From NCBI GenBank assembly GCA_945901085.1, contig CAMDJV010000005.1, positions 1 to 64,000 on the forward strand: a stretch of 64,000 nucleotides of DNA. Reading direction: 5' to 3'. Below, piece by piece: positions 1-64,000 of this stretch; position 1 is the stretch's first letter; each line of letters starts with the position of its first letter. The notes beneath the pieces are model-generated. The model saw only the letters and a program-made list of their open reading frames with translations, ran no database searches and was not told the DNA's origin. The stretch is from Rhodovarius crocodyli (GTDB taxonomy: Bacteria; Pseudomonadota; Alphaproteobacteria; Acetobacterales; Acetobacteraceae). The position numbers and the translations under genes were made by a program.

Positions 1-1109
1 AGATCGGCGGCGGGTTCGGCAATGCGCAAGCCGCCGGCGATGTTGAGATAGACATCATTCTGGCCGAGATTGAGCCCGGCGCGGGCCTCCAGCACCGCCA
101 GCAGCATCGAAAGCCGCCCGCTATCCCATCCCACCACGGAACGCCGGGGCGAGCCGCCATTGGAGGGCGAGAGCAACGCCTGCACCTCCACCAGCACCGG
201 TCTTGTGCCCTCCACCCCGGCAAATACCGCGCTGCCGGAAATATTGCCCCGCCGCTCGGCCAGGAACAGGGCGGAAGGATTGGCCACCTCCACCAGCCCG
301 CCCTCGGTCATTTCGAAGACGCCGATCTCATCGGTGGCGCCAAAACGGTTTTTGGTGGCGCGCAGGATGCGGAATTGATGGCCGCGATCGCCTTCGAAAT
401 ACAGCGTCGCATCCACCATGTGCTCCAGCACGCGCGGCCCGGCCAAGGTGCCCTCCTTGGTGACATGGCCGACCAGCACGAGGGCGAAGCTTTCCGATTT
501 CGCCACCCGGATCAGTTCGGCGGCGCAGGCGCGCACTTGCGCCACCGTGCCCGGCGCGCTGTCCAGCGTGTCCAGCCACATGGTCTGGATGGAATCGATC
601 ACCACCAGGGCGGCCTGTTTCTCGGCCTGCAAGGTGGCCACGATGTCGCGCAGCGCGGTGGCGGAGGCCAGGGCCAGCGGTGCGCCTTCCAGCCCCAGCC
701 GCCTCGCGCGCAGCCGCACCTGGGCCACCGCCTCTTCGCCCGAGATGTACAGGGTGCGATGCCCTGCCGCTGCCATATGCGCCGCCGCCTGCAGCAGGAT
801 GGTGGATTTGCCGATGCCAGGGTCGCCCCCCACCAGCACGGCCGAGCTTTCGACGAAGCCGCCACCCAACACGCGATCAAGCTCGGCAATGCCGGTCAGC
901 ATGCGTGCGGGCGGGGCGCTTTCGCCGGCGAGATCAACAAACTCCACCCGCCGCCCCGGGCCGGCCTTGGAAGCGGGGCCGGGGCCGCGCGGGACTGGTG
1001 CTTCCTCGACCAGGGTGTTCCACTCGCCGCAGGCATCGCAGCGGCCCTGCCACTTGGCATGCGCCGCGGCGCAGCTTTGACAGACGAAGCGGATTTTATC
1101 CTTGGCCAT
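1..1109 (-). CDS. radA: DNA repair protein RadA, 3' end beyond the left edge
   Basis: RadA (Sms) is a RecA-like ATPase that drives branch migration during recombinational repair. About 369 codons are visible, starting at ATG 1109; the family is about 455 residues, so the C-terminal Lon-like part lies off the left edge. Seen: a four-cysteine zinc finger (Cys10, 13, 24, 27), Walker A GGDPGIGKST with Lys101, a Walker B-like strand ending in ID (about 171-172), and the RadA-specific KNRFG motif at about 253-257. It lies 60 bases downstream of htpX on the same strand and may be co-transcribed with it. The assignment is secure; only the end is missing. Confidence 0.96.
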   Translation of the reverse strand, partial: MAKDKIRFVCQSCAAAHAKWQGRCDACGEWNTLVEEAPVPRGPGPASKAGPGRRVEFVDLAGESAPPARMLTGIAELDRVLGGGFVESSAVLVGGDPGIGKSTILLQAAAHMAAAGHRTLYISGEEAVAQVRLRARRLGLEGAPLALASATALRDIVATLQAEKQAALVVIDSIQTMWLDTLDSAPGTVAQVRACAAELIRVAKSESFALVLVGHVTKEGTLAGPRVLEHMVDATLYFEGDRGHQFRILRATKNRFGATDEIGVFEMTEGGLVEVANPSALFLAERRGNISGSAVFAGVEGTRPVLVEVQALLSPSNGGSPRRSVVGWDSGRLSMLLAVLEARAGLNLGQNDVYLNIAGGLRIAEPAAD

Positions 1110-1169
1110 GCGGCGAAGCATGCCCTGGGCCGGGCCGCGCCGCCATATCCGCAGGGCTGGGCGGGCGGC

Positions 1170-2093
1170 TTACCCCCAGGGATTGCGCCGCCCCGGAACT
1201 GCCCAAGGGCTGGCTGTGGGCCGGGGCGCTGCCGCAATCATTGCCCCGCCGCCGCCGCGCATCGCCCGCAGCCGGGCCACCCGTTCGGCCGTGGGCGGAT
1301 GGGTGGTGAAGAGCCCGCGCAACCCGCCGGAAAGCGGGTTGATGATGAACATATGGGCGGTGGCGGGGTTGGCTTCGGCGCCCTCATTCACCGCGCGGGC
1401 GGCATAGGTTTCCAGCCGCTCCAGCGCGCCGGCCAGCCATTCTGGGTCACCGCAGATTTCAGCGCCTTCGCGGTCGGCCTCGTATTCGCGGGCACGGCTG
1501 ATCGCCATTTGGACGATGGAGGCGGCGATGGGGCCCAGAATGACCAGCAGCAGGCCGGCAATGGGGTTAGTGTTGCGCTGGCCATCGCGCCCGCGCATGG
1601 CAAACATGCCACCGAATTGCGCCACCATGCCAATGGCGCCCGACAAGGTGGCGGCGATGCTCATCACCAGCGTGTCGCGATGCTTGATATGGGCCAGTTC
1701 ATGCGCGACCACGCCGGCCACCTGGCGCTCATCCATCAGGTCTAGCAGGCCGGAATTCACCGCCACCGCAGCATCTGAGGGGCCACGCCCGGTGGCGAAG
1801 GCATTGGGCTGATCCTCATGGATAACATAGAGCGCGGGCATGGGCAGGCCGGCGCGGTCGGCCAATTGGCGGACCATGGCGTACAGGCGCGGCGCCTCGG
1901 CCTCGCTCACTGGCTGAGCATTGTTCATCCGCAGCACGGCGCCCGCGCTGCCCCACCAGGCAAAGAGGTTCATGCCCGCCGCCATCAGCAGCGCGACCAC
2001 CGCGCCGCCCCCGCCGCCAATGGCATAGCCCACCGCGGCGAAAATCGCGCTCAGCGCGGCCAGCAGGATGAAGGTGCGGAAATAGCCACCCAT
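1170..2093 (-). CDS. htpX: Membrane zinc metalloprotease HtpX
   Basis: HtpX is an M48 protease of the cytoplasmic membrane that takes part in membrane-protein quality control. The 307-residue product starts MGGYFRTF. It has two N-terminal hydrophobic segments (about 7-28 and 31-50), the zinc motif HELAH at 131-135, two further hydrophobic stretches, and a downstream EYEADREGAE helix that supplies the third zinc ligand. The open frame continues 46 codons upstream, but ATG 2093 gives the family N-terminus. It is divergent from the DUF1674 gene, with about 46 bases between the starts. Confidence 0.95.
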   Translation of the reverse strand: MGGYFRTFILLAALSAIFAAVGYAIGGGGGAVVALLMAAGMNLFAWWGSAGAVLRMNNAQPVSEAEAPRLYAMVRQLADRAGLPMPALYVIHEDQPNAFATGRGPSDAAVAVNSGLLDLMDERQVAGVVAHELAHIKHRDTLVMSIAATLSGAIGMVAQFGGMFAMRGRDGQRNTNPIAGLLLVILGPIAASIVQMAISRAREYEADREGAEICGDPEWLAGALERLETYAARAVNEGAEANPATAHMFIINPLSGGLRGLFTTHPPTAERVARLRAMRGGGGAMIAAAPRPTASPWAVPGRRNPWG

Positions 2094-2139
2094 GGCAGGC
2101 GCCTCTTGCTCAATCGAACGAGCATGGCACATGGGGTGG

Positions 2140-2334
2140 ATGGAGCATGAAGAGCAAGAGCCAAAACCCACGGTCGAACCGAAAGGCGCGCCGCGCACAG
2201 CGCCACCGCTGACGATTCTCAACCGGCCCAAGCGGCCCTATTCGCCGCCGGCGATTGAGGATGGTGGCCCTACCGGCCCCGAGCCAACCCGCTACAATGA
2301 TTGGGAGCGGAAGGGCCGCGTCAGCGATTTCTGA
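2140..2334 (+). CDS. DUF1674 / SDHAF4-like succinate dehydrogenase assembly factor
   Basis: This 64-residue protein carries the DUF1674 C-terminal signature: GPEPTRYNDWERKG followed by a terminal DF. The mitochondrial SDHAF4 family, which assists flavinylated SdhA during complex II assembly, shares this domain. The N-terminal half is charged and proline-rich, without a transmembrane segment. Start ATG 2140 is preferred; in-frame ATGs at 2131 and 2092 would add 3 or 16 residues. No sdh genes are in the window. Family assignment is firm from the motif; function is inferred from the family. Confidence 0.85.
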   Translation: MEHEEQEPKPTVEPKGAPRTAPPLTILNRPKRPYSPPAIEDGGPTGPEPTRYNDWERKGRVSDF

Positions 2335-2345
2335 GGGTTTTGCAT

Positions 2346-3305
2346 ATGCGGCTATTGATTTCGGAACCGGCGCTGGCGCTGGCCAGCCCCCTGCCGGCGG
2401 GTGTGACGCCGGTGGTGTTCCGGGTGGGTGAAACGCCCGGCCCCTTCGATATCGCCTTCCTCTCGCGCGATCTCAATATGGGTGGCGCGCGGGACACGCC
2501 GGCGCCGGGTTTCGCCGGTTTCGTCGCGGCATTGGCGGCCGAGCCCGGGCTGCAATGGCTGCATGTGAATTCCGCCGGGGTGGACCGGCCGCAATACAAG
2601 GCGCTGATGGCGCGCGGCGTGCGGGTCAGCACCTCGGCCGGGGCCAATGCGCTGGGCGTGGCGCAAAGCGCCGTGGGCTGCGTGATGATGCTCTCACGTG
2701 GTTTTCTGGGTTGGATGGATGCGCAATCCAAGCGGGAATGGCGCCCGGCTACCATGCCTTTCCCCCCCGATCTGCAAGGCCAGACCGCCACGGTGGTGGG
2801 GCTGGGCCCGGTGGGCAGCGAAGTGGGGCGCCTGCTGGCAGCGATTGGGCTGAAGGTGCATGGGCTGTCGCGCAATGCGCGCGATGTGGCCCCGCCAGGC
2901 TTTCTCTCGGCCGGGCGCTATGCCGATCTGGCACCGCTCCTGCCGGGCACGGATTGGCTCTGCCTGTGCTGCCCCATCAGCGACATCACCCGCAACCTGG
3001 CCAGTGCTGAGGCCATCGCCGCGCTGCCCAAGGGGGCCCATATCATCAATGTAGCGCGCGGCGGCGTGATGGATGAGGCAGCCGCGCTCGCGGCTTTGCA
3101 CAGCGGGCATTTGCGCGGCGCCTATGTGGATGTTTTCGAATTGGAGCCGCTGCCGCCGCAGAGCCCCTGGTGGGATGCGCCCAATACTTTGGTCTCGCCG
3201 CATGCTGCCGGGCCCGCTGCCGGCAATCTGGCCCGCGCGGCGGATTATTTCCGCCGCAATCTGGAGCGGTATCTGGCCGGCGAGAAGCTGCTCAACCAGG
3301 CCTGA
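2346..3305 (+). CDS. D-isomer-specific 2-hydroxyacid dehydrogenase
   Basis: This 319-residue NAD(P)-dependent dehydrogenase has a Rossmann motif GLGPVG at 152-157 and the catalytic Arg-Glu-His set: Arg238 in INVARGG, Glu267 in FELEPLP, and His286 in SPHAAG. It belongs to the D-lactate/glyoxylate/phosphoglycerate dehydrogenase superfamily and lacks the ACT or ASB regulatory domains of SerA. The substrate cannot be read from the sequence; a glyoxylate/hydroxypyruvate reductase-like role is possible. Start ATG 2346 is 11 bases after the DUF1674 stop, so the two may share a transcript. Confidence 0.88.
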   Translation: MRLLISEPALALASPLPAGVTPVVFRVGETPGPFDIAFLSRDLNMGGARDTPAPGFAGFVAALAAEPGLQWLHVNSAGVDRPQYKALMARGVRVSTSAGANALGVAQSAVGCVMMLSRGFLGWMDAQSKREWRPATMPFPPDLQGQTATVVGLGPVGSEVGRLLAAIGLKVHGLSRNARDVAPPGFLSAGRYADLAPLLPGTDWLCLCCPISDITRNLASAEAIAALPKGAHIINVARGGVMDEAAALAALHSGHLRGAYVDVFELEPLPPQSPWWDAPNTLVSPHAAGPAAGNLARAADYFRRNLERYLAGEKLLNQA

Positions 3306-3353
3306 CCCCTCCGGGTATTTAGTTAAATAACAATTGACCCATCATGCATCTGT

Positions 3354-4262
3354 GTGGGAGTACCCGCGCAGGTTGCAAGGGCGATCGCGTTGTCTAAGCC
3401 GGAGTTGTCTGAAAATCAGGCATCACTCGCCGCCCTGAAACGGGTTGGCACGCGTGAGGTCACACCGCGCTTCAAGGCGGCGCGCACCGATGTGGCCGAG
3501 CGGCCTTTTGCGCCCCCTGAGGCCTATCTGGAAGCATCACCTGCACCACCCCGGGTCGCCGGGGCGCCAATGGGCGAAAAACCCTTTCCCAGCACCGGCC
3601 CCTATGGCCATCGCCAGCGCATGCGCGAAAAGCTGCTGGGCCGGGGGCCGGAGGCGCTGGCGGATTATGAGGTGCTGGAAATGCTCCTCTTCGCCGCCTT
3701 TCGCGACGGCGACACCAAGCCGCTGGCCAAGGCGCTGATCAACCGCTTCGGCAGTTTTGCCAAGGTGCTGGCGGCGCCGCCCGATGCGCTGATGGCCGCC
3801 CCCGATATCGGCCTGCATGCCGCGGCCGCGGTGAAGATCGTCCAGGCCGCCGCCATGCGGATGATGCAGGCCGAGCTTCTGGAACAACCGCTGCTGAACA
3901 ATTGGGAGCGGCTGATGGGCTATCTCACCGCCGCCCTCTCACGCGAGAAAATCGAGCAGTTCCGCGTGCTCTTCCTCGACAGCAAGAACCGCCTGATCGC
4001 CGATGAGGCGCAGGCGCGCGGCACGGTTAACCACACCCCGGTCTATCCGCGAGAGGTGGTGAAACGGGCGCTGGAACTGCACGCAACCGCCCTGATCCTG
4101 GTGCATAACCACCCCAGCGGCGACCCCACCCCCTCGCGCGCCGATATCGAGATGACGGCGGCGGTGAAGGGGGCTGCTGCCGTGCTGGAAATCATGGTCC
4201 ATGACCATCTGATCCTGGGCAATGGCAAATGGACCAGCTTCCGGCGGGAGGGGCTGCTTTAG
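3354..4262 (+). CDS. radC: RadC-family JAB/MPN-domain protein
   Basis: RadC proteins combine an N-terminal helix-hairpin-helix-like region with a C-terminal JAMM metal-binding domain. Here the HxHPSG...D signature is HNHPSGDP at 251-258 with Asp264. Despite the old name, the biochemical role is unsettled. The GTG start at 3354 gives 302 residues, longer than the usual 220-230; the first 70 residues are low in conservation. An internal ATG at 3570 (MGEKPF) would give the normal length, and a TTG at 3390 is another option. The start is therefore uncertain; the gene call is firm. Confidence 0.88.
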   Translation: MGVPAQVARAIALSKPELSENQASLAALKRVGTREVTPRFKAARTDVAERPFAPPEAYLEASPAPPRVAGAPMGEKPFPSTGPYGHRQRMREKLLGRGPEALADYEVLEMLLFAAFRDGDTKPLAKALINRFGSFAKVLAAPPDALMAAPDIGLHAAAAVKIVQAAAMRMMQAELLEQPLLNNWERLMGYLTAALSREKIEQFRVLFLDSKNRLIADEAQARGTVNHTPVYPREVVKRALELHATALILVHNHPSGDPTPSRADIEMTAAVKGAAAVLEIMVHDHLILGNGKWTSFRREGLL

Positions 4263-4434
4263 CCGGTGATTTTCAGCACCCGGGCTGCGGTATTGCCCAG
4301 GATATCGGCCTTTTGCACATCCATGGCGGCAAAGCGCTGGCCTAGGTTGATCGCCACCTCATTCGCGCCGCGCACCGGCGAGGCCGGGATGGCCGCCTCT
4401 GGCCCCAGCCGCGCTGCAGAATGGCCTGCTCTGG
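4259..4434 (-). pseudogene. Remnant C-terminus of an amidohydrolase-family protein
   Basis: On the minus strand, the frame ending in TAA at 4259-4261 reads about 55 residues that look like the tail of a TIM-barrel amidohydrolase: a stretch ending KADILGNTAARVLKITG, resembling the family's closing helix (ADILGGNAARLLGL-like). There is no start codon or catalytic domain; the upstream sequence runs into the end of the neighbouring lipoprotein gene in another frame. The stop overlaps the last bases of radC. I read it as a decayed fragment left after a deletion. It could be chance resemblance, since only one helix is recognisable. Confidence 0.45.
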
Positions 4435-5061
4435 TCAGATCGACCTTTCGCGCAGCAGCACAAGCCCCGGCCCATCACCCATCCAGCCTGGCAATTCCTG
4501 TAGCAATTGCGCCGGTGCTATGCCCAGATCCGGCGCTTCATCGGGCTGTTGCGGCGTGGTGGCGGGCGGGGTTGCGGTGCCGGGTGCGGGTGGCTGCGCG
4601 GCGCCGGCTTCGGGCACGGTATAGTCCGGCACGATCCGCGCCTGCGCGCCCTCGATCACCAGAACCCGCGCGCCCACCTCCAGCGGCACCAAATCGCGCT
4701 GCACCACGCTCACCAACTCGCCATTGCGTTTGCGCACCACATATTCCACGCCGTCGCCGCTATTGGCCGCGCGCTCGGCGGCGCTGCCGATCAGCCCGCC
4801 CATCAGGGCACCGCCCACGGCGCCCAGCGCCTCGGCCACGCGGTTGCCCGGGGTGGTGCTGCCCAGCACGCCGCCGGCCGCCGCGCCGGCCGCCGCACCG
4901 GTGGTGCCATCGGCTGCGATCTGAATACGGCGGAAGCCGGCCACCACGCCCTGTTCGGTGCGGTTGGCCTGCTGCACCGCGCGGGTGGCATATTCATTGG
5001 CGGAATAGCGGTTGCCGCAACCCGCCAGCAGCAGCGTCAGCACGAGAAGGGTCCTGATCAT
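4435..5061 (-). CDS. Glycine-zipper lipoprotein, SlyB/17-kDa antigen-like
   Basis: This 208-residue exported lipoprotein starts MIRTLLVLTLLLAGCGN, a short signal peptide ending in lipobox LAGC (Cys15). Residues about 55-95 are a Gly/Ala-rich glycine-zipper hairpin as in SlyB and the rickettsial 17-kDa surface antigen. A beta-rich segment follows (about 105-147), then a Pro/Ala/Thr-rich linker and a short tail. Such proteins sit in the outer membrane; a structural envelope role is inferred. It is divergent from dapF with about 45 bases between. The frame is open far upstream, but the signal peptide fixes the start. Confidence 0.8.
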   Translation of the reverse strand: MIRTLLVLTLLLAGCGNRYSANEYATRAVQQANRTEQGVVAGFRRIQIAADGTTGAAAGAAAGGVLGSTTPGNRVAEALGAVGGALMGGLIGSAAERAANSGDGVEYVVRKRNGELVSVVQRDLVPLEVGARVLVIEGAQARIVPDYTVPEAGAAQPPAPGTATPPATTPQQPDEAPDLGIAPAQLLQELPGWMGDGPGLVLLRERSI

Positions 5062-5106
5062 TCCCGCCACATAGCGCGGGCGGGCGGCGCGGCCTATATG
5101 CATTGC

Positions 5107-5928
5107 ATGCGTATCCCCTTCCGCAAGATGCATGGCGCGGGCAATGACTTTGTCATCCTCGATGCCAGACAGGCCGAATTGCCGCCCATCACCCCGCAGG
5201 GGGCGCGATGGCTGGCCGACCGCAATTTTGGCGTGGGGGCGGAGCAAATCATTCGCCTCGAACCCACGGAAGAGGCTGATGTGTTCATGCGCATCCTCAA
5301 CCCCGATGGCAGCGAGGCGGGGGCCTGCGGCAATGCCACGCGCTGCGTCGCCCGCATTATTTTCGATGAAACCGGCCGCAACCATGCGGTGGTGCAGACC
5401 ATCTCGGGCCTGCTGCCGGTGCGCGTGACCGCGGATGGGCTGATCGAGGCCGATATGGGCCCGGCCCGGCTGGGCTGGGCCGAGGTGCCGCTGGCGCAGG
5501 CGATGGACACGCTGCATTTGCCCCTGGCGGGCGACCCGGCGGCCTGTTCCATGGGCAACCCGCACGCCACCTTCTTCGTGCCCGACCTCGGCGCCGTGGA
5601 TGTGGCGGCGCGCGGCCCGGTGCTGGAGCGTGACCCGCTCTTCCCCGACCGCGCCAATATCGGCTTTGCCCAGATTTTGGGGCCAGAAGAGATCCGGCTG
5701 GTGATGTGGGAGCGTGGCGCGGGCATGACCATGGCCTGCGGCTCGGGCGCCTGTGCCACCTTGGTGAATGCGCATCGGCGCGGCCTCACCGGGCGGCGGG
5801 CGCGGGTGCATTTGCCCGGCGGCACCCTCACCATCACCTGGCGCGAGGATGGCCATGTGCTGATGGAAGGCCCCGCCGCGCTCTCCTTCCTGGGCGAGTT
5901 GGATGGGGCGCGCCTTGTCGCCGCCTGA
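5107..5928 (+). CDS. dapF: Diaminopimelate epimerase
   Basis: DapF converts LL- to meso-diaminopimelate for lysine and peptidoglycan synthesis. At 273 residues it has normal length. The two active-site cysteines are Cys74 in AGACGNATR and Cys211 in ACGSGACAT. The N-terminal motif KMHGAGNDFV is typical. Start ATG 5107 is preferred; an ATG at 5098 would add three residues. The 3' end overlaps mtaB by 26 bases, implying translational coupling in a dapF-mtaB-ftsY operon. Confidence 0.97.
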   Translation: MRIPFRKMHGAGNDFVILDARQAELPPITPQGARWLADRNFGVGAEQIIRLEPTEEADVFMRILNPDGSEAGACGNATRCVARIIFDETGRNHAVVQTISGLLPVRVTADGLIEADMGPARLGWAEVPLAQAMDTLHLPLAGDPAACSMGNPHATFFVPDLGAVDVAARGPVLERDPLFPDRANIGFAQILGPEEIRLVMWERGAGMTMACGSGACATLVNAHRRGLTGRRARVHLPGGTLTITWREDGHVLMEGPAALSFLGELDGARLVAA

Positions 5929-7120
5929 AACCCTTGCCTTCGGTTGCCGGCTGAACAGTGCCGAGGCCGATACCATGGCCAGGCTGGCGGCGGCGGGCGG
6001 GCTCTCCCATGCGCTCATCGTCAATACCTGCGCTGTCACCGCCGAGGCCGAATCCCAGGCCCGCCAGGCCATCCGCCGCGCCGCGCGCGAGGCGCCGGGC
6101 CGGCCCATCATTGTCACCGGCTGCGCTGCCACGCTGGCCCCGGCAAGCTGGGCGGCGCTGCCCGGCGTCATCCGCGTGCTGGGCAACCCCGAGAAACTGC
6201 AGCCGCAAAGCTGGGGCGCACCGGAAACCCCCACGCCCCCCGCCGCCACCCGAAGCCGCGCCCGCGCCTTTCTGGAGGTGCAGCAGGGCTGTGACCATCA
6301 CTGCACCTTTTGCGTCATCCGCCTGGCGCGCGGCCCCTCCCGCACCTGGGCGCTGGATGATGTGCTGGGCGCCACCAGGCAGGCGGTGGCGCGCGGCCAG
6401 CAGGAGGTCATCCTGACCGGCGTGGACCTCGCCAGTTGGCAGGATGGCACGGCTGGACTTGCGGCCCTGGTGCGGGGCTGCCTGGGCGTGCCCGGGCTGG
6501 CGCGGCTGCGCCTCTCCTCGCTCGACCCTGCGGTGGTGGGGGCGGATTTGCTGGCACTGTGGCGCGATGAGCGCCGGCTGGCACCCTTTCTGCATCTCTC
6601 GGCGCAGCATGGTGATGGGCTTATCCTCAAGCGCATGCGCCGCCGCCATGGCCCGGATACCGTGCCAGAACTGGCCGAGGCCGCCCGCGCCGCGCGCCCC
6701 GATATGGCGTTTGGCGCTGACCTCATCGCCGGCTTCCCCACCGAGGAGGAGGGCCATCACGCCGCCTCTCTTGCGCTGATCGAGGCGCTGCGTCCCGCCC
6801 TGCTGCATGTCTTCCCCTATTCCGCCCGCCCCGGCACCGCGGCCGCCCGGCTGCCGGCCCTGGCCCCGCCGGTGGTGGCCGCCCGCGCCGCCGCCCTGCG
6901 CGCCGCCGGCCAGCGCCACGCCCATGCCGCCGCCGCCGCGCGCATCGGCTGCATCGAGCAGGCGATTTTTGATTCCAGCACCGAAGCCACCACCGCCCAG
7001 GGCCTGCGCCTGCGCCTGACCAGCGGCGAGGTGCCGCGCGGTGCCCTGCGCGCGCTGCGGGTGGTGGGTGCCGATGGCGCGGTGCTGCTCGCCGAGGAGG
7101 CCCAAAATGGCGTTGCGTGA
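5903..7120 (+). CDS. mtaB: tRNA t6A37 methylthiotransferase MtaB
   Basis: MtaB is a radical-SAM enzyme that converts t6A37 to ms2t6A37 in tRNAs reading ANN codons. The 405-residue product has the three N-terminal cysteines of the UPF0004 domain (Cys15, 43, 74), the radical-SAM motif CxxxCxxC at Cys130, 134 and 137, and the family helix GADLIAGFPTE. The C-terminal region is short and I cannot see a clear TRAM domain. It overlaps dapF by 26 bases and ftsY by 14 bases. MiaB is the main alternative, but length and context favour MtaB. Confidence 0.9.
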   Translation: MGRALSPPETLAFGCRLNSAEADTMARLAAAGGLSHALIVNTCAVTAEAESQARQAIRRAAREAPGRPIIVTGCAATLAPASWAALPGVIRVLGNPEKLQPQSWGAPETPTPPAATRSRARAFLEVQQGCDHHCTFCVIRLARGPSRTWALDDVLGATRQAVARGQQEVILTGVDLASWQDGTAGLAALVRGCLGVPGLARLRLSSLDPAVVGADLLALWRDERRLAPFLHLSAQHGDGLILKRMRRRHGPDTVPELAEAARAARPDMAFGADLIAGFPTEEEGHHAASLALIEALRPALLHVFPYSARPGTAAARLPALAPPVVAARAAALRAAGQRHAHAAAAARIGCIEQAIFDSSTEATTAQGLRLRLTSGEVPRGALRALRVVGADGAVLLAEEAQNGVA

Positions 7121-8159
7121 CCTGTGGGGAAAGCTGACCGGCGGCGGCGCAACCCCGCCCGAGGCACCCCCCTTAGCCCCCCCCTTGGCCCCACCCTCGG
7201 CCGAGCCAGCCCCCGAGCCAGCCCCCGGGCCAGCCCCCGGCTTTTTCGGCCGCCTCAAGGCTGGCCTGGCCCGCAGCACCGCCCGCCTCACCGAAGGGCT
7301 CACCGCCGCCTTCACCAAGCGCAAGCTGGATGATGCGGCGCTCGAGGAGTTGGAAGAGACGCTGATCACCGCCGATATCGGCGTCGCCGCCTCGTCCCGC
7401 ATCGTGCAAAGCTTCCGCCGCACCCGCTTTGGCCGCGAAGTCTCGCCTGAGGAGGTGAAGGAGGCGCTGGCCGGGGAGATCGCCGCCATTCTCGCCCCCG
7501 TCGCCCGGCCCATGCCCATCGATACCAGCCATGCCCCGCATGTGGTGCTGGTGGTGGGGGTGAATGGCGTGGGCAAGACCACCACCATCGCCAAGCTCGG
7601 CCAGCAATATGTGGCCGAGGGTAAGCGGGTGATGTTTGCCGCCGGTGATACCTTCCGCGCCGCCGCGGTCGAACAATTGCAGATTTGGGGCGAGCGTACC
7701 GGCGCCACCGTCGTCGCCGCCGCAAAGCATGGTGGTGACGCTGCGGGCCTCGCCTTTGATGCCCTGACCCAGGCGCGCGCCGAGGGCTATGATGTTCTGC
7801 TGATCGACACCGCCGGCCGGCTGCACAACAAGACGGCGCTGATGGACGAGCTGCGCAAAGTCGTGCGCGTCATCAAGCGGGTGGATGAGACCGCGCCGCA
7901 TTCCGTACTGCTGGTGCTGGACGCCACCACCGGCCAGAACGCCGTGCAGCAGGCGAAAATCTTTAGCGAGATGGTGGATGTCACCGGCATTGCGGTGACC
8001 AAGCTCGATGGCTCGGCCAAGGGCGGTGTGGTGGTGGCGCTGGCGCAGGAATTCGCCATCCCGCTGCATATGGTGGGGGTGGGCGAGAAGGCGGAAGATT
8101 TGCGGCCCTTCGATGCCGGCGAATTCGCCCGTGGGCTGGTGGGGCTGGAAGAGGGCTGA
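7107..8159 (+). CDS. ftsY: Signal recognition particle receptor FtsY
   Basis: FtsY is the SRP-receptor GTPase that docks ribosome-nascent chain complexes at the membrane. The 350-residue product has an N-terminal Pro/Ala-rich linker (about 17-46), an NG domain with G1 GVNGVGKTT at 151-159, the SRP-GTPase box DTAGRLHNK, and G4 TKLDGSAKGG. Start ATG 7107 lies inside the end of mtaB. The acidic N-terminal domain of enteric FtsY is absent, as in many alphaproteobacteria. The linker is encoded by C-rich near-repeats that are prone to length change. Confidence 0.97.
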   Translation: MALRDLWGKLTGGGATPPEAPPLAPPLAPPSAEPAPEPAPGPAPGFFGRLKAGLARSTARLTEGLTAAFTKRKLDDAALEELEETLITADIGVAASSRIVQSFRRTRFGREVSPEEVKEALAGEIAAILAPVARPMPIDTSHAPHVVLVVGVNGVGKTTTIAKLGQQYVAEGKRVMFAAGDTFRAAAVEQLQIWGERTGATVVAAAKHGGDAAGLAFDALTQARAEGYDVLLIDTAGRLHNKTALMDELRKVVRVIKRVDETAPHSVLLVLDATTGQNAVQQAKIFSEMVDVTGIAVTKLDGSAKGGVVVALAQEFAIPLHMVGVGEKAEDLRPFDAGEFARGLVGLEEG

Positions 8160-8202
8160 GCCACCCCTTGACCCCGCGCCGCCACCGCGCCACGCCAAGC
8201 AG

Positions 8203-8832
8203 ATGCATATCACCCGCTTCTTCCTCATCCGCCACGCCCTCGTCACCCCGGCGGCGCGGAGTATCCTTTATGGCAGCATGGATGTGGCGCTGTGCGAGAT
8301 GGCGCTGCGGCAGGAGGCGGCGCTGTATCGCTGGCTGGCGGCCAGGCTGCCGCCGGGCAGCCATTGGGTGACATCGCAATTGGCCCGCACCAAGGCCACG
8401 GCGGCGGCGATCTTCGCCGGCGGCTACCCGGCCCAGCCGCTGGAAGAGGAGCCTGATCTGGCCGAGCAGCATCTGGGCGAGTGGCAGGGCATTGTGCATG
8501 AGGCGCTGGTTGAGCGCCTGCGCCACCCCCCGCACCCCTTCTGGCCGCATGCCGCCGAGGAGGAGCCGCCGGGCGGCGAGAGTTTCGCCCATGTCGTGGC
8601 CCGGGTGGGCCCGGTGCTGGAGCGCCTGGCCAAGCAGCAGGCTGGCGGCGATGTGGTGATCGTGGCGCATGGTGGCTCGATCCGTGCCGCGCTGGCGCAT
8701 GCCATGGGCATCACGGCGCATCAGGCGCTGCTGTTCAGCATCAAGAATCTGGGCCTGACCCGGCTGGAGAAGACCGGGCCGGATTGGCGGGTGGCGGCGG
8801 TGAATGAGGAGCCTTGGACCCTGCCGGGGTAA
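8203..8832 (+). CDS. Histidine phosphatase (phosphoglycerate mutase-like) family protein
   Basis: This 209-residue protein of the histidine phosphatase superfamily has an RH catalytic pair at Arg10-His11 (LIRHALV, with Ala where RHG is usual), a second histidine in VIVAHGGS at His156, and a conserved acidic residue before LGEWQG (about Glu88). It could act on a phosphorylated metabolite, such as an alpha-ribazole phosphate or phosphoglycerate-like substrate; the sequence does not tell which. It starts 43 bases after ftsY and runs convergently into the MFS gene, leaving only 7 bases. Confidence 0.82.
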   Translation: MHITRFFLIRHALVTPAARSILYGSMDVALCEMALRQEAALYRWLAARLPPGSHWVTSQLARTKATAAAIFAGGYPAQPLEEEPDLAEQHLGEWQGIVHEALVERLRHPPHPFWPHAAEEEPPGGESFAHVVARVGPVLERLAKQQAGGDVVIVAHGGSIRAALAHAMGITAHQALLFSIKNLGLTRLEKTGPDWRVAAVNEEPWTLPG

Positions 8833-8839
8833 GGCTGGG

Positions 8840-10066
8840 TTATTCCGCCGCCTGCGCCTCGGGCGAGATGGCCCAAAGCTCCGGCTGCAATTCCTCCCGC
8901 CGGTCGGGGAAGGCCAAGGCGCAGACCAGCGTCACCGCCGCAACGCCGGCCAGCACCAGCATTGACAGCCCCAGGCTGCCCGAGGCGCTGTGCAGCATGC
9001 CCACCAAGGGCGAGGCCGCCGCGGCACCCAGAAAACCCACGGTGAAGCGAATGGAATAGAGCCTGGCGCGAAGCTCCGGCGCGACATAGCGCGCCGTCAT
9101 CGTCTCATTCACCGTCACCTGGCCGAAAATGGCCGCCGCCGCCACGGCAGAGAAGACCAGCACCGGCCAGCCATCGATGAAGGAGAGCAGCAAAAGGCTG
9201 GGTACCAGCGCGAAGGCGAGTGGCATGAAGACCTGCTTGAGCGTGCGGTGGTCGATCAAATGCCCCACCGTGTATTGGGTGATGCCGCCGCAAATCGTCG
9301 CCGCGAAGGCCAGCACCGCCACCACCGGCAGAAGCTCCGGCGCATTGGTCAGGCGCTCCTCCATCAGCTTGGGCAGCAGCAGGGTGAAGGCGTTGAACAC
9401 CAGCCCCGAGACCATGGCGATGAGCATGAGCACCACCACCGCGCGCCGCACCAGCACCCGCGGAATCGCCGGAAAGGGTTTGGTGCCCTTCACCTGGGAG
9501 GCATCAAAACCCGGCTCCAGCGCATAAAGCAGGCCCAAAGCCACGCAGAGCACCCCGGGCGCGATGAAGGCCCATTGCCAGCCGAATTTCCAGGCGATGA
9601 GGCCGGTGCATAATGGCGCCAGCGCCACACCCAGATTGCCGAAAACCCCGTTAATGCCCACCGCGCGGCCGACCCGGTCACCCCCGGCTTCGACGATGAT
9701 GGAGGTGCCGATGGGGTGATAAATCGCCGAAAACGCCCCCATCACCCCCAGCCAGAGCCCCAGCACCATGGGTGATTGCGCGGTGCCGGCCAGCGCCATG
9801 CCGGCGCCCGCGCCGCAAAAATACGCCACCATCAGCGCCTTGCGCCCCAGCCGCGCCGCCAGCCATCCCATCGGCAGCGCCAGCAAGCCATAGGCCACGA
9901 ACATGCCGGTGCCGATGGCGATCAGCGGCCCATAATCCTGGCCGAAAATCTCCGGCTGCTGCTGCACCATGGCCAGCGTGGCAGTGGCCAGGATCAGCAG
10001 CGAGTAATGGGTGAACAGATGCGCCGCATTGATGAACACCACCTGGCGCGTGACGGGCGAAAGCAT
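8840..10066 (-). CDS. MFS transporter
   Basis: This is a 408-residue major facilitator with about twelve hydrophobic segments and a polar central loop (around 190-215). Between segments 2 and 3, GWLAARLGRKALM matches the MFS loop 2-3 motif. Start ATG 10066 is chosen because AAGGAA lies 6 bases upstream on the coding strand; the open frame extends 15 codons further. Substrate is not readable. The lone rutA lies upstream on the same strand with about 60 bases between, so co-transcription and a substrate link are possible but unproven. Confidence 0.87.
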   Translation of the reverse strand: MLSPVTRQVVFINAAHLFTHYSLLILATATLAMVQQQPEIFGQDYGPLIAIGTGMFVAYGLLALPMGWLAARLGRKALMVAYFCGAGAGMALAGTAQSPMVLGLWLGVMGAFSAIYHPIGTSIIVEAGGDRVGRAVGINGVFGNLGVALAPLCTGLIAWKFGWQWAFIAPGVLCVALGLLYALEPGFDASQVKGTKPFPAIPRVLVRRAVVVLMLIAMVSGLVFNAFTLLLPKLMEERLTNAPELLPVVAVLAFAATICGGITQYTVGHLIDHRTLKQVFMPLAFALVPSLLLLSFIDGWPVLVFSAVAAAAIFGQVTVNETMTARYVAPELRARLYSIRFTVGFLGAAAASPLVGMLHSASGSLGLSMLVLAGVAAVTLVCALAFPDRREELQPELWAISPEAQAAE

Positions 10067-10129
10067 GCCGATTTCCTTCAGGCCGAGCCTTCCCTCACCC
10101 TGCCCCTTCATCGCCCAATCGCCAAGCCC

Positions 10130-11212
10130 TCAGCCGCGGCCGGCCCGGCAGGCCATCAGCGGCTGGATGCGTGTGCCGAATTGCTCCATGCCGATCAGGT
10201 AATCATCGAAGGTGACCATCACGCCGCGCAGGCCGGGGATGGTTGCCAACTCATCAAGCTGCCTCGCCACCGTGGCATAGCTGCCGATGAGGCGCATCAA
10301 ATTGGTCGGCACCCGGTCGGAGCGGATCATCCGGCCCACGGTGGAATGCGCCTCGGCCTTCACATCGGCGGCGGCCTGGCTGTCGCGCCAATTCAGCGCT
10401 TCGATGTCAGTGCCCTCGACGTAATGGTCCCATTTGGCCATCGCCGCCTCATCGGTCTCATCGGCGATGATCATCAGCAGCAGCATGGCGCGGCATTCGC
10501 GCCCGGCCGCGGCATTGGCCGCCAGCAGCCGCTCGGTATGCGGCCGCACCTGGGTGACATCATTGATCCCACCGGCCGAGATGAAGTTGAAATCGGCATA
10601 TTCCGAGGCGAATTGCATGCCCCGGTTGCTCTGCCCGGCGGCGATGATCTCGATGCCCTGCGCCGGCCGGGGGCTGACCCGGCAATCGGTCATGGTGAAG
10701 AAATCACCCCGGTGATTGGACACGCCGCTCGCCCAGACATCGCGCATCACCTGCACATACTCGGCGCAATAATCGTAGCGGCGGGCGAAATGCACCTCGC
10801 CGGGCCAGATGCCCATCTGCTCATACTCGGCCTTCTGCCAGCCTGAGACGATGTTGACGCCAAAGCGCCCGGGGGCGATGGCATCGATGGTGACCGCCAT
10901 GCGCGCCAGCACCGCCGGCGGAATGGTCAGCACCGCCGCCGAGGCGAAGAGTTTGATCCGCGTGGTGATGGAGGCCAGCCCCGCCATCAGGGTGAAACTC
11001 TCGAGATTATGGTCCCAATACTCGGAAGGGCCGCCAAAGCCGCGCAGCTTGATCATGGAGAGGGCGAAGTCGAAGCCGTATTTCTCCGCCGCCAGCGTCA
11101 CCGTGCGGTTCAGCTCGAAGGTGGGCATGTATTGCGGCGATGTCGAGGAAATCAGCCAGCCATTATTGCCGATCGGCAGGAAGACGCCCACATCCATCAT
11201 CATAATCCCCAT
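10130..11212 (-). CDS. rutA: Pyrimidine monooxygenase RutA-like flavin oxygenase
   Basis: RutA is a flavin-dependent, luciferase-like monooxygenase that opens the uracil ring in the Rut pathway. The 360-residue protein begins with a RutA-typical stretch (DVGVFLPIGNNGW) and contains ALSMIKLRGFGG, WDHNLESFTLMAGLA, FGVNIVSGWQKAEYEQMG and GDFFTMTDCRVSPRP, all characteristic. ATG codons at 11212, 11203, 11200 and 11197 cluster at the start; the family start corresponds to 11197. No rutB-G genes are beside it, so either the pathway is dispersed or this paralogue acts on another heterocycle. Confidence 0.87.
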   Translation of the reverse strand: MGIMMMDVGVFLPIGNNGWLISSTSPQYMPTFELNRTVTLAAEKYGFDFALSMIKLRGFGGPSEYWDHNLESFTLMAGLASITTRIKLFASAAVLTIPPAVLARMAVTIDAIAPGRFGVNIVSGWQKAEYEQMGIWPGEVHFARRYDYCAEYVQVMRDVWASGVSNHRGDFFTMTDCRVSPRPAQGIEIIAAGQSNRGMQFASEYADFNFISAGGINDVTQVRPHTERLLAANAAAGRECRAMLLLMIIADETDEAAMAKWDHYVEGTDIEALNWRDSQAAADVKAEAHSTVGRMIRSDRVPTNLMRLIGSYATVARQLDELATIPGLRGVMVTFDDYLIGMEQFGTRIQPLMACRAGRG

Positions 11213-11303
11213 TCTCTACGCCCATAGGTGGCGCGGATGACGCCCATGGCGCAAGCCGGCGGGCTGGGCGCCGATCAGCATCTGGCGCGCGCTGTGGCGC
11301 GCC

Positions 11304-12113
11304 TCAGCCGGCCAATTCGCGCGAACGCGCAGTGGCTGCGGCGATGGCGCGGTTCATGCTGTCCGGCCATTCCGCCATCAGCACCGCCAATGCGCGCTCG
11401 GTGGTGCCCTTGGGGCTGGTGACGTTGCGGCGCAGCTGCCCGGCATCCTCGGTGCTGGCACCCAGCAGCGCGCCGCTGCCGGCCACGGTGCTGCGCGCCA
11501 TGCGCCGGGCGAGATCGGCCGGCAGGCCCTGGGCAATGGCTGCAGCCTCCATCACCTCGGCCAGCAGGAAGACATAGGCCGGCCCGCCGCCGGAGACGGC
11601 GGTGACAGGGTCGATCAGCCCCTCATCCTCGACCCATGCGGCCTCGCCAATCGCGGTGAGCAGGCGGTCGGTCAGGGCCCGCTGTTCGGCGGAAACCCCG
11701 GGCCCGGCGCAGGCCACGGTAAAACCCTGGCGGATGGCGGCCGGGGTATTGGGCATGGCGCGCACAATGCGCGCGGCACCGCCCAGCGCCGCCGCCATGC
11801 CGGCGATATTGCGCCCGGCCATGATGGAGATAAAGACCGGCGCGCCTGCCACCAGCGGTGCCAGCAGCGGCAGCACATGGCCTGCCTCCTGCGGCTTGGT
11901 GGCCAGGATCACCGCGGCCGGGGCAAAGCCCGCCGGCATCTCGGCAATGGAGGCCACCACGCGCACCCGGCCGGCAAAAGCGGCGGTGGCGGCGGCATGG
12001 GGCTCCACCACCACGCTCTGCGCTGGCAGGCCCTGCTCCAGCCAGCCCGCCAGCATGGCGCCACCCATCTTGCCGCAGCCGATCAACAAGAGGGGAGGCA
12101 GGTTCTGGGTCAT
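11304..12113 (-). CDS. proC: Pyrroline-5-carboxylate reductase
   Basis: ProC reduces 1-pyrroline-5-carboxylate to proline. The 269-residue protein has an N-terminal Rossmann motif IGCGKMGGAM (11-20), the mid-protein RAMPNTPA segment, and the C-terminal P5CR signature around AVSGGGPAYVFLL. Start ATG 12113 gives MTQNLPP. It is a stand-alone gene divergent from a small glycine-zipper gene. The 91 bases to rutA hold nothing recognisable. Confidence 0.96.
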   Translation of the reverse strand: MTQNLPPLLLIGCGKMGGAMLAGWLEQGLPAQSVVVEPHAAATAAFAGRVRVVASIAEMPAGFAPAAVILATKPQEAGHVLPLLAPLVAGAPVFISIMAGRNIAGMAAALGGAARIVRAMPNTPAAIRQGFTVACAGPGVSAEQRALTDRLLTAIGEAAWVEDEGLIDPVTAVSGGGPAYVFLLAEVMEAAAIAQGLPADLARRMARSTVAGSGALLGASTEDAGQLRRNVTSPKGTTERALAVLMAEWPDSMNRAIAAATARSRELAG

Positions 12114-12252
12114 GGCGTTGCTCTCTTTTCGGCGCAGGATGGTGCGACCATGCCGGGTGAGGGCGCCGGCCGCAACAGCGGCAACCCTCGCGGCATTGAG
12201 GTGTTTCACGGTCACGGCGGCCGCTCCAATCCGGCCGCAAAGGGAAAAACTC

Positions 12253-12513
12253 ATGCTCCGCAAGCTCGCCCTGCCAGCCGCTCTCCTCACCGCGCTGGCG
12301 ACATCCGCCTGCACCAACCCCAATGACCCAACGCAGCGCGGCCTGGGTGGTGCGCTGATTGGTGCCGGTTCCGGTGCTGCCATTGGTGCCATTGCCGGCG
12401 GTGGCCAGGGGGCGGCCATCGGCGCCGGTGTGGGGGCGCTGGTGGGTGGCGCTGCCGGCGTGATCACTACGCCGCAGCCCCAGCCACATTATTACCCGCC
12501 GCAGCAGAAATAG
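12253..12513 (+). CDS. Small glycine-zipper lipoprotein
   Basis: This is an 86-residue exported protein with an N-terminal signal peptide ending near TSAC (Cys20), a plausible but non-ideal lipobox. A Gly/Ala-rich double hydrophobic hairpin follows (about 31-71) with the GxxxG-type repeats of glycine-zipper domains, then a short Pro/Gln/Tyr-rich tail. Likely an outer-membrane-associated lipoprotein; the function is unknown. Start ATG 12253 is supported by the signal peptide. The 139 bases between it and divergent proC must hold both promoters, but I see no clear elements. The 172 bases after it hold no gene I can support. Confidence 0.75.
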   Translation: MLRKLALPAALLTALATSACTNPNDPTQRGLGGALIGAGSGAAIGAIAGGGQGAAIGAGVGALVGGAAGVITTPQPQPHYYPPQQK

Positions 12514-12685
12514 CCCGCTGGCGAAAAAGCCGCGCCGTTTCATCTCGGCGGCGGTGGATTGTGGCGCCCTGCCTTCATCGCCACGGCTTCGCCGCACCCG
12601 CCTTCAAGATACCTTCGCGCCGCCCTTCTGCTGCCGCTGGTGCCCGGCATTCTTCCTCTCGCACCAGCTCCACAGGAGGAACCCA

Positions 12686-13018
12686 GTGCAAAAGTCATTC
12701 ACCCGCCTCTCCCTCGCCACCGCCCTGCTGATGGGCGCGGCCCTTCCGGTGTTCGCCCAGGGTGGCAGCACCCCGGCCGGCACCGCGCAGGGCACGCCCG
12801 CCACAAGGCCTGCCGTGACCACCGCCGCCCCGGCGGCCAATGGCCAGGCCACGGCGGCACGGCCCGCCACCCCGGCGCATCCGGGTGGCAGCGTGCAGCC
12901 CCAGGCCGCCCGCCCCGCCACCCCTGCCCCGGGCGCCACCGTGCAGGGCAATGCCACCCCGGCCCAGCGCCCGGCGGCCACACCCGGCACCGCCGCCACG
13001 CCCAGCCGCGTGAACTGA
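12686..13018 (+). CDS. Exported Ala/Pro/Thr-rich protein of unknown function
   Basis: A 110-residue protein starting at GTG 12686, with a strong ribosome-binding site AGGAGGA at 12674-12680 that decides the start. It has a Sec signal peptide (MQKSFTRLSLATALLMGAAL, cleavage after VFA at about residue 24). The rest is low-complexity Ala/Pro/Thr/Gly with repeated ARPATPA-type units. Codon use matches neighbours and the RBS argues that it is really translated. I do not recognise a family. It is followed by a strong intrinsic terminator. Confidence 0.65.
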   Translation: MQKSFTRLSLATALLMGAALPVFAQGGSTPAGTAQGTPATRPAVTTAAPAANGQATAARPATPAHPGGSVQPQAARPATPAPGATVQGNATPAQRPAATPGTAATPSRVN

Positions 13019-13107
13019 AACGGCAGGCTCCTCTCAACACCGTGCCGTGCCTGCCCCGGTGGCGCTCAGCCGCCGCCGGGGCCTCTCTCTCGGATCTCTC
13101 CACCTCG

Positions 13108-13138
13108 CCCTGCTGCCGCCCGGCAGCAGGGTTTTTTT
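13108..13138 (+). terminator. Rho-independent terminator
   Basis: An 11-base stem CCCTGCTGCCG pairs perfectly with CGGCAGCAGGG and is followed directly by seven T residues (13132-13138). It lies 90 bases after the exported Ala/Pro-rich gene and 62 bases before acs, so it isolates acs from upstream transcription. This is the clearest intrinsic terminator in the window. Confidence 0.9.
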
Positions 13139-13199
13139 CACCGGTTGACGCCCCCCGCGCGCCGCCTGACAAATAGTGGAAACGAGGGAGGCTCCACAT

Positions 13200-15137
13200 A
13201 TGTCCAGCGACACGCTCATCGCCATCAAGCCTGAGGTGGCGGCACGCACGCTCGTCTCCACCGCGCGCCACGCCGCCATGTCGGCCGAGGCGCAGGAAAC
13301 CCCGGAGGTGTTCTGGGCGCGTGAGGCGCAGCGCATCACCTGGATGACGCCGCCCACCCGGATCAAGAACACCAGCTTCACCGGCGATGTGAGCATCAAG
13401 TGGTTCGAGGATGGCGTGCTGAACGCCTCGGTCTCCTGCCTCGATCGCCATGTGCAGGCCGGCCATGGTGCCCGCACCGCCATCATCTGGGAGGGTGATG
13501 ACCCGAACAGCGACAGCAAGACCAGCTACGCCGAATTGCTCGAGCGGGTCTGCAAGCTGGCCAACGCGATGAAGGCGCTGGGCATCAAGAAGGGCGATGT
13601 CGTCACCATCTACATGCCGATGATCGTGGAGGCGGCGGTGGCCATGCTGGCCTGCGCGCGTATTGGCGCCATCCATTCCATCGTCTTTGGCGGCTTCTCG
13701 CCGGAAAGCCTGGCGACCCGGCTGCGCGATTGCGGCTCGGTGGCCCTGCTCACCGCCGATGAGGGCCGCCGCGGTGGCCGCAAGGTGCCGCTCAAGGCCA
13801 ATGCCGATGAGGCGCTGCTGGAATGCCCCGGCGTGAAGCATGTCATCGTGGCCCGCAACACCGGCGCGACAGTGAATATGGAACCCGGCCGCGACCATTG
13901 GTGGGAGACGGTGACGCGCGACGCCCCCGCCGAATGCGCGCCCGAGCCCATGGGCGCCGAGGACCCGCTTTTCATCCTCTACACCTCCGGCTCCACCGGA
14001 AAGCCCAAGGGCGTGTTGCACACCACCGGCGGCTATATGGTCTGGGCCAGCTACACCCATGAAATGGTATTCGATTATAAGCCCGGCGAGATCTACTGGT
14101 GCACCGCCGATGTGGGTTGGGTGACCGGGCACAGCTATATCGTCTATGGCCCGCTGGCCAATGGCGCGACCACGCTGATGTTCGAGGGCGTGCCGAATTA
14201 CCCCGATGTCAGCCGCATGTGGCAGGTGGTCGACAAGCATCAGGTGAATATTTTCTACACCGCCCCCACCGCCATCCGTGCCCTGATGCGCGAGGGTGAG
14301 GCGCCGGTGAAGAAGTGGCGCCGTGACTCACTGCGGCTGCTGGGCAGCGTGGGCGAGCCGATCAATCCCGAGGCCTGGCTGTGGTATTACCGCGTGGTGG
14401 GTGAGGAGCGCTGCCCCATTGTGGACACATGGTGGCAGACCGAGACCGGCGGGATTCTGATCAGCCCCCTGCCCGGTGCTGTGGCCCAAAAACCCGGCTC
14501 CGCCACCCTGCCGCTGCCTGGCGTGCTGCCGGGCATCGTGGATGCGCAGGGCGTCGTGCTGGAGGGCGAGGCCGAGGGCAATCTGGTTCTGATGGATAGC
14601 TGGCCCGGCCAGATGCGCAGCGTCTATGGCGACCATAAGCGCTTTATCCAGACCTATTTCTCTGATTTTCCAGGAAAATATTTCACCGGCGATGGCGCGC
14701 GGCGTGACGCTGACGGCTATTATTGGATCACCGGCCGGGTGGATGACGTGATCAATGTCGCCGGCCACCGGATGGGCACGGCGGAGGTGGAAAGCGCGCT
14801 GGTCGCCCACCCCAAAGTGGCCGAGGCCGCTGTGGTGGGCATGCCGCATGATCTGAAGGGCCAGGGCATCTACTGCTATGTGACGCTGAATGTGGGCGAA
14901 GAGCCCTCCGACGGCTTGCGTAAGGAACTCGTCGCCTGGGTGCGCAAGGAGATCGGGCCGATCGCCACACCCGACGCCATCCAATGGGCGCCGGGCCTGC
15001 CCAAGACCCGCTCGGGAAAGATCATGCGCCGCATTCTGCGCAAGATCGCGGCCAATGAGACGGATAGCCTGGGCGATGTCTCCACGCTGGCTGACCCTGG
15101 CGTGGTGACCGATCTGGTGGCGAACCGGGTCGGCTGA
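13200..15137 (+). CDS. acs: Acetyl-CoA synthetase
   Basis: AcsA activates acetate to acetyl-CoA through acetyl-AMP. The 645-residue length is normal. Motifs seen: the A3 phosphate loop [11 protein letters not shown] (261-271), WWQTETG, the hinge region [13 protein letters not shown], and the C-terminal [11 protein letters not shown] with the catalytic, acetylatable Lys607. Start ATG 13200 follows GAGGGAGG by 8 bases; the frame is open 8 codons further upstream. The gene is monocistronic, bounded by a terminator upstream and a convergent oxidoreductase downstream. A TTGACG at 13145 may be a -35 element, but the -10 is poor. Confidence 0.97.
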
Positions 15138-15158
15138 CCCGGCCGCCGCCTGCCGTCC

Positions 15159-16133
15159 TCAGGGAATGAGGACGGTGCTGCCCGTGGTCTTGCGGGCTTC
15201 GAGGTCGGTATGGGCCTGCGCTGCATCCTTCAGGGCGTAGCGCTGGTTCACGTTGATCTTCACCGCGCCGGACAGCACCACCTCAAACAGGCTCGCCGCG
15301 CAGGCGGTGAGGTCGGCATGGGTGGCGGTGTAGGTGTTCAGCGTGGGCCGCACGACATAAAGGCTGCCCTTGGCGGCCAGGATGCCCAGATCAAAGGGCG
15401 TCACCGGGCCCGAGGCATTGCCATAGCTGACCAGCATGCCGCGCGGTGCCAGGCTGTCGAGCGAGGGCATAAAAGTATCCTTGCCGACGCTGTCATAGCT
15501 GACGGGCACGCCGGCACCGCCGGTGATGCGCTTGACCGCAGCTGGCAGGTCCTCGCTGGTCAGCACCACATGATCGGCGCCATGCGCCTTCGCCAATGCG
15601 GCCTTTTCGGGGGTGGAGACGGTGCCGATGACCGTGCAGCCCAGATGCTTGGCCCATTGGCAGAGAATGAGGCCCACGCCGCCGGCTGCGGCATGCACCA
15701 GAATGGTTTGGCCGGCGCGCACCGGATAGGTGCTGTGCAGCAGGTACTGCGCCGTCATGCCCTGGAGCATCATGGCGGCTGCGGTCTCGCTGGAAATCCC
15801 CTCGGGGATTTTCACCAGCCGGTCCGCCTTCAGGCAGCGGCTTTGCGCATAGGCGCCGATCGGGCCGGAGGCATAGGCCACACGGTCACCCACCGAAACC
15901 TCGGTGACGCCCTCGCCCACCGCATCGACCACGCCGGCACCTTCCATGCCGATGATGGCGGGGAGGGAGGGGGCCTTGTAGAGGCCGGTGCGGAAATAGA
16001 CGTCGATATAATTGAGGCCCACGGCCTCCTGGCGGATACGGGCCTCGCCGGGCTTGGGCTCGGGGCGGGGCAGCTCCTCCCAGATCATCTTCTCGGGGCC
16101 GCCATATTCATGGATGCGGATGGCAAAGGTCAT
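15159..16133 (-). CDS. NADPH:quinone oxidoreductase-like MDR protein
   Basis: A 324-residue medium-chain dehydrogenase/reductase without the zinc ligands, of the quinone oxidoreductase (QOR) type. It shows GMEGAGVVDAVGEGV, the QOR signature region, and the nucleotide-binding strand VHAAAGGVG. It reduces quinones or enones using NADPH in characterised relatives; the natural substrate is unknown. Its ATG overlaps the stop of ogt by 4 bases (16130-16133), so ogt and this gene form an operon. Confidence 0.92.
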   Translation of the reverse strand: MTFAIRIHEYGGPEKMIWEELPRPEPKPGEARIRQEAVGLNYIDVYFRTGLYKAPSLPAIIGMEGAGVVDAVGEGVTEVSVGDRVAYASGPIGAYAQSRCLKADRLVKIPEGISSETAAAMMLQGMTAQYLLHSTYPVRAGQTILVHAAAGGVGLILCQWAKHLGCTVIGTVSTPEKAALAKAHGADHVVLTSEDLPAAVKRITGGAGVPVSYDSVGKDTFMPSLDSLAPRGMLVSYGNASGPVTPFDLGILAAKGSLYVVRPTLNTYTATHADLTACAASLFEVVLSGAVKINVNQRYALKDAAQAHTDLEARKTTGSTVLIP

Positions 16134-16585
16134 GGATGGGGGTCCCGGGATTCGAGGTCGAGGAGGAAGCGTTTGGTATCAGCACCATCAAGGCCGGAAT
16201 AGCCACCGATGGAACCATCAGCACCTACCACACGATGGCAGGGGATGATGATGGGGATGGGGTTGCGGCCATTGGCCTGGCCGATCGCGCGCGGGCCGGA
16301 GGCGAGGGCGCGGGCGATGTCACCATAGGAGCGGGTTTCGCCTGGCGGTATCTGTTGCAGCGCGGCCCAGACACGGCGCTGAAAGGGCGTGCCATGCGGT
16401 GCGAGAGGAAGCTGGAAATGCCGGCGCTTGCCGTCGAAATAATCCTGCAGCTGTTCGGCGGCGTCGCGCAGCAGGGCCGTGGGCTGTTGCTCCGCCACCC
16501 GGCCCCAATCAAGGGACACGATGGCGCCATCCTCCTCGGAGAGGGTGAGGTCGCCCAGCGGTGTGAGTAGCGAGAGTTGGGGCAT
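16130..16585 (-). CDS. ogt: Methylated-DNA--protein-cysteine methyltransferase
   Basis: Ogt removes O6-alkyl groups from guanine by suicide transfer to a cysteine. The 151-residue protein has the acceptor Cys116 in PIIIPCHRVVG, the DNA-binding helix and arginine-finger region (SYGDIARAL, RAIGQANGRNP), and a short N-terminal domain. It lacks the AraC and AdaA parts of Ada. It is the first gene of a two-gene operon with the quinone oxidoreductase. Confidence 0.95.
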   Translation of the reverse strand: MPQLSLLTPLGDLTLSEEDGAIVSLDWGRVAEQQPTALLRDAAEQLQDYFDGKRRHFQLPLAPHGTPFQRRVWAALQQIPPGETRSYGDIARALASGPRAIGQANGRNPIPIIIPCHRVVGADGSIGGYSGLDGADTKRFLLDLESRDPHP

Positions 16586-16687
16586 GTGTTTCGGGGGGGT
16601 TCAGGTGATGATGCAGCACCGGCAGGGGTGGGGCGTCAAGCGGGGGGGTGTGCTGCGCTGGGCGTGGTGGCGGTGACGCAACACTGC

Positions 16688-16723
16688 CCCTGGTCGAGCC
16701 CTCCAGCCGGCGCTAGACCAGGG
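16688..16723. repeat. Short inverted repeat upstream of the ferredoxin gene
   Basis: Arms CCCTGGTC (16688-16695) and GACCAGGG (16716-16723) are perfect complements separated by 20 bases, ending 19 bases before the ferredoxin ATG. It could be an operator or a leader hairpin. The 157-base divergent gap to ogt holds nothing else that I can recognise. Chance occurrence in GC-rich DNA is possible. Confidence 0.35.
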
Positions 16724-16742
16724 CGAACCGGAGCATTCGCGC

Positions 16743-17078
16743 ATGCAAGACCCGCCGCAATTCTACAACGCCCATATTTTCGTCTGCACCAATCGCCGGC
16801 CGGATGGCCACAAGCGCGGCAGCTGCGCCGCCTCCGGCAGTGAGGATTTGCGCGACTATATGAAGTCCCGCGCCAAGGACCTGGCCATCCCCAATATCCG
16901 GGTGAATATGGCAGGCTGCCTGGAGCGCTGCGAGTTTGGCCCGGCCATGGTGATCTATCCCGAGGGCGTGTGGTATCGGCCGCAAAGCCGCGCCGATATC
17001 GATGAGATTCTCGATGTCCATGTCCAGAAAGGCGGCCGGGTGGAACGGCTGATGCTGACGGAGAAGGACCGCGTCTAG
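16743..17078 (+). CDS. Thioredoxin-like [2Fe-2S] ferredoxin
   Basis: A 111-residue protein of the thioredoxin-like ferredoxin family. Four cysteines, Cys15 (HIFVCTNRR), Cys28, Cys59 and Cys63 (GCLERCEFGP), match the CxnC...CxxxC ligand pattern for a [2Fe-2S] cluster. The electron partner is unknown. The stop codon TAG (17076-17078) falls within the region where homology says mnmE must begin, so the two genes overlap or abut and are probably co-transcribed. Confidence 0.85.
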   Translation: MQDPPQFYNAHIFVCTNRRPDGHKRGSCAASGSEDLRDYMKSRAKDLAIPNIRVNMAGCLERCEFGPAMVIYPEGVWYRPQSRADIDEILDVHVQKGGRVERLMLTEKDRV

Positions 17079-17121
17079 CACCACCATCTTCGCGCTCGCC
17101 TCCGGTGCTGGGCGGGCGGCG

Positions 17122-18363
17122 GTGGCGGTGCTGCGCCTCTCCGGGCCGGGCTGTGGCGCGGTGCTGGATGGGCTGTGCCGGCGGCCATTGCCACGCATGG
17201 CCAGCCTGCGGCGGTTGCGGCATGGCGGGCTGGTGCTGGACCAGGCGCTGGTGCTCTGGTTTCCTGGCCCGGCCAGCTACACCGGCGAGGATTCCGCCGA
17301 ATTGCATCTGCATGGCGGGCCGGCCGTGGTGGCGGCGGTGGCCGATGCCCTGGTGGCGCTGGGCGCCCGCCCGGCCGAGCCCGGCGAGTTCACCCGCCGC
17401 GCCTTTGTCCATGGCAAGCTGGACCTGACCGCTGCCGAGGGTGTGGCGGATTTGATCGAGGCTGAGACCGAGGCCCAGCGCCGCCAGGCGCTGCGGCAGC
17501 TCGAAGGCGGCCTGGCTGGGCGCTACCAGGGCTGGGCCGGCCGGCTGGCGCGGCTGCTGGCCCGGCAGGAGACCTTCATCGAGTTCGAGGATGAAGATCT
17601 GCCGGAAGGGCTCGACGCGGCCGTGGCGGAGGATGCGGCCGCCCTGCGCGACGAACTGGCCGCCGAGATTGCCGGTGCCGCCAGGGGTGAGGCGCTGCGC
17701 GAGGGGCTGCGTATTGCTATTCTGGGCGCGCCGAATGCCGGCAAATCCTCGCTATTGAATGCGCTGGCGGGGCGTGAGGCGGCCATTGTAAGCCCGCAGG
17801 CCGGCACCACGCGCGATGTGGTGGAGGCCAGGGTGGTGATCGCCGGCGTGCCTGTGCTGCTGGCCGATACCGCTGGTCTGCGCGAGACGGCAGACGCGAT
17901 CGAGGCCGAGGGTGTGCGCCGCGCCCGCGCCCAGGGCCAGGCGGCGGAACTCGTGCTGGCCGTCTTCGCCGCCGATGCGGCCCCTGATGCCGAGACCTTG
18001 GCATTGCTGGAGACGGGCGCGCTGGCGGTGGTCAACAAGGCGGATCTCGCCGCCCCTGCCTTGGCAGGCATTGCCGTCTCCGCCCGCACCGGGGCTGGCC
18101 TGCCCGCACTTCGGGCAGCGCTGGAGGCGGCGGTGCGGGCCCGTGCCGGGTTGAGCGACGTGGCCGGCCTCACCCGCCCGCGCCATCGCGCGGCGCTGGC
18201 CGATACCATCGCCGCCCTGGACGCCCTGCCCCATGCCGCCCTGCCCGAGTTGCGCGCCGAAGCACTGCGGGCCGCCATGCGCGCCCTGGGGCGGCTGACC
18301 GGCGCCATGGGTGTGGAAGCGATTTTGGACTTGGTGTTTTCCGAGTTCTGCATTGGCAAGTAA
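17122..18363 (+). CDS. mnmE: tRNA modification GTPase MnmE (N-terminus starts upstream)
   Basis: MnmE and MnmG together install the (carboxymethyl)aminomethyl group at U34 of tRNAs. Visible from GTG 17122: the tetrahydrofolate-binding N-domain, GTPase G1 GAPNAGKSS at about 202-210, G3 DTAGL, G4 NKAD, and the C-terminal catalytic FCIGK. The coordinates use the first ATG/GTG/TTG, but the family N-terminus (TIFALASGAGRAA) is encoded in frame just before it, from 17083. Between the in-frame stop at 17056 and 17122 there is no usual start codon. An ATC at 17086, or a base change at 17071-17073 (GCG for GTG), are possible explanations. It is upstream of mnmG as in most alphaproteobacteria. Confidence 0.93.
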   Translation: MAVLRLSGPGCGAVLDGLCRRPLPRMASLRRLRHGGLVLDQALVLWFPGPASYTGEDSAELHLHGGPAVVAAVADALVALGARPAEPGEFTRRAFVHGKLDLTAAEGVADLIEAETEAQRRQALRQLEGGLAGRYQGWAGRLARLLARQETFIEFEDEDLPEGLDAAVAEDAAALRDELAAEIAGAARGEALREGLRIAILGAPNAGKSSLLNALAGREAAIVSPQAGTTRDVVEARVVIAGVPVLLADTAGLRETADAIEAEGVRRARAQGQAAELVLAVFAADAAPDAETLALLETGALAVVNKADLAAPALAGIAVSARTGAGLPALRAALEAAVRARAGLSDVAGLTRPRHRAALADTIAALDALPHAALPELRAEALRAAMRALGRLTGAMGVEAILDLVFSEFCIGK

Positions 18364-18381
18364 GCGCGTATACGCCGCGCC

Positions 18382-20226
18382 ATGAACGCGATGAATTTTG
18401 ACGTGGTGGTGGTGGGCGGTGGCCATGCCGGCTGTGAGGCGGCGGCGGCGGCGGCACGCTGCGGCGCCCGCACCCTGTTGCTGACCCATAAGCTGGACAG
18501 CATCGGCGAGATGTCCTGCAACCCGGCCATTGGCGGGATCGGCAAGGGGCATCTGGTGCGCGAGGTGGATGCGCTCGATGGCATCATGGGCCGCGCCGCT
18601 GATGCTGCCGGCATCCATTTCAAGCTTCTCAACCGCAGCAAGGGCCCGGCGGTGCGTGGCCCGCGTGCCCAGGCCGACCGCAAGCTCTATCGCCAGGCCG
18701 TGCAGGCGCTGTTGGCCGAGACGCCGGGGCTGACCATCATGGCCGAGGCGGTGGAGGGCCTGCTGCCCGGTGCGCGCGGCGTACTGGGCGCCACGGGCGT
18801 GGAATACCGCGCGGGTGCGGTGGTGATCACCACCGGCACCTTTCTGCGCGGTGTCATCCATATTGGCCATGAGCGGCATGCGGCGGGGCGGGTGGGCGAT
18901 GCGCCTGCGGTGGGCCTCGCCTTGGCGCTGGAGGGGCTGGGCCTGCCCATGGCGCGGCTGAAGACCGGCACACCACCGCGCCTCGATGGGCGGACCATCG
19001 ACTGGGCCGTGCTCGAATCCCAGCCCGGCGATGCCGAACCCGAGCCACTCTCCTGGATGACCCAGCGTATCACCAACCGGCAGGTGGCCTGTGGCATCAC
19101 CTATACCAGCGAGACAATGCACGCGCTGATCCGCGCTAATCTGACCGAGAGCGCGGTTTATGGCGGCAGGATCGAGGGTGTGGGGCCGCGCTATTGCCCC
19201 TCCATTGAGGATAAGATTGTCCGCTTCGCCGATAAGCCGCGGCATCAGGTGTTCCTGGAGCCTGAGGGGCTGGATGACCCGACTGTCTATCCCAATGGCA
19301 TCTCCACCAGCCTGCCAGCCGCGATTCAGGCGCAAATGGTGGCGGCTATGCCCGGGCTGGAACGGGCAGTGATCCTGCGGCCGGGCTATGCCATCGAGTA
19401 TGACCATGTCGACCCGCGCGCCCTGCGCCCGACGCTGGAATTGCGCGAGCTGCCAGGGCTGTTCCTGGCCGGGCAGATCAACGGCACCACCGGTTATGAG
19501 GAGGCGGCGGCACAGGGGCTGATGGCAGGGCTGAACGCCGCCCAGCGCGCATCCGGCGCCGAGCCGGATAGGATTCTGCGCCGCGATGAGGCCTATGCCG
19601 GCGTCATGCTGGATGACCTGACCCTGCAGGGTGTGAGCGAGCCCTACCGTATGCTCACCGCGCGCAGTGAGTACCGGCTGCGTCTGCGGGCCGATAATGC
19701 CGGGCTGCGCCTCTCGCAAAAGGGCCTGGCCTGGGGCTGCATCGGGCGTGAGCGCGCCGTCGCATTTTCTGCCTTTGCCTCTGCCGTGGGCGAGGCCCTG
19801 GCCCGCGCTCGGGCTGAGGGTGCAACGCCCGCGGCGTTCCGCGCCGCCGGTGCGCCGGTCAATCTCGACGGCCGTTGGCGCAGCGTGCTGGATGTGCTCG
19901 CCCTGCCCGCCATGCGGCCGGAGGTGATCGAGGCTATGTTCCCCTGGTTACGTGACCTGCCCCCACGGGTGCGCGAGCAGGTGCAGGCCGAGGCGCTCTA
20001 TGGTCCCTATCTGGAGCGGCAGGATGCTGAGTTGCAGATGCTCTCGCGCGAGGAGGCTTTGGCCATCCCCGATGGCATAGACTTCGCGGCCATAGCCGGC
20101 CTCTCGCGGGAGATGCAGGTGCGCCTTGCCAAGGCCCGCCCCGCCACCTTGGGTGGCGCCACCCGCCTGCCTGGCATCACGCCTGCCGCCGTCGCCGCGC
20201 TGGCCGTGCATTTGCGGCGGGCCTGA
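18382..20226 (+). CDS. mnmG: tRNA uridine-5-carboxymethylaminomethyl modification enzyme MnmG
   Basis: MnmG (GidA) is the FAD- and NADH-binding partner of MnmE. The 614-residue protein has the FAD motif [13 protein letters not shown] at the N-terminus, [14 protein letters not shown], and the family block [20 protein letters not shown]. Length is normal. It starts 18 bases after mnmE in a mnmE-mnmG-rsmG-parA-parB operon. Confidence 0.98.
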
Positions 20227-20231
20227 GGGGC

Positions 20232-20855
20232 GTGTTTCACGTGAAACATCCTATCCCGCCGGCCTTTGATGTTTCACGTGAAACACAAGTGCGGCTTGAT
20301 GCTTATCTGGCGCTGCTGGGGCGGTGGAATGCGCGGATCAACCTTATTGGCCCTTCGCCGCCAGAGACATGGTGGGCGCGGCATATTCAGGATGGCCTGC
20401 AATTGGTGCCGCTGCTGCCTGAGGGCGAAGGGCCGGTGGCTGATTTGGGCAGTGGGGCTGGCCTGCCTGGGCTGATTCTGGCGGCCTGTGTGGCGCGGCC
20501 CATCCATCTGGTTGAGGCCGATCAGCGCAAATGCGCCTTCCTGCGTGAGGCGGCACGGGAAATGGGCCTGGACCATGTGACCATCCATGCGCGGCGAATA
20601 GAGGCCGCAACCCTGCCCCCGCTCGCTGCCGTGACTGCCCGTGCCCTGGCGCCACTGCACAGCCTGCTAGGCCATGCCCATAAATTCCTCGCAAGCGACG
20701 GCCTTGCCATCTTTCCCAAGGGCCGCACGGCCGAAGCCGAGTTGACCGAGGCCACCGCCCGCTGGCACATGGGCGTGGAGCGCTTCACCAGCCGCACCGA
20801 AGCCGATGCCACCATCCTCCTGATCCGAGAATTGCGCCCTGTCGTCATCGCCTGA
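20232..20855 (+). CDS. rsmG: 16S rRNA m7G527 methyltransferase RsmG
   Basis: RsmG (GidB) methylates N7 of G527 of 16S rRNA. The product is 207 residues from GTG 20232; an in-frame GTG at 20241 would give 204. The SAM-binding motif I is VADLGSGAGLPG, followed by the acidic strand HLVEADQRK. The N-terminus, FHVKHPIPPAFDVSRETQ, is the translation of two parS sites, so it is constrained by ParB binding as well as by protein function. It is followed by parA, whose probable start lies inside the end of rsmG. Confidence 0.95.
   Translation: MFHVKHPIPPAFDVSRETQVRLDAYLALLGRWNARINLIGPSPPETWWARHIQDGLQLVPLLPEGEGPVADLGSGAGLPGLILAACVARPIHLVEADQRKCAFLREAAREMGLDHVTIHARRIEAATLPPLAAVTARALAPLHSLLGHAHKFLASDGLAIFPKGRTAEAELTEATARWHMGVERFTSRTEADATILLIRELRPVVIA
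20233..20248. promoter_or_regulatory. parS centromere site 1
   Basis: A perfect 16-base palindrome, TGTTTCACGTGAAACA, the broadly conserved chromosomal parS bound by ParB. It covers the first codons of rsmG, read as FHVKH. It lies 0.6 kb from parA. Confidence 0.95.
20270..20285. promoter_or_regulatory. parS centromere site 2
   Basis: A second perfect TGTTTCACGTGAAACA, 37 bases after the first and in a different reading phase of rsmG (read as DVSRET). Paired sites favour ParB loading and spreading. Confidence 0.95.
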
Positions 20856-21624
20856 ACCCTCCGCCCCGCGGATTCTCGCCGTCGCCAACCATAAAGGCGG
20901 CGTCGGCAATACCACGACCGCGGTGAATTTGGCCGCCGCCCTCGCCGCGCGCTGCAAAATCCTGCTGATAGATCTCGACCCGCAGGGCAATGCCTCCACA
21001 GGCCTGGGGGTGAACCGTGCGACGCGGCGCACCGGCACCTATGCCATGCTGGTGGAAGGCCGCCCGTTGGCGGAGGTGGCGCGGCCCACCCCTATCCCCA
21101 ATCTAAGCATTGTTCCGGCCGATCCTGACCTCGCAGGCGGCGAACTTGAATTGGTTGATTTGGAGGGCCGCGAACACCGCCTGCGCCGCGCGCTGGAGGG
21201 GGTGAATGGCTATGACTGGGTGATCCTGGATTGCCCCCCCTCCCTTGGCTTGCTCACCCTCAACGCCCTGGTGGCCGCGCATTCCGTGCTGGTGCCATTG
21301 CAGGCCGAGTTCTACGCGCTGGAAGGCGTCTCTCAGATCACCCAGACGATTGAGCGCGTGCGCCGCGCCCTCAACCCGCGCCTGGCGCTGGAGGGCATTG
21401 CGCTGACGATGTTCGACCGCCGCAACAACCTCTCCGAGGCGGTGGAGAGCGATGTGCGCCAGCATTTCGGCGCCAAGGTGTTCGATACGATTATCCCCCG
21501 CAATGTGCGGGTATCCGAGGCCCCCTCGCACGGCCTGCCGGTCACCATCTATGATATCCGCTCCCCCGGTGCGCAGGCTTATATAGCCCTTGCAGCCGAA
21601 TTACTGCGACGGAACCGCGCATGA
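20839..21624 (+). CDS. parA: Chromosome partitioning ATPase ParA (P-loop Lys replaced by Asn)
   Basis: ParA is the Walker-type ATPase that moves ParB-parS complexes. From a CTG at 20839 the product is 261 residues. The deviant Walker A reads KGGVGNTTT (19-27): the signature Lys19 is kept, but the phosphate-binding lysine is Asn24 (codon AAT at 20908-20910). The other motifs are intact: LLIDLDPQGNAS, VILDCPPSLG, the SEAPSHG loop and the C-terminal helix. No ATG, GTG or TTG occurs between the in-frame stop at 20821 and the Walker motif, so CTG 20839 is the best start; it overlaps rsmG by 17 bases. The stop overlaps parB (ATGA). Confidence 0.92.
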   Translation: MSSSPEPSAPRILAVANHKGGVGNTTTAVNLAAALAARCKILLIDLDPQGNASTGLGVNRATRRTGTYAMLVEGRPLAEVARPTPIPNLSIVPADPDLAGGELELVDLEGREHRLRRALEGVNGYDWVILDCPPSLGLLTLNALVAAHSVLVPLQAEFYALEGVSQITQTIERVRRALNPRLALEGIALTMFDRRNNLSEAVESDVRQHFGAKVFDTIIPRNVRVSEAPSHGLPVTIYDIRSPGAQAYIALAAELLRRNRA

Positions 21625-22460
21625 CCAAGCCACCCCGCCTCGGCAAAGGCCTCTCGGCACTCTTGGGCGATGTGGCCGAAGCGGCCGCGCATGAAGGTGT
21701 GCGGACCCTGCCCGTCACGGCGCTCGAGCCTGGCCCCTTTCAGGCCCGCGGCCCGATGGATGCCGATGCGCTGGAGGAACTCGCGGCCTCCATCCGCCGC
21801 CATGGCGTCCTGCAGCCCATCCTGGTGCGCCCGCGCCCGCAATCGCCCGGCCGCTATGAGATCATCGGCGGCGAGCGCCGCTGGCGCGCCGCCCAGGCCG
21901 CGCATCTGCATGAGGTGCCTGTCGTCGTGCGCGATTTTGATGATCGTGAGGCGATGGCGGCGGGCCTAGTCGAGAACCTGCAGCGTGAGGATCTCAACGC
22001 GCTTGAAGAGGCTGAAGGCTACCACCGCCTGATCGAACAATTTGGCCTCACGCAGCAGGCGCTCAGCGAGGTCATTGGCAAGTCCCGCCCACATATCGCC
22101 AATACGCTGCGCCTGCTCTCCCTGCCCGAGCGCGTGCGCGACCTGCTGCGTGACGGTGCGCTGACCGCAGGCCATGCCCGCGCCGTGCTGGCCGCAACCG
22201 ACCCTGTGGCGGTGGCATTGCAGGTGGTGGATCGTGGCCTGAATGTCCGTCAGGCAGAGGCCTTGGCCAATGCGAGACCGGCAATCCAGCCAGAGCGCAG
22301 GACAGATCCTGAGACCCGCGCGCTGGAACGCGAGTTATCCCAGCATCTCGGCCTGCAGGTGGCCGTGCAGCACAATGGCAAATCCGGCCAGGTGGTGATC
22401 AAGTATCGCAATCTGGACCAGTTGGATGGGCTGATCCGCCTGCTCAAGCCCGAGGGCTGA
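21621..22460 (+). CDS. parB: Chromosome partitioning protein ParB
   Basis: ParB is the parS-binding CTP switch. The 279-residue protein has an N-terminal ParA-interacting segment (RLGKGLSALLGD), the CTP-binding box GERRWRAA at 84-91, ENLQREDLN, a helix-turn-helix at about 143-165 (LTQQALSEVIGKSRPHIANT), and a C-terminal dimerisation domain. It starts at ATG 21621 inside the parA stop. Its conserved motifs look functional, which matters for judging the ParA substitution. Confidence 0.97.
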   Translation: MTKPPRLGKGLSALLGDVAEAAAHEGVRTLPVTALEPGPFQARGPMDADALEELAASIRRHGVLQPILVRPRPQSPGRYEIIGGERRWRAAQAAHLHEVPVVVRDFDDREAMAAGLVENLQREDLNALEEAEGYHRLIEQFGLTQQALSEVIGKSRPHIANTLRLLSLPERVRDLLRDGALTAGHARAVLAATDPVAVALQVVDRGLNVRQAEALANARPAIQPERRTDPETRALERELSQHLGLQVAVQHNGKSGQVVIKYRNLDQLDGLIRLLKPEG

Positions 22461-22461
22461 T

Positions 22462-22486
22462 CCTATCGGGCCCACCGCCCGATAGG
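22462..22486. terminator. Bidirectional terminator-like hairpin
   Basis: Perfect 10-base stem CCTATCGGGC / GCCCGATAGG with loop CCACC, starting one base after the parB stop and ending 14 bases before the scoB stop on the other strand. There is no T-tract on either side, so it may act as a structural barrier or a processing end for both convergent transcripts. Confidence 0.7.
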
Positions 22487-22500
22487 GAACTCACGCCGCC

Positions 22501-23142
22501 TCAATTGGCGACGCGGAATTCAGCCTCAGTCTTTTCCCGCACTTCCTCGAGCGTCACACCCGGCGCCAGTTCGATCAGCGCCATGCCAGCATCGCCGCGG
22601 CGGTCGATGGTGAAGACGCCGAGTTCGGTGATCACCATATCCACCACCCGCGCGCCGGTGAGTGGCAGGTTGCACGCCTTCAGCAGCTTGGGCTTGCCAC
22701 CGGCCGTGTGCTCCATCAGCACCACCACGCGCTTCACACCGGCCACCAGATCCATGGCGCCGCCCATGCCCTTGACCATCTTGCCGGGGATCATCCAATT
22801 CGCCAGATCGCCATTCTGCGCCACCTGCAGCGCGCCCAGGATGGACAGGTCGATATGCCCGCCGCGGATCATGGCGAAACTGTCGGCACTGGAGAAAATG
22901 CTGGTGGTGGGCAGCATCGTCACCGTCTGCTTGCCGGCATTGATGATGTCGGCATCCTCCTCCCCCTCATGGGGGAAGGCGCCGATGCCGAGCATGCCAT
23001 TCTCGCTCTGCAACTGCACCGACACACCGGCGGGGATATGATTCGCCACCAGGGTGGGAATGCCGATGCCTAGGTTCACATAGAACCCGTCATCCAGTTC
23101 GCGCGCCGCGCGGGCGGCCATTTCGTCGCGATTCCAGGGCAT
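22501..23142 (-). CDS. scoB: 3-oxoacid CoA-transferase subunit B
   Basis: The beta subunit of succinyl-CoA:3-ketoacid CoA-transferase, which activates acetoacetate for ketone-body use. The 213-residue protein starts MPWNRDEMA; the catalytic glutamate is Glu47 in [10 protein letters not shown]. The frame extends 43 codons upstream into scoA, but family length and start support ATG 23142. It follows scoA by 10 bases. A link to PHB metabolism with phaB (46.2 kb) is plausible. Confidence 0.95.
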
Positions 23143-23152
23143 GGGTCTCTCC

Positions 23153-23860
23153 TTACGCCGCCTTGGGCGTGATGGTGCGGTTCTCGATGCGCTTCTCGAA
23201 GTCAGCCGGGCATTCGATGATGCGCTTGACGTAAACGCCGGGGGTGATGATGTGGTCGGGGTCGATCTCACCGGGCTGCACCAGATGCTCCACCTGCGCC
23301 ACGGTCAGTCGGGCGGCGGTGGCCATCATCGGGTTGAAGTTCCGGGCGGTGCGGCGATAGACGAGGTTGCCCTCCATATCGCCCTTCCAGGCATGCACCA
23401 GGGCCAGGTCAGCCACGATGCCGCGTTCCATGATATAGGTTTCCCCATCAAATACTTGGGTGGGCTTGCCCTCGGCCACCTTGGTGCCCACGCCGGTCTT
23501 GGTGAAGAAGGCGGGAATACCCGCACCGCCGGCGCGGATGCGCTCAGCCAGCGTGCCTTGCGGGTTGAATTCGATCTCCAACTCACCGGCGAGGAATTGC
23601 CTGGCGAATTCGGCATTCTCCCCCACATAGCTGGCGATCATTTTCTTCACCTGCCGGGTGCGAAGCAGCTTACCGAGGCCCACATCGTCAATGCCGGCAT
23701 TGTTGGACACAATGGTGAGGTCCTTGACCCCCGAATCGCGGATAGCGTCGATCAGCAGTGAGGGAATTCCGCATAGTCCAAAGCCCCCGGAATGAATCAT
23801 CATGCCATCGCGCAGCACGCCGGCCAGTGCGGCCACCGCATCAGGATATACCTTGCCCAT
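23153..23860 (-). CDS. scoA: 3-oxoacid CoA-transferase subunit A
   Basis: The alpha subunit of the same CoA-transferase. The 235-residue protein begins [12 protein letters not shown] and has the CoA-binding motif [10 protein letters not shown] in its first 35 residues, and SNNAGIDD. It is the first gene of the scoA-scoB operon and divergent from the tRNA-Ala gene. Upstream, GTTTCACG at about 23880 is half of a parS-like palindrome but not a site. Confidence 0.95.
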
Positions 23861-23924
23861 TCCCCGGCCTTCTCAAGCTGTTTCACGCAGCAACCTAGCG
23901 ATGCGACTTCTTGCGGGGAAGGGG

Positions 23925-23953
23925 TTGCGCGCTTTCTCGATGGGGTCTAGATG
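23925..23953 (+). promoter_or_regulatory. Possible tRNA-Ala promoter
   Basis: TTGCGC (23925-23930) and TAGATG (23948-23953) are 17 bases apart, ending 13 bases before the tRNA 5' end. Both hexamers are weak matches; support comes mainly from the position. Confidence 0.3.
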
Positions 23954-23966
23954 CTCGTCTCCCAGG

Positions 23967-24042
23967 GGGGCCATAGCTCAGTTGGTAGAGCGCTTGAATG
24001 GCATTCAAGAGGTCGACGGTTCGATTCCGTTTGGCTCCACCA
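23967..24042 (+). tRNA. tRNA-Ala (anticodon GGC)
   Basis: A 76-base tRNA with the 3' CCA encoded. The acceptor stem GGGGCCA pairs with TGGCTCC (one G-T pair); D-arm AGCTCAGTTGGTAGAGC; anticodon stem CTTGA/TCAAG with loop ATGGCAT, anticodon GGC (reads GCC); T-arm with GGTTCGATTCC. This serves the commonest alanine codon of a GC-rich genome. Confidence 0.97.
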
Positions 24043-24237
24043 AGCAATCCCCCAGATTTCAGTAAAATCAGCCGCTTCATTTCCGCTCTGCCGGGGAAAA
24101 CCACCTCGGCCTTGCTGAGGCCATGACGCATGGCGGCCCCGGCTTCGCCCCCTCCCCCTGCAGTCCACGTGAACAACCGCCCCACCCACGCGAAGCAGCG
24201 GCGATGACTGAACCCCCGCAGGCTGCTAGAACGAACC

Positions 24238-27009
24238 GTGTCCAAGCCTCGCCCTCCCCAGCCACCGCGCCTGCTACTGCCCGATGCGCCCGCGCTGGTG
24301 GCTGGCGCCGGCCGCGCCACCTTGCTGACGCCCGATGGCGAGGTACTAACGCCCCCCCTGGGTTCAGCCCTGGCCGAGGCCCTGGCCGGGCTGCCGCCGC
24401 CGCTGCTGGTGCATGCGCCGGCCACCGCAAGGCGGTTGGATCTGCCCGCCTTCATCGATGCGTTTGACCTTCTTGAGCTCTTCGCCTTCTGCATGCCGGG
24501 GTGCCTGGCAGCCCCCACGCCGCGCGGCTTGGCCATCGCGCTCGACCTGCCGGTGCCAGCCGATGATGCCGATGCCGCCGCCCTATTGCCCGAGATAGCC
24601 ACCACGCTGCTGCGCGCTTTGGCCGAGACCCGGGCGAGCAGCGCCGGCGCCGATGCCGCCGCCATGGCCGCCCAGTTGAAAGCCACCACCGGCTGGCCCT
24701 GGGCCGAGAGCGTGCTGGCGGCGCTCGGTGCGCCCGATGCACGGCCCGACCGCAACGCCTTTCGCCCCTGGCGGCGTCTGCCGGAATGGGAGGATGAGGC
24801 ACCGCCGCCGCCGCCGGCCAGCCATGGCGTCACCCAGGCCGAGGCGCGCGCCCGGCTGGCCGCCATGCTGGGCGAGGGCGCGGAGCAGCGGCCCAGCCAG
24901 GCCGATTACGCCTCCGCCGCCTCCGCCGCCTTCATGCCGCGCGAGGCCGAGGGCCAGCCCAACTTCGTGCTGGCCGAGGCCGGCACCGGCACCGGCAAGA
25001 CACTGGGCTATATCGCCCCCGCCTCGCTTTGGGCCGAGAAGAACGGCGCGCCGGTCTGGCTTTCCACCTATACCCGCAACCTCCAGCGGCAATTGGACCA
25101 GGAATTGGCCCGGCTTTATCCGGACCCGGAGGAGCGCCGCGCCCGGGTGGTGGTGCGCAAGGGGCGGGAGAATTATCTCTGCCTGCTCAATCTGGAGGAG
25201 GTGCAGGGGCAAATCTCCCTGCGCGAGGCAGCGCTGCCGTTGGCACTGGCCTGCCGCTGGGCCACCGCCACGCGCGATGGTGATATTGTCGGCGGTGATT
25301 TTCCCGGCTGGATCATGGAGCTGTTCGGCGGCGCGGTGATTGGCCAATTGGCCGATAGGCGCGGTGAATGCATCCGCAGCGCCTGCACGCATTACCGCAA
25401 ATGCTATGTCGAGCATTCCATCCGCCGGGCGAAATCGGCGCGGCTGGTGGTGGCCAATCATGCACTGGTCATGGTGCAGGCGGCACTGGGCGGCGGCGAG
25501 GATGGGCGGCCGCTGCGCTATGTTTTCGATGAGGGGCATCATGTGTTCGATGCCGCCGATGGCGCCTTCTCGGCAGCAATCTCGGGATTTGAGACGGCGG
25601 AAATGCGCCGCTGGCTGCTGGGCGCCGAGGGCGGGCGTTCCCGCGCCAAGGGGTTGCAGCGCCGGATCGAGGATCTGGCCGGCGATATCCCCGATCTGCT
25701 GGCCCCTCTGGAGGCAGCGCTGCAGGCCGCCCGGGCACTGCCCCAGCAGGGCTGGCAATCCCGCCTGGCCGAGGGCGGCATCCCCCACCCGACCGAGGAT
25801 TTCCTGCGCGCCATCCGCGCCCAGGTGCTCGCCCGCGCCAAGGATGATGACGGGCAATATGGCATCGAATGCGACCTGCACCCAATGAACCCGGAGATGG
25901 CCGAGACCGCAGCGGCGCTGGAACGCGCCCTGGCCCGGCTGGAAGAGCCGCTGAAGACCTTGGCCGGCCGGCTGCAGGCCAAGCTGGATGACAACCCCGA
26001 AGAGCTGGAACTGGCCGAGAAAATCCGGCTGGAGACGGCCATTCGCGGCATTGAGCGGCGGGTGCTGCTGCCACTCGGCGCCTGGCGCAGCATGCTCAAT
26101 GGGCTTGGCAATATGCCCGAGCCCGGCACCCGCCCGCTCATGGTGGATTGGCTGGCCCTGACCCGGCGCGAGGCGCGCGATATTGATGCCGGCATGCACC
26201 GCCATTGGCTGGACCCGACGCAGCCCTTCGCCATGCAGGTTGCAGCCCCCGCGCATGGGCTGCTCATCACCTCGGCCACGCTGCGCGACGGCTTGCCCGA
26301 GCAGGATATGGAGGAGAGCTGGCGCACCGCCGAGGCGCGCACCGGCGCCGCCCATCTGCCCATGCCCGCCCTGCGCGCCGCCCTGCCCAGCCCCTTCGAC
26401 TATCCAGGCCAGACCCGCGCCTTCGTGGTGACCGATGTGGATAAGGCGCGCACGCCGCAGGTGGCGGCGGCCATGCAGGGGCTGTTCATGGCCGCTGGCG
26501 GCGGGGGGTTGGGGCTATTCACCGCCATTCGCCGGCTGCGCGAGGTGGCGCGCATCATCGCCCCCAGCCTGGAGGGGATGGGCATCCCGCTTTACGCCCA
26601 GCATGTGGATGCGATGGACAATGCCACCTTGGTGGATGTGTTCCGCGCCGAGGAAAATTCCTGCCTGCTGGGCACGGATGCGATGCGCGATGGGGTGGAT
26701 GTGCCCGGGCGTTCGCTGCGGCTGCTGGTCTATGACCGGGTGCCCTGGCCTCGGCCAACCATATTGCACCGCGAGCGGCGGACCCATCTGAGCGAGGGCG
26801 ACCCCAAGGGCTATGATGATGCCCAGGCCCGGCACAAGCTGCGCCAGGGTTTTGGCCGGCTGATCCGCCGCGGCGATGACCGGGGGGTTTTCGTGCTGCT
26901 CGACAAGAGCGCGCCCTCGCGGCTGCTGGCGGGGCTGCCGGTGGTGCCACGGCGCGTTACCCTGCGCGAGGCGCTGGAAGAGACCCGCGGCTTTCTCGCC
27001 TCGGGCTGA
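24238..27009 (+). CDS. DinG/YoaA-type ATP-dependent DNA helicase
   Basis: A superfamily 2, XPD-like 5'-3' helicase of 923 residues from GTG 24238. It has Walker A EAGTGTGKT (247-255), Fe-S cysteines around Cys315, 378, 383 and 389 (GECIRSACTHYRKC), a DEGH box (431-434), and a C-terminal motif VI QGFGRLIRRGDDRG. The first 200 residues carry no domain that I recognise and end in a proline run. Such helicases resolve R-loops or damaged forks. Upstream, 195 bases separate it from tRNA-Ala, with no recognisable promoter or LexA box. Confidence 0.88.
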   Translation: MSKPRPPQPPRLLLPDAPALVAGAGRATLLTPDGEVLTPPLGSALAEALAGLPPPLLVHAPATARRLDLPAFIDAFDLLELFAFCMPGCLAAPTPRGLAIALDLPVPADDADAAALLPEIATTLLRALAETRASSAGADAAAMAAQLKATTGWPWAESVLAALGAPDARPDRNAFRPWRRLPEWEDEAPPPPPASHGVTQAEARARLAAMLGEGAEQRPSQADYASAASAAFMPREAEGQPNFVLAEAGTGTGKTLGYIAPASLWAEKNGAPVWLSTYTRNLQRQLDQELARLYPDPEERRARVVVRKGRENYLCLLNLEEVQGQISLREAALPLALACRWATATRDGDIVGGDFPGWIMELFGGAVIGQLADRRGECIRSACTHYRKCYVEHSIRRAKSARLVVANHALVMVQAALGGGEDGRPLRYVFDEGHHVFDAADGAFSAAISGFETAEMRRWLLGAEGGRSRAKGLQRRIEDLAGDIPDLLAPLEAALQAARALPQQGWQSRLAEGGIPHPTEDFLRAIRAQVLARAKDDDGQYGIECDLHPMNPEMAETAAALERALARLEEPLKTLAGRLQAKLDDNPEELELAEKIRLETAIRGIERRVLLPLGAWRSMLNGLGNMPEPGTRPLMVDWLALTRREARDIDAGMHRHWLDPTQPFAMQVAAPAHGLLITSATLRDGLPEQDMEESWRTAEARTGAAHLPMPALRAALPSPFDYPGQTRAFVVTDVDKARTPQVAAAMQGLFMAAGGGGLGLFTAIRRLREVARIIAPSLEGMGIPLYAQHVDAMDNATLVDVFRAEENSCLLGTDAMRDGVDVPGRSLRLLVYDRVPWPRPTILHRERRTHLSEGDPKGYDDAQARHKLRQGFGRLIRRGDDRGVFVLLDKSAPSRLLAGLPVVPRRVTLREALEETRGFLASG

Positions 27010-27024
27010 GCTGGGCGCGCGCTG

Positions 27025-27672
27025 TCAGATATTGCGGAGCATGGCATGGACGGCGGCGACATCCGCCGCCACCGGATTATCCAGCGCCATATGCGGCGCG
27101 CCATAGCCCCAGCCGGCGAAAATGCCCGGAATGCCGGCGCCGCGCGCGGCCAGCATGTCATTGGCATGGTCCCCCAGCATCACCGCGCGGCCACCACCGG
27201 CCAGGCCCATGGTGGCCAGCAAATGCGCGGGGTCTGGCTTGCGGGTGGGGAATGAATCGCCGCCGCCAATGGCGCGGAATTTCTCCGCCACGCCGAAATG
27301 CGCCAGCACCGCCCGGGCGGGGATAACGGGTTTGTTGGTGCAAACGGCAAGCCGCCAGCCCTCGGCCAGCAGCGCCTCCAGCAGGGCGGTGATGCCGGGA
27401 AAGAGTTGGGTGAGCGGCCCGCCTTCCAGATCGGGGTCGGCGATGAAACCCTCCACCGCGCCGGGCGGCACCTCGCGCCCACGGGCGGCGAAGGCGCGTT
27501 CGCACAGCACGCGCGCGCCATCGCCGATCATCGGGATGACCTCGGCTAGGGTCAGCGGCGCCAGGCCATGCAGAGCGAGTTGGCGGTTGGCCGCCACACG
27601 GATATCGGGTGCCGTATCCAGCAGGGTTCCATCGAGGTCGAAAACGGCGAGACGGTTCATATCCGCTGCCAT
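27025..27672 (-). CDS. gph: Phosphoglycolate phosphatase (HAD family)
   Basis: Gph dephosphorylates 2-phosphoglycolate arising from DNA repair or oxygenation. The 215-residue HAD protein has motif I FDLDGTLLDT near the N-terminus, motif II VCTNKP, motif III Lys in TRKPDP, and motif IV MLGDHANDM. Start is at ATG 27672; the internal MNRLAVF (27660) is an alternative. It is convergent with the helicase and divergent from glmU. A related HAD substrate cannot be excluded. Confidence 0.88.
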   Translation of the reverse strand: MAADMNRLAVFDLDGTLLDTAPDIRVAANRQLALHGLAPLTLAEVIPMIGDGARVLCERAFAARGREVPPGAVEGFIADPDLEGGPLTQLFPGITALLEALLAEGWRLAVCTNKPVIPARAVLAHFGVAEKFRAIGGGDSFPTRKPDPAHLLATMGLAGGGRAVMLGDHANDMLAARGAGIPGIFAGWGYGAPHMALDNPVAADVAAVHAMLRNI

Positions 27673-27743
27673 GCCACATCGGGCAAAGAATGTTCAACCC
27701 GGCAGGGCTTGCGGTGTGCTCTGGCCTGCGGCACGCATGAACC

Positions 27744-29033
27744 ATGCCAGCCGCTATTCTGCTCGCCGCGGGGATGGGCACCCGCATGCGCTCCGCACTG
27801 CCCAAGGCCATGCATCCGCTGGGTGGCCGGCCCATGCTGCGCCACCTGCTGGCCGCGGTGGAGCAGGTGTTTGACCGCATCGTGGTGGTGGTGGGCCCGG
27901 GGATGGAGGGGCTGGCGAAGATCGCCGCCCCGCATGATGTGGTGGTGCAGCATGAGCGCCTGGGCACCGCACATGCCGCGCGAATGGCCGCCCCGCTGCT
28001 GGCCGATTATGCCGGCGAGGTTGCGGTGCTCTATGCCGATAACCCGCTGATCACGGCGGCCACCATGCGGCGGCTGCTGCAAGCCCCGGCCGATATCGCG
28101 CTGCTGGCCATGCGCCCCGCCGATGCGGCGAAATATGGCCGGGTGGTGAGCGAGGGCGCGCGGGTGCTGCGCGTGGTGGAATGGGCTGATGCCTCCGAGG
28201 CTGAGCGGGCGATTGGCCTGTGCAATGCCGGCGTCATCCGTGCCCCGGCCGGCCGGCTCTTCCCCTGGCTGGCGGCGGTGGGCAATGCCAATGCCGCTGG
28301 TGAATACTACCTGCCCGATGTGATTTCCCTCGCGGTGGCCGAGGGCGCGCATTGCGCCGCGGTGGAAGCACCGGAGGCCGAGCTGCGCGGCATCAATAGC
28401 CGCGCCGAACTCGCCCTGGCCGAGGGCGAATTGCAGGCCGCCCTGCGCGCCACGGCCTTGGCCGGGGGCGTGACGATGGTTGCACCAGAAACGGTCTTTC
28501 TGCATCACGATACCGTGCTGGAGCAGGATACGCTGGTGGAGCCGCATGTCGTCTTCGGCCCCGGTGTGCGGGTGGAAAGCGGCGCGCTGATCCGGGCGTT
28601 TTCGCATCTGGAGGGTTGCGTGGTGCGGCGTGATGCCATCATCGGCCCCTATGCCCGGCTGCGGCCGGGGGCGGATGTGGGGCAGGGCGCGCATGTGGGC
28701 AATTTCGTCGAGCTGAAGGCCACCACGCTGGGGGCGGGCGCCAAGGCGAATCATCTGGCCTATCTGGGCGATGCGAGCGTGGGGGCGGGGAGCAATATCG
28801 GCGCTGGCACCATCACCTGCAATTATGACGGCGTGAACAAGCATCGCACCGAGATTGGCGCGCGCAGCTTCATCGGCAGCAACACCGCCCTGGTGGCGCC
28901 GGTGCGTGTCGGCGATGGCGCGCTCATCGCAGCGGGCAGCACCATCACTGAAGACGTGCCGGACAACACGCTCGCCCTGGCGCGCGGGCGGCAAGTGAAT
29001 AAGCCGGGGCGCGGCTTCAAAGGGAAGACATAG
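27744..29033 (+). CDS. glmU: Bifunctional UDP-GlcNAc pyrophosphorylase / GlcN-1-P acetyltransferase
   Basis: GlmU makes UDP-GlcNAc for peptidoglycan and lipopolysaccharide. The 429-residue protein has an N-terminal nucleotidyltransferase domain (LLAAGMGTRM, PKAMHPLGG, the magnesium Asp in LYADNPLI) and a C-terminal left-handed beta-helix acetyltransferase domain with hexapeptide repeats (NIGAGTITCNYDGVNKH). It is one base before glmS, so the two last steps of UDP-GlcNAc supply are coupled. Confidence 0.96.
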   Translation: MPAAILLAAGMGTRMRSALPKAMHPLGGRPMLRHLLAAVEQVFDRIVVVVGPGMEGLAKIAAPHDVVVQHERLGTAHAARMAAPLLADYAGEVAVLYADNPLITAATMRRLLQAPADIALLAMRPADAAKYGRVVSEGARVLRVVEWADASEAERAIGLCNAGVIRAPAGRLFPWLAAVGNANAAGEYYLPDVISLAVAEGAHCAAVEAPEAELRGINSRAELALAEGELQAALRATALAGGVTMVAPETVFLHHDTVLEQDTLVEPHVVFGPGVRVESGALIRAFSHLEGCVVRRDAIIGPYARLRPGADVGQGAHVGNFVELKATTLGAGAKANHLAYLGDASVGAGSNIGAGTITCNYDGVNKHRTEIGARSFIGSNTALVAPVRVGDGALIAAGSTITEDVPDNTLALARGRQVNKPGRGFKGKT

Positions 29034-29034
29034 C

Positions 29035-30858
29035 ATGTGCGGAATTGTGGGTGTCATCGGCCTTTCCCCAGCCGCGCCGCGCATGCTCGAGGGCCTCAAG
29101 CGGCTGGAATATCGCGGCTATGACAGCGCGGGCCTGGCCACGCTGGTCAATGGCCGGATTGAGCGTCGGCGGGCGGAGGGCAAGCTTGGCAACCTCGCCG
29201 CCGCGCTGGAGGCCAACCCGCTGCCGGGGCTGACTGGCATAGGCCATACCCGCTGGGCCACCCATGGCGGGCCAACCGAGCGCAATGCCCACCCCCATGC
29301 CACCGCCCGGGTGGCGGCGGTGCATAATGGCATCATCGAAAACTTTTCCGAATTGCGGGCGGAGCTGGAAGCCGCCGGCCAGGCCTTCACCAGCGACACC
29401 GATACCGAGACGGTGGTGCAGTTGCTGGATTTGTTGCTGGCGCAAGGCATGACGCCAGAGCAGGCTGCCCCCGCCGCGCTCAAACGCCTGCATGGCGCCT
29501 TCGCCATGGCTTTCATCTTTGCCGGCCGGCCGGATTTGCTGATCGTCGCCCGACACGGCCCGGCACTCGCCGTGGGCTATGGTGAGGGCGAAATGTATGT
29601 CGGCAACGACGCGCTGGCGCTCGCACCGCTGACCAACCGCATCTCCTATCTGGAGGATGGCGATTGGGCGGTGCTCTCGCCGGGCGGCGTGCGCTTCATG
29701 GACCTCGACGGCCGCGAGGTGAAGCGCGAGGCCAAGGCCAGCCATGTCACCTCCGCGCTGACCGGGCGCGGCAATCACCGGCACTTCATGGAGAAGGAGC
29801 TGCAGGAACACCCCGGCGTGCTGGGTGACACGCTGCGGCAATATATGGACCCGGTGACCCGCGGCGTGGCCCTGCCCACCCTGCCCTTTGACCCGGCTTT
29901 GGTGCCGCGCATCACCATCAGCGCCTGCGGCAGCGCCTATCTGGCCGGCATGGTCGGGAAATACTGGATCGAGGAATTTTCGCGCATCCCCTGTGATGGC
30001 GATGTGGCCAGCGAATTGCGCTATCGCGACCCGCCGCTGCCGCCCGGCGGTGGTGCCATCCTTGTCAGCCAATCGGGCGAGACGGCCGATACCCTCGCGG
30101 CACTCAAAATGCTGCGGGAGCGGGGGCAGGCGGTGCTTGCCATCGTCAATGTGCCCGAATCCTCCATGGCGCGGCTCTCCAACGCCGCCTTGCTGACGGT
30201 GGCCGGGCCGGAGATCGGCGTCGCCTCCACCAAGGCCTTCACGGCGCAATTGATGGTGTTGGCCTGCCTGGCCATTGGCATGGGCAGGGCGCGGGGCACG
30301 CTCTCGGCCGAGGCGGCGGCGGGGCTGACCGCCGCCCTGTTGGAGGTGCCCGAACACGCCGCCGAGGTCCTCGACCGCGACCAGGAAATCCAATCCCTGG
30401 CGCAGGAGGTGGCGAAGGCGCGTGATGTGCTGTTCCTCGGCCGCGGCAGCCTCTTTCCCATCGCCATGGAAGGCGCGTTAAAACTCAAGGAAATCAGTTA
30501 TATCCATGCCGAAGGCTATGCCGCCGGCGAGATGAAGCACGGCCCCATAGCGCTCATCGACCCCGCCGTGCCGGTCATTGCCCTTGCCCCCTCCGGGCCG
30601 CTTTTCGACAAGACGGTGAGCAATCTGCAGGAGGCGGCGGCGCGCGGCGGGCGGATCATGGCCTTCACCGACGAGGCCGGCGCGCAGGTGCTGCGCGGCT
30701 TTGCCGAGCGGGTGGTGGTGCTGCCCACGGTGCACCCCTTCGCAGCCCCCATCCTGCATGCCATCCCTGTGCAGCTGCTGGCCTATCACGTGGCCGTGCT
30801 CAAGGGCACGGATGTGGACCAGCCGCGCAACCTGGCCAAATCCGTGACGGTGGAATGA
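29035..30858 (+). CDS. glmS: Glutamine--fructose-6-phosphate aminotransferase (isomerising)
   Basis: GlmS makes glucosamine-6-phosphate from fructose-6-phosphate and glutamine. The 607-residue protein has the catalytic Cys2 of the class II glutaminase domain (MCGIVGVIG), TRWATHG, two SIS sugar-isomerase domains (SACGSAYLAG, LVSQSGETADT), and the terminal KSVTVE. It directly follows glmU. Confidence 0.98.
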   Translation: MCGIVGVIGLSPAAPRMLEGLKRLEYRGYDSAGLATLVNGRIERRRAEGKLGNLAAALEANPLPGLTGIGHTRWATHGGPTERNAHPHATARVAAVHNGIIENFSELRAELEAAGQAFTSDTDTETVVQLLDLLLAQGMTPEQAAPAALKRLHGAFAMAFIFAGRPDLLIVARHGPALAVGYGEGEMYVGNDALALAPLTNRISYLEDGDWAVLSPGGVRFMDLDGREVKREAKASHVTSALTGRGNHRHFMEKELQEHPGVLGDTLRQYMDPVTRGVALPTLPFDPALVPRITISACGSAYLAGMVGKYWIEEFSRIPCDGDVASELRYRDPPLPPGGGAILVSQSGETADTLAALKMLRERGQAVLAIVNVPESSMARLSNAALLTVAGPEIGVASTKAFTAQLMVLACLAIGMGRARGTLSAEAAAGLTAALLEVPEHAAEVLDRDQEIQSLAQEVAKARDVLFLGRGSLFPIAMEGALKLKEISYIHAEGYAAGEMKHGPIALIDPAVPVIALAPSGPLFDKTVSNLQEAAARGGRIMAFTDEAGAQVLRGFAERVVVLPTVHPFAAPILHAIPVQLLAYHVAVLKGTDVDQPRNLAKSVTVE

Positions 30859-30864
30859 ACGAAA

Positions 30865-31500
30865 ATGGGCTTCGCAATCCTCGCCTTTGACAGCACCGAT
30901 CCCTCCCGCCGCGCCGCATCGATCGGCCGGCACCGGGAGGTCATCACCCGCTGGGCCGCCGATGGCAGGCTGGCGCTGGGCACGCCCTTATTTGATGCGG
31001 CCTTCCAGCCCATGGGCTCGCTGATGATCCTCAATGTGCCCGATGAGACCCATGTGAAGGAGTATATCGCCGAGGAGCCCTTCGCCCGTGAAGCCGTGTG
31101 GTCGCGCTTCGAGGTGCTGCCCTTTGCCATCGCCACCCTGCCCTATCGGCCCTTGCCGCAACCCGGCGCGCCCACTGCCACCAGCCGCACCCACACCATC
31201 AGCATCGGGCTGGATGGCACTGACCCCGAAGCGCCGGCGCGCCGCGCCGCGGTGCGCGCCAGCCATCTCGCCCGGGTGATCAGCGCGGCCGAAACCGGCC
31301 TGCTGGCCATGGGCGGCGCCATTATGCGTGGCCAGACCATGGTGGGCTCCATCGCCATCACCGCCCACGCCTCGGATGCCGAGGCCGAGGCCTGGTGGGC
31401 GGAGGACCCCTATATCACCGGCGATGTCTGGCAGCGGGTGACGCGCTACGGCACGCGCATGGTGGGGCTGCCTTACCACCCGCTCCCCGGCGGGGTGTGA
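30865..31500 (+). CDS. Tandem YciI-like domain protein
   Basis: A 211-residue protein with two YciI-like ferredoxin-fold domains: residues 1-95 and about 108-211. Each repeat has a dimer-barrel pattern, with a histidine early (RHREVI in the first, SHLARVI in the second), a glycine-rich beta strand (MGSLMIL, VGSIAIT) and an EE/ED-P element (AEEPFARE, AEDPYITG). Single YciI domains are usually about 100 residues and dimerise, so this looks like an internal duplication forming one barrel. Substrate is unknown. It starts 7 bases after glmS and its stop overlaps the EamA start (GTGA). Confidence 0.8.
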   Translation: MGFAILAFDSTDPSRRAASIGRHREVITRWAADGRLALGTPLFDAAFQPMGSLMILNVPDETHVKEYIAEEPFAREAVWSRFEVLPFAIATLPYRPLPQPGAPTATSRTHTISIGLDGTDPEAPARRAAVRASHLARVISAAETGLLAMGGAIMRGQTMVGSIAITAHASDAEAEAWWAEDPYITGDVWQRVTRYGTRMVGLPYHPLPGGV

Positions 31501-32336
31501 AAAGCGCCACCCTCGCGGGCTGCGGCGCGCTCGCGCTTTGGGCGTTTCTGGCGGTGCTGGCGCGCGGGGCGCTGGGCATTCCGCCCCTGCAGCTCACGGC
31601 CATGGGCTTTGCCGTGGCCGGGGTGCTGGGTGTGGCAGTGGTGGCGGCGCGCGGGCGGCTTTCCGCGCTGCGCCAGCCGGCGTTGGTCTGGGCGCATGGC
31701 GTGGGCGGGCTGTTTGGCTATCACGCGCTGTATTTCGCCGCCCTGGCCTGGGCACCGCCGGTGGAGGCGGGGCTGCTGAATTATCTCTGGCCGCTGCTGA
31801 TCGTGCTGCTCTCCGCGCCCATTCTGGGCATGCGGCTGGGGCCCGCGCGGCTTGTGGGGGTGGGGCTGGGCTTTGCCGGTTGCGCATTGCTGCTGGCCTC
31901 GGGCGCGCGCTTTGCGCCTGAGGCCTGGGCGGGCTTTGCCTGCGCCGTGGCGGCGGCGGTGACCTGGGCGTTCTATTCCGTGCTGTCGCGCCGCCTGGCC
32001 AGCGTGCCGAGCGAGGCTGTGGCGGGGTTCTGCCTCGCCTCGGCGGTGCTGGCAGGGCTTTCGCATGGGCTGTTCGAAGCCTGGGTCTGGCCGAATGCAC
32101 GACAGGCCGGGGCGGCGCTGCTGCTGGGGCTGGGGCCGGTGGGGGCGGCGTTTTTCCTCTGGGATGAGGGGATGAAGCGGGGTGATCCGCGGCTGCTGGG
32201 TACGCTCGCCTATGCCGTGCCCGTGGCCTCCACCCTGCTGCTGGTGGCCAGTGGCGAGGCCGCGTTGGAGGCACGGCTGGTGGCGGCGATGGCGTTGGTG
32301 GCCGGCGGCGGCTGGCTGGCGGCGCGGGCCAGTTAG
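31497..32336 (+). CDS. EamA/DMT-family transporter
   Basis: A 279-residue drug/metabolite transporter with about ten hydrophobic segments in two EamA repeats (first ending near LLLASG, second starting near WAGFACAVAAAVTWAFYS). It starts at GTG 31497, overlapping the YciI stop by 4 bases, which fixes the start in preference to the upstream open frame. Substrate unknown. Confidence 0.85.
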   Translation: MKSATLAGCGALALWAFLAVLARGALGIPPLQLTAMGFAVAGVLGVAVVAARGRLSALRQPALVWAHGVGGLFGYHALYFAALAWAPPVEAGLLNYLWPLLIVLLSAPILGMRLGPARLVGVGLGFAGCALLLASGARFAPEAWAGFACAVAAAVTWAFYSVLSRRLASVPSEAVAGFCLASAVLAGLSHGLFEAWVWPNARQAGAALLLGLGPVGAAFFLWDEGMKRGDPRLLGTLAYAVPVASTLLLVASGEAALEARLVAAMALVAGGGWLAARAS

Positions 32337-32390
32337 GGCGGAAACTCCAGCCGATACGGGGCGTTTCAGTCGCATGTAAGGGAGGCCGCC

Positions 32391-32468
32391 ATGCGAATGA
32401 TTCTGCTCTGGGCATTTGGGGTGCCTATCCCGCTGCTGATCATCTTGTATTTGACAGGCGTTCTTTAG
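32391..32468 (+). CDS. 25-residue membrane miniprotein
   Basis: A small ORF: MRMILLWAFGVPIPL then a hydrophobic tail ending LTGVL. It has a good ribosome-binding site (AAGGGAGG at 32378-32385, 5 bases before ATG). The whole peptide is one transmembrane helix with an N-terminal arginine and a central GVPIP kink, a pattern that I believe recurs in tiny proteins of alphaproteobacteria. Function unknown. It is followed by one copy of the structured repeat. Confidence 0.6.
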   Translation: MRMILLWAFGVPIPLLIILYLTGVL

Positions 32469-32489
32469 AAATCTGCGGAAAAACGCCGA

Positions 32490-32585
32490 TGCGGAGGAAA
32501 AGAACGAAAGGGCTTTGCGCTCTCCCACCAGGTTCGACATACATGTCGACCCTGCTGGGGTGCTTGAGGGGCAAAGCCCCTCGAT
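32490..32585. repeat. Structured intergenic repeat, copy 1
   Basis: It starts TGCGGAGGAAAAG and ends with a hairpin GAGGGGC-AAA-GCCCCTC. The left block (GAACGAAAG, CGCTCTCCCACCAGG) and right block (CCTGCTGGGGTGCTT...) are shared with the copy at 41381-41536. Between CCAGG and CCTG lies a private palindromic insert (TCGACAT/ATGTCGA). It sits between a + gene and a - gene that converge, so terminator activity is plausible. Confidence 0.8.
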
Positions 32586-32624
32586 CTCACTCCTCCCTAT
32601 TCGTGTACCCGCACGCCCCAGCCC

Positions 32625-33056
32625 TCACCGCCGGGTGAACGCATGGCGCAGTGCCTCGGCCACCAGCCCCCCGGCCAGGGCGGTAGCGGAGCGCCCGGTC
32701 AGCAGTGCCGCGGCCTCTGCCAAGAGCGACACCTGCGCCGCCTCGCGCAGCGCCTCCTGGCGGATCAGCAGCGCCGCCTCGGCCACCGGGTCAGGGCGGG
32801 GGCGGGCCAGCAGCAATAGCAGGCCGGCCAATACGCTATCGGCCAGGGCCAGCAGCAGGCTGGCTGTCAGCGCATCCAGCCACAGGGTGAGCCACAGCCA
32901 GGCGGCCAGATGCAGCAGCAGCAGCGCCAGCAGGCCCAGGCCAGCCGCCATGGAGGTCAGCACCATGCCGCGCATGCCACGGGCTGCGCCACGACGAAAC
33001 CGCAGGCCCTCCGCCCGCGCGGCAATGCCCAGCAGTTGGAGGGCCCGCAGGCTCAT
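32625..33056 (-). CDS. YqjE/holin-superfamily-like membrane protein
   Basis: A 143-residue protein with two long hydrophobic segments (about 31-58 and 62-84) and amphipathic, Ala-rich flanks. The layout matches the 'phage holin family' YqjE-type proteins. It overlaps the DUF883 gene by 4 bases (33053-33056), the same pairing as yqjD-yqjE in enterobacteria. This is a stress or envelope gene pair, not a phage remnant. Similarity is by topology and context, so the family call is moderate. Confidence 0.6.
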   Translation of the reverse strand: MSLRALQLLGIAARAEGLRFRRGAARGMRGMVLTSMAAGLGLLALLLLHLAAWLWLTLWLDALTASLLLALADSVLAGLLLLLARPRPDPVAEAALLIRQEALREAAQVSLLAEAAALLTGRSATALAGGLVAEALRHAFTRR

Positions 33057-33331
33057 CGCCGCGACATGAAATTGAACAACCCGGCCAGCAGGAAACCGGC
33101 TGCCCCGGCCACCGCGATGGCCGCCAGGGGCTGCGCCTTCACCGTCGCGCTCAATTCATCGGCCTTGGCGGTCACGGCATGGGAGGCGGCATGGGCGGCA
33201 TCCTCGGCGCGGTGGGCCAGGGCGCTGACGGTGGGCGAGATGCTCTGGGTCATCAGGCCGTCCACCTGCTGGCGCAGATGGGCAAGCTCGGCCTGGACGT
33301 CATCGGCCAGGGCATGGATTGTGTTGGACAT
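33053..33331 (-). CDS. DUF883 (ElaB/YqjD-like) protein
   Basis: A 92-residue protein with a long N-terminal amphipathic helix (about 1-62) rich in Ala, His and Glu, then one C-terminal transmembrane helix with the glycine pattern AGAAGFLLAGL and a terminal SRR, the mark of ElaB/YqjD. Relatives are inner-membrane anchored and bind ribosomes in E. coli. Start ATG 33331 is chosen by family length; the frame is open 27 codons upstream. Confidence 0.8.
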   Translation of the reverse strand: MSNTIHALADDVQAELAHLRQQVDGLMTQSISPTVSALAHRAEDAAHAASHAVTAKADELSATVKAQPLAAIAVAGAAGFLLAGLFNFMSRR

Positions 33332-33430
33332 GGGTTTCTCCCTCATGGGGTGCGGCGGGGTTGCGGCGGGGTGGAAACGCCGCAGCGCGCGCTGCGTTGC
33401 AACAAAACCCATAGAGGGGTGAAAACCCGC

Positions 33431-35866
33431 TCAGCCGCCCTCGGCCAGCAAGGCGCCGGGGCCGATATGCAGCACGCAGCGCAGGCCCTCGGCCTCCCAA
33501 TGGCGTTCAATATGGCCATCAAGCGGGCTGCCGGCATTGCAGTCGATCAACTGGGTGCCAAAGCCCGAGCGCGAGGGCGCGCCGGTGAGGAGGGGCCCGC
33601 CGCGCTCGGTCCAACTCAGCCGCGCGCCATCCCCCACGCGCTCCCAGCGCAGCGCCAAATGGCCATGCGGCAGCGAGAAGCAGCCATGCTTGGCGGCATT
33701 GGTCACGAGTTCATGCAGCACCATCGCGCAGGCCTGCGCCGCCTGGGCGACGAGGCGCAGCGGCGGCCCCTCAGGTTCCGCCTGGCTGCGATAGGCCGCG
33801 GTCTCTTCGAGTGCGATATCGCGCAGATCCGCCCCCTCCCATCCTGCGCGGGAGAGCAGGGTATGCACCCGCGCCATGGCGGAGATGCGGCCCTCGAGCA
33901 CCTGCACCAGCGCCTCGACATCATGCGGCGCTTCGGCGGCGGAAATGCGCACCAGGCTGCGCACCACCGCCAGCACGTTCTTGGCGCGGTGATCCACCTC
34001 GCGCGAGAGCAGCCGCTCGGCCTCCTCGGCGCGTTTGCGGGCGGTGATGTCGAGCATGGAGCCGCTGATCGCCACCACCTCGCCGCTATCGCCCAGCACG
34101 GGGTGAAAGCCGCAAAGCAGCACCCGCCGCAGCGGCACCTCGCCATTCTGCGCCGGCTGGGTCGCGTCGATTTCCAGGCCGGTGACGGGCTCGCCCTCGG
34201 CGATCAGCCGGCTGAGATGCGGCGCGAGGGTGGCGGAGAGCCGGGGCGCCAGCACGGCCAGGGCCTGGCCCAGATGCGCCTGGGCGCTGGTGCCCTGAAT
34301 CTCGGCGAAAAGCGTGTTCACCGCCAGGAAACGCAATTGCCGGTCGAGCAGGCACAACCCCACCGGGGCGTTGCTATAGGTGGCCTGCAGGCGTTGGGAT
34401 TGCTGCGCCAATGCCTCACGCGCGCGGCGCAGCTCATCGAAATCAAGCGCCACCCCGGCCCAGGCAGTCACTTCGCCATCTGTGTCGCGGATTGGCGCCG
34501 CGCGGCAGAAGAACCAGCGCCAGGCCCGGTCCTCGGCGCGCAGCAGCCGCAATTCGACGTGGAATTCGCCCAAGCCCCCGGCCGCCGCCTCGGCCAGGGC
34601 GGCGCGCCAAGCCACCACCGCGCGGCGCAGATCAGCGTGATGCACCGCGCGCAGCCAGCCCATGCCCCTGGTATGGGCGATGTCGCGCCCGGTGAGGTTG
34701 TGCCAATAGCCGTTCAACCAATCGATATTGCCCTGGGCATCGGCGGTGAAGACCACCTGTGGGCTGACATCGGAGAGCGCCTTGACCCGAATGGCGGCGG
34801 CCACGCGGGCGGCTTCGGCGCGCTCCAGCGCATCGGCCATGGTGTCGAGCGCGCTGCCGATGCGCTCGAATTCCCGCCCGCCGCTGAGCCGGCCCACCCG
34901 CGCGCCCCAATCCTGGCGCGACCAGGATTGCGCGGCCTCCAGCAATTGCCGCACCGGCCGCTCAACCACGATGTGGAAGGCGATGATGGCAAAGCTCAGC
35001 CCCAGCAGCAGCGAGCCGATGATGAGAAAGGCGCTGCGGCGGTTGCGCTCCAGGGCGCTGGCCAGGCCGTTTTCGGCCGAAAGGCCCACGGCGGCGGTGA
35101 GCCCATGCGGCGCCGCCGGCACCGGGATGAAGCCGGCGATCCGCCGCGTGCCATCCAGCGAGGGGCCATCGCGCAGCATGCTCCGCATGGCCGTGGCGGC
35201 ATCAAGGGCATAGCCCTGCACGCGGGTGCCGATAGAGGCGCCGCCGGCGGGCGCGCGGGCGAGTATCACACCCAGGCTATCAATAATCGTGGCCGCGGCC
35301 CCCTCGGGCAGCGGTAGGGCGGCGAGGTCCTGGCCCATCCATTCCAGCGAGAGCGCCACCGCCCCCACCCCCACCACCGCCTGGGCATCATCCCGCAGGG
35401 GTGCTGCGAAATGCAGGCTGGGCAGGCCACTGACGCGGCCTATGGTGTATTCGCCCACCACAAAGGGCGCACCGGCCAGGGCGGCCTGGAAATACCCCCT
35501 ATCGGCCACATTGGCGCCCGGCCGCTCTGGCTTGGCGGCACAAATGCGCCGGCCATCGCGGTCGAAGAGATTGGCGGCGAGATAGCGGCTATAGCCGCCC
35601 AGCAGCCGGGCCAGGAAGGCATCGCATGCGGCGCTGGGGGTGCCCGCGCGCAGCGCCTCATGCGCCGCCATGGCATTGAGCAGATGCTGCGCGCCCTCGA
35701 AGATGCGCAGCTGCTGGCCGGCGACGAGGCGGGTGAGGCGCATCGCCTCGGCACCGACCTGCCGTGTGCGCTCCTCGCGCGCCTCATTCTCCAGATTCGC
35801 CTGCACCAGGGCGGCGGGCACCAGGGCCAGAAGGACGAGAAACAGGGCGCGAATGGCGAGTGGCAT
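33431..35866 (-). CDS. Membrane-bound HWE-family sensor histidine kinase
   Basis: An 811-residue kinase. Order: N-terminal transmembrane segment, periplasmic Cache-type domain (about 30-270), second transmembrane segment (about 280-300), HAMP-like linker, two PAS domains (about 365-485 and 490-610), then an HWE dimerisation helix with phospho-acceptor His626 in EVDHRAKNVL, an N-box LHELVTNAAKHG, and the HWE WxE motif as RWERV. The ATP lid is short (GFGTQLI). Output partner is not encoded nearby. It is followed on the same strand (17 bases upstream) by the transglutaminase. Confidence 0.9.
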   Translation of the reverse strand: MPLAIRALFLVLLALVPAALVQANLENEAREERTRQVGAEAMRLTRLVAGQQLRIFEGAQHLLNAMAAHEALRAGTPSAACDAFLARLLGGYSRYLAANLFDRDGRRICAAKPERPGANVADRGYFQAALAGAPFVVGEYTIGRVSGLPSLHFAAPLRDDAQAVVGVGAVALSLEWMGQDLAALPLPEGAAATIIDSLGVILARAPAGGASIGTRVQGYALDAATAMRSMLRDGPSLDGTRRIAGFIPVPAAPHGLTAAVGLSAENGLASALERNRRSAFLIIGSLLLGLSFAIIAFHIVVERPVRQLLEAAQSWSRQDWGARVGRLSGGREFERIGSALDTMADALERAEAARVAAAIRVKALSDVSPQVVFTADAQGNIDWLNGYWHNLTGRDIAHTRGMGWLRAVHHADLRRAVVAWRAALAEAAAGGLGEFHVELRLLRAEDRAWRWFFCRAAPIRDTDGEVTAWAGVALDFDELRRAREALAQQSQRLQATYSNAPVGLCLLDRQLRFLAVNTLFAEIQGTSAQAHLGQALAVLAPRLSATLAPHLSRLIAEGEPVTGLEIDATQPAQNGEVPLRRVLLCGFHPVLGDSGEVVAISGSMLDITARKRAEEAERLLSREVDHRAKNVLAVVRSLVRISAAEAPHDVEALVQVLEGRISAMARVHTLLSRAGWEGADLRDIALEETAAYRSQAEPEGPPLRLVAQAAQACAMVLHELVTNAAKHGCFSLPHGHLALRWERVGDGARLSWTERGGPLLTGAPSRSGFGTQLIDCNAGSPLDGHIERHWEAEGLRCVLHIGPGALLAEGG

Positions 35867-35883
35867 GGCGCGCTGCTCGCCGC

Positions 35884-36801
35884 TCAGCTTTGGGTCGGCA
35901 TGGTTAGGCCATAAGGCTCGGGCATCAGCTCATGGCCCGCCCGCACGAGCACCTCCACCCGCATGCCGGCGAAATCCTGCGGGTTGCCGAGGAAGCCGCC
36001 ACCAATCGGCACCGCCTGCTCCGGCGTGCGGGTCACCGCGATGCGCACCAGATGCTCACCGGCGACGAGCCCATTGGTCGGGTCATATTCCACCCAGCCC
36101 GCCCCGGGCAGATAGACCGCGCACCAGGCATGGGTGGCGCCGCCGCCGCGGGTTTCGCCCGTGCTGTCATCATAGACATAGCCGCTGACGAAACGCGCGG
36201 CGAGGCCAAGGCTGCGCACCGCCTCCATCATCAGCAATGCGAAATCACGGCAGGCGCCGCAGCCCAGGCGCAGCGTCTCGGCCGGGCTCTGGGTGCCCTC
36301 CTCCTCGCGCGAGAGATAGATGAATTCGCGATGGATGGCGGCATTCATCGCCTCAAGCATGGCCAAGGTGCCATCCTGCGCGAGAAAGCGGCGCGCCCAG
36401 GCCTGCACCACATGGCCGGGATCGGGCAGATGCGGCTCCGCCAGCCGGGCCAGATCAGCCAGTTCCGAGGCGGCATAGGCGAAGGGGAAATGCTCGGCCG
36501 AGGGGTCGAGCGTGGCGCGTGGCGTGGCATGGCCGGCGGGGAAATGGGTGAGTTCCAGCCGCGAGGTGATGGTGAGACTGCGGGTGCGCAGCCCCGCCGG
36601 CCATTCCAGGATGCAGACGGAATTGCCGAAAACATCATGCGCCCAGCGCGTGGAGGCCGCCTGCGGCTCCACCAGCAGCCGCGCATCGCGCAGCCGTAAA
36701 TCGTGGCTATCCTGCGGGCGGAGCATCAGGCGATGGGTGGTCAGCATCACCGGTCGGCCATAGGCGTATTCCGTCCGATGAATGACCTGAACATGCGGCA
36801 T
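35884..36801 (-). CDS. Transglutaminase-like cysteine protease family protein
   Basis: A 305-residue protein with an N-terminal transglutaminase-associated beta domain (HRTEYAYGRPV) and a core with the catalytic triad: Cys in LGCGACRDFA, His in GGATHAWCAVYLPG, Asp in EYDPTNG. No signal peptide. Relatives act as cysteine proteases or amidases on unknown substrates. Start ATG 36801 has AGGAG 4 bases upstream; the frame extends 32 codons further. It lies just upstream of the HWE kinase on the same strand. Confidence 0.88.
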   Translation of the reverse strand: MPHVQVIHRTEYAYGRPVMLTTHRLMLRPQDSHDLRLRDARLLVEPQAASTRWAHDVFGNSVCILEWPAGLRTRSLTITSRLELTHFPAGHATPRATLDPSAEHFPFAYAASELADLARLAEPHLPDPGHVVQAWARRFLAQDGTLAMLEAMNAAIHREFIYLSREEEGTQSPAETLRLGCGACRDFALLMMEAVRSLGLAARFVSGYVYDDSTGETRGGGATHAWCAVYLPGAGWVEYDPTNGLVAGEHLVRIAVTRTPEQAVPIGGGFLGNPQDFAGMRVEVLVRAGHELMPEPYGLTMPTQS

Positions 36802-36905
36802 GACGCTCCTGGGAAGGCTCAGGGTGGAAGATGGCACGCACGCGCCGGGGCAAAGCGCTGTCTCGTGTCCCGCATCTGAACATCGCAGCCAACACACTGG
36901 AGCAT

Positions 36906-36941
36906 GATGCGTTGCGGCGGAAGCGCCGAAAACGCTGAATC
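36906..36941. repeat. Imperfect REP-like hairpin
   Basis: Nested arms GAT-GCGTT-gc-GGCG and CGCC-gaa-AACGC-tga-ATC surround a GAAG loop. It lies in the 285-base gap between the divergent transglutaminase frame and the AI-2E gene stop; the rest of that gap shows nothing recognisable. Architecture resembles the hairpin at 50797. Confidence 0.5.
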
Positions 36942-37086
36942 ACCCTCTCGACGACGGCCGCACCACGCGGCGCGAAGGCAGCGTGGTCCAAAGGTGGTGA
37001 CGTAACGCCCCAGCAGCGGTGGGGGTTGCGTTCAATATGCGTATTTCCAGGTGCGGCCCACATGGACCCGGCTGGGCCTGCCGGGC

Positions 37087-38205
37087 TCAGCCCGGCGGTG
37101 GGTCCCGATAGAGCGGGCTCTCGAGGTATCGCCGCAGCCAGAACCGGGTCAGCACGCCCAGCGCCGCCGCCATCGGCACCGCCAGCAGCACGCCGAGGAA
37201 GCCCAGCGCCACACCGCCGGCAAACAGCGCAAACACCACCCAGACGGGGTGCAACTCCACCCTATCCCCCAGCAGCCTGGGATAGAGCACATAGCCCTCG
37301 AGAATTTGCCCGGCCAGGAACACCGCAAGCACCAGCCCCGCCCCGCCCCAGGTGCCCCATTGGCCAACCGCCAGCATCAGCGCCGCCACAAAGCCGGTCA
37401 GCGAGCCGACATAGGGCACCAGCGAAATCGCGCCGGTGAAAAGCCCCACCATCACCCCCAACTCCAGCCCGATGGCGGTCAATGCAATGGCGTAGAACAG
37501 GCCCAGTACCAGGCAGCACAGCAATTGCCCGCGCAGCCACGCACCCAGGATGCGGTCGGTTTCGCCGGCGAGTTGCATGAGGGTGGGGGCGCTGCGCCGT
37601 GGCAGCCAATTCTCCAGCCGCTGCATGATGCCCGGCCAGTCGCGCAGCAGGTAGAAGGCCACCACCGGCGTGACCACGAGCAGGGTGAGAATATTGAACA
37701 AGGCGAGGCCACCGCCGATCAGCCTTGTGGCCGCGGTGCCGAGGAAACTCATCATTTGCCCCGCCTGGGAGACGACGAGTTCGCGCAGGCGGGCATCCAC
37801 CACCTCAGGCCCTGCCGCAGCCTCCAGGTCGAGCATGAGGTCGCGCACATTGCTGCCAATGGTCGCCACATAGGCGGGCAGGCGGGCCAGCAGCACGCCG
37901 ATCTGCGCCAGGATCAGCGGATAGAGCAGCAGCAGGCCCAAAAGTCCGATCAGGATCAGCACAAGGCAGAGCAGGGCGGCGGCCAGGCTGCGCGGTAAGC
38001 CGGCACGCGCCATGCGGGTCGCGGCGGGGTCCATGAAATAGGCGATGCAAGTGGCCAGCACGAAGGGCGTGAGAATGGCCGAGAACAGCCAAAGCACGGC
38101 AAAGACCGCGGCGATCAGACCCAACACCATCAACCGGTGCTGCAGCGGCGTGGCGGTGGGCAGGCTCAGCCCGGCACCGGGCGGCGCTTCCTCGAAATCC
38201 TTCAT
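37087..38205 (-). CDS. AI-2E family (PerM-like) transporter
   Basis: A 372-residue membrane protein with about eight hydrophobic segments and the large cytoplasmic/periplasmic loop typical of PerM/YdgG/TqsA proteins (about 75-170). The C-terminal half has GAISLVPYVGS and the loop LHPVWVVFALFAGG. Family members export quorum or sodium-linked solutes, but the substrate here cannot be assigned. It starts at ATG 38205, 4 bases inside the CDP-alcohol transferase stop. Confidence 0.88.
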   Translation of the reverse strand: MKDFEEAPPGAGLSLPTATPLQHRLMVLGLIAAVFAVLWLFSAILTPFVLATCIAYFMDPAATRMARAGLPRSLAAALLCLVLILIGLLGLLLLYPLILAQIGVLLARLPAYVATIGSNVRDLMLDLEAAAGPEVVDARLRELVVSQAGQMMSFLGTAATRLIGGGLALFNILTLLVVTPVVAFYLLRDWPGIMQRLENWLPRRSAPTLMQLAGETDRILGAWLRGQLLCCLVLGLFYAIALTAIGLELGVMVGLFTGAISLVPYVGSLTGFVAALMLAVGQWGTWGGAGLVLAVFLAGQILEGYVLYPRLLGDRVELHPVWVVFALFAGGVALGFLGVLLAVPMAAALGVLTRFWLRRYLESPLYRDPPPG

Positions 38206-38792
38206 GGCTGCTCCGTCAGCATGCGCCGGGCGCCCAGCGCATAGGCTAGGCCCGAGACAAAGGTGGTGCCCGCCGCCAGCCACACCAGCGCCGCCAGCAC
38301 GCCCTGCCCCGGCCAGCCAAAACCCGCCCCGCACAGCGCCGTCGCAGCCAGCGCGATCTGGGCGAAAGTGTTCAGCTTGGAGACCAGCAGCGGCGCGATG
38401 GGCGGACGCAGCCCCAGCAGCCATAACAGCCCGTAGCCGGCGATGATCATCACATCGCGCCCCACCACCAGCACCGCCAACCACACCGGCAGCAGGCCCA
38501 GCCAGGCCAGCAGCAGCATCACGCTGCTCAGCAGGGCCTTATCGGCTATCGGGTCCAGCAAAGCGCCCAATTCGCTCTCCAGGCCGAGGCGGCGGGCCAG
38601 AAACCCATCCACGCCATCCGAGATACCCGCGAGCAGGAAGATGATGAAGGCGAGGTCCAGCCGCTGGGCAAGCATCAGCCACACCGTCGCCGGCACGGCG
38701 AGGAGCCGTGCAAAGGTGATGATATTGGGCAGGGTGAAAACCCGCTCCCGGTCATGTCCATCACCCGCCGACAAGGCCCACCCGCCAGACAT
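38202..38792 (-). CDS. CDP-alcohol phosphatidyltransferase family protein
   Basis: A 196-residue inner-membrane enzyme. The family signature DGxxAR(x8)G(x3)D(x3)D is present as DGFLARRLGLESELGALLD followed by PIAD. About six hydrophobic segments. It may be a phosphatidylglycerophosphate synthase-like enzyme, but this is a second, non-canonical type, and substrate is uncertain. It overlaps the AI-2E gene (4 bases) and, at its start, the DUF2066 gene by 32 bases. Confidence 0.85.
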   Translation of the reverse strand: MSGGWALSAGDGHDRERVFTLPNIITFARLLAVPATVWLMLAQRLDLAFIIFLLAGISDGVDGFLARRLGLESELGALLDPIADKALLSSVMLLLAWLGLLPVWLAVLVVGRDVMIIAGYGLLWLLGLRPPIAPLLVSKLNTFAQIALAATALCGAGFGWPGQGVLAALVWLAAGTTFVSGLAYALGARRMLTEQP

Positions 38793-39408
38793 CGCCAGGC
38801 CGGGTGGGCGGGCTCAGCACCACGCCGCCGGCGATGAGGGCGCCTGGGGCATCACCCTGGGGCACTCGCAGCCCCAGGCGCAGCCGCGCGGCATCGGTGG
38901 AAATGGCGATGATATCGAGGCTGGCCACCGGCCCGGCATGCAGCACCTGGCGTTGCAGGCCCAGCCATTGCTGCAGGCTGCCGAAGCTGGCGCTGGCCTC
39001 GATGAAGCTGCTGGCCGGCTGTCCGGCTGGTGGCGCTGCCGCCAGGGGGTTGGCCGGGGCAGAGGGGCTGGCATTGCCGCCGCCATTGAACACCACCGTG
39101 ATCCGGCCGGTATAGCGGGTGGAGGTCACCCGCTCCTGCTCGATGATGATCGAGGCGATCATGGCCTCGATCTGCGCATCGCTTGCGGTGGCCCCGGGGG
39201 CGCCGGTCGCGGCGGACATCCGGGCATAGGCTTCGCGCCGGCCCTGGGCCAGGGCACGGTCGCGCGCCTGCACCGCATCGGCGGCGGTGGCCTCGACCAC
39301 GATGGAGGTTTGCCGCTGCGGGCTCTCCTGCGCCGCGAGCGGCGGCAGGGCAAGCAGCAGCGACGGTATCGCGCAGCGGAGCAGATGGCTAAAAGACCGG
39401 ATCGGCAT
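38761..39408 (-). CDS. DUF2066 exported protein
   Basis: A 215-residue protein with a signal peptide ([20 protein letters not shown], cleavage near LAAQ). The mature part follows the DUF2066 pattern: [16 protein letters not shown] near the start, later an ITVVFNGGG strand, then a less conserved C-terminal half. Function unknown. Start ATG 39408 is chosen for the signal peptide. DUF2066, CDP-alcohol transferase and AI-2E permease form one operon, divergent from purM. Confidence 0.8.
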
Positions 39409-39481
39409 GTGGAAACCTGGCTCGTTCATCCCATGCCATACCGTATCGGAGGTTGCCCTGACCAGTTCAAGCAAGATCGGC

Positions 39482-40516
39482 ATGACCTATGCCGAGGCGG
39501 GTGTTGATATCGAGGCCGGCGATGCGCTGGTGGATCGCATCAAACCGCTCGCCCGCAGCACCAACCGCCCCGGCGTAATGGGGGGCCTGGGCGGCTTTGG
39601 CGCCTTGTTCGACCTCAAGGCGGCCGGGTTTACCGACCCTGTACTGGTCAGCGCCACCGATGGCGTGGGTACCAAGCTGCGGCTGGCCATTGATGCCGGG
39701 GTGCATGACAGCGTGGGCATCGACCTGGTGGCGATGTGCGTGAATGACCTGGTGGTGCAGGGGGCGACACCGCTGTTCTTCCTGGACTATTTCGCCACGG
39801 GCGCGCTGGATGTGGCGCAGGCCGCCGCCGTGGTTGCCGGCATTGCCGAGGGCTGCCGCCAGGCCGGCTGCGCCCTGGTGGGCGGCGAGACGGCGGAAAT
39901 GCCGGGCATGTATCATGCCGGTGACTACGATCTGGCCGGTTTCTCGGTGGGGGCGGCCGAGCGTGGGGCGCTGCTGCCGCGGCCGGATGTGCAGGCGGGT
40001 GACGTGCTGCTGGGCCTGGCAAGCACGGGGGTGCATTCCAATGGTTTTTCCCTCGCGCGGCGGGTGCTGGCGGCGAGCGGGCTTGGCCTTGATGCGCCCT
40101 GCCCGTTTGGCCCGGGTAGGATGGGCGAGGCGCTGCTGACGCCCACAAAAATCTACGTGAAGTCGCTGCTGGCGCTGCACCACAAGGGCTTGCTGAAGGC
40201 TGCGGCGCATATCACCGGCGGCGGACTGCCCGGCAATCTGCCCCGCGTGCTGCCCGAGGGGGTGACGGCCATGGTGGATGGCTCGGCCTGGGTGGCGCCG
40301 CCGGTGTTTTCCTGGCTGGCACGGACCGGCAATATCGCCACTGAGGAAATGCTGCGGGTGTTCAATTGCGGCATCGGCATGGTGCTGGTGGTGGCGCCTG
40401 AGGCGGCGGATGCCGCCCTGGCCCTGCTGGCTGAGGCGGGCGAGAGCGCCATGCGCATCGGCCGGCTGGAGGCAGGCGCCCATGGCGTGGTGATGGAAAA
40501 GCCCCTGGCGCTGTGA
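39482..40516 (+). CDS. purM: Phosphoribosylformylglycinamidine cyclo-ligase
   Basis: PurM forms aminoimidazole ribotide from FGAM in purine synthesis. The 344-residue protein starts [13 protein letters not shown] and has the AIR-synthase motifs [22 protein letters not shown] and [11 protein letters not shown]. Length is normal. It couples with purN through a GTGA overlap. Confidence 0.97.
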
Positions 40517-41118
40517 GGACGGCCATTCTGATCTCCGGCCGGGGCAGCAATATGGTCTCGCTGCTGGCCGCCATGGCGGCACCTGGCTATCCCGCCCGGC
40601 CGGTGCTGGTGCTGAGCAACCGCGAAAATGCCGGTGGGCTGGCCCTGACCGGCAGCGTGCCAACCGCCGTGGTGACCAGCCGGGGCCGGGAGCGCGAGGC
40701 CTTCGAGGCCGAGTTGGACCGCGTGCTCGTCGCGCATGGGGTGGAGTTCATCGCCCTGGCCGGCTTCATGCGGGTGCTGGGCGAGGGTTTCGTGCGGCGC
40801 TGGCAGGGGAAGATGATCAATATCCACCCCAGCCTGCTGCCCAGTTTTCGTGGCCTGGACACCCATGCCCGGGCGCTGGCGGCTGGTGTGCGGCTGCATG
40901 GCTGCAGCGTGCATTGGGTAAGCCCCGGGGTGGATGAGGGCGCCATCATCGCCCAGGCCGCCGTGCCGGTGCTGCCGGCCGATGACGAGGCGGCGCTGGC
41001 GGCGCGGGTGCTGGCGCAGGAGCACAGCCTCTATCCGGCGGCTTTGGCGATGGTGACGGGTGGGCAGCCCATGCTCCCCGGCGGCGACGGCGCGCTGGCC
41101 TGCGGTTGGGCGCCATAA
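40513..41118 (+). CDS. purN: Phosphoribosylglycinamide formyltransferase
   Basis: PurN transfers the formyl group from 10-formyl-tetrahydrofolate to GAR. The 201-residue protein starts at GTG 40513 and has the N-terminal RGSNM loop, the catalytic Asn-His pair in [12 protein letters not shown], and the Asp of VDEGAIIAQ. It follows purM with a 4-base overlap. Confidence 0.97.
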
Positions 41119-41182
41119 AGGGTCACTGGACGGAGGCCGCCGGTCTTTCTATTCATGGGGGAGAACGAGGAAAGGTTGACCC

Positions 41183-41338
41183 ATGGCCGAAAAAGCCAGC
41201 TATGAATTCGTCGAAGTGAAGTCGGCCGATATCCTGGCCGAGCGCCAGAGCCTTTGGGCCGGTTTCACCAATGCAACCAAATACTCGATCATCGCCGTCG
41301 TGGCGCTGCTCGTGCTGATGTTCCTGTTTCTGGTGTGA
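41183..41338 (+). CDS. aa3-type cytochrome c oxidase subunit IV
   Basis: A 51-residue protein: polar N-terminus (MAEKASYEFVEVKSADI), then a single transmembrane helix (about 32-51) after WAGFTNATKYS. It matches the bacterial COX4_pro_2 family that associates with aa3 oxidase. RBS GAGGAAAGG precedes ATG 41183. The other oxidase subunits are not in the window. A structured repeat follows. Confidence 0.88.
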   Translation: MAEKASYEFVEVKSADILAERQSLWAGFTNATKYSIIAVVALLVLMFLFLV

Positions 41339-41380
41339 GACCAGCGGGCAGGCCTCAGCAGGCTGCTGACACACTCTGAT

Positions 41381-41536
41381 TGCGGAGGAAAAGAGCGAAA
41401 GCGGCTTTGCCCTTTCGCGCTCTCCCGCCAGGAAAATGATTTCCCTGGACCTTTGAAAGTTATTGAAATCGATAATCTAACGAAGGTGCAGGAAACTAAT
41501 TTTCCTGCTGGGGTGCTCGAGGGGCAAAGCCCCTCG
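41381..41536. repeat. Structured intergenic repeat, copy 2
   Basis: Same ends as copy 1 at 32490: it starts TGCGGAGGAAAAG and ends with GAGGGGC-AAA-GCCCCTC, with the shared CGCTCTCCCGCCAGG and CCTGCTGGGGTGCTC blocks. Its inner part is longer and different. It holds two more palindromes (around 41428-41448 and 41488-41508). An outer pairing AGAGCGAAAG with CTTTCGCGCTCT is possible. It sits between the convergent oxidase subunit gene and tyrC. Confidence 0.8.
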
Positions 41537-41567
41537 ACCTTGTCTCCCCTCGCCTTTCAGCAGCCCG

Positions 41568-42446
41568 CTAGGCCTGTTTCCGCTCAATCAGCCCGCGGCG
41601 GATCGATCGGCCGCGGCTGATCCGGTCCTCGATGAACTCCGTCTCGCCATAGCGCACCGCGCGGCCGAGCGCATGGGCATCCTCGGTGAAGCGCGCCAGC
41701 ATTTCCAGCAGCGCCTCGCGGTTGTTGAGGAAGACATCGCGCCACATCGCCACATCGCTCGCGGCAATGCGGGTGAAGTCACGAAAGCCCGAGGCGGCGA
41801 ATTTCAGCACCGCCTCGCGGGTTTCCTCGGCCAGGTCATCGGCCGTGCCGCAAATGGTGAAGGCGATGAGATGCGGCAAATGGGAGACCATGGCCACCAC
41901 CTTGTCATGGGTGGCGACATCCATGGTCTCGACCAGCGAGCCCGCGGCCTCCCACAGGGCGCGCACCTTCGCCACCGCCTCGGCCGGCACGCCCTCCAGC
42001 GGGGTGATGATGCAATAACGGCCCTCAAACAGCGTGGCGAAGCCGGAATCGGGGCCGGAATGCTCGGTGCCGGCCATGGGGTGGGCGGGCACCAGATGCA
42101 CGCCTCGCGGCAGCAGCGGCGAAAGGTCGCGCACCACTGAGCCCTTGGTGGAGCCGGCATCGGTGAGGATGCAGCCCTCCGCCAGATGCGGCGCGATCTG
42201 CGCCATCACCGCGCCATAGGCACCAACCGGGATGCACAGGATCACCCCATCCGCACCGCGCACCGCTTCAGCCAGGCTATCGGCCACCTCATCGACAAAA
42301 CGCAATTCGCGCACGCGGGCGCGGGAGGCTTCGGAGGCGGCAAAGCTGACGACATGCCGGGCAATGCCGCCCCTCTCCCGCGCCATGCGGGCGATGGAAC
42401 CGCCGATCAGCCCCGGCCCGATGATGCAGAGGCGTTCAAACAGCAT
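41568..42446 (-). CDS. tyrC: Prephenate/arogenate dehydrogenase
   Basis: A 292-residue NAD(P)-dependent dehydrogenase of tyrosine synthesis. The Rossmann motif is [12 protein letters not shown] at 8-19, and the catalytic histidine region is [11 protein letters not shown]. There is no chorismate mutase or ACT part. Start ATG 42446 fits the family; it lies 11 bases inside the hisC end. Cyclohexadienyl (arogenate or prephenate) preference cannot be told. Confidence 0.92.
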
Positions 42447-43524
42447 GCATGAAGGCGCTGAGCGTATCCGCCACCAGGTTGCATTCCTCGCCGGTGCCAA
42501 CCGTGATGCGCAGGCAATGCGGCAGGCCGTAGCCGCCCATGCCGCGCACGATCACCCCGCGCGCCTTCAGCGCGGCATCGGCGGCCTTGGCACGTTCGGC
42601 GGTGGTGAAATCGGCCAGCAGGAAATTGCCCTCGCTGGGCCAGATCCTGATCCCCGCCGCTTCCAGCGCCGCTGCCAGCCTGGCCCGCCATTCGGTGTTG
42701 TGGGCGATGCTTTTTTCCACCCAGCCCGGCTCGGCCAGCGCCGCCACGGCGGCGGCCTGGGCGGCGATATTCACATTGAAGGGGCCACGGATGCGGTTGA
42801 TGATGTCGGCGATATGGGCCGGGAAGTAGCCCCAGCCCACCCGCATGCCACCCAGGCCGAAGATTTTCGAGAATGTGCGGGTCATCACCGTGTTCGGCGC
42901 GCTGTCCACCATGGCGGCGCCGGCATCATAGGTCGGGTCGGTAACGTATTCGGCATAGGCGGCGTCGAGCACCAGCATCACGTCATCGCGCAGGCCGGCG
43001 CGCAGGCGGGCAACTTCGCTCTGCGGCAGCAGGTAGCCGGTGGGGTTATTCGGGTTGGCCAGGCAGAGCATGCGGGTGCGCGGGCCAACAGCCGCCAGCA
43101 TGGCATCCACATCGGGCTTGAGGTCGCGCTCGGGCACCTTGATGACCTGGCAGCCGGCATAGCGGCCGGTGATGTCATACATGGTGAAGCCATGGGCGGA
43201 CATGATCAGCTCCGTCCCCTCGCCACCATAGCTCATGATGAGGTGGAGCAAAATCTCATCGCTGCCCGCGCCGCAGATGATGCGCGCAGGGTCAAGGCCA
43301 AAGCGGGCGCCGATCGCCTCACGCAGTTCGGTGCTGCCGCCATCGGGGTAGCGGTGCAACTCGGCGGCGGTTTCGATAAAGGCGGCCATGGCGCCGGGCG
43401 GCGGGCCAAAGGCGCCCTCATTCGAGCTGAGTTTGGTGATCCGGTTCACGCCGGCAACCTTGCTGGCACCCGGGGCATAGGGCTCGATGGTCAGGATGGT
43501 CGGGCGGGGCAGCATGGCGTTCAT
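42436..43524 (-). CDS. hisC: Histidinol-phosphate aminotransferase
   Basis: A 362-residue fold-type I PLP enzyme. The Schiff-base lysine is in [14 protein letters not shown], with the phosphate-binding Arg in [19 protein letters not shown] and the C-terminal [10 protein letters not shown] are typical. In this tyrC-hisC-chorismate mutase operon it probably also serves as an aromatic aminotransferase, as described for HisC homologues. It overlaps the chorismate mutase stop by 4 bases and tyrC by 11. Confidence 0.93.
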
Positions 43525-44330
43525 CCGGAAAAACCTCTCAGCGGCGCGGCATAGGCGCCCAGCATGCGGGCACGGTCGAAGGGCAGGGCGGCGAGGCGCG
43601 GGTCGCCGGGCATGATCAGCCCATCGGCCTCCATCAGGAAGCGGGAAATGCCCGGCGCGCGGCGCACCAGCACCAGCCGCGCGGTGATGCCCGCGGCGGT
43701 CAGGCTGGCCAGCAATTGCCCGCGCGACTGCTCGCTATCGGATTCGAGCAGCAGCAGGGAGCGATCTTCGGCCGAAGGGTCGGGCGCGCCGGGGGCAACC
43801 ACCAGGGCATCGGCCTCGGCCTCACCCTCGGTGAAGAAGGGCAGCCGGGCGACCACGGAAAGCTGCGGCGCGTTGAGCGCCGGCCACCATTCCATCTCCG
43901 GCGCATCGGCATCCTCAGGGAAGGGCAGCACCGCCACCGAGGCCTCACCGCGGGTGACGGCGGCCAGGGCGCGGGCGGGGGTGGGGTGGGTGCGGGCTGC
44001 CGTCAGGGCGCCAAAATGCTCGGCCACCAACCGCGCCATCGCGGCGTCACGCGCATAAACCGCCACCGAGAAGCCCCCCTGCTGGTGGATGGAGGCGGCG
44101 AAAAGCTCACGCCAAAGCCGCACCAGGGCGCCACGGGGCAGCGGGCCGGCGTGGCGGGCGAGCAGCCGGCGCAGGATATCGGCCTCCCGCCCCGGGCGGA
44201 GGATGGTGCTGCCGGCTTTCGCCCGGCTGGCGGCAAGCGAGGCCACAATGCCCGACCGCTGCATCAGCAGGTCATGCATGGAATCGTCGATCGCATCGAG
44301 CTGGGCCCGGACGGCGCTGAGGGTATTCAT
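43521..44330 (-). CDS. Chorismate mutase fused to a reduced prephenate-dehydratase-like region
   Basis: A 269-residue protein. Residues 1-85 are an AroQ-type chorismate mutase helix bundle ([20 protein letters not shown]). The rest (86-269) looks like a shrunken prephenate dehydratase plus ACT-like tail: [15 protein letters not shown] and [10 protein letters not shown] mirror strands of the dehydratase fold. The residues around the catalytic TRF motif read VARL here. It may be an inactive or regulatory P-protein derivative. It overlaps hisC by 4 bases and is divergent from metX, with 70 bases between. Confidence 0.75.
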
Positions 44331-44400
44331 CACCAGCAGCAATAACCGCCATGCGAGCAAGGTTGAAGCCCCGGCAGGCTGGGCTTATGCGTTTGCTGTG

Positions 44401-45531
44401 ATGTCGCTGATCCAGCCCTTCCCCGAGGTCGACCACCAGCACGCCGTCTTCGCGGATGGGCTGATGCTGGATTGTGGCGTGCAATTGGCGCCGCTGACGG
44501 TGGCTTACCGCACTTATGGCCGGCTGAACGCCGCGCGCAGCAATGCCGTGCTGATCTGCCATGCGCTGACCGGCGACCAATATGTGGCGGAAACCCAGCC
44601 GCTTACCGGCAAGGGCGGCTGGTGGGCGAATTTGGTCGGGCCAGGGCTCGCGGTTGATACGGATCGGTTTTTCGTCATCTGCGCGAATGTGCTGGGCGGC
44701 TGCATGGGCAGCACCGGCCCGGCCGAGAAGCGCGCCGACGGCACGCCCTGGGGCACGGATTTCCCCACCATCACCATCCGCGACATGGTGCGCGCGCAAA
44801 AATTACTGGTGGACAGCTTCGGCATCGGGCGGCTGCTGGCGGTGATTGGCGGCTCGATGGGCGGCATGCAGGTGCTCGAATGGGCCGCCACCTTCCCCCA
44901 ATCCGTCTTTGCCGCGGCGCCGATTGCCTGCGCCTCGCATCATTCGGCGCAAAACATCGCCTTTCATGAGGTGGGAAGGGCGGCAATTCATTCCGACCCG
45001 GATTATTACGCCGGCCGCTATTGGGAGCAGGGGCGGATACCCGCCCAGGGGCTGGGGGTGGCGCGCATGGTGGCGCATATCACCTATCTCTCGGAGGAGG
45101 CGCTCACCCGCAAATTCGGCCGCAAGCTGCGCGGCGCCAATGCGGTGACCTTCCTTGAGGATGTCTTCGAGGTGCAAAGCTATCTGCGCTACCAGGGTTC
45201 CAGCTTCGTGCGGCGGTTTGACGCCAATTCCTATCTGACCATCACCCGGGCGATGGATTATTTCGACCTTTCGGCCGAGCACGGGTCACTGGCGCAGGCT
45301 TTCGCCAAGACGCCGACGCGGTTTTTCGTCGCCAGTTTTTCCTCCGACTGGCTGTTTCCCACCAGCGAAAGCCGGGCCCTGGTGCGGGCAATGAATGCCG
45401 CCGCCGCGCGGGTGAGCTTCGTTGAGATCAAATCGGACAAGGGCCATGACGCGTTTTTGCTCGATGAGCCGGAGTTTCATGCCGCACTCGGCGGGTTTGT
45501 CGCCGGCGCGGCCAAGGCTCTGGGTGTGTAA
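44401..45531 (+). CDS. metX: Homoserine O-acetyltransferase/O-succinyltransferase MetX
   Basis: MetX acylates homoserine in methionine synthesis. The 376-residue alpha/beta hydrolase-fold protein has [11 protein letters not shown], nucleophile Ser in [13 protein letters not shown], Asp in SSDWLFP, and His in KGHDAFLL. Acyl donor (acetyl or succinyl) is not certain from motifs. Its TAA overlaps metW by one base. Confidence 0.94.
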
Positions 45532-46166
45532 TGCCTGACACCACCATCCAATACGTCGCCAAAAACATGCGGGTTGATCTGCGGCTGATCGCCGAGATGA
45601 TCACCCCCGGCGCCCGCGTGCTCGATATCGGCTGTGGTGATGGCGCGCTGCTGGAATATCTGGCGCTGGCCAAGGGCGCCGATGCGCGGGGCATCGAAAT
45701 CGACATGGCCGAGGCCACCCGGGCGGTGGCAGCCGGGCTCGCGGTGATTCACGGCGATGCGGATAATGACCTGGCCTTCTACCCCGATGCGGCGTTTGAT
45801 TTCGTCATCCTCTCCCGCACCCTGCAGGCGGTGGAAAAACCGCGAGAGGTGCTGCGGCAGATGCTGCGCATTGGCCAGCACGCCATCGTCTCCTTCCCCA
45901 ATTTCGGCCATTGGGCGGTGCGCTGGCAATTGGCCTGGACCGGCCGGATGCCGATGACCAACACCTGGAATCGCGGCTGGTACGAAACCCCCAATATCCA
46001 CCCCTGCACCATTCGCGATTTCTTCGAACTTTGCGAGCGCGATGGCTTCGTGGTGGAGGAATGGCTCGCCGCCGATGATGACGGGTTGAAGTCGCCCTGG
46101 CGGCGTTCCGCCTGGCTGGCCAATCTGTTTGGTGAACAGGCATTATTCAAGCTTCGCCGTAAATAG
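45531..46166 (+). CDS. metW: Methionine biosynthesis protein MetW
   Basis: A 211-residue SAM-dependent methyltransferase-like protein, with motif I RVLDIGCGDGALLE, and SFPNFGHW and the C-terminal PNIHPCTIRDF typical of MetW. It is paired with metX as in many proteobacteria, where MetW is required for MetX activity. The start overlaps the metX stop (TAATG). Confidence 0.94.
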   Translation: MPDTTIQYVAKNMRVDLRLIAEMITPGARVLDIGCGDGALLEYLALAKGADARGIEIDMAEATRAVAAGLAVIHGDADNDLAFYPDAAFDFVILSRTLQAVEKPREVLRQMLRIGQHAIVSFPNFGHWAVRWQLAWTGRMPMTNTWNRGWYETPNIHPCTIRDFFELCERDGFVVEEWLAADDDGLKSPWRRSAWLANLFGEQALFKLRRK

Positions 46167-46225
46167 GCCCTTGATACTGCACTGCGATGCGTGCAACCGA
46201 CACCCTTCCAGCAAGGGGCAAGAAA

Positions 46226-46948
46226 ATGGCACGTTTGGCTTTGGTGACGGGTGGGCAGCGCGGCATTGGCGCTGCAATCAGCGAGGCGCTGCAGGCCGCC
46301 GGCCGCAAGGTGGTTGCCAGCTACGCCGGCAATGACGCCGCAGCCGCCGCCTTCACCGAGCGCACCGGCATTCCTTGCTATAAATTCGATGTGAGCGATT
46401 TCGCCGCCGTCACCGCCACCGTTGCGCAGATCGAGGCCGATCACGGCCCGATCGAGATTTTGGTCAACAATGCCGGCATCACCCGCGATGCGATGATGCG
46501 CAAGCTCTCCCGCCAGATGTGGGATGACGTGATCGATACCAATCTCGGCTCCTGCTACAACACCTGCAAGGCGGTGTGGGATGGCATGAGCGCCCGCAAA
46601 TTCGGCCGCATCGTCAATATCGGCTCGATCAACGGCCAGGCCGGGCAGCTCGGCCAGGTGAATTATGCCGCCGCCAAATCCGGCATCCATGGCTTCACCA
46701 AGGCGCTGGCGCAGGAAGGCGCGCGCAACCAGATCACGGTCAATGCCATTGCGCCGGGTTATGTCGATACCGAAATGGTTCGCGCCGTGCCCGCCGATGT
46801 GCTCGAGAAAATCATCGCCCGCATCCCGCGCGGCCGCCTGGGCACCGCCGAGGATATCGCCCGCGGCGTGGTCTTCCTCACCGCCGATGAGGCCGATTTC
46901 GTCACCGGCTCCACGCTCTCGATCAATGGCGGCCAGCATATGTACTAA
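46226..46948 (+). CDS. phaB: Acetoacetyl-CoA reductase
   Basis: A 240-residue short-chain dehydrogenase: NADP motif TGGQRGIGAA, NNAGITRDAMM, catalytic Ser, Tyr and Lys in IVNIGSIN and NYAAAKSG. The GQLGQVNYAAAKSGIHGFTKALA block is typical of PhaB, which makes 3-hydroxybutyryl-CoA for PHB. FabG is the alternative but context-free. Start ATG 46226; the frame is open 13 codons upstream. No phaA or phaC in the window. Confidence 0.88.
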   Translation: MARLALVTGGQRGIGAAISEALQAAGRKVVASYAGNDAAAAAFTERTGIPCYKFDVSDFAAVTATVAQIEADHGPIEILVNNAGITRDAMMRKLSRQMWDDVIDTNLGSCYNTCKAVWDGMSARKFGRIVNIGSINGQAGQLGQVNYAAAKSGIHGFTKALAQEGARNQITVNAIAPGYVDTEMVRAVPADVLEKIIARIPRGRLGTAEDIARGVVFLTADEADFVTGSTLSINGGQHMY

Positions 46949-46964
46949 GGCGGGCGAGGGCGCG

Positions 46965-49049
46965 GTGCAGGCACTGCACCACGCCCGCGCCGCCTTTGAG
47001 GCCCGCATCTGGCCCGATGCGGTGCGCCACTACCATGCGTATTTGCAGCACGAGCCTGGCGACCTGCCCGCCACCATCATGCTGGGCCATGCGCTGAAGG
47101 AGGCCGGGCGCATCCAGGATGCGATCTTGGCCTATGCCGCCGCCCGCGCGCTGCCCGATGGCATGCTGCAACTGGGCCATATCGCCAAAAACAACGGTAA
47201 GATCATGCTGGGCCTGCAATGCTTCGAGGCATTGCTGCGCGACCCGGATTGGGCGCAGGAGGCGGCGGCGGAATACACCGCCCTCAGCCTCTACCACATG
47301 CGCCCCAAGCCAGATGGCGAGAGGCAGGCCGCCCGCACCAAGGCGGCGTTGGAGAGTGGCGCGCCCATCATCCCCCAAGGCCCCGAGCAGCCGCTGATGC
47401 TCGACCTGCCGGCCATCGCGCACCCGCTCTGCATCACGCTGGAGGCGGCGGGCGGGCCCCCGGCGGTGCATTTGGATCAGGGGCGCGGCTGGTTGCCGCG
47501 CGATGAATGGCGCCCGCTCCGCACCCAAGGGCCGGCGCGGCTGGTGGTAATGGACCCGCTGGTGACGCGGCGGATACGCATCGCCGCAGCACCAGGGCTG
47601 CGGCTGCACCTCGCCCATGCCACGCCACAGATCAGCATCCTGCCCGCCCGCCCCGGCATGGCCCTGCCGCAGGAAAGCCAGGAATATCGGCGCGTGCTGG
47701 AGGATGCCCGTCCGGGTTTCTCGCTCCGCCACCAAGGCCGCGCGCCCTTGGCCGCCATCGCCATTCGCCGCACCGGCGAGGCCCTGCCGCCCGAGGGCGA
47801 TTGGGTGGTGACCCTGGCCGAGGGCCATAGGCTGCACCCTGATGCGGTGGCGCTGTTCAGTGACGCCATCGCCCAGGCCCCCGACGCCCAGGCCTTCTAC
47901 ACCGATGAAGCCCTGCATGATGACCAGGGTGCGGAGACCAAGCTGCTCTGCAAACCCGCCATCAACCCGGTGCTGCTGCGCGAGTTGGATTATATTGGCC
48001 AGGCGGTGCTGCACCGGCGTGAGGTGGCGGCCTTGCCGCTTTCGGCGCTGCCGCCGGCCGGCATTTACCATATCCCCTTCCCGGCCTTTTCCCGCCACGA
48101 GGCCGATGCGCCGGCCACGCTGCCCGCCCCGGCCATGCCGGCGGTGGACCCAGGCTTGGAGGTCACGGTCGTCATCCCATCCCGCGATCAATCCTCCATG
48201 CTGGAGCGCTGCCTCGAGGGGCTTCTGCATGGCACGGCGCATCGCGCGCTGCGCATCATGGTGGTGGATAATGGCACCACCGAGCCGGCAGCATTGCGGC
48301 TGCTGCGCCGCCATGCCGCCACGGGCGCCATCAGCCATATTGCCGCGCCGGGGCCGTTTAACTTCGCCCGGCTGGTCAATCTGGGAGCGCTGGGGGCCAA
48401 GGGGCCGGTGCTGCTGCTGAACAATGATATCGAGGTGATCGAGCCTGGCTGGCTGACCGAGATGCTGGCCTGCCTGGCCCTGCCGGGCACCGGTGTGGTC
48501 GGCGCCCGGCTGCTCTACCCGGACCGCAGCCTTCAGCATGCCGGGGTGATGATCGGCCTCAATGGCGCCTGCCGGCATTGGTATGCCGGCGCCTTGGCCG
48601 AAGCGGGGGGCATTCAGGGCCGGCTGCGGCACCGGCAGAATCTGTCTGCGGTGACCGGCGCCTGCATGCTGGTCGCGCAGCCATGCTGGGCGGCGCTGGG
48701 CGGCTTTGATGCGCGGCATTTCGCCGTGGCATATAATGATGTTGATTTTTGTCTGCGCGCCGGGGCGGGGGGCTTCGCCACGGTCTGGACGCCGCATGCC
48801 ACGCTGATTCACCATGAATCGGCCAGCCGCTCGCCCGATGACGCGCCCGGCGAATGGCCGCGCCACCGGGCGGAATTGGCGGCTTTTCAGGCGCGCTGGA
48901 ACAGCCTCTCAGTCGAGGACCCGGCCTTCTCGCCCTGGTTCTCGCGCCATGAGGGCGAGCCCGTGGCCCGGCGCTGGCCGGCGGGGATGCTCGCGCGTGG
49001 CGGTGGGGCTATGACGCGGCAGGATACCCAATCATCAGCCAAAGAATAA
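46965..49049 (+). CDS. TPR-containing family 2 glycosyltransferase
   Basis: A 694-residue protein from GTG 46965, just after phaB. N-terminal TPR-like helices (about 1-90). A middle region (about 130-390) has no domain that I can name. The GT2 domain runs from about 400 to 640: TVVIPSRDQSSMLERCLEGLL, VVDNGTTE, LLLNNDIEVIEPGWL with the metal-binding Asp, and YNDVDFCLRAGAGGF. Acceptor unknown; a cell-surface glycan is likely given the neighbouring wecB. It has no transmembrane segment. Confidence 0.85.
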   Translation: MQALHHARAAFEARIWPDAVRHYHAYLQHEPGDLPATIMLGHALKEAGRIQDAILAYAAARALPDGMLQLGHIAKNNGKIMLGLQCFEALLRDPDWAQEAAAEYTALSLYHMRPKPDGERQAARTKAALESGAPIIPQGPEQPLMLDLPAIAHPLCITLEAAGGPPAVHLDQGRGWLPRDEWRPLRTQGPARLVVMDPLVTRRIRIAAAPGLRLHLAHATPQISILPARPGMALPQESQEYRRVLEDARPGFSLRHQGRAPLAAIAIRRTGEALPPEGDWVVTLAEGHRLHPDAVALFSDAIAQAPDAQAFYTDEALHDDQGAETKLLCKPAINPVLLRELDYIGQAVLHRREVAALPLSALPPAGIYHIPFPAFSRHEADAPATLPAPAMPAVDPGLEVTVVIPSRDQSSMLERCLEGLLHGTAHRALRIMVVDNGTTEPAALRLLRRHAATGAISHIAAPGPFNFARLVNLGALGAKGPVLLLNNDIEVIEPGWLTEMLACLALPGTGVVGARLLYPDRSLQHAGVMIGLNGACRHWYAGALAEAGGIQGRLRHRQNLSAVTGACMLVAQPCWAALGGFDARHFAVAYNDVDFCLRAGAGGFATVWTPHATLIHHESASRSPDDAPGEWPRHRAELAAFQARWNSLSVEDPAFSPWFSRHEGEPVARRWPAGMLARGGGAMTRQDTQSSAKE

Positions 49050-49097
49050 TATGATGAAGATTGCTTAAGGCCGGTAAATTCGCGCTATGGTGGTGCC

Positions 49098-50270
49098 ATG
49101 CAGGCCATTCTCACCGTCATCGGCACGCGGCCGGAGGCCATCAAAATGGCGCCCCTGCTGCTGGCCATGCGGGCTGCGCCGGGCATCCGCTCCCTGCTCT
49201 GCGTCACCGGCCAGCATCGCCATATGCTCGATGGCGCCTTGGCCGAATTCGGCCTGGTCGCGGATTATGACCTCGACATCATGCGCCCCGGCCAGGACCT
49301 GACCTGGATCACCACCGCAGTGCTGGCAGGGCTGCGCCCCATCCTGGCTGAAACAAGGCCCGATTGGCTGCTCGTGCATGGCGATACCACCACCGCCATG
49401 GCCGCCGCCATGGCCGGGTTCTATGCCGGCCTGCCCATCGCCCATATCGAGGCCGGGCTGCGCAGCCATGATCTGGGCCGCCCATTCCCCGAGGAAATGA
49501 ACCGGGTGGTGGTGGACCGTATGGCCAGCCTGCTCTTCGCCCCCACCGAAGGTGCGCGGCGCAACCTGCTGCGCGAAAACGTGCCACAAGGACGAATTGT
49601 GGTCACCGGCAACACCGCGGTGGATGCCGTGCTGGCCATGCGCGGGCGCATTCTGGCCGACCCCGCGCTGGCTGCAAGGCTGGCGGCGGCGCTGCCCGAA
49701 TTGGCGCCGGGGCGGCGCGTCATTCTGGTCACCCTCCACCGGCGGGAGAATTTCGGCGCGCCATTTGCGGCCATCTGCCAGGCCCTGCTGCAGCTCGCGG
49801 CGCGTGGCGATGTGGAGGTGGTCTATCCCCTCCATCTCAACCCAGCCGTGCGCGAGCCGGCGCTGTGCCTGCTGGGTGGCGTGCCGCATATCCATCTTCT
49901 GCCACCGCTGGGCTATGCCGCCTTCACCCATCTGCTGATGCGCGCAGCGGTGGTGCTCACCGATAGCGGCGGCATTCAGGAAGAGGCGCCCTCGCTGGGC
50001 AAGCCGGTGCTGGTGCTGCGCGAGGTGACCGAGCGGCCGGAGGCGGTGAAGGCCGGCACCGCGCAGCTTGTGGGCACCGATACGGCGCAAATCCTGGCCG
50101 CCACCAACCGGCTGCTGGACCACCCGGCCCCGCAGCGCGAGCGCGCCAACCCCTATGGCGATGGCCAGGCGGCCGCGCGCATCCTCGCCAGGCTGCGTCA
50201 GGCCAACCAGCGCACCACCAGCCTCGCACCGGCTAGGGCATCGGCAGGGGTGATGCTCCCCGCCGGATGA
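49098..50270 (+). CDS. wecB: UDP-N-acetylglucosamine 2-epimerase (non-hydrolysing)
   Basis: Converts UDP-GlcNAc to UDP-ManNAc for surface polysaccharide. The 390-residue GT-B-like protein has GTRPEAIKMAPL, VHGDTTTAMAAAM, HIEAGLRSHD, FPEEMNRVVVD and the substrate loop DSGGIQEEAPSLGKP. The C-terminal tail past about 360 is low in conservation. Together with the GT2 gene it suggests a small glycan locus. Confidence 0.94.
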   Translation: MQAILTVIGTRPEAIKMAPLLLAMRAAPGIRSLLCVTGQHRHMLDGALAEFGLVADYDLDIMRPGQDLTWITTAVLAGLRPILAETRPDWLLVHGDTTTAMAAAMAGFYAGLPIAHIEAGLRSHDLGRPFPEEMNRVVVDRMASLLFAPTEGARRNLLRENVPQGRIVVTGNTAVDAVLAMRGRILADPALAARLAAALPELAPGRRVILVTLHRRENFGAPFAAICQALLQLAARGDVEVVYPLHLNPAVREPALCLLGGVPHIHLLPPLGYAAFTHLLMRAAVVLTDSGGIQEEAPSLGKPVLVLREVTERPEAVKAGTAQLVGTDTAQILAATNRLLDHPAPQRERANPYGDGQAAARILARLRQANQRTTSLAPARASAGVMLPAG

Positions 50271-50382
50271 TGGGCCACACCGCCCAGGCAGGGAAAAACC
50301 TCCATGGCGCTGGGGCAGATATGGGCCATAACGCAGGAACCATGCCCGGCGGGGCCAGGGCTGAGACCATCCTCTGCACCGC

Positions 50383-50411
50383 TTGAGAACATTTAGCGAA
50401 CATGCGATAAG
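50383..50411 (+). promoter_or_regulatory. Promoter overlapping a LexA-type box
   Basis: TTGAGA (50383-50388) and GATAAG (50406-50411) are spaced by 17 bases, matching 5/6 and 4/6 of the sigma-70 consensus. Inside, GAAC (50387-50390), seven bases, then GAAC (50398-50401) matches the alphaproteobacterial SOS box GAAC-N7-GAAC bound by LexA. The box overlaps the -35 and spacer, ideal for repression. It is 37 bases before the small unknown gene. Confidence 0.6.
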
Positions 50412-50437
50412 GCTGCGTTTCGGAAAGGACAAGGCCC

Positions 50438-50776
50438 ATGGCCGTCAAACCCGCGCGGCCGGTCAAGCCGGTGAATGCCGCCCTCGCCCGGCTGCTGGCC
50501 CTGGCGGCCAAGGGCGTGGTGCCCCTGCGCATGGCGCGCGAGGTGGAGGGGATTGTGGCCGAATGGCAGGCGATGCCACAGGCCGACCCCTATGAGATCA
50601 AGGAGCGCCTCGGCGAGATGCATGAACTGCTGGTCCAAGGCGTGGCCGATGCCGAGGAGCAGGTGAGTGACACCGACCCGGCGGATGCGCCGGCGGTGAA
50701 GCAGGCGGCCATCACGCTCGCAGCGCTGGTGGCCACGCGCGATGCCACAATGCGGGCCATGGGCGGGCTGGGTTAG
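50438..50776 (+). CDS. Small protein of unknown function behind a LexA-like box
   Basis: A 112-residue, all-helical, Ala-rich soluble protein. N-terminus is basic (MAVKPARPVKPVN). Charged heptad-like stretches at about 32-75 (MAREVEGIVAEW, IKERLGEMHELL) and a C-terminal Ala-rich helix. No transmembrane segment or catalytic motif. GGAAAGGA lies upstream. I do not recognise the family. The promoter overlaps a GAAC-N7-GAAC box, suggesting SOS control; a DNA-damage role is inference. It is followed by two palindromes. Confidence 0.65.
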   Translation: MAVKPARPVKPVNAALARLLALAAKGVVPLRMAREVEGIVAEWQAMPQADPYEIKERLGEMHELLVQGVADAEEQVSDTDPADAPAVKQAAITLAALVATRDATMRAMGGLG

Positions 50777-50796
50777 TTCTCCAGCAGGCAGCTAGA

Positions 50797-50839
50797 GCAT
50801 CATCCGTTCAAACGGACTCGTTTGAGCGGATAAAGATGC
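50797..50839. repeat. REP-like interrupted palindrome
   Basis: Left arm GCATC, ATCCG, TCAAACG; loop GACT; right arm CGTTTGA, CGGAT, GATGC, with one or two unpaired bases between blocks. It is 20 bases after the small unknown gene and just upstream of a second palindrome. It resembles dispersed chromosomal repeats of alphaproteobacteria. Confidence 0.7.
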
Positions 50840-50854
50840 CCGACAAACAAAAGC

Positions 50855-50898
50855 TTAGAGCCTGTGCAGTGAGCCGAGGCGAACGGAACAGGCTCTAA
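50855..50898. repeat. Perfect inverted repeat at the holA stop
   Basis: Arms TTAGAGCCTGT (50855-50865) and ACAGGCTCTAA (50888-50898) are perfect 11-base complements separated by 22 bases; the right arm overlaps the holA stop. It could end the leuS-lptE-holA transcript and the convergent unknown gene. No T-tract follows. Confidence 0.75.
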
Positions 50899-51908
50899 CC
50901 CCGCCGCGCCGCCTGATGGGCAATCCCCAGCACCATTTGCCGCACCACCGCCACATCATTCATCCCGGTGGTCTTGGTGCGCCGCTCGGTCTCCAGCAAT
51001 GCCACGCCCAGGGCTTCAAGCTGCGCCGGGCGCCAGCGGCGCAGCGCCTGCTCCATCGCCGGGCGGGCGCGGAAAAACACCGGCGGCCGCAGGCTGCCCA
51101 GGGCATCACCGGCCGACATGCCCTCCGCCATGGCGGCGGCAGCCTGTTGCAGGCGCTGGACATGCCGCAGCGCGCCGCGCACCGCCTGCACCGGGTTCAG
51201 CCCATCGGCGATGCTGGCGGCCAGCGCCTGGTCGGCGGCTGGCACATTACCCAGCATGGCGGCCTGCAGCGCCTCATCAAGGGTCAGCTCATGGCCCTCG
51301 GCCACGCAGGCCAGCACATCCGCCTCACCGGCGCGCTGGCCAGCGCCGACATAGAGCGCCAGCTTTTCCAGCTCGCGCCGCATCCGCATCCGGTCATCGC
51401 CCTGGTTCTGCACCAGCCAATCCAGCGCCGGCTGATCGATGGTGACCTCATACTCCGCCAGGATGCGCCGCGCGCTGGCCGCAAGCTCAGCCCCGCGCTC
51501 CCGGTAGCAGGCGATGACGGCAGCCCGGGGTGCTGCCTCCAGCAGGCTGCGGAGTTTGCCGCGCGCCTGCATCTCGCCACCCTCCATGATGACGAGGCCG
51601 GGGCCCGGGCCCTCCAGCGCATTCTTCGCCGCGGCGGCAAAGCCATCGCCGGCATCGCGCACCCGCAGCACCCGCCGCCCGCCCAGCAGCGCCATCGTCG
51701 CCGCCTCCGCCGCCAGCAGCCCGGCATCGCGCCAGGCATCCTTCGCCACATCGATCACGCACATATCGTCGCCGCCGGTGATGTTGCGCGTCAGCGTATC
51801 GGCCAATTCGCGCGCCAGCCCGGCATCCTCACCATGCAACAGCACCACCCGGGTCTCGCCCGGATCGGCCAGGAAGGCGCTCAGCCGTTTTGGGTCAAGC
51901 TTCGCCAA
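50895..51908 (-). CDS. holA: DNA polymerase III subunit delta
   Basis: HolA is the delta subunit of the clamp loader. The 337-residue protein starts at TTG 51908 ([14 protein letters not shown]) and shows LHGEDAGLARELA, the ACYRERGAELAA segment and C-terminal helices of domain III. It overlaps lptE by 14 bases. Start TTG is supported by the family N-terminus. Part of leuS-lptE-holA. Confidence 0.9.
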   Translation of the reverse strand: MAKLDPKRLSAFLADPGETRVVLLHGEDAGLARELADTLTRNITGGDDMCVIDVAKDAWRDAGLLAAEAATMALLGGRRVLRVRDAGDGFAAAAKNALEGPGPGLVIMEGGEMQARGKLRSLLEAAPRAAVIACYRERGAELAASARRILAEYEVTIDQPALDWLVQNQGDDRMRMRRELEKLALYVGAGQRAGEADVLACVAEGHELTLDEALQAAMLGNVPAADQALAASIADGLNPVQAVRGALRHVQRLQQAAAAMAEGMSAGDALGSLRPPVFFRARPAMEQALRRWRPAQLEALGVALLETERRTKTTGMNDVAVVRQMVLGIAHQAARRG

Positions 51909-52407
51909 GGCGGCGGAATTCGAGGATAAGGCGGCGAATCATATCCTCCGCCAAGCCGTCCACCAGCCGGCCCAGCGCCGCATCGCGCGAGATATCGGCC
52001 GAGAAGAACTGGTTCTCGGGGATATTGAAGGCATCAAAGCGCTGCACCGTGCCGCGCAGCACCACATCCTGCGGCGGCGCCATGCGCACCAGCAGGAAGT
52101 CGGAGCTGGCGGTGAAGCGAATGCGCGAGATCACCCCATCCTCCCGGTAGCCTTGCAAATCACCCGCAATGGCAAGGCCGCAGCGCAATTCGAAGCGCGC
52201 CGGCGTGCCCGGGCGGCTATCCTCCAGCCGCTGTTGCAGGGAGCGGCGCAGCAGCTGGCCATTGCGCTCGCCAATATTGGCCACCCGCACCGAGGCCAGT
52301 TCCTCGCTGATCTCACGCCCATTGGCCATGGGCCCGGGCGCATAAAGCGGGCGGAAGCCGCAGCCGCTCAGTCCCAGCGCAACCAGGGGAAGTGCCCGCC
52401 TAAACAA
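51895..52407 (-). CDS. lptE: LPS-assembly lipoprotein LptE
   Basis: LptE plugs LptD in the outer membrane and helps to place LPS. The 170-residue protein has a short signal peptide and lipobox LSGC (Cys16), then GFRPLYA, typical of alphaproteobacterial LptE, with charged helices toward the C-terminus. It starts with TTG 52407, overlapping the leuS stop by 8 bases. Confidence 0.88.
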
Positions 52408-54976
52408 CGAAATTCACAATCCGGCCGCGCACATGGATGCGCTTGCGGATCTCCCTGCCCTCAATGGCGCGCTGCACATTCTCCTCCGCCAGGGCGAGGG
52501 CGAAAATCGCCTCCTCCTCGGCATCCACCGGCACCTCGATGGTGGCGCGCAGCTTGCCCAGCACCTGCACGGCCAGGGTGACGGTATCGGCCGCCACCAG
52601 GGCCTCGTCCGCTTCCAGCCAGGGAAGCTGCGCCACCAGCCCCGCGCCAGGGCGCAGCGCCGCCCAGAGCTCTTCCGCCAGATGCGGCATCATCGGCGAG
52701 GCGAGGCGGATCAGCGCCTCCAGCGCCTCGCGCTTCGCCGCCGCGGCCTCGGCCGGCGCATCGGCGATGGCATTGGCGAATTCATGGATGCGGGCGACGG
52801 CGACGTTGAAGGCGAAGGTCTCCAGCGCCAGGGTCACGGCGGCGATGGCGCGATGCGTCGCCTGGCGCAGCTTCTTCGCCGCCGGTGTCTCAGCGCCCTC
52901 GGCGAGCGGCAGGGAGGTCGTCACCAGGCGCCAGACGCGCTGGACGAAGCGCGAGGCACCCGCAGCACCCGATTCGCTCCATTCCATATCGCGCTCAGGC
53001 GGATTGTCGCTGAGGATGAACCAGCGCGCGGTATCAGCCCCATAGCGATTGATGATCGCGCCGGGGTCCACCGTGTTGCGCTTCGACTTGCTCATCGATT
53101 CGACACGGCCAACCGTCACCGGCTCTTCCTCGCCCGCTGGACTGCCGCGCACCACGGCCGTGCCATCAGCGCGCTTCTCCACCTCCTCGGGGTAGAGCCA
53201 GCGGCCATCGGCGCCCTTGTAGCTTTCATGCGTGACCATGCCCTGGGTGAAGAGCCCGGCGAAGGGCTCCGCCACCGAGAGATGCCCGGTATCGCGCATG
53301 CCGCGGCTGAAGAAGCGGCTATAGAGCAAATGCAGGATCGCGTGTTCGATACCGCCAATATACTGGTCCACCGGCAGCCAGGCATCGACGGCGGCGCGCG
53401 TCACCGGCATCGCCGCGCGCGGTGAGGCGAAGCGGGCAAAGTACCAGGAGCTATCCACGAAGGTGTCGCAAGTGTCGGTCTCGCGCCGCGCCGGCTTGGC
53501 GCAGCGCGGGCAATTCACATGCTTCCAGCTGGGATGGTGGTCGAGCGGATTGCCGGGGCGGGAGAAATCCACATCCTCAGGCAGGCGCACCGGCAATTCG
53601 GCCTTGGGCACCGGCACCACGCCGCAATCATCGCAATGGATGACGGGGATAGGGCAGCCCCAATAGCGCTGGCGGGAGACGCCCCAATCGCGCAGCCGCC
53701 AATTCACCACGCCCTGGCCCTGGCCCTTGGCCTCCAGCGCATCGATCACCCGGCGCTTGGCATCAGGCACGGCCAGGCCATCAAGGAAATCGGAATTATA
53801 GATCGTGCCATCATCGGTATAGGCCAGATCGGCGATGGCGAAGCTGGCGGCATCAGCCCCCGGCGGCAGCACCACGGGCAGCACCGGCAGGTCGTATTTG
53901 CGGGCGAAATCAAGGTCCCGCTGGTCGCCCGAGGGGCAGCCGAAAATCGCGCCGGTGCCGTATTCCATCAGCACGAAATTGGCGATCCAGATGGGATATG
54001 TCTGGCCATTAAACGGGTGCTTCACCCGCAAGCCGGTATCAAAACCGCGCTTTTCCGCCTGCTCGATCACCGCCTCCGAGGTGCCCTGGCTGCGGCATTC
54101 GGCAATGAACTCAGCCGCACCCGGCCGGGTGGAGGCCGCAGCCAGCGGATGCTCGGCCGCCACGGCCAGGAAGGACATGCCGAACAGCGTATCCGGCCGG
54201 GTGGTGAAAACCTCCACCTCGGCCATATCAGCCACCGGCGTCTCCAGCGCGAAGCGCACCCGCGCGCCCTCGCTGCGGCCAATCCAATTGGCCTGCATCA
54301 GCTTCACCCGCTCGGGCCAGCGGTCGAGCGTGTTCAGGCTCTCCAGCAGGTCGGGCGCGTATTTGGTGATGGCGAAGAACCACTGGATGAGCTTCTTCTT
54401 CTCCACCGGCGCGCCGGAGCGCCAGCCGCGGCCATCGATCACCTGCTCATTGGCCAGCACGGTGCCATCCACCGGGTCCCAATTCACCCAGCTCTCACGC
54501 TGCTCCACCAGGCCGGCCTGGAGGAAATCCAGGAACAGCGATTGCTGCTGGCCGTAATATTCCGGGTCGCAAGTGGCGAATTCGCGGCTCCAGTCCAGGC
54601 TGAGGCCCATGCGCTTCAACTCGGCCCGCATATTGGCGATATTGGCATAGGTCCATTGGCCAGGATGGATGCCGCGCTCGCGCGCCGCATTCTCCGCCGG
54701 CAGGCCAAAGGCGTCCCATCCCATGGGATGCATGACCATATGCCCGCGGGCGCGTTTGTAGCGTGCCACCACATCGCCCAGCGTGTAGTTGCGCACATGC
54801 CCCATATGGATCTTGCCGGAGGGGTAGGGGAACATTTCCAGCACGTAGTATTTCGGCACGCCCGGCGGCGGCACATCGGGCACCGCGAAGACGGCATGGC
54901 TGTTCCATGCCTCCTGCCAGCGGGGCTCGGCGGCGGCGAAATCATAACGGGCGGGGTCGGCAGAGACTTGGTCCAT
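52400..54976 (-). CDS. leuS: Leucyl-tRNA synthetase
   Basis: The 858-residue class I synthetase has HIGH as [10 protein letters not shown], the CP1 editing domain ([14 protein letters not shown], threonine-rich), a zinc-like CxxC...C cluster, and KMSKS as [11 protein letters not shown]. Start ATG 54976 ([13 protein letters not shown]) is preferred; the frame extends 44 codons upstream. It is the first gene of leuS-lptE-holA, divergent from the 55041 hydrolase. Confidence 0.98.
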
Positions 54977-55040
54977 GACCGGTTCAGATAGAGCAAAAAA
55001 GCCCTTCTTGCCATGCGGGCTCCGCGCTAGGTGAGCGGTC

Positions 55041-56111
55041 ATGCCGATTTTGCTGCTTCTTCTGTGCCTTCTGCCCTGGTTTGCCGGCGCGCAAACGCCA
55101 GAGGCCACCTATCGCGCCTTCACCGAGCGCCCGGAGGGCAGCAGGTCCGAGACGCTGCGGATCGGCTGGTCGCTGCATTATCGCGGCGCCATGCCGCATT
55201 CTGCTTTCGCCTTTGCCCAGGCGGCGGATGGGCGGGTGGTGTGGAATTTCTCCGGCGCCCAGGCCAGCCCCGATGCGGCGCGCGATGTCGCCATGGCCGC
55301 TTGCGGCCGCGCCGCCCAGGCGCTCGGCGCGCCATGCCGCCTCTTCGCCATTGATGGCGCGGTGACAGGCCGGGCAGCCATCACCCCTGCCAGCAACCGC
55401 ATCGGCCCGCTGCGCGCCAGCCCGCTGCATTTCCTCCATGGGCCGGGCAGCGCGCGGGGCGTGGTGGTGTGGAGCCATGGCCGCGCCGCTGCCATCGGCG
55501 GCACCCGCCTCGATTCGCGCGGATCAGCCACGCAAGGCTGGGTCTCGCTGCTCAATGATGCGGGATGGGATGTGTATCGCTTCGACCGCGACCCCTATGA
55601 CGACGAGGTGGAGCCCGCCACGGCGCAACTCATCGCGGCGCTGCCCCTGCTGCGCCAGGCCGGCTATCAGCGCATCGTGCTGGCGGGGCAAAGCCGTGGC
55701 GGCTGGCATTCGCTGCTGGCCGCCGGCCGGGCGCCCGGGCTGATCCATGCCGTCATCGCCGTGGCGCCGGCGATGCATGGCAGCGATGGCCGCAACCAGA
55801 ATGGCGCGCTGGATGATTGGCGCCGGCTGATCGCCGCGCTGCCGATGGACGGCCCGCGCCTTGGCGCGGTGCTGTTTCGCAGTGATGACTTCGACCCGCT
55901 GCCCAGCGCCCGTATCGAACGCTGGGAGGCACGCATGCAGCAGCGCCAGGCGCCCAGCATGATCCTATCCCCAGCCAATGGCCCGGCCGACCATGGCGCC
56001 GCCGCCCAGCTGGGCTTTACCCAGGCATGGGGCCTGTGCCTGCTGCGCTTTGTCCATGATCCGGCGCCACCCACCGGCACGCTGCGCGAGGGCTGCCCGG
56101 CGGCGCGTTGA
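55041..56111 (+). CDS. Exported alpha/beta-hydrolase-like protein
   Basis: A 356-residue protein with a signal peptide ([18 protein letters not shown]). The C-terminal half has an alpha/beta-hydrolase pattern: the strand [11 protein letters not shown], the nucleophile elbow [12 protein letters not shown], and late histidine (ADHG). The N-terminal half (about 20-125) has paired cysteines but no domain that I can name. Catalytic serine in GQSRG. Substrate unknown; periplasmic location is inferred. Confidence 0.75.
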
Positions 56112-56112
56112 A

Positions 56113-56880
56113 TCAGCCGAAGAGCGCGATGCAGCCCGCCACCGCCAGCACCGCCATGGCAAAGGGCCGATACAGCCGCTGCGGCACCACATGAAAGGCC
56201 CGCACCCCCACCGGCACCGAGACGAACATCACCGGCAGCACCACCGCCAGCCGTGCGAAGGTCGTCACATCGATCAGCCCCATCACGATTGGCCCCAAAA
56301 TGGAGGTTACCGCGATAATGGCAAAGAAAATGATGAGATTGGCGCGATGCCGCTTCGCCTCCTCCGCGCCTGAGAGCAAATAGAGAATGACAGGCGGGCC
56401 CGACATGCCGGTGGCGCCCTTCAGTAGCCCCGCCAGGCCGCCCACGCTGAGATTGAGCCAGAGCGGCCGCCCGCCGCGATAGCGCCAGCCGCTCATCAGC
56501 GCAAAGCCAAAGACCAGCACAAAGGCACCAATGCCGCGGCGCAGCGTCTCCTCATCCAGCGCCAGAAGCGCATAGGTGCCAAGCGGCATGGTCAGCAGCG
56601 CCGCCCCGCCCAGCGGCAATACCACGCGGCGGTCGGCCTCATGCCACGCCTTGGGGGCGAGCTGGATGGTGATCAGCAATTCCATCAGCAGCATCACCGG
56701 CACGCCCTCGCGCGTGCCCCAGAGTGTGGCGAAGATGGGCGCCAAAATGACGGCGGTGCCAAAGCCGGCATAGCCGCGCATCACCCCCGCCACGGCGGTG
56801 GCGATGATGGCGCCCAGCATGCGCCAATCCAGCACGGCGGCCAAAATTTCCGGCCATAGCGCCGCCCATATGCCGCTCAT
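56113..56880 (-). CDS. Sulfite exporter TauE/SafE-type permease
   Basis: A 255-residue membrane protein with about eight hydrophobic segments in two repeats. The first repeat has GYAGFGTAVILAPIFA, the second GGLAGLLKGATGMSGPPVILYLL, both typical of TauE/SafE. Substrate could be sulfite or an organosulfonate; not readable. Start ATG 56880 overlaps the DUF3553 stop by 4 bases. Confidence 0.87.
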   Translation of the reverse strand: MSGIWAALWPEILAAVLDWRMLGAIIATAVAGVMRGYAGFGTAVILAPIFATLWGTREGVPVMLLMELLITIQLAPKAWHEADRRVVLPLGGAALLTMPLGTYALLALDEETLRRGIGAFVLVFGFALMSGWRYRGGRPLWLNLSVGGLAGLLKGATGMSGPPVILYLLSGAEEAKRHRANLIIFFAIIAVTSILGPIVMGLIDVTTFARLAVVLPVMFVSVPVGVRAFHVVPQRLYRPFAMAVLAVAGCIALFG

Positions 56881-57041
56881 GGCAGGATATCCAGCGTGAC
56901 TAGGCCGGCATTGATCAGCAGCTTGCCCGCATGCTCGAAATTCACCGTGACGCGGTTGCCGATGACGGATTGCACCTGCCCCACGCCCCAATCTGGCCGC
57001 GCGGGGTTGAATACCCGCATTCCCGGTTCGATCAGCTGCAC
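56877..57041 (-). CDS. DUF3553 small protein
   Basis: A 54-residue protein that starts at GTG 57041 and ends in the first codon of tauE. It follows the DUF3553 pattern: PARPDWGVGQVQS, then RVTVNFEHAGK and a C-terminal LVTLDIL. The fold is probably a small beta-barrel, as in CarD/Tudor-like domains. Function unknown. The coupling to a TauE permease may be coincidental. Confidence 0.82.
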   Translation of the reverse strand: MQLIEPGMRVFNPARPDWGVGQVQSVIGNRVTVNFEHAGKLLINAGLVTLDILP

Positions 57042-57119
57042 CCTGCTATCCCATAATTGACACCGCAGGCTTGGGACCGGCTTTGGATTTCGTCAATCCA
57101 TCACAATGCATGCTCCAGG

Positions 57120-57180
57120 CTGCATTGTCGCGCATTGTCGTCGTTGAATCGACGGCTCTCTACGGAACTCGACAATGCAG
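57120..57180. repeat. Inverted and direct repeats in the DUF3553-chpT divergent region
   Basis: CTGCATTGTCG (57120-57130) and CGACAATGCAG (57170-57180) are perfect 11-base complements with 39 bases between. GCATTGTCG recurs at 57132-57140, and CGTCG-TTGAAT-CGACG forms a short inner palindrome. ACAATGCA lies at 57103. This clustering suggests repeated operators or a recombination site. The rest of the 214-base region has no clear promoter; a short ORF at 57057-57323 is not convincing. Confidence 0.6.
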
Positions 57181-57255
57181 ACGACATATTGACTGACATG
57201 TTGATGACGCGGCCCATCACCCCAGAAGGGGCGGGGCGCAGAAGGAGATGGGCGA

Positions 57256-57858
57256 ATGCCCCAGGAACTGGCCTTGAGCCGCCCGCAACTCGCGCAGCTT
57301 CTCGGCGCGCGGCTGACGCATGACCTCGCTGGTCCGCTGGGCACCATCATGGCCGCCGGCGGCTCGGCCGAGGGTGCGGCACTGCTGGAGGAGACGGTGG
57401 CGGAGCTGCGGCTGCGCTTTCGCCTCTATGCGGTCGTGTTTGGTGAGGCGGAGGCGCTGTGCTGGGCGGATTTGCAGGCCCTGCTGGCCGGCGCGCCCGG
57501 CGCCCACCGCATCGCCTTCCATTTCGAATTCCCGCCCCAGGCCAGGCTTGATCCCGCCTTGGCGCAGATCGTGCTCGCCGCCGCCATGCTGGGGGCCGAG
57601 GCGCTGCCGCGCGGCGGGGCGCTGCGCATCACCCCGTTGGGCGGTGCGGGGCTGGTCGTGCTGCCGGAGGGGCGTGTCGCCGCCTGGCCGCATGCACTGA
57701 TCGAGCGTCTGGCCGGCATGGCGCCGGCTGGGGCCGATACCCCGCGCGCCCTGCTCGCACCTTGGCTGATTGCACTGGCCGAGGCGGCGCAATGCCGCCT
57801 CAGCCTGGGCATGGGACAGCCCGGCCTGCCGCCCCTGCTGCTGCAACCGCCCCGCTAA
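57256..57858 (+). CDS. ChpT-like histidine phosphotransferase
   Basis: A 200-residue protein related to ChpT, the alphaproteobacterial phosphotransferase between CckA and CtrA. The N-terminal DHp helix has the acceptor histidine in LGARLTHDLAGPLG (His22). The C-terminal half is a degenerate ATPase-like domain. It precedes cheA by 143 bases, suggesting a link between the CtrA relay and chemotaxis. Confidence is good for family, lower for partner. Confidence 0.82.
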   Translation: MPQELALSRPQLAQLLGARLTHDLAGPLGTIMAAGGSAEGAALLEETVAELRLRFRLYAVVFGEAEALCWADLQALLAGAPGAHRIAFHFEFPPQARLDPALAQIVLAAAMLGAEALPRGGALRITPLGGAGLVVLPEGRVAAWPHALIERLAGMAPAGADTPRALLAPWLIALAEAAQCRLSLGMGQPGLPPLLLQPPR

Positions 57859-58001
57859 GCCGCCCCCCGCGCCCCACAATCTCCAACCCGATTCACCTTT
57901 TATTTCCCCCGCATGCCCCATGCCATGCGCGGCGTGGTGTTTCCCCCCCGGCATGATCCGCCAGGCGGCAGGCCCCGCGCCCGAGGCAAGGGGAGCCGCG
58001 T

Positions 58002-60515
58002 ATGGACGATATTCTCGCCGAATTCCTGACCGAGGCGCATGAGGGGCTGCAAAGCCTCGATGGCGCGCTGCTCTCACTGGAGCGCAACCCCAATGATACC
58101 GCCCTGCTCGGTGAGGTGTTCCGCACCATCCACACCATCAAGGGCACCTGCGGCTTTCTCGGCCTGCCACGGCTCGAAAAACTGGCCCATGCCGGTGAGA
58201 ATGTGCTGGGCCTGTGGCGCGATGGCGCCTTGCCCGCCACGGCCGAGGGGATCAGCCTCATCCTCGCCGCGGTGGACCGCATCAAATCCATCCTGCTCGG
58301 GCTGCAAACCGAAGGGGTCGAACCCGCCGGCGATGACAGCGCGATCATCGCCGGGCTGGACGCTGCCTCCCTCCGCCCGCCCCTCACCGCCAGCCCTGGG
58401 CCGGAGCGGCCAGCCCTCCCGGCGGCCGAGCCCACCCCCGGCAGCGCCCCACAAACCATCCGTGTCGCGGTTGATGTGCTGGAGGATCTGATGGTCCTGG
58501 CCAGCGAATTGGTGCTCACCCGCAACCAACTCCTGCAGATCGCCCGCTCGGAAGTGAATTCGCCCTTCACCTTGCCGCTGCAACGCCTGTCGCAGATCAC
58601 CACCAACCTGCAGGACGGCGTGATGAAAACCCGCATGCAGCCCATCGGCAGCGCCTGGCAAAAGCTGCCGCGCCTGGTGCGCGACCTGGCGCATGAGCTG
58701 GGCAAGAAAATCACCCTCGACATGACCGGCGCCGAAACCGAACTCGACCGCCAGGTGATGGAACTCATCCGCGACCCGATGACCCATATGGTCCGCAACA
58801 GCGCCGATCACGGGCTGGAAACCCCGGCCCAGCGCCGCGCCGCCGGCAAGCCGGAAACCGGCCATATCACCCTCAACGCCTATCATCAGGGCAGCCATGT
58901 CCTGCTCGAGATCGGCGATGATGGCCGTGGCCTGGCCGTGGGCATGATCCGCGAAAAGGCGCTGCGCCAGGGCCTCGCCACCCCGGCGCAATTGGCCGCG
59001 ATGAGCGAGCGCGAGATTCAGCGCTTCATCTTCCGCCCGGGTTTTTCCACCGCCGCTTCCGTCACCTCCGTCTCCGGCCGTGGCGTGGGGATGGATGTGG
59101 TGAAAACCAATCTCGAACGCATCGGCGGCGTCATCGAACTGCGCTCACGCCCCGGGCGCGGCACCACCTTCACCATCAAGATCCCGCTCACCCTCGCCAT
59201 TGCCGGCGCGCTGATCGTGGAAGCCGCCGGTGAGCGTTTCGCCATTCTGCAGAACAGCGTGCTGGAGCTGGTGCGGGTGGGTGAGCGCGGCGGCGCGCGG
59301 GTGGAGATGATCAAGCAAACCCCGGTGCTGCGCCTGCGGGAGCGGCTGCTGCCGCTGGTGCCGCTCGCCCCCCTGCTGGCGCTCGAGCAGCCGCCGCGCG
59401 CGGAGGATGCCACGAGTTTTGTCGTCGTCACCCAGGTCGGCGCCCAGGTGTTCGGCATCGTGGTCGATCGTGTCTTCGATACGGAGGAGATCGTCGTCAA
59501 ACCGGTCACCCCCATCCTGCGGGATGTGACGATGTTCTCCGGCAACACCATCCTTGGCGATGGCTCGGTGATCATGATCCTCGACCCCAATGGCATCGCC
59601 CGCGCCACCGGCCTGAGCGTGGAGGGCGGCGGTGAACTGGCGGAGGCACCGCCCAGGCCACCACTCGGCAGGGGTGAGGGTGAGCGCATGGCGCTGCTGC
59701 TGTTCCGCGCCGGGCCCGGCGCGCCCAAGGCGGTGCCGCTCGGCCTCATCGCCCGGCTGGAGGATTTTCCCGCCGAGCGCATCGAATATGCCGGCGAGAC
59801 GCTGGTGGTGCAGTGCCGCGGCAGCATGATGCCACTGGTGCCGGTCGGCGCATGCGCCCAGATGCCCGCACCCGGCACCCGCCAGGCGGTGCTGGTCTTC
59901 GGCGATGGTGACCACGCCATGGGGCTGATGGTGGACGCGATCCTCGACGTGCTGGAAGCGCCCCTGCTGATCGAACGCGGCGGCGAGCGGCCGGGCTTCC
60001 TCGGCAGCGCCGTCATCGCCGAAAAAGTCACCGAAATTCTCGACTGCGCCTATTGGCTGCGGCAGGGCGGCGCGGATTGGTTCGGCCAGGCGGCGGCAAA
60101 AGATGCCTCCCATCCGCGCCTCTTGCTGGTGGAGGACAGCGCCTTCTTCCGCAACCTCGTCGTCCCCGCCCTCCTCGCCGCGGGCTATGACATCACCGGC
60201 GCCGCCAATGGCCGCGAGGCGCTGCGCCTGCGCGAGGCGGGCGAGCATTTCGATGCCATCATCACCGATATCGACATGCCGCAGATGAATGGCTTCCAGC
60301 TCCTGCGGGCCGTGCGCGATGGCGGGCCATGGGAGGATGTGCCGGTGATCGCCCTCTCCGGCCGCGCCGAACCGGCCGAGGTGGAAAAGGGCCTCGCCGC
60401 CGGCTTCACGGATTATATCGCGAAATCGGACCGTGAGGGGCTGGGCCTCAGCCTGCGCCGGGCCCTGCAACCCCGCCACGCCCCCGCCGCCATCACGGCC
60501 CCGATCACCGGTTAA
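58002..60515 (+). CDS. cheA: Hybrid chemotaxis kinase CheA with C-terminal receiver
   Basis: An 837-residue CheA. Order: HPt with His44 (TIHTIKGTCGF), no clear P2 (a Pro/Ala linker at about 125-150), P3 dimerisation, HATPase (HMVRNSADHGLE, GDDGRG, SGRGVGMDVV), CheW-like P5 (about 395-545), a second CheW-like domain (about 560-690), and a REC domain from about 705 with phospho-acceptor Asp756 in TDIDMPQMNG. The extra CheW domain and REC are unlike the five-domain enteric CheA. It leads the cheA-cheW-cheY-cheB-cheR operon. Confidence 0.95.
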   Translation: MDDILAEFLTEAHEGLQSLDGALLSLERNPNDTALLGEVFRTIHTIKGTCGFLGLPRLEKLAHAGENVLGLWRDGALPATAEGISLILAAVDRIKSILLGLQTEGVEPAGDDSAIIAGLDAASLRPPLTASPGPERPALPAAEPTPGSAPQTIRVAVDVLEDLMVLASELVLTRNQLLQIARSEVNSPFTLPLQRLSQITTNLQDGVMKTRMQPIGSAWQKLPRLVRDLAHELGKKITLDMTGAETELDRQVMELIRDPMTHMVRNSADHGLETPAQRRAAGKPETGHITLNAYHQGSHVLLEIGDDGRGLAVGMIREKALRQGLATPAQLAAMSEREIQRFIFRPGFSTAASVTSVSGRGVGMDVVKTNLERIGGVIELRSRPGRGTTFTIKIPLTLAIAGALIVEAAGERFAILQNSVLELVRVGERGGARVEMIKQTPVLRLRERLLPLVPLAPLLALEQPPRAEDATSFVVVTQVGAQVFGIVVDRVFDTEEIVVKPVTPILRDVTMFSGNTILGDGSVIMILDPNGIARATGLSVEGGGELAEAPPRPPLGRGEGERMALLLFRAGPGAPKAVPLGLIARLEDFPAERIEYAGETLVVQCRGSMMPLVPVGACAQMPAPGTRQAVLVFGDGDHAMGLMVDAILDVLEAPLLIERGGERPGFLGSAVIAEKVTEILDCAYWLRQGGADWFGQAAAKDASHPRLLLVEDSAFFRNLVVPALLAAGYDITGAANGREALRLREAGEHFDAIITDIDMPQMNGFQLLRAVRDGGPWEDVPVIALSGRAEPAEVEKGLAAGFTDYIAKSDREGLGLSLRRALQPRHAPAAITAPITG

Positions 60516-60524
60516 GGAATGCCC

Positions 60525-60977
60525 ATGCCGAGCCATAGCCAATCCATGGGCCGTGCCGCGGAGATGGTGCTGAGCCTCACCGTCGCCGGCCAGCCCTGCG
60601 GCGTGCCGGTGCTCGCGGTGCGCGATGTGCTAGGGCCGCAAACCATCACCCGCATCCCCCTCGCCCCACCCGAGGTGGCGGGCAGCCTGAACCTGCGCGG
60701 GCGCATCGTCACCGCGCTGGATTTGCGGCGGAGGCTGCAGCTGCCCGCCCGCCCCGCCGGCCAAAAACCCATGTCGGTGGTGGTGGAGCATCAGGGCGAA
60801 CTCTACGCGCTGCTGGCCGATGGGGTGGGCGAGGTGCTCAGCCTCAGCCCCGCCGAACGCGCGGCCAATCCCCCCACCCTCGACCCGGCCTGGAAAGCCG
60901 TGTGCCAGGGCGTGCACCGGCTGGGTGACAGCCTGCTGGTGGTGCTCGATGTCGAGCGTCTGATGCAAATCGGTTGA
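60525..60977 (+). CDS. cheW: Chemotaxis coupling protein CheW
   Basis: A 150-residue CheW-domain adaptor that joins receptors to CheA. Shows VAGQPCGVPVLAVRDV, GSLNLRGRIVTALDLR, and the C-terminal LVVLDVERL. AAGGA at 60514-60518 is 6 bases before ATG 60525, favoured over ATG 60519. Starts 9 bases after cheA. Confidence 0.93.
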   Translation: MPSHSQSMGRAAEMVLSLTVAGQPCGVPVLAVRDVLGPQTITRIPLAPPEVAGSLNLRGRIVTALDLRRRLQLPARPAGQKPMSVVVEHQGELYALLADGVGEVLSLSPAERAANPPTLDPAWKAVCQGVHRLGDSLLVVLDVERLMQIG

Positions 60978-60987
60978 GGCAAGACCC

Positions 60988-61227
60988 ATGAGCCTCAGCG
61001 CCCTTATGGTGGATGGCATCGCCTGCCTGCACGCGCTGCGGGCAGCCTATGGGCCCCGCACGTCGCCAGTGGTGATCTGCACAACCGCCTCGGCCAGCGA
61101 AAAAATCATCGAGGCGCTGGAAGCCCGCGCCGATGAATACGTCATGAAGCCCTTCAATGAGGCGATCCTGCTGCACAAGCTCACCATGATCGGCCTCGCC
61201 CCCGCCGAAGCGGCCCTGGCACCATGA
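60988..61227 (+). CDS. Truncated CheY lacking the phosphorylation half
   Basis: A 79-residue remnant of a CheY receiver. It reads MSLSAL then joins at once to MVDGIACLHALRAAYG, the region after the phospho-acceptor. The rest is a normal receiver C-terminal half: VVICTTAS with the switch Thr, and MKPF with the conserved Lys. The first 55-60 residues, with the acidic pair and phospho-Asp, are absent. No sequence in the 10-base gap after cheW can supply them. It is in frame, with the ATGA overlap to cheB kept. An in-frame deletion is likely; it cannot be phosphorylated in the usual way. Confidence 0.85.
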   Translation: MSLSALMVDGIACLHALRAAYGPRTSPVVICTTASASEKIIEALEARADEYVMKPFNEAILLHKLTMIGLAPAEAALAP

Positions 61228-62279
61228 GCAATGCCACGCTGCGGGTGATGCTCTGCGATGACAGCCAGGCCATGCGCACCAGCCTCGCCCGCCTGCTGGA
61301 GAGCGACCCCATCATCCGCATCATCGCCCAAGTGGGTGATGGCGAGGCTGCGCTTCGGATGCTGGAAACAATGCCGCCCGCCCAGCAGCCCGATGTCATT
61401 CTGCTTGACCTTGAAATGCCAGTGATGGATGGGATGACCGCCCTGCCCCTGCTGCTGGCCCGCCGGCCGCGCCCGGTGGTGATCGTTGCCAGCGCACTCA
61501 CCCAGCGCGGCGCCAGCCAGGCCATGGCAGCACTCAGGGCCGGCGCGGCCGATTACCTGCCCAAGCCCAGCACCGCCATGGGTGGGCTGCGTGATTCCGC
61601 CTTCCAGGCCGAGCTGCTGGCCAAGGTAAAAGGTTGGGCGCGCATCGGCCGCCAGCCCGACCTCCCGCTCACCCGCCCGGGCGCTGTGGCGGGGCTGCAG
61701 CCCAGGGCCATCGCCATCGGTGCCTCCACCGGCGGGCCGCAGGCCCTGGCGCAATTCGTCAAGCGCCTGCCGCGCCAGCTCCACCTTCCGGTGCTGATCA
61801 CCCAGCACATGCCGGCCGGTTTCACCGCCATGCTGGCACAGCACCTCAATGGCCTGGGTGGCCCCAGTTGCAGCGAGGCGCGCGATGGTGAGGCCCTGCG
61901 CCCCGGCCATATCCTCATCGCCCCGGGCAATCACCACATGATGTTTCGCCGGGGCGATTCCGGCGCGGTGCATGTGCAGTTGAGCAGCAGCCCGCAGGAG
62001 AATTTCTGCCGCCCGGCGGTGGACCCCATGCTGCGCTCCCTGGCCACGATTTATGGCCGGGGCCTGCTGGCCATCATCCTCACCGGCATGGGCCAGGATG
62101 GCTTGCTGGGCTGCCAGGCGGTGGCGCGCGCGGGCGGCACCGTGCTGGCGCAGGATGAGGCCAGCTCTGTGGTCTGGGGCATGCCCGGCGCCGTGGCCAA
62201 GGCCGGCCTGGCGCAGCTTCTCGCCCCCCCCGCGGCCCTGGCCGAATTTGTTCTGGCCGCCCTGCGGCAAACCGCATGA
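61224..62279 (+). CDS. cheB: Chemotaxis methylesterase CheB
   Basis: A 351-residue two-domain protein: receiver (phospho-Asp62 in LLDLEMPVMDG) and methylesterase/deamidase with Ser168 (GASTGGPQA), His195 (QHMPAGF) and Asp292 (GMGQDG). It removes methyl groups from receptor glutamates. It overlaps the truncated cheY and cheR by 4 bases each. Confidence 0.97.
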   Translation: MSNATLRVMLCDDSQAMRTSLARLLESDPIIRIIAQVGDGEAALRMLETMPPAQQPDVILLDLEMPVMDGMTALPLLLARRPRPVVIVASALTQRGASQAMAALRAGAADYLPKPSTAMGGLRDSAFQAELLAKVKGWARIGRQPDLPLTRPGAVAGLQPRAIAIGASTGGPQALAQFVKRLPRQLHLPVLITQHMPAGFTAMLAQHLNGLGGPSCSEARDGEALRPGHILIAPGNHHMMFRRGDSGAVHVQLSSSPQENFCRPAVDPMLRSLATIYGRGLLAIILTGMGQDGLLGCQAVARAGGTVLAQDEASSVVWGMPGAVAKAGLAQLLAPPAALAEFVLAALRQTA

Positions 62280-63121
62280 ACCCGGCAACCTTCCAGTATC
62301 TCGCGGGCATGGTGAAGCAGCGCTCGGGTGGCGTGCTCATGGCCAACCAGGGCTATATGCTGCATAGCCGCCTCGCCCCCCTGCTCAAGCGCGAGGGGCT
62401 GGCCAGCCTCGATGCCCTGGCGCTGAGGCTGCGCGGCAGCGGCGCCGAGCCCCTCGCGCAGGACATGACGGAGCTTCTCACCACCAACGAAAGCCATTTC
62501 TTCCGCGATGGCAAACCCTTCGAGCATCTAAAGGAATGGCTGCCCCTGCTGCACAAGGCCCGTGCGCCGGGGCTGCCCATCCGCATCTGGTCCGCCGGCT
62601 GCAGCACCGGGCAGGAGGCCTATTCCATCGCGATGATCCTGGCCGAGGCGCAGGCGCTGGGCGATGCCAGCCTGCAGGCCCGCCGCTTCGAAATCCTCGG
62701 CACCGACCTCACCCGCGCCGTCCTCGACCGTGCGCGCGAGGCCAGCTTCACCCAGTTCGAAGTCCAGCGTGGCCTGCCCATGCGCCAGTTGATGCGCCAT
62801 TTCACCCAATCCGGCAGCCTCTGGCGGGCCAATGACAATCTGCGCGCCTATACAAATTTCCGGCAGGCCAATCTGCTGCATGACCTGCGGAGTTTCGGCC
62901 GGTTTGACCTGATTTTCTGCCGCAACGTGCTGCTGTATTTCGATATGCCGACAAAGTCGCGCGTGCTGGGCGGGCTGGCCGGGCAATTGGCGCCCGATGG
63001 CGCGCTGTATCTCGGCGCGGCGGAAACCGCGCTGGGCATCACCGACAGGCTGGAACCCATGCCGGGCGAGCGCGGGGTCTATCGCCCGGCTGCGGCCGAA
63101 CCAGCCCGGGCCAGCGCGTAG
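62276..63121 (+). CDS. cheR: Chemotaxis methyltransferase CheR
   Basis: A 281-residue SAM-dependent methyltransferase for receptor glutamates. N-terminal CheR_N helices (about 1-75), then the catalytic part with TTNESHFFRD, SAGCSTGQEAYS and RNVLLYFD. It ends the che operon. Its 3' end overlaps by 43 bases the convergent RHH gene on the other strand. Confidence 0.96.
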   Translation: MNPATFQYLAGMVKQRSGGVLMANQGYMLHSRLAPLLKREGLASLDALALRLRGSGAEPLAQDMTELLTTNESHFFRDGKPFEHLKEWLPLLHKARAPGLPIRIWSAGCSTGQEAYSIAMILAEAQALGDASLQARRFEILGTDLTRAVLDRAREASFTQFEVQRGLPMRQLMRHFTQSGSLWRANDNLRAYTNFRQANLLHDLRSFGRFDLIFCRNVLLYFDMPTKSRVLGGLAGQLAPDGALYLGAAETALGITDRLEPMPGERGVYRPAAAEPARASA

Positions 63122-63309
63122 CGCAGGGCAAAAAGCCGCAATTGGCTGGCCAGGGGCTCCCCGGCTTCGGCCCGCGCCGCATCCTGCACTGCCACCAGGG
63201 CGGCGAGGCTGCCCGGGGCTGCCGCCTGCTCCAGCACCGCCCAGAATTCGGGTTCCAGCGCCACCGAGGTGCGGTGGCCGGCCAGGCTCAGGCTGCGCTT
63301 CTCAAGCAT
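63079..63309 (-). CDS. Ribbon-helix-helix domain protein
   Basis: A 76-residue protein with the RHH_4 pattern: KRSLSLAGHRTSVALEPEFW, then helices with AALVAVQDAARAE. Such proteins are small, probably DNA-binding repressors. Start ATG 63309 gives the family N-terminus. It overlaps the fumC stop by 8 bases and the end of cheR by 43 bases on the opposite strand. Confidence 0.8.
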   Translation of the reverse strand: MLEKRSLSLAGHRTSVALEPEFWAVLEQAAAPGSLAALVAVQDAARAEAGEPLASQLRLFALRYALARAGSAAAGR

Positions 63310-64000
63310 GCGGCCCGAGCATCTCCTCCGGCCGCACCCAGCGGTCGAAATCCTCAGGGCTGACAAAACCCAGCCGGGCCGCGGCATCGCGCAGCGTCAG
63401 CCCCTCGGCCAAGGCCAGCTTGCCGATCTGCACCGCCCGGTCATAACCAATATGCGGGTTGAGCGCGGTGACCAGCATCAGCGATTTTGCCAGGTTCTCG
63501 GCGATGCGCGGCAGGTTGGGCGAAAGCTTGGCCACCATATGCTCGGCAAAACTCTCGGCCGCATCGGCCAGCAGCCCGGCCGATTGCAGCACGGCATGAA
63601 TGATCACCGGCTTGAAGACATTCAACTCCAAATGCCCCTGCGCCCCGGCCACGGTCACCGTCGTGGTATTGCCCATCACCTGGGCGCAGACCATGGTCAG
63701 CGCCTCGGCCTGGGTGGGGTTGGTCTTGCCCGGCATGATGCTGCTGGAGAGGCCATCGGCGGGGATCACCAGCTCCGCCAGCCCCGCATTCGGCCCGCTG
63801 CCCAGCAGGCGAATATCATTGCCGCATTTGTTGAGGCTGACCGCCAGCACATTCATCGCGCCCTGCAACTCAACAAACACATCATGCGCCGACATACCCT
63901 CACCCGGCAGGTCATTGGCCACGAAAGCGAGGCCGGTGCGCGCGGCCAAAACGGCGCAGAATTGCCCGGCAAATTCCGGATGGGTGTTCAACCCAGTCCC
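63302..64000 (-). CDS. fumC: Class II fumarate hydratase, 5' end beyond the right edge
   Basis: FumC hydrates fumarate to malate in the TCA cycle. About 233 residues of the C-terminal half are visible, from GTGLNTHPEF to the stop. The active-site loop is SSSIMPGKTNPTQ, followed by VCAQVMGN and the C-terminal domain (LVTALNPHIGYDRA). The first half of the gene is off the window. Aspartase shares the fold, but the loop context and C-terminal domain fit FumC. Confidence 0.93.
   Translation of the reverse strand, partial: GTGLNTHPEFAGQFCAVLAARTGLAFVANDLPGEGMSAHDVFVELQGAMNVLAVSLNKCGNDIRLLGSGPNAGLAELVIPADGLSSSIMPGKTNPTQAEALTMVCAQVMGNTTTVTVAGAQGHLELNVFKPVIIHAVLQSAGLLADAAESFAEHMVAKLSPNLPRIAENLAKSLMLVTALNPHIGYDRAVQIGKLALAEGLTLRDAAARLGFVSPEDFDRWVRPEEMLGPHA

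Follow-up and report, generated by a model that had tools for sequence, protein, structure and literature searches.

Is the single LexA-type box that lies in front of a small gene of no known family a genuine control element of the SOS response, and if so, to what manner of gene does it belong? The question is raised by a locus in the window (the whole 64,000-nucleotide stretch of a Rhodovarius crocodyli contig that was analysed), where the initial annotation had proposed a candidate SOS-regulated gene. The features of the locus are as follows, C66 being another contig of the same genome and G004 the genome with the nearest relative of the gene.

50215-50350, minus strand: remnant that matches the 3' part of an ORF on C66 at 85% identity (the ORF is hydrolase-like, a name read from the sequence) and overlaps the 3' end of the epimerase ORF
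50348-50499, plus strand: stretch in common with a broken copy of the gene on C66, 79% identical by sequence comparison
50383-50388, plus strand: putative -35 element TTGAGA, overlapped by the box; read from the sequence, with T(T/A)TGAG-like letters kept here in relatives; strict scan negative
50387-50401, plus strand: predicted LexA box GAACATTTAGCGAAC, an exact match to GAAC-N7-GAAC
50402-50411, plus strand: putative -10 region ATGCGATAAG; relatives have ATG(C/A)TA at this place, judged by column frequencies; strict scan negative
50422-50429, plus strand: putative ribosome binding site GGAAAGGA, read from the sequence
50438-50776, plus strand: 112-aa protein with four predicted helices, of an Acetobacteraceae prophage family; defined by the ORF, its homologues, the structural model and dN/dS of 0.24 against the G004 copy

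The box and its promoter

The GAAC-N7-GAAC box reported previously is present, ends 36 bp 5' of the ATG, and is the sole perfect match within the window. Taken alone, it is no better than chance: 0.41 matches are expected per window, at least one appears in 38 of 100 shuffles, and the whole genome holds 44 matches as compared to 48 for a reversed control pattern. The same motif is found upstream of the genome's own single lexA and single recA (GAACCTTACTAGAAC and GAACATTATCAGAAC), and it is kept in the promoters of orthologues of the window gene. When the promoters of homologues were clustered at 60% identity, a perfect box within 120 bp was present in 25 of the resulting 42 clusters, whereas the box rate of the whole genome predicts about 0.06, a comparison that does not translate into a strict probability since homologous promoters are not fully independent. 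The recurrence of a perfect box in 25 of 42 such dissimilar promoters nonetheless indicates a conserved promoter element rather than a chance occurrence, and a chance box was rejected on this conservation.

Among 88 distinct copies placed in a tree, a perfect box precedes 44 of the 47 that lie in phage context and 21 of the 34 that are solitary (with no phage marker within 9 kb); five further solitary copies have a box one base off perfect, and 8 of the 34 have no box of any kind, one divergent subfamily being among these. The box lies mostly 47-66 bp before the ATG. In the aligned promoters the half-sites are fixed while the spacer drifts, and T(T/A)TGAG-like letters are kept 5' of the box and ATG(C/A)TA 3' of it, which argues that the operator is placed over the -35 element and spacer. 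As to the "good sigma-70 promoter" of the initial annotation, its letters and spacing are all there (TTGAGA, a 17-nt spacer, and GATAAG at 50406-50411), but its strength was not borne out: a strict sigma-70 scan of the window promoter region detected no promoter, and the -10-like element conserved in relatives lies directly 3' of the box, aligning with 50402-50407 and not with GATAAG. The check that had been suggested, whether relatives keep the box before the orthologue, thus returned perfect boxes before most homologues in many genera, and together with the boxes at lexA and recA it supports the proposal of an SOS-regulated gene. On this comparative evidence we consider LexA/SOS regulation of the window gene to be highly likely, and the gene would very probably be switched on by DNA damage.

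A gene family of temperate phages

A protein search detected homologues in 14 of 147 relatives, and a profile search found them in 73 of the 397 genomes from the order, with up to six copies per genome. The sample of other alphaproteobacterial genomes gave no homologue, and within this sampling the family was seen only in Acetobacteraceae, where named hosts include Roseomonas, Neoroseomonas, Falsiroseomonas, Siccirubricoccus, Belnapia, Dankookia, Humitalea and Roseococcus. The protein is encoded on 30 IMG/VR viral contigs; the INPHARED phages gave no family match, and two weak matches lie on Roseomonas plasmids. On the IMG/VR contigs and in many prophages the gene order is constant: a DEAD helicase (phrog_16), a small protein, a DNA primase (phrog_3022), and then the family gene with its box, followed 3' by ParB-DNA methyltransferase (phrog_498) twice, a small protein (phrog_14596) and the terminase large subunit (phrog_15). 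In some family prophages an HU-like gene comes next in order, and a large serine recombinase is found at the integration end. Judged by these contexts, the family is a temperate-phage gene of the junction between replication and packaging functions. The small terminase subunit was considered as an identity for the protein and set aside, given that another candidate adjoins the large subunit (L090:14783-15307, itself without a Pfam match). One family copy with a perfect box lies on a 6.3-kb contig binned as Burkholderiaceae (L150), an assignment that is probably a binning error.

The same phages have a second LexA-type site, in their immunity region. When seven family prophages were viewed over a wider range, a box was seen a short distance 5' of an ImmA/IrrE-type M78 peptidase gene in four, and beside an S24 repressor in one. 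In IMG/VR a perfect box precedes 54 of 59 distinct M78 relatives (loci L239-L310), mostly at -57/-58, and stands in the divergent promoter of 10 of 29 S24 relatives; at least ten contigs are common to the M78 list and the family list. The M78 gene at L225:1490-2218 (with its box region from 1433) matches PF06114 at 23.8 bits against a cut-off of 22, and its product has an HExxH-type metal-binding motif, AHELGHLLF, while prophage L220 encodes an S24-domain repressor (PF00717). A gene with sigma-70 region 2 is divergent from the M78 peptidase gene in L225. Roseomonas sp. AR75 holds two prophages, one with S24 and one with M78 immunity genes, whose family proteins are 96% identical, and near-identity of this kind beside two immunity types argues against an antirepressor specific to one repressor. 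The M78 gene, with a LexA box of its own, would be the likelier antirepressor of the two.

The window copy and other solitary copies

The window gene is flanked by a UDP-GlcNAc 2-epimerase gene (PF02350) and a holA-like gene (named by context, its Pfam match being under the cut-off), with no phage genes around it, and most members of the genus lack it. A cellular gene at a conserved place was considered and rejected, as beyond the 3' end of holA the content differs in every genus member examined. The nearest relative, that of G004, is 78-79% identical and is likewise solitary with its box kept, at a different genomic place. The dN/dS of this pair is the 0.24 given above, a value that may stem in part from time spent in phage.

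Several parts of the same genome bear on the origin of the locus. Contig C66 carries a broken second copy (L351:94-1062), consisting of the promoter and the first ~27 codons fused to ParB-methylase, in which the box has decayed by two bases to GAACATTACACGACA; that the intact copy kept its box and the broken copy lost it constitutes a natural control, albeit a single instance. The segments 50215-50350 and 50348-50499 match two places on C66 about 8.9 kb apart, so that the window locus seems to be what rearrangement has left of such a region, and as the last epimerase residues are read from the first of these segments, the 3' end of the epimerase ORF may be altered. A resident prophage on contig C15 (L350:1-14528) has the usual order and keeps its replication genes; in the 19 kb examined there, neither the family gene nor a perfect LexA box was found. 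Another gene, L350:769-1599 on the plus strand, fills the place of the family gene in C15. Terminase fragments lie close to the ends of contigs C44 and C47, and on contig C22 (L235:6586-11005) the divergent promoter of an S24-type repressor contains a box, with a serine recombinase a short way off, a region that is probably another prophage end. Taken together, these sequences suggest that the window copy has survived, by itself, from prophage DNA that otherwise decayed, and that it was apparently retained under selection. Both the phage origin of the family and this solitary survival are aspects that the initial annotation missed.

Many other family copies are, like that of the window, solitary and intact, and the solitary clades have dN/dS of 0.04-0.27, indicative of purifying selection. 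In four Falsiroseomonas-type genomes (L161, L162, L165 and L166) the solitary copy directly precedes an FtsK-like gene (named from its sequence) in a shared gene order, with the box kept and its spacer drifting. In G067 (L237:2099-6041) one solitary copy is divergent from a dnaE2-like gene, a name also read from the sequence, with a single LexA box shared by the two; close by in L237 is an imuA-like gene that has a box of its own. In the tree, which has few columns and many unresolved forks, the solitary copies fall in several clades, which implies either repeated release from prophages or exchange of the gene between phage and host. A few probably belong to other mobile elements, among them L095, which adjoins an integrase, and L101, which has an endolysin-like gene in its vicinity.

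The protein and its possible role

The ORF is intact, with an ATG start and 112 codons, and the AlphaFold2 model of its product, built with 34 sequences, has four helices (11-24, 29-45, 51-78 and 84-110) at pLDDT 91.5 and pTM 0.81, with a basic N-terminus of low confidence and an acidic third helix. The protein had been described as helical and of no known family, and this holds: searches of Pfam, PHROGs, NCBIfam, PADLOC and PDB sequences gave no family, Foldseek with the model gave no significant match in PDB or BFVD (best E 1.5 and 0.31), and no account of the family came up in our literature searches. VIA-align hits with Z near 9 were discounted, as such helical hairpins are common and the scores fall short of what can be trusted for helical bundles. 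We therefore regard the family, with its predicted four-helix fold, as absent from the libraries that were searched.

In its working, the family gene appears most like the LexA-controlled loci of the Gifsy prophages, where a LexA site just downstream of the replication genes controls dinI and the antirepressor genes (GfoA, GfhA and GftA) (PMC3121763). As in those loci and in phage 186 Tum, we find a small prophage protein outside the immunity region under direct, here predicted, control by host LexA (PMC3121763). The differences are that no sequence family in common was found, that the same protein occurs beside different immunity systems and does not vary with the repressor type, that solitary chromosomal copies exist, and that a second LexA box lies in the immunity region. 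We do not claim membership of the Gifsy antirepressor or DinI families on this analogy.

DinI, an alpha/beta protein with a chromosomal copy, also invites comparison, being a small LexA-controlled protein (here predicted) that occurs in prophages and alone in chromosomes and that has an acidic helix. In DinI this helix is C-terminal, whereas the model of our family is all-helical with four helices, and no match to the DinI family model rose above cut-off in Pfam or NCBIfam. DinI is known as a LexA-controlled modulator of RecA, with homologues described in prophages (PMC3121763). A further parallel is offered by ImmA and MpaR, M78-family metalloproteases that act as antirepressors (PMC6872733, PMC12637031), in that an M78 peptidase is a companion gene in family prophages. 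The window gene itself, however, encodes no peptidase, and the M78 gene of family prophages is preceded by a host LexA box at -57/-58, while the studies of ImmA and MpaR describe activation linked to RecA/ssDNA or autoregulation by the element's own repressor (PMC6872733, PMC12637031).

We consider it likely that the window gene came from a prophage and forms a unit of its own, repressed by LexA and induced in SOS, and that its protein acts on a target common to its hosts. LexA bound at 50387-50401 would cover the -35 element and spacer and block transcription, RecA-driven self-cleavage of LexA after DNA damage would free the promoter, and the acidic four-helix protein would be made during SOS. 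In intact prophages the family gene would form one such unit at the replication/packaging junction and the immunity region would hold another, in which case two prophage promoters answer directly to host SOS and the family protein is made together with the LexA-controlled immunity unit. The window copy, presumably left by decayed prophage material and apparently kept under selection, stands alone. The protein stays the same whichever immunity type accompanies it, and hosts keep it as a solitary copy; both points favour a host-common target, such as a component of SOS/RecA, replication or division, over any one phage repressor. This element of the proposal is drawn from distribution and is tentative, somewhat short of an even chance. 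We would go no further than to suggest as a possibility, and one we rather doubt, that these proteins constitute an undescribed class of SOS effector, a LexA-controlled four-helix phage protein domesticated by several host lineages as a modulator of SOS or the cell cycle.

Among other explanations, an SOS antirepressor in the manner of GfoA/GftA or Tum, which binds and inactivates the phage repressor, would suit a small LexA-controlled protein placed just downstream of the replication genes as in Gifsy (PMC3121763). The two AR75 prophages, the likelier candidacy of the M78 gene and the persistence of solitary copies without phage neighbours make this role distinctly improbable. The constant place between the replication genes and the methylase/terminase genes would also befit a replication or late-phase accessory (a helicase/primase partner or late-operon factor) switched directly by SOS, with the solitary copies incidental, and a helical hairpin in the model resembles the helicase-binding domain of primase (5z51, Z 9.1), albeit among many unrelated chains and below the trust level. 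We hold such a role to be unlikely, in that several clades keep solitary copies with their box and low dN/dS, and the C15 prophage retains replication genes without the family gene.

The window copy may alternatively be a prophage fossil with no present function. It adjoins remnant DNA common to C66, in a genome with several fragments of the same phage type; the gene is missing from most of the genus, and its position differs between the nearest genomes. Set against this are the intact ORF and box, both lost in the C66 sister, along with the dN/dS against the solitary, box-bearing G004 copy, and we give the fossil reading a minor chance. We deem it very improbable that the GAAC-N7-GAAC sites serve a phage repressor as operators instead of host LexA. 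Some family prophages do have an S24-type repressor with the motif in its own divergent promoter, but the box is likewise present in the promoters of the host's lexA and recA, many box-bearing prophages have the M78 gene instead, and solitary copies keep the box.

Should the preferred reading of a LexA-controlled unit of prophage origin be correct, a widely kept gene family under predicted LexA control would be a new addition for Acetobacteraceae, for which our literature searches found no SOS-regulon study. It would furthermore define a group of temperate phages in which host LexA governs two distinct promoters, including one in front of an ImmA-type protease gene. The solitary copies under selection would allow a direct test of the idea that bacteria take over SOS genes from phages to respond to damage themselves.

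Two variants of the protein deserve mention. A copy in phage context (L091:1-2000) has a long C-terminal extension, giving 199 aa in all, and the divergent subfamily of L097, L098 and L100 encodes proteins of 101 aa that begin MSRSPAADLAPLIKLL and whose genes lack a LexA box, the copy in L100 being closely preceded by a tRNA-Ser gene.
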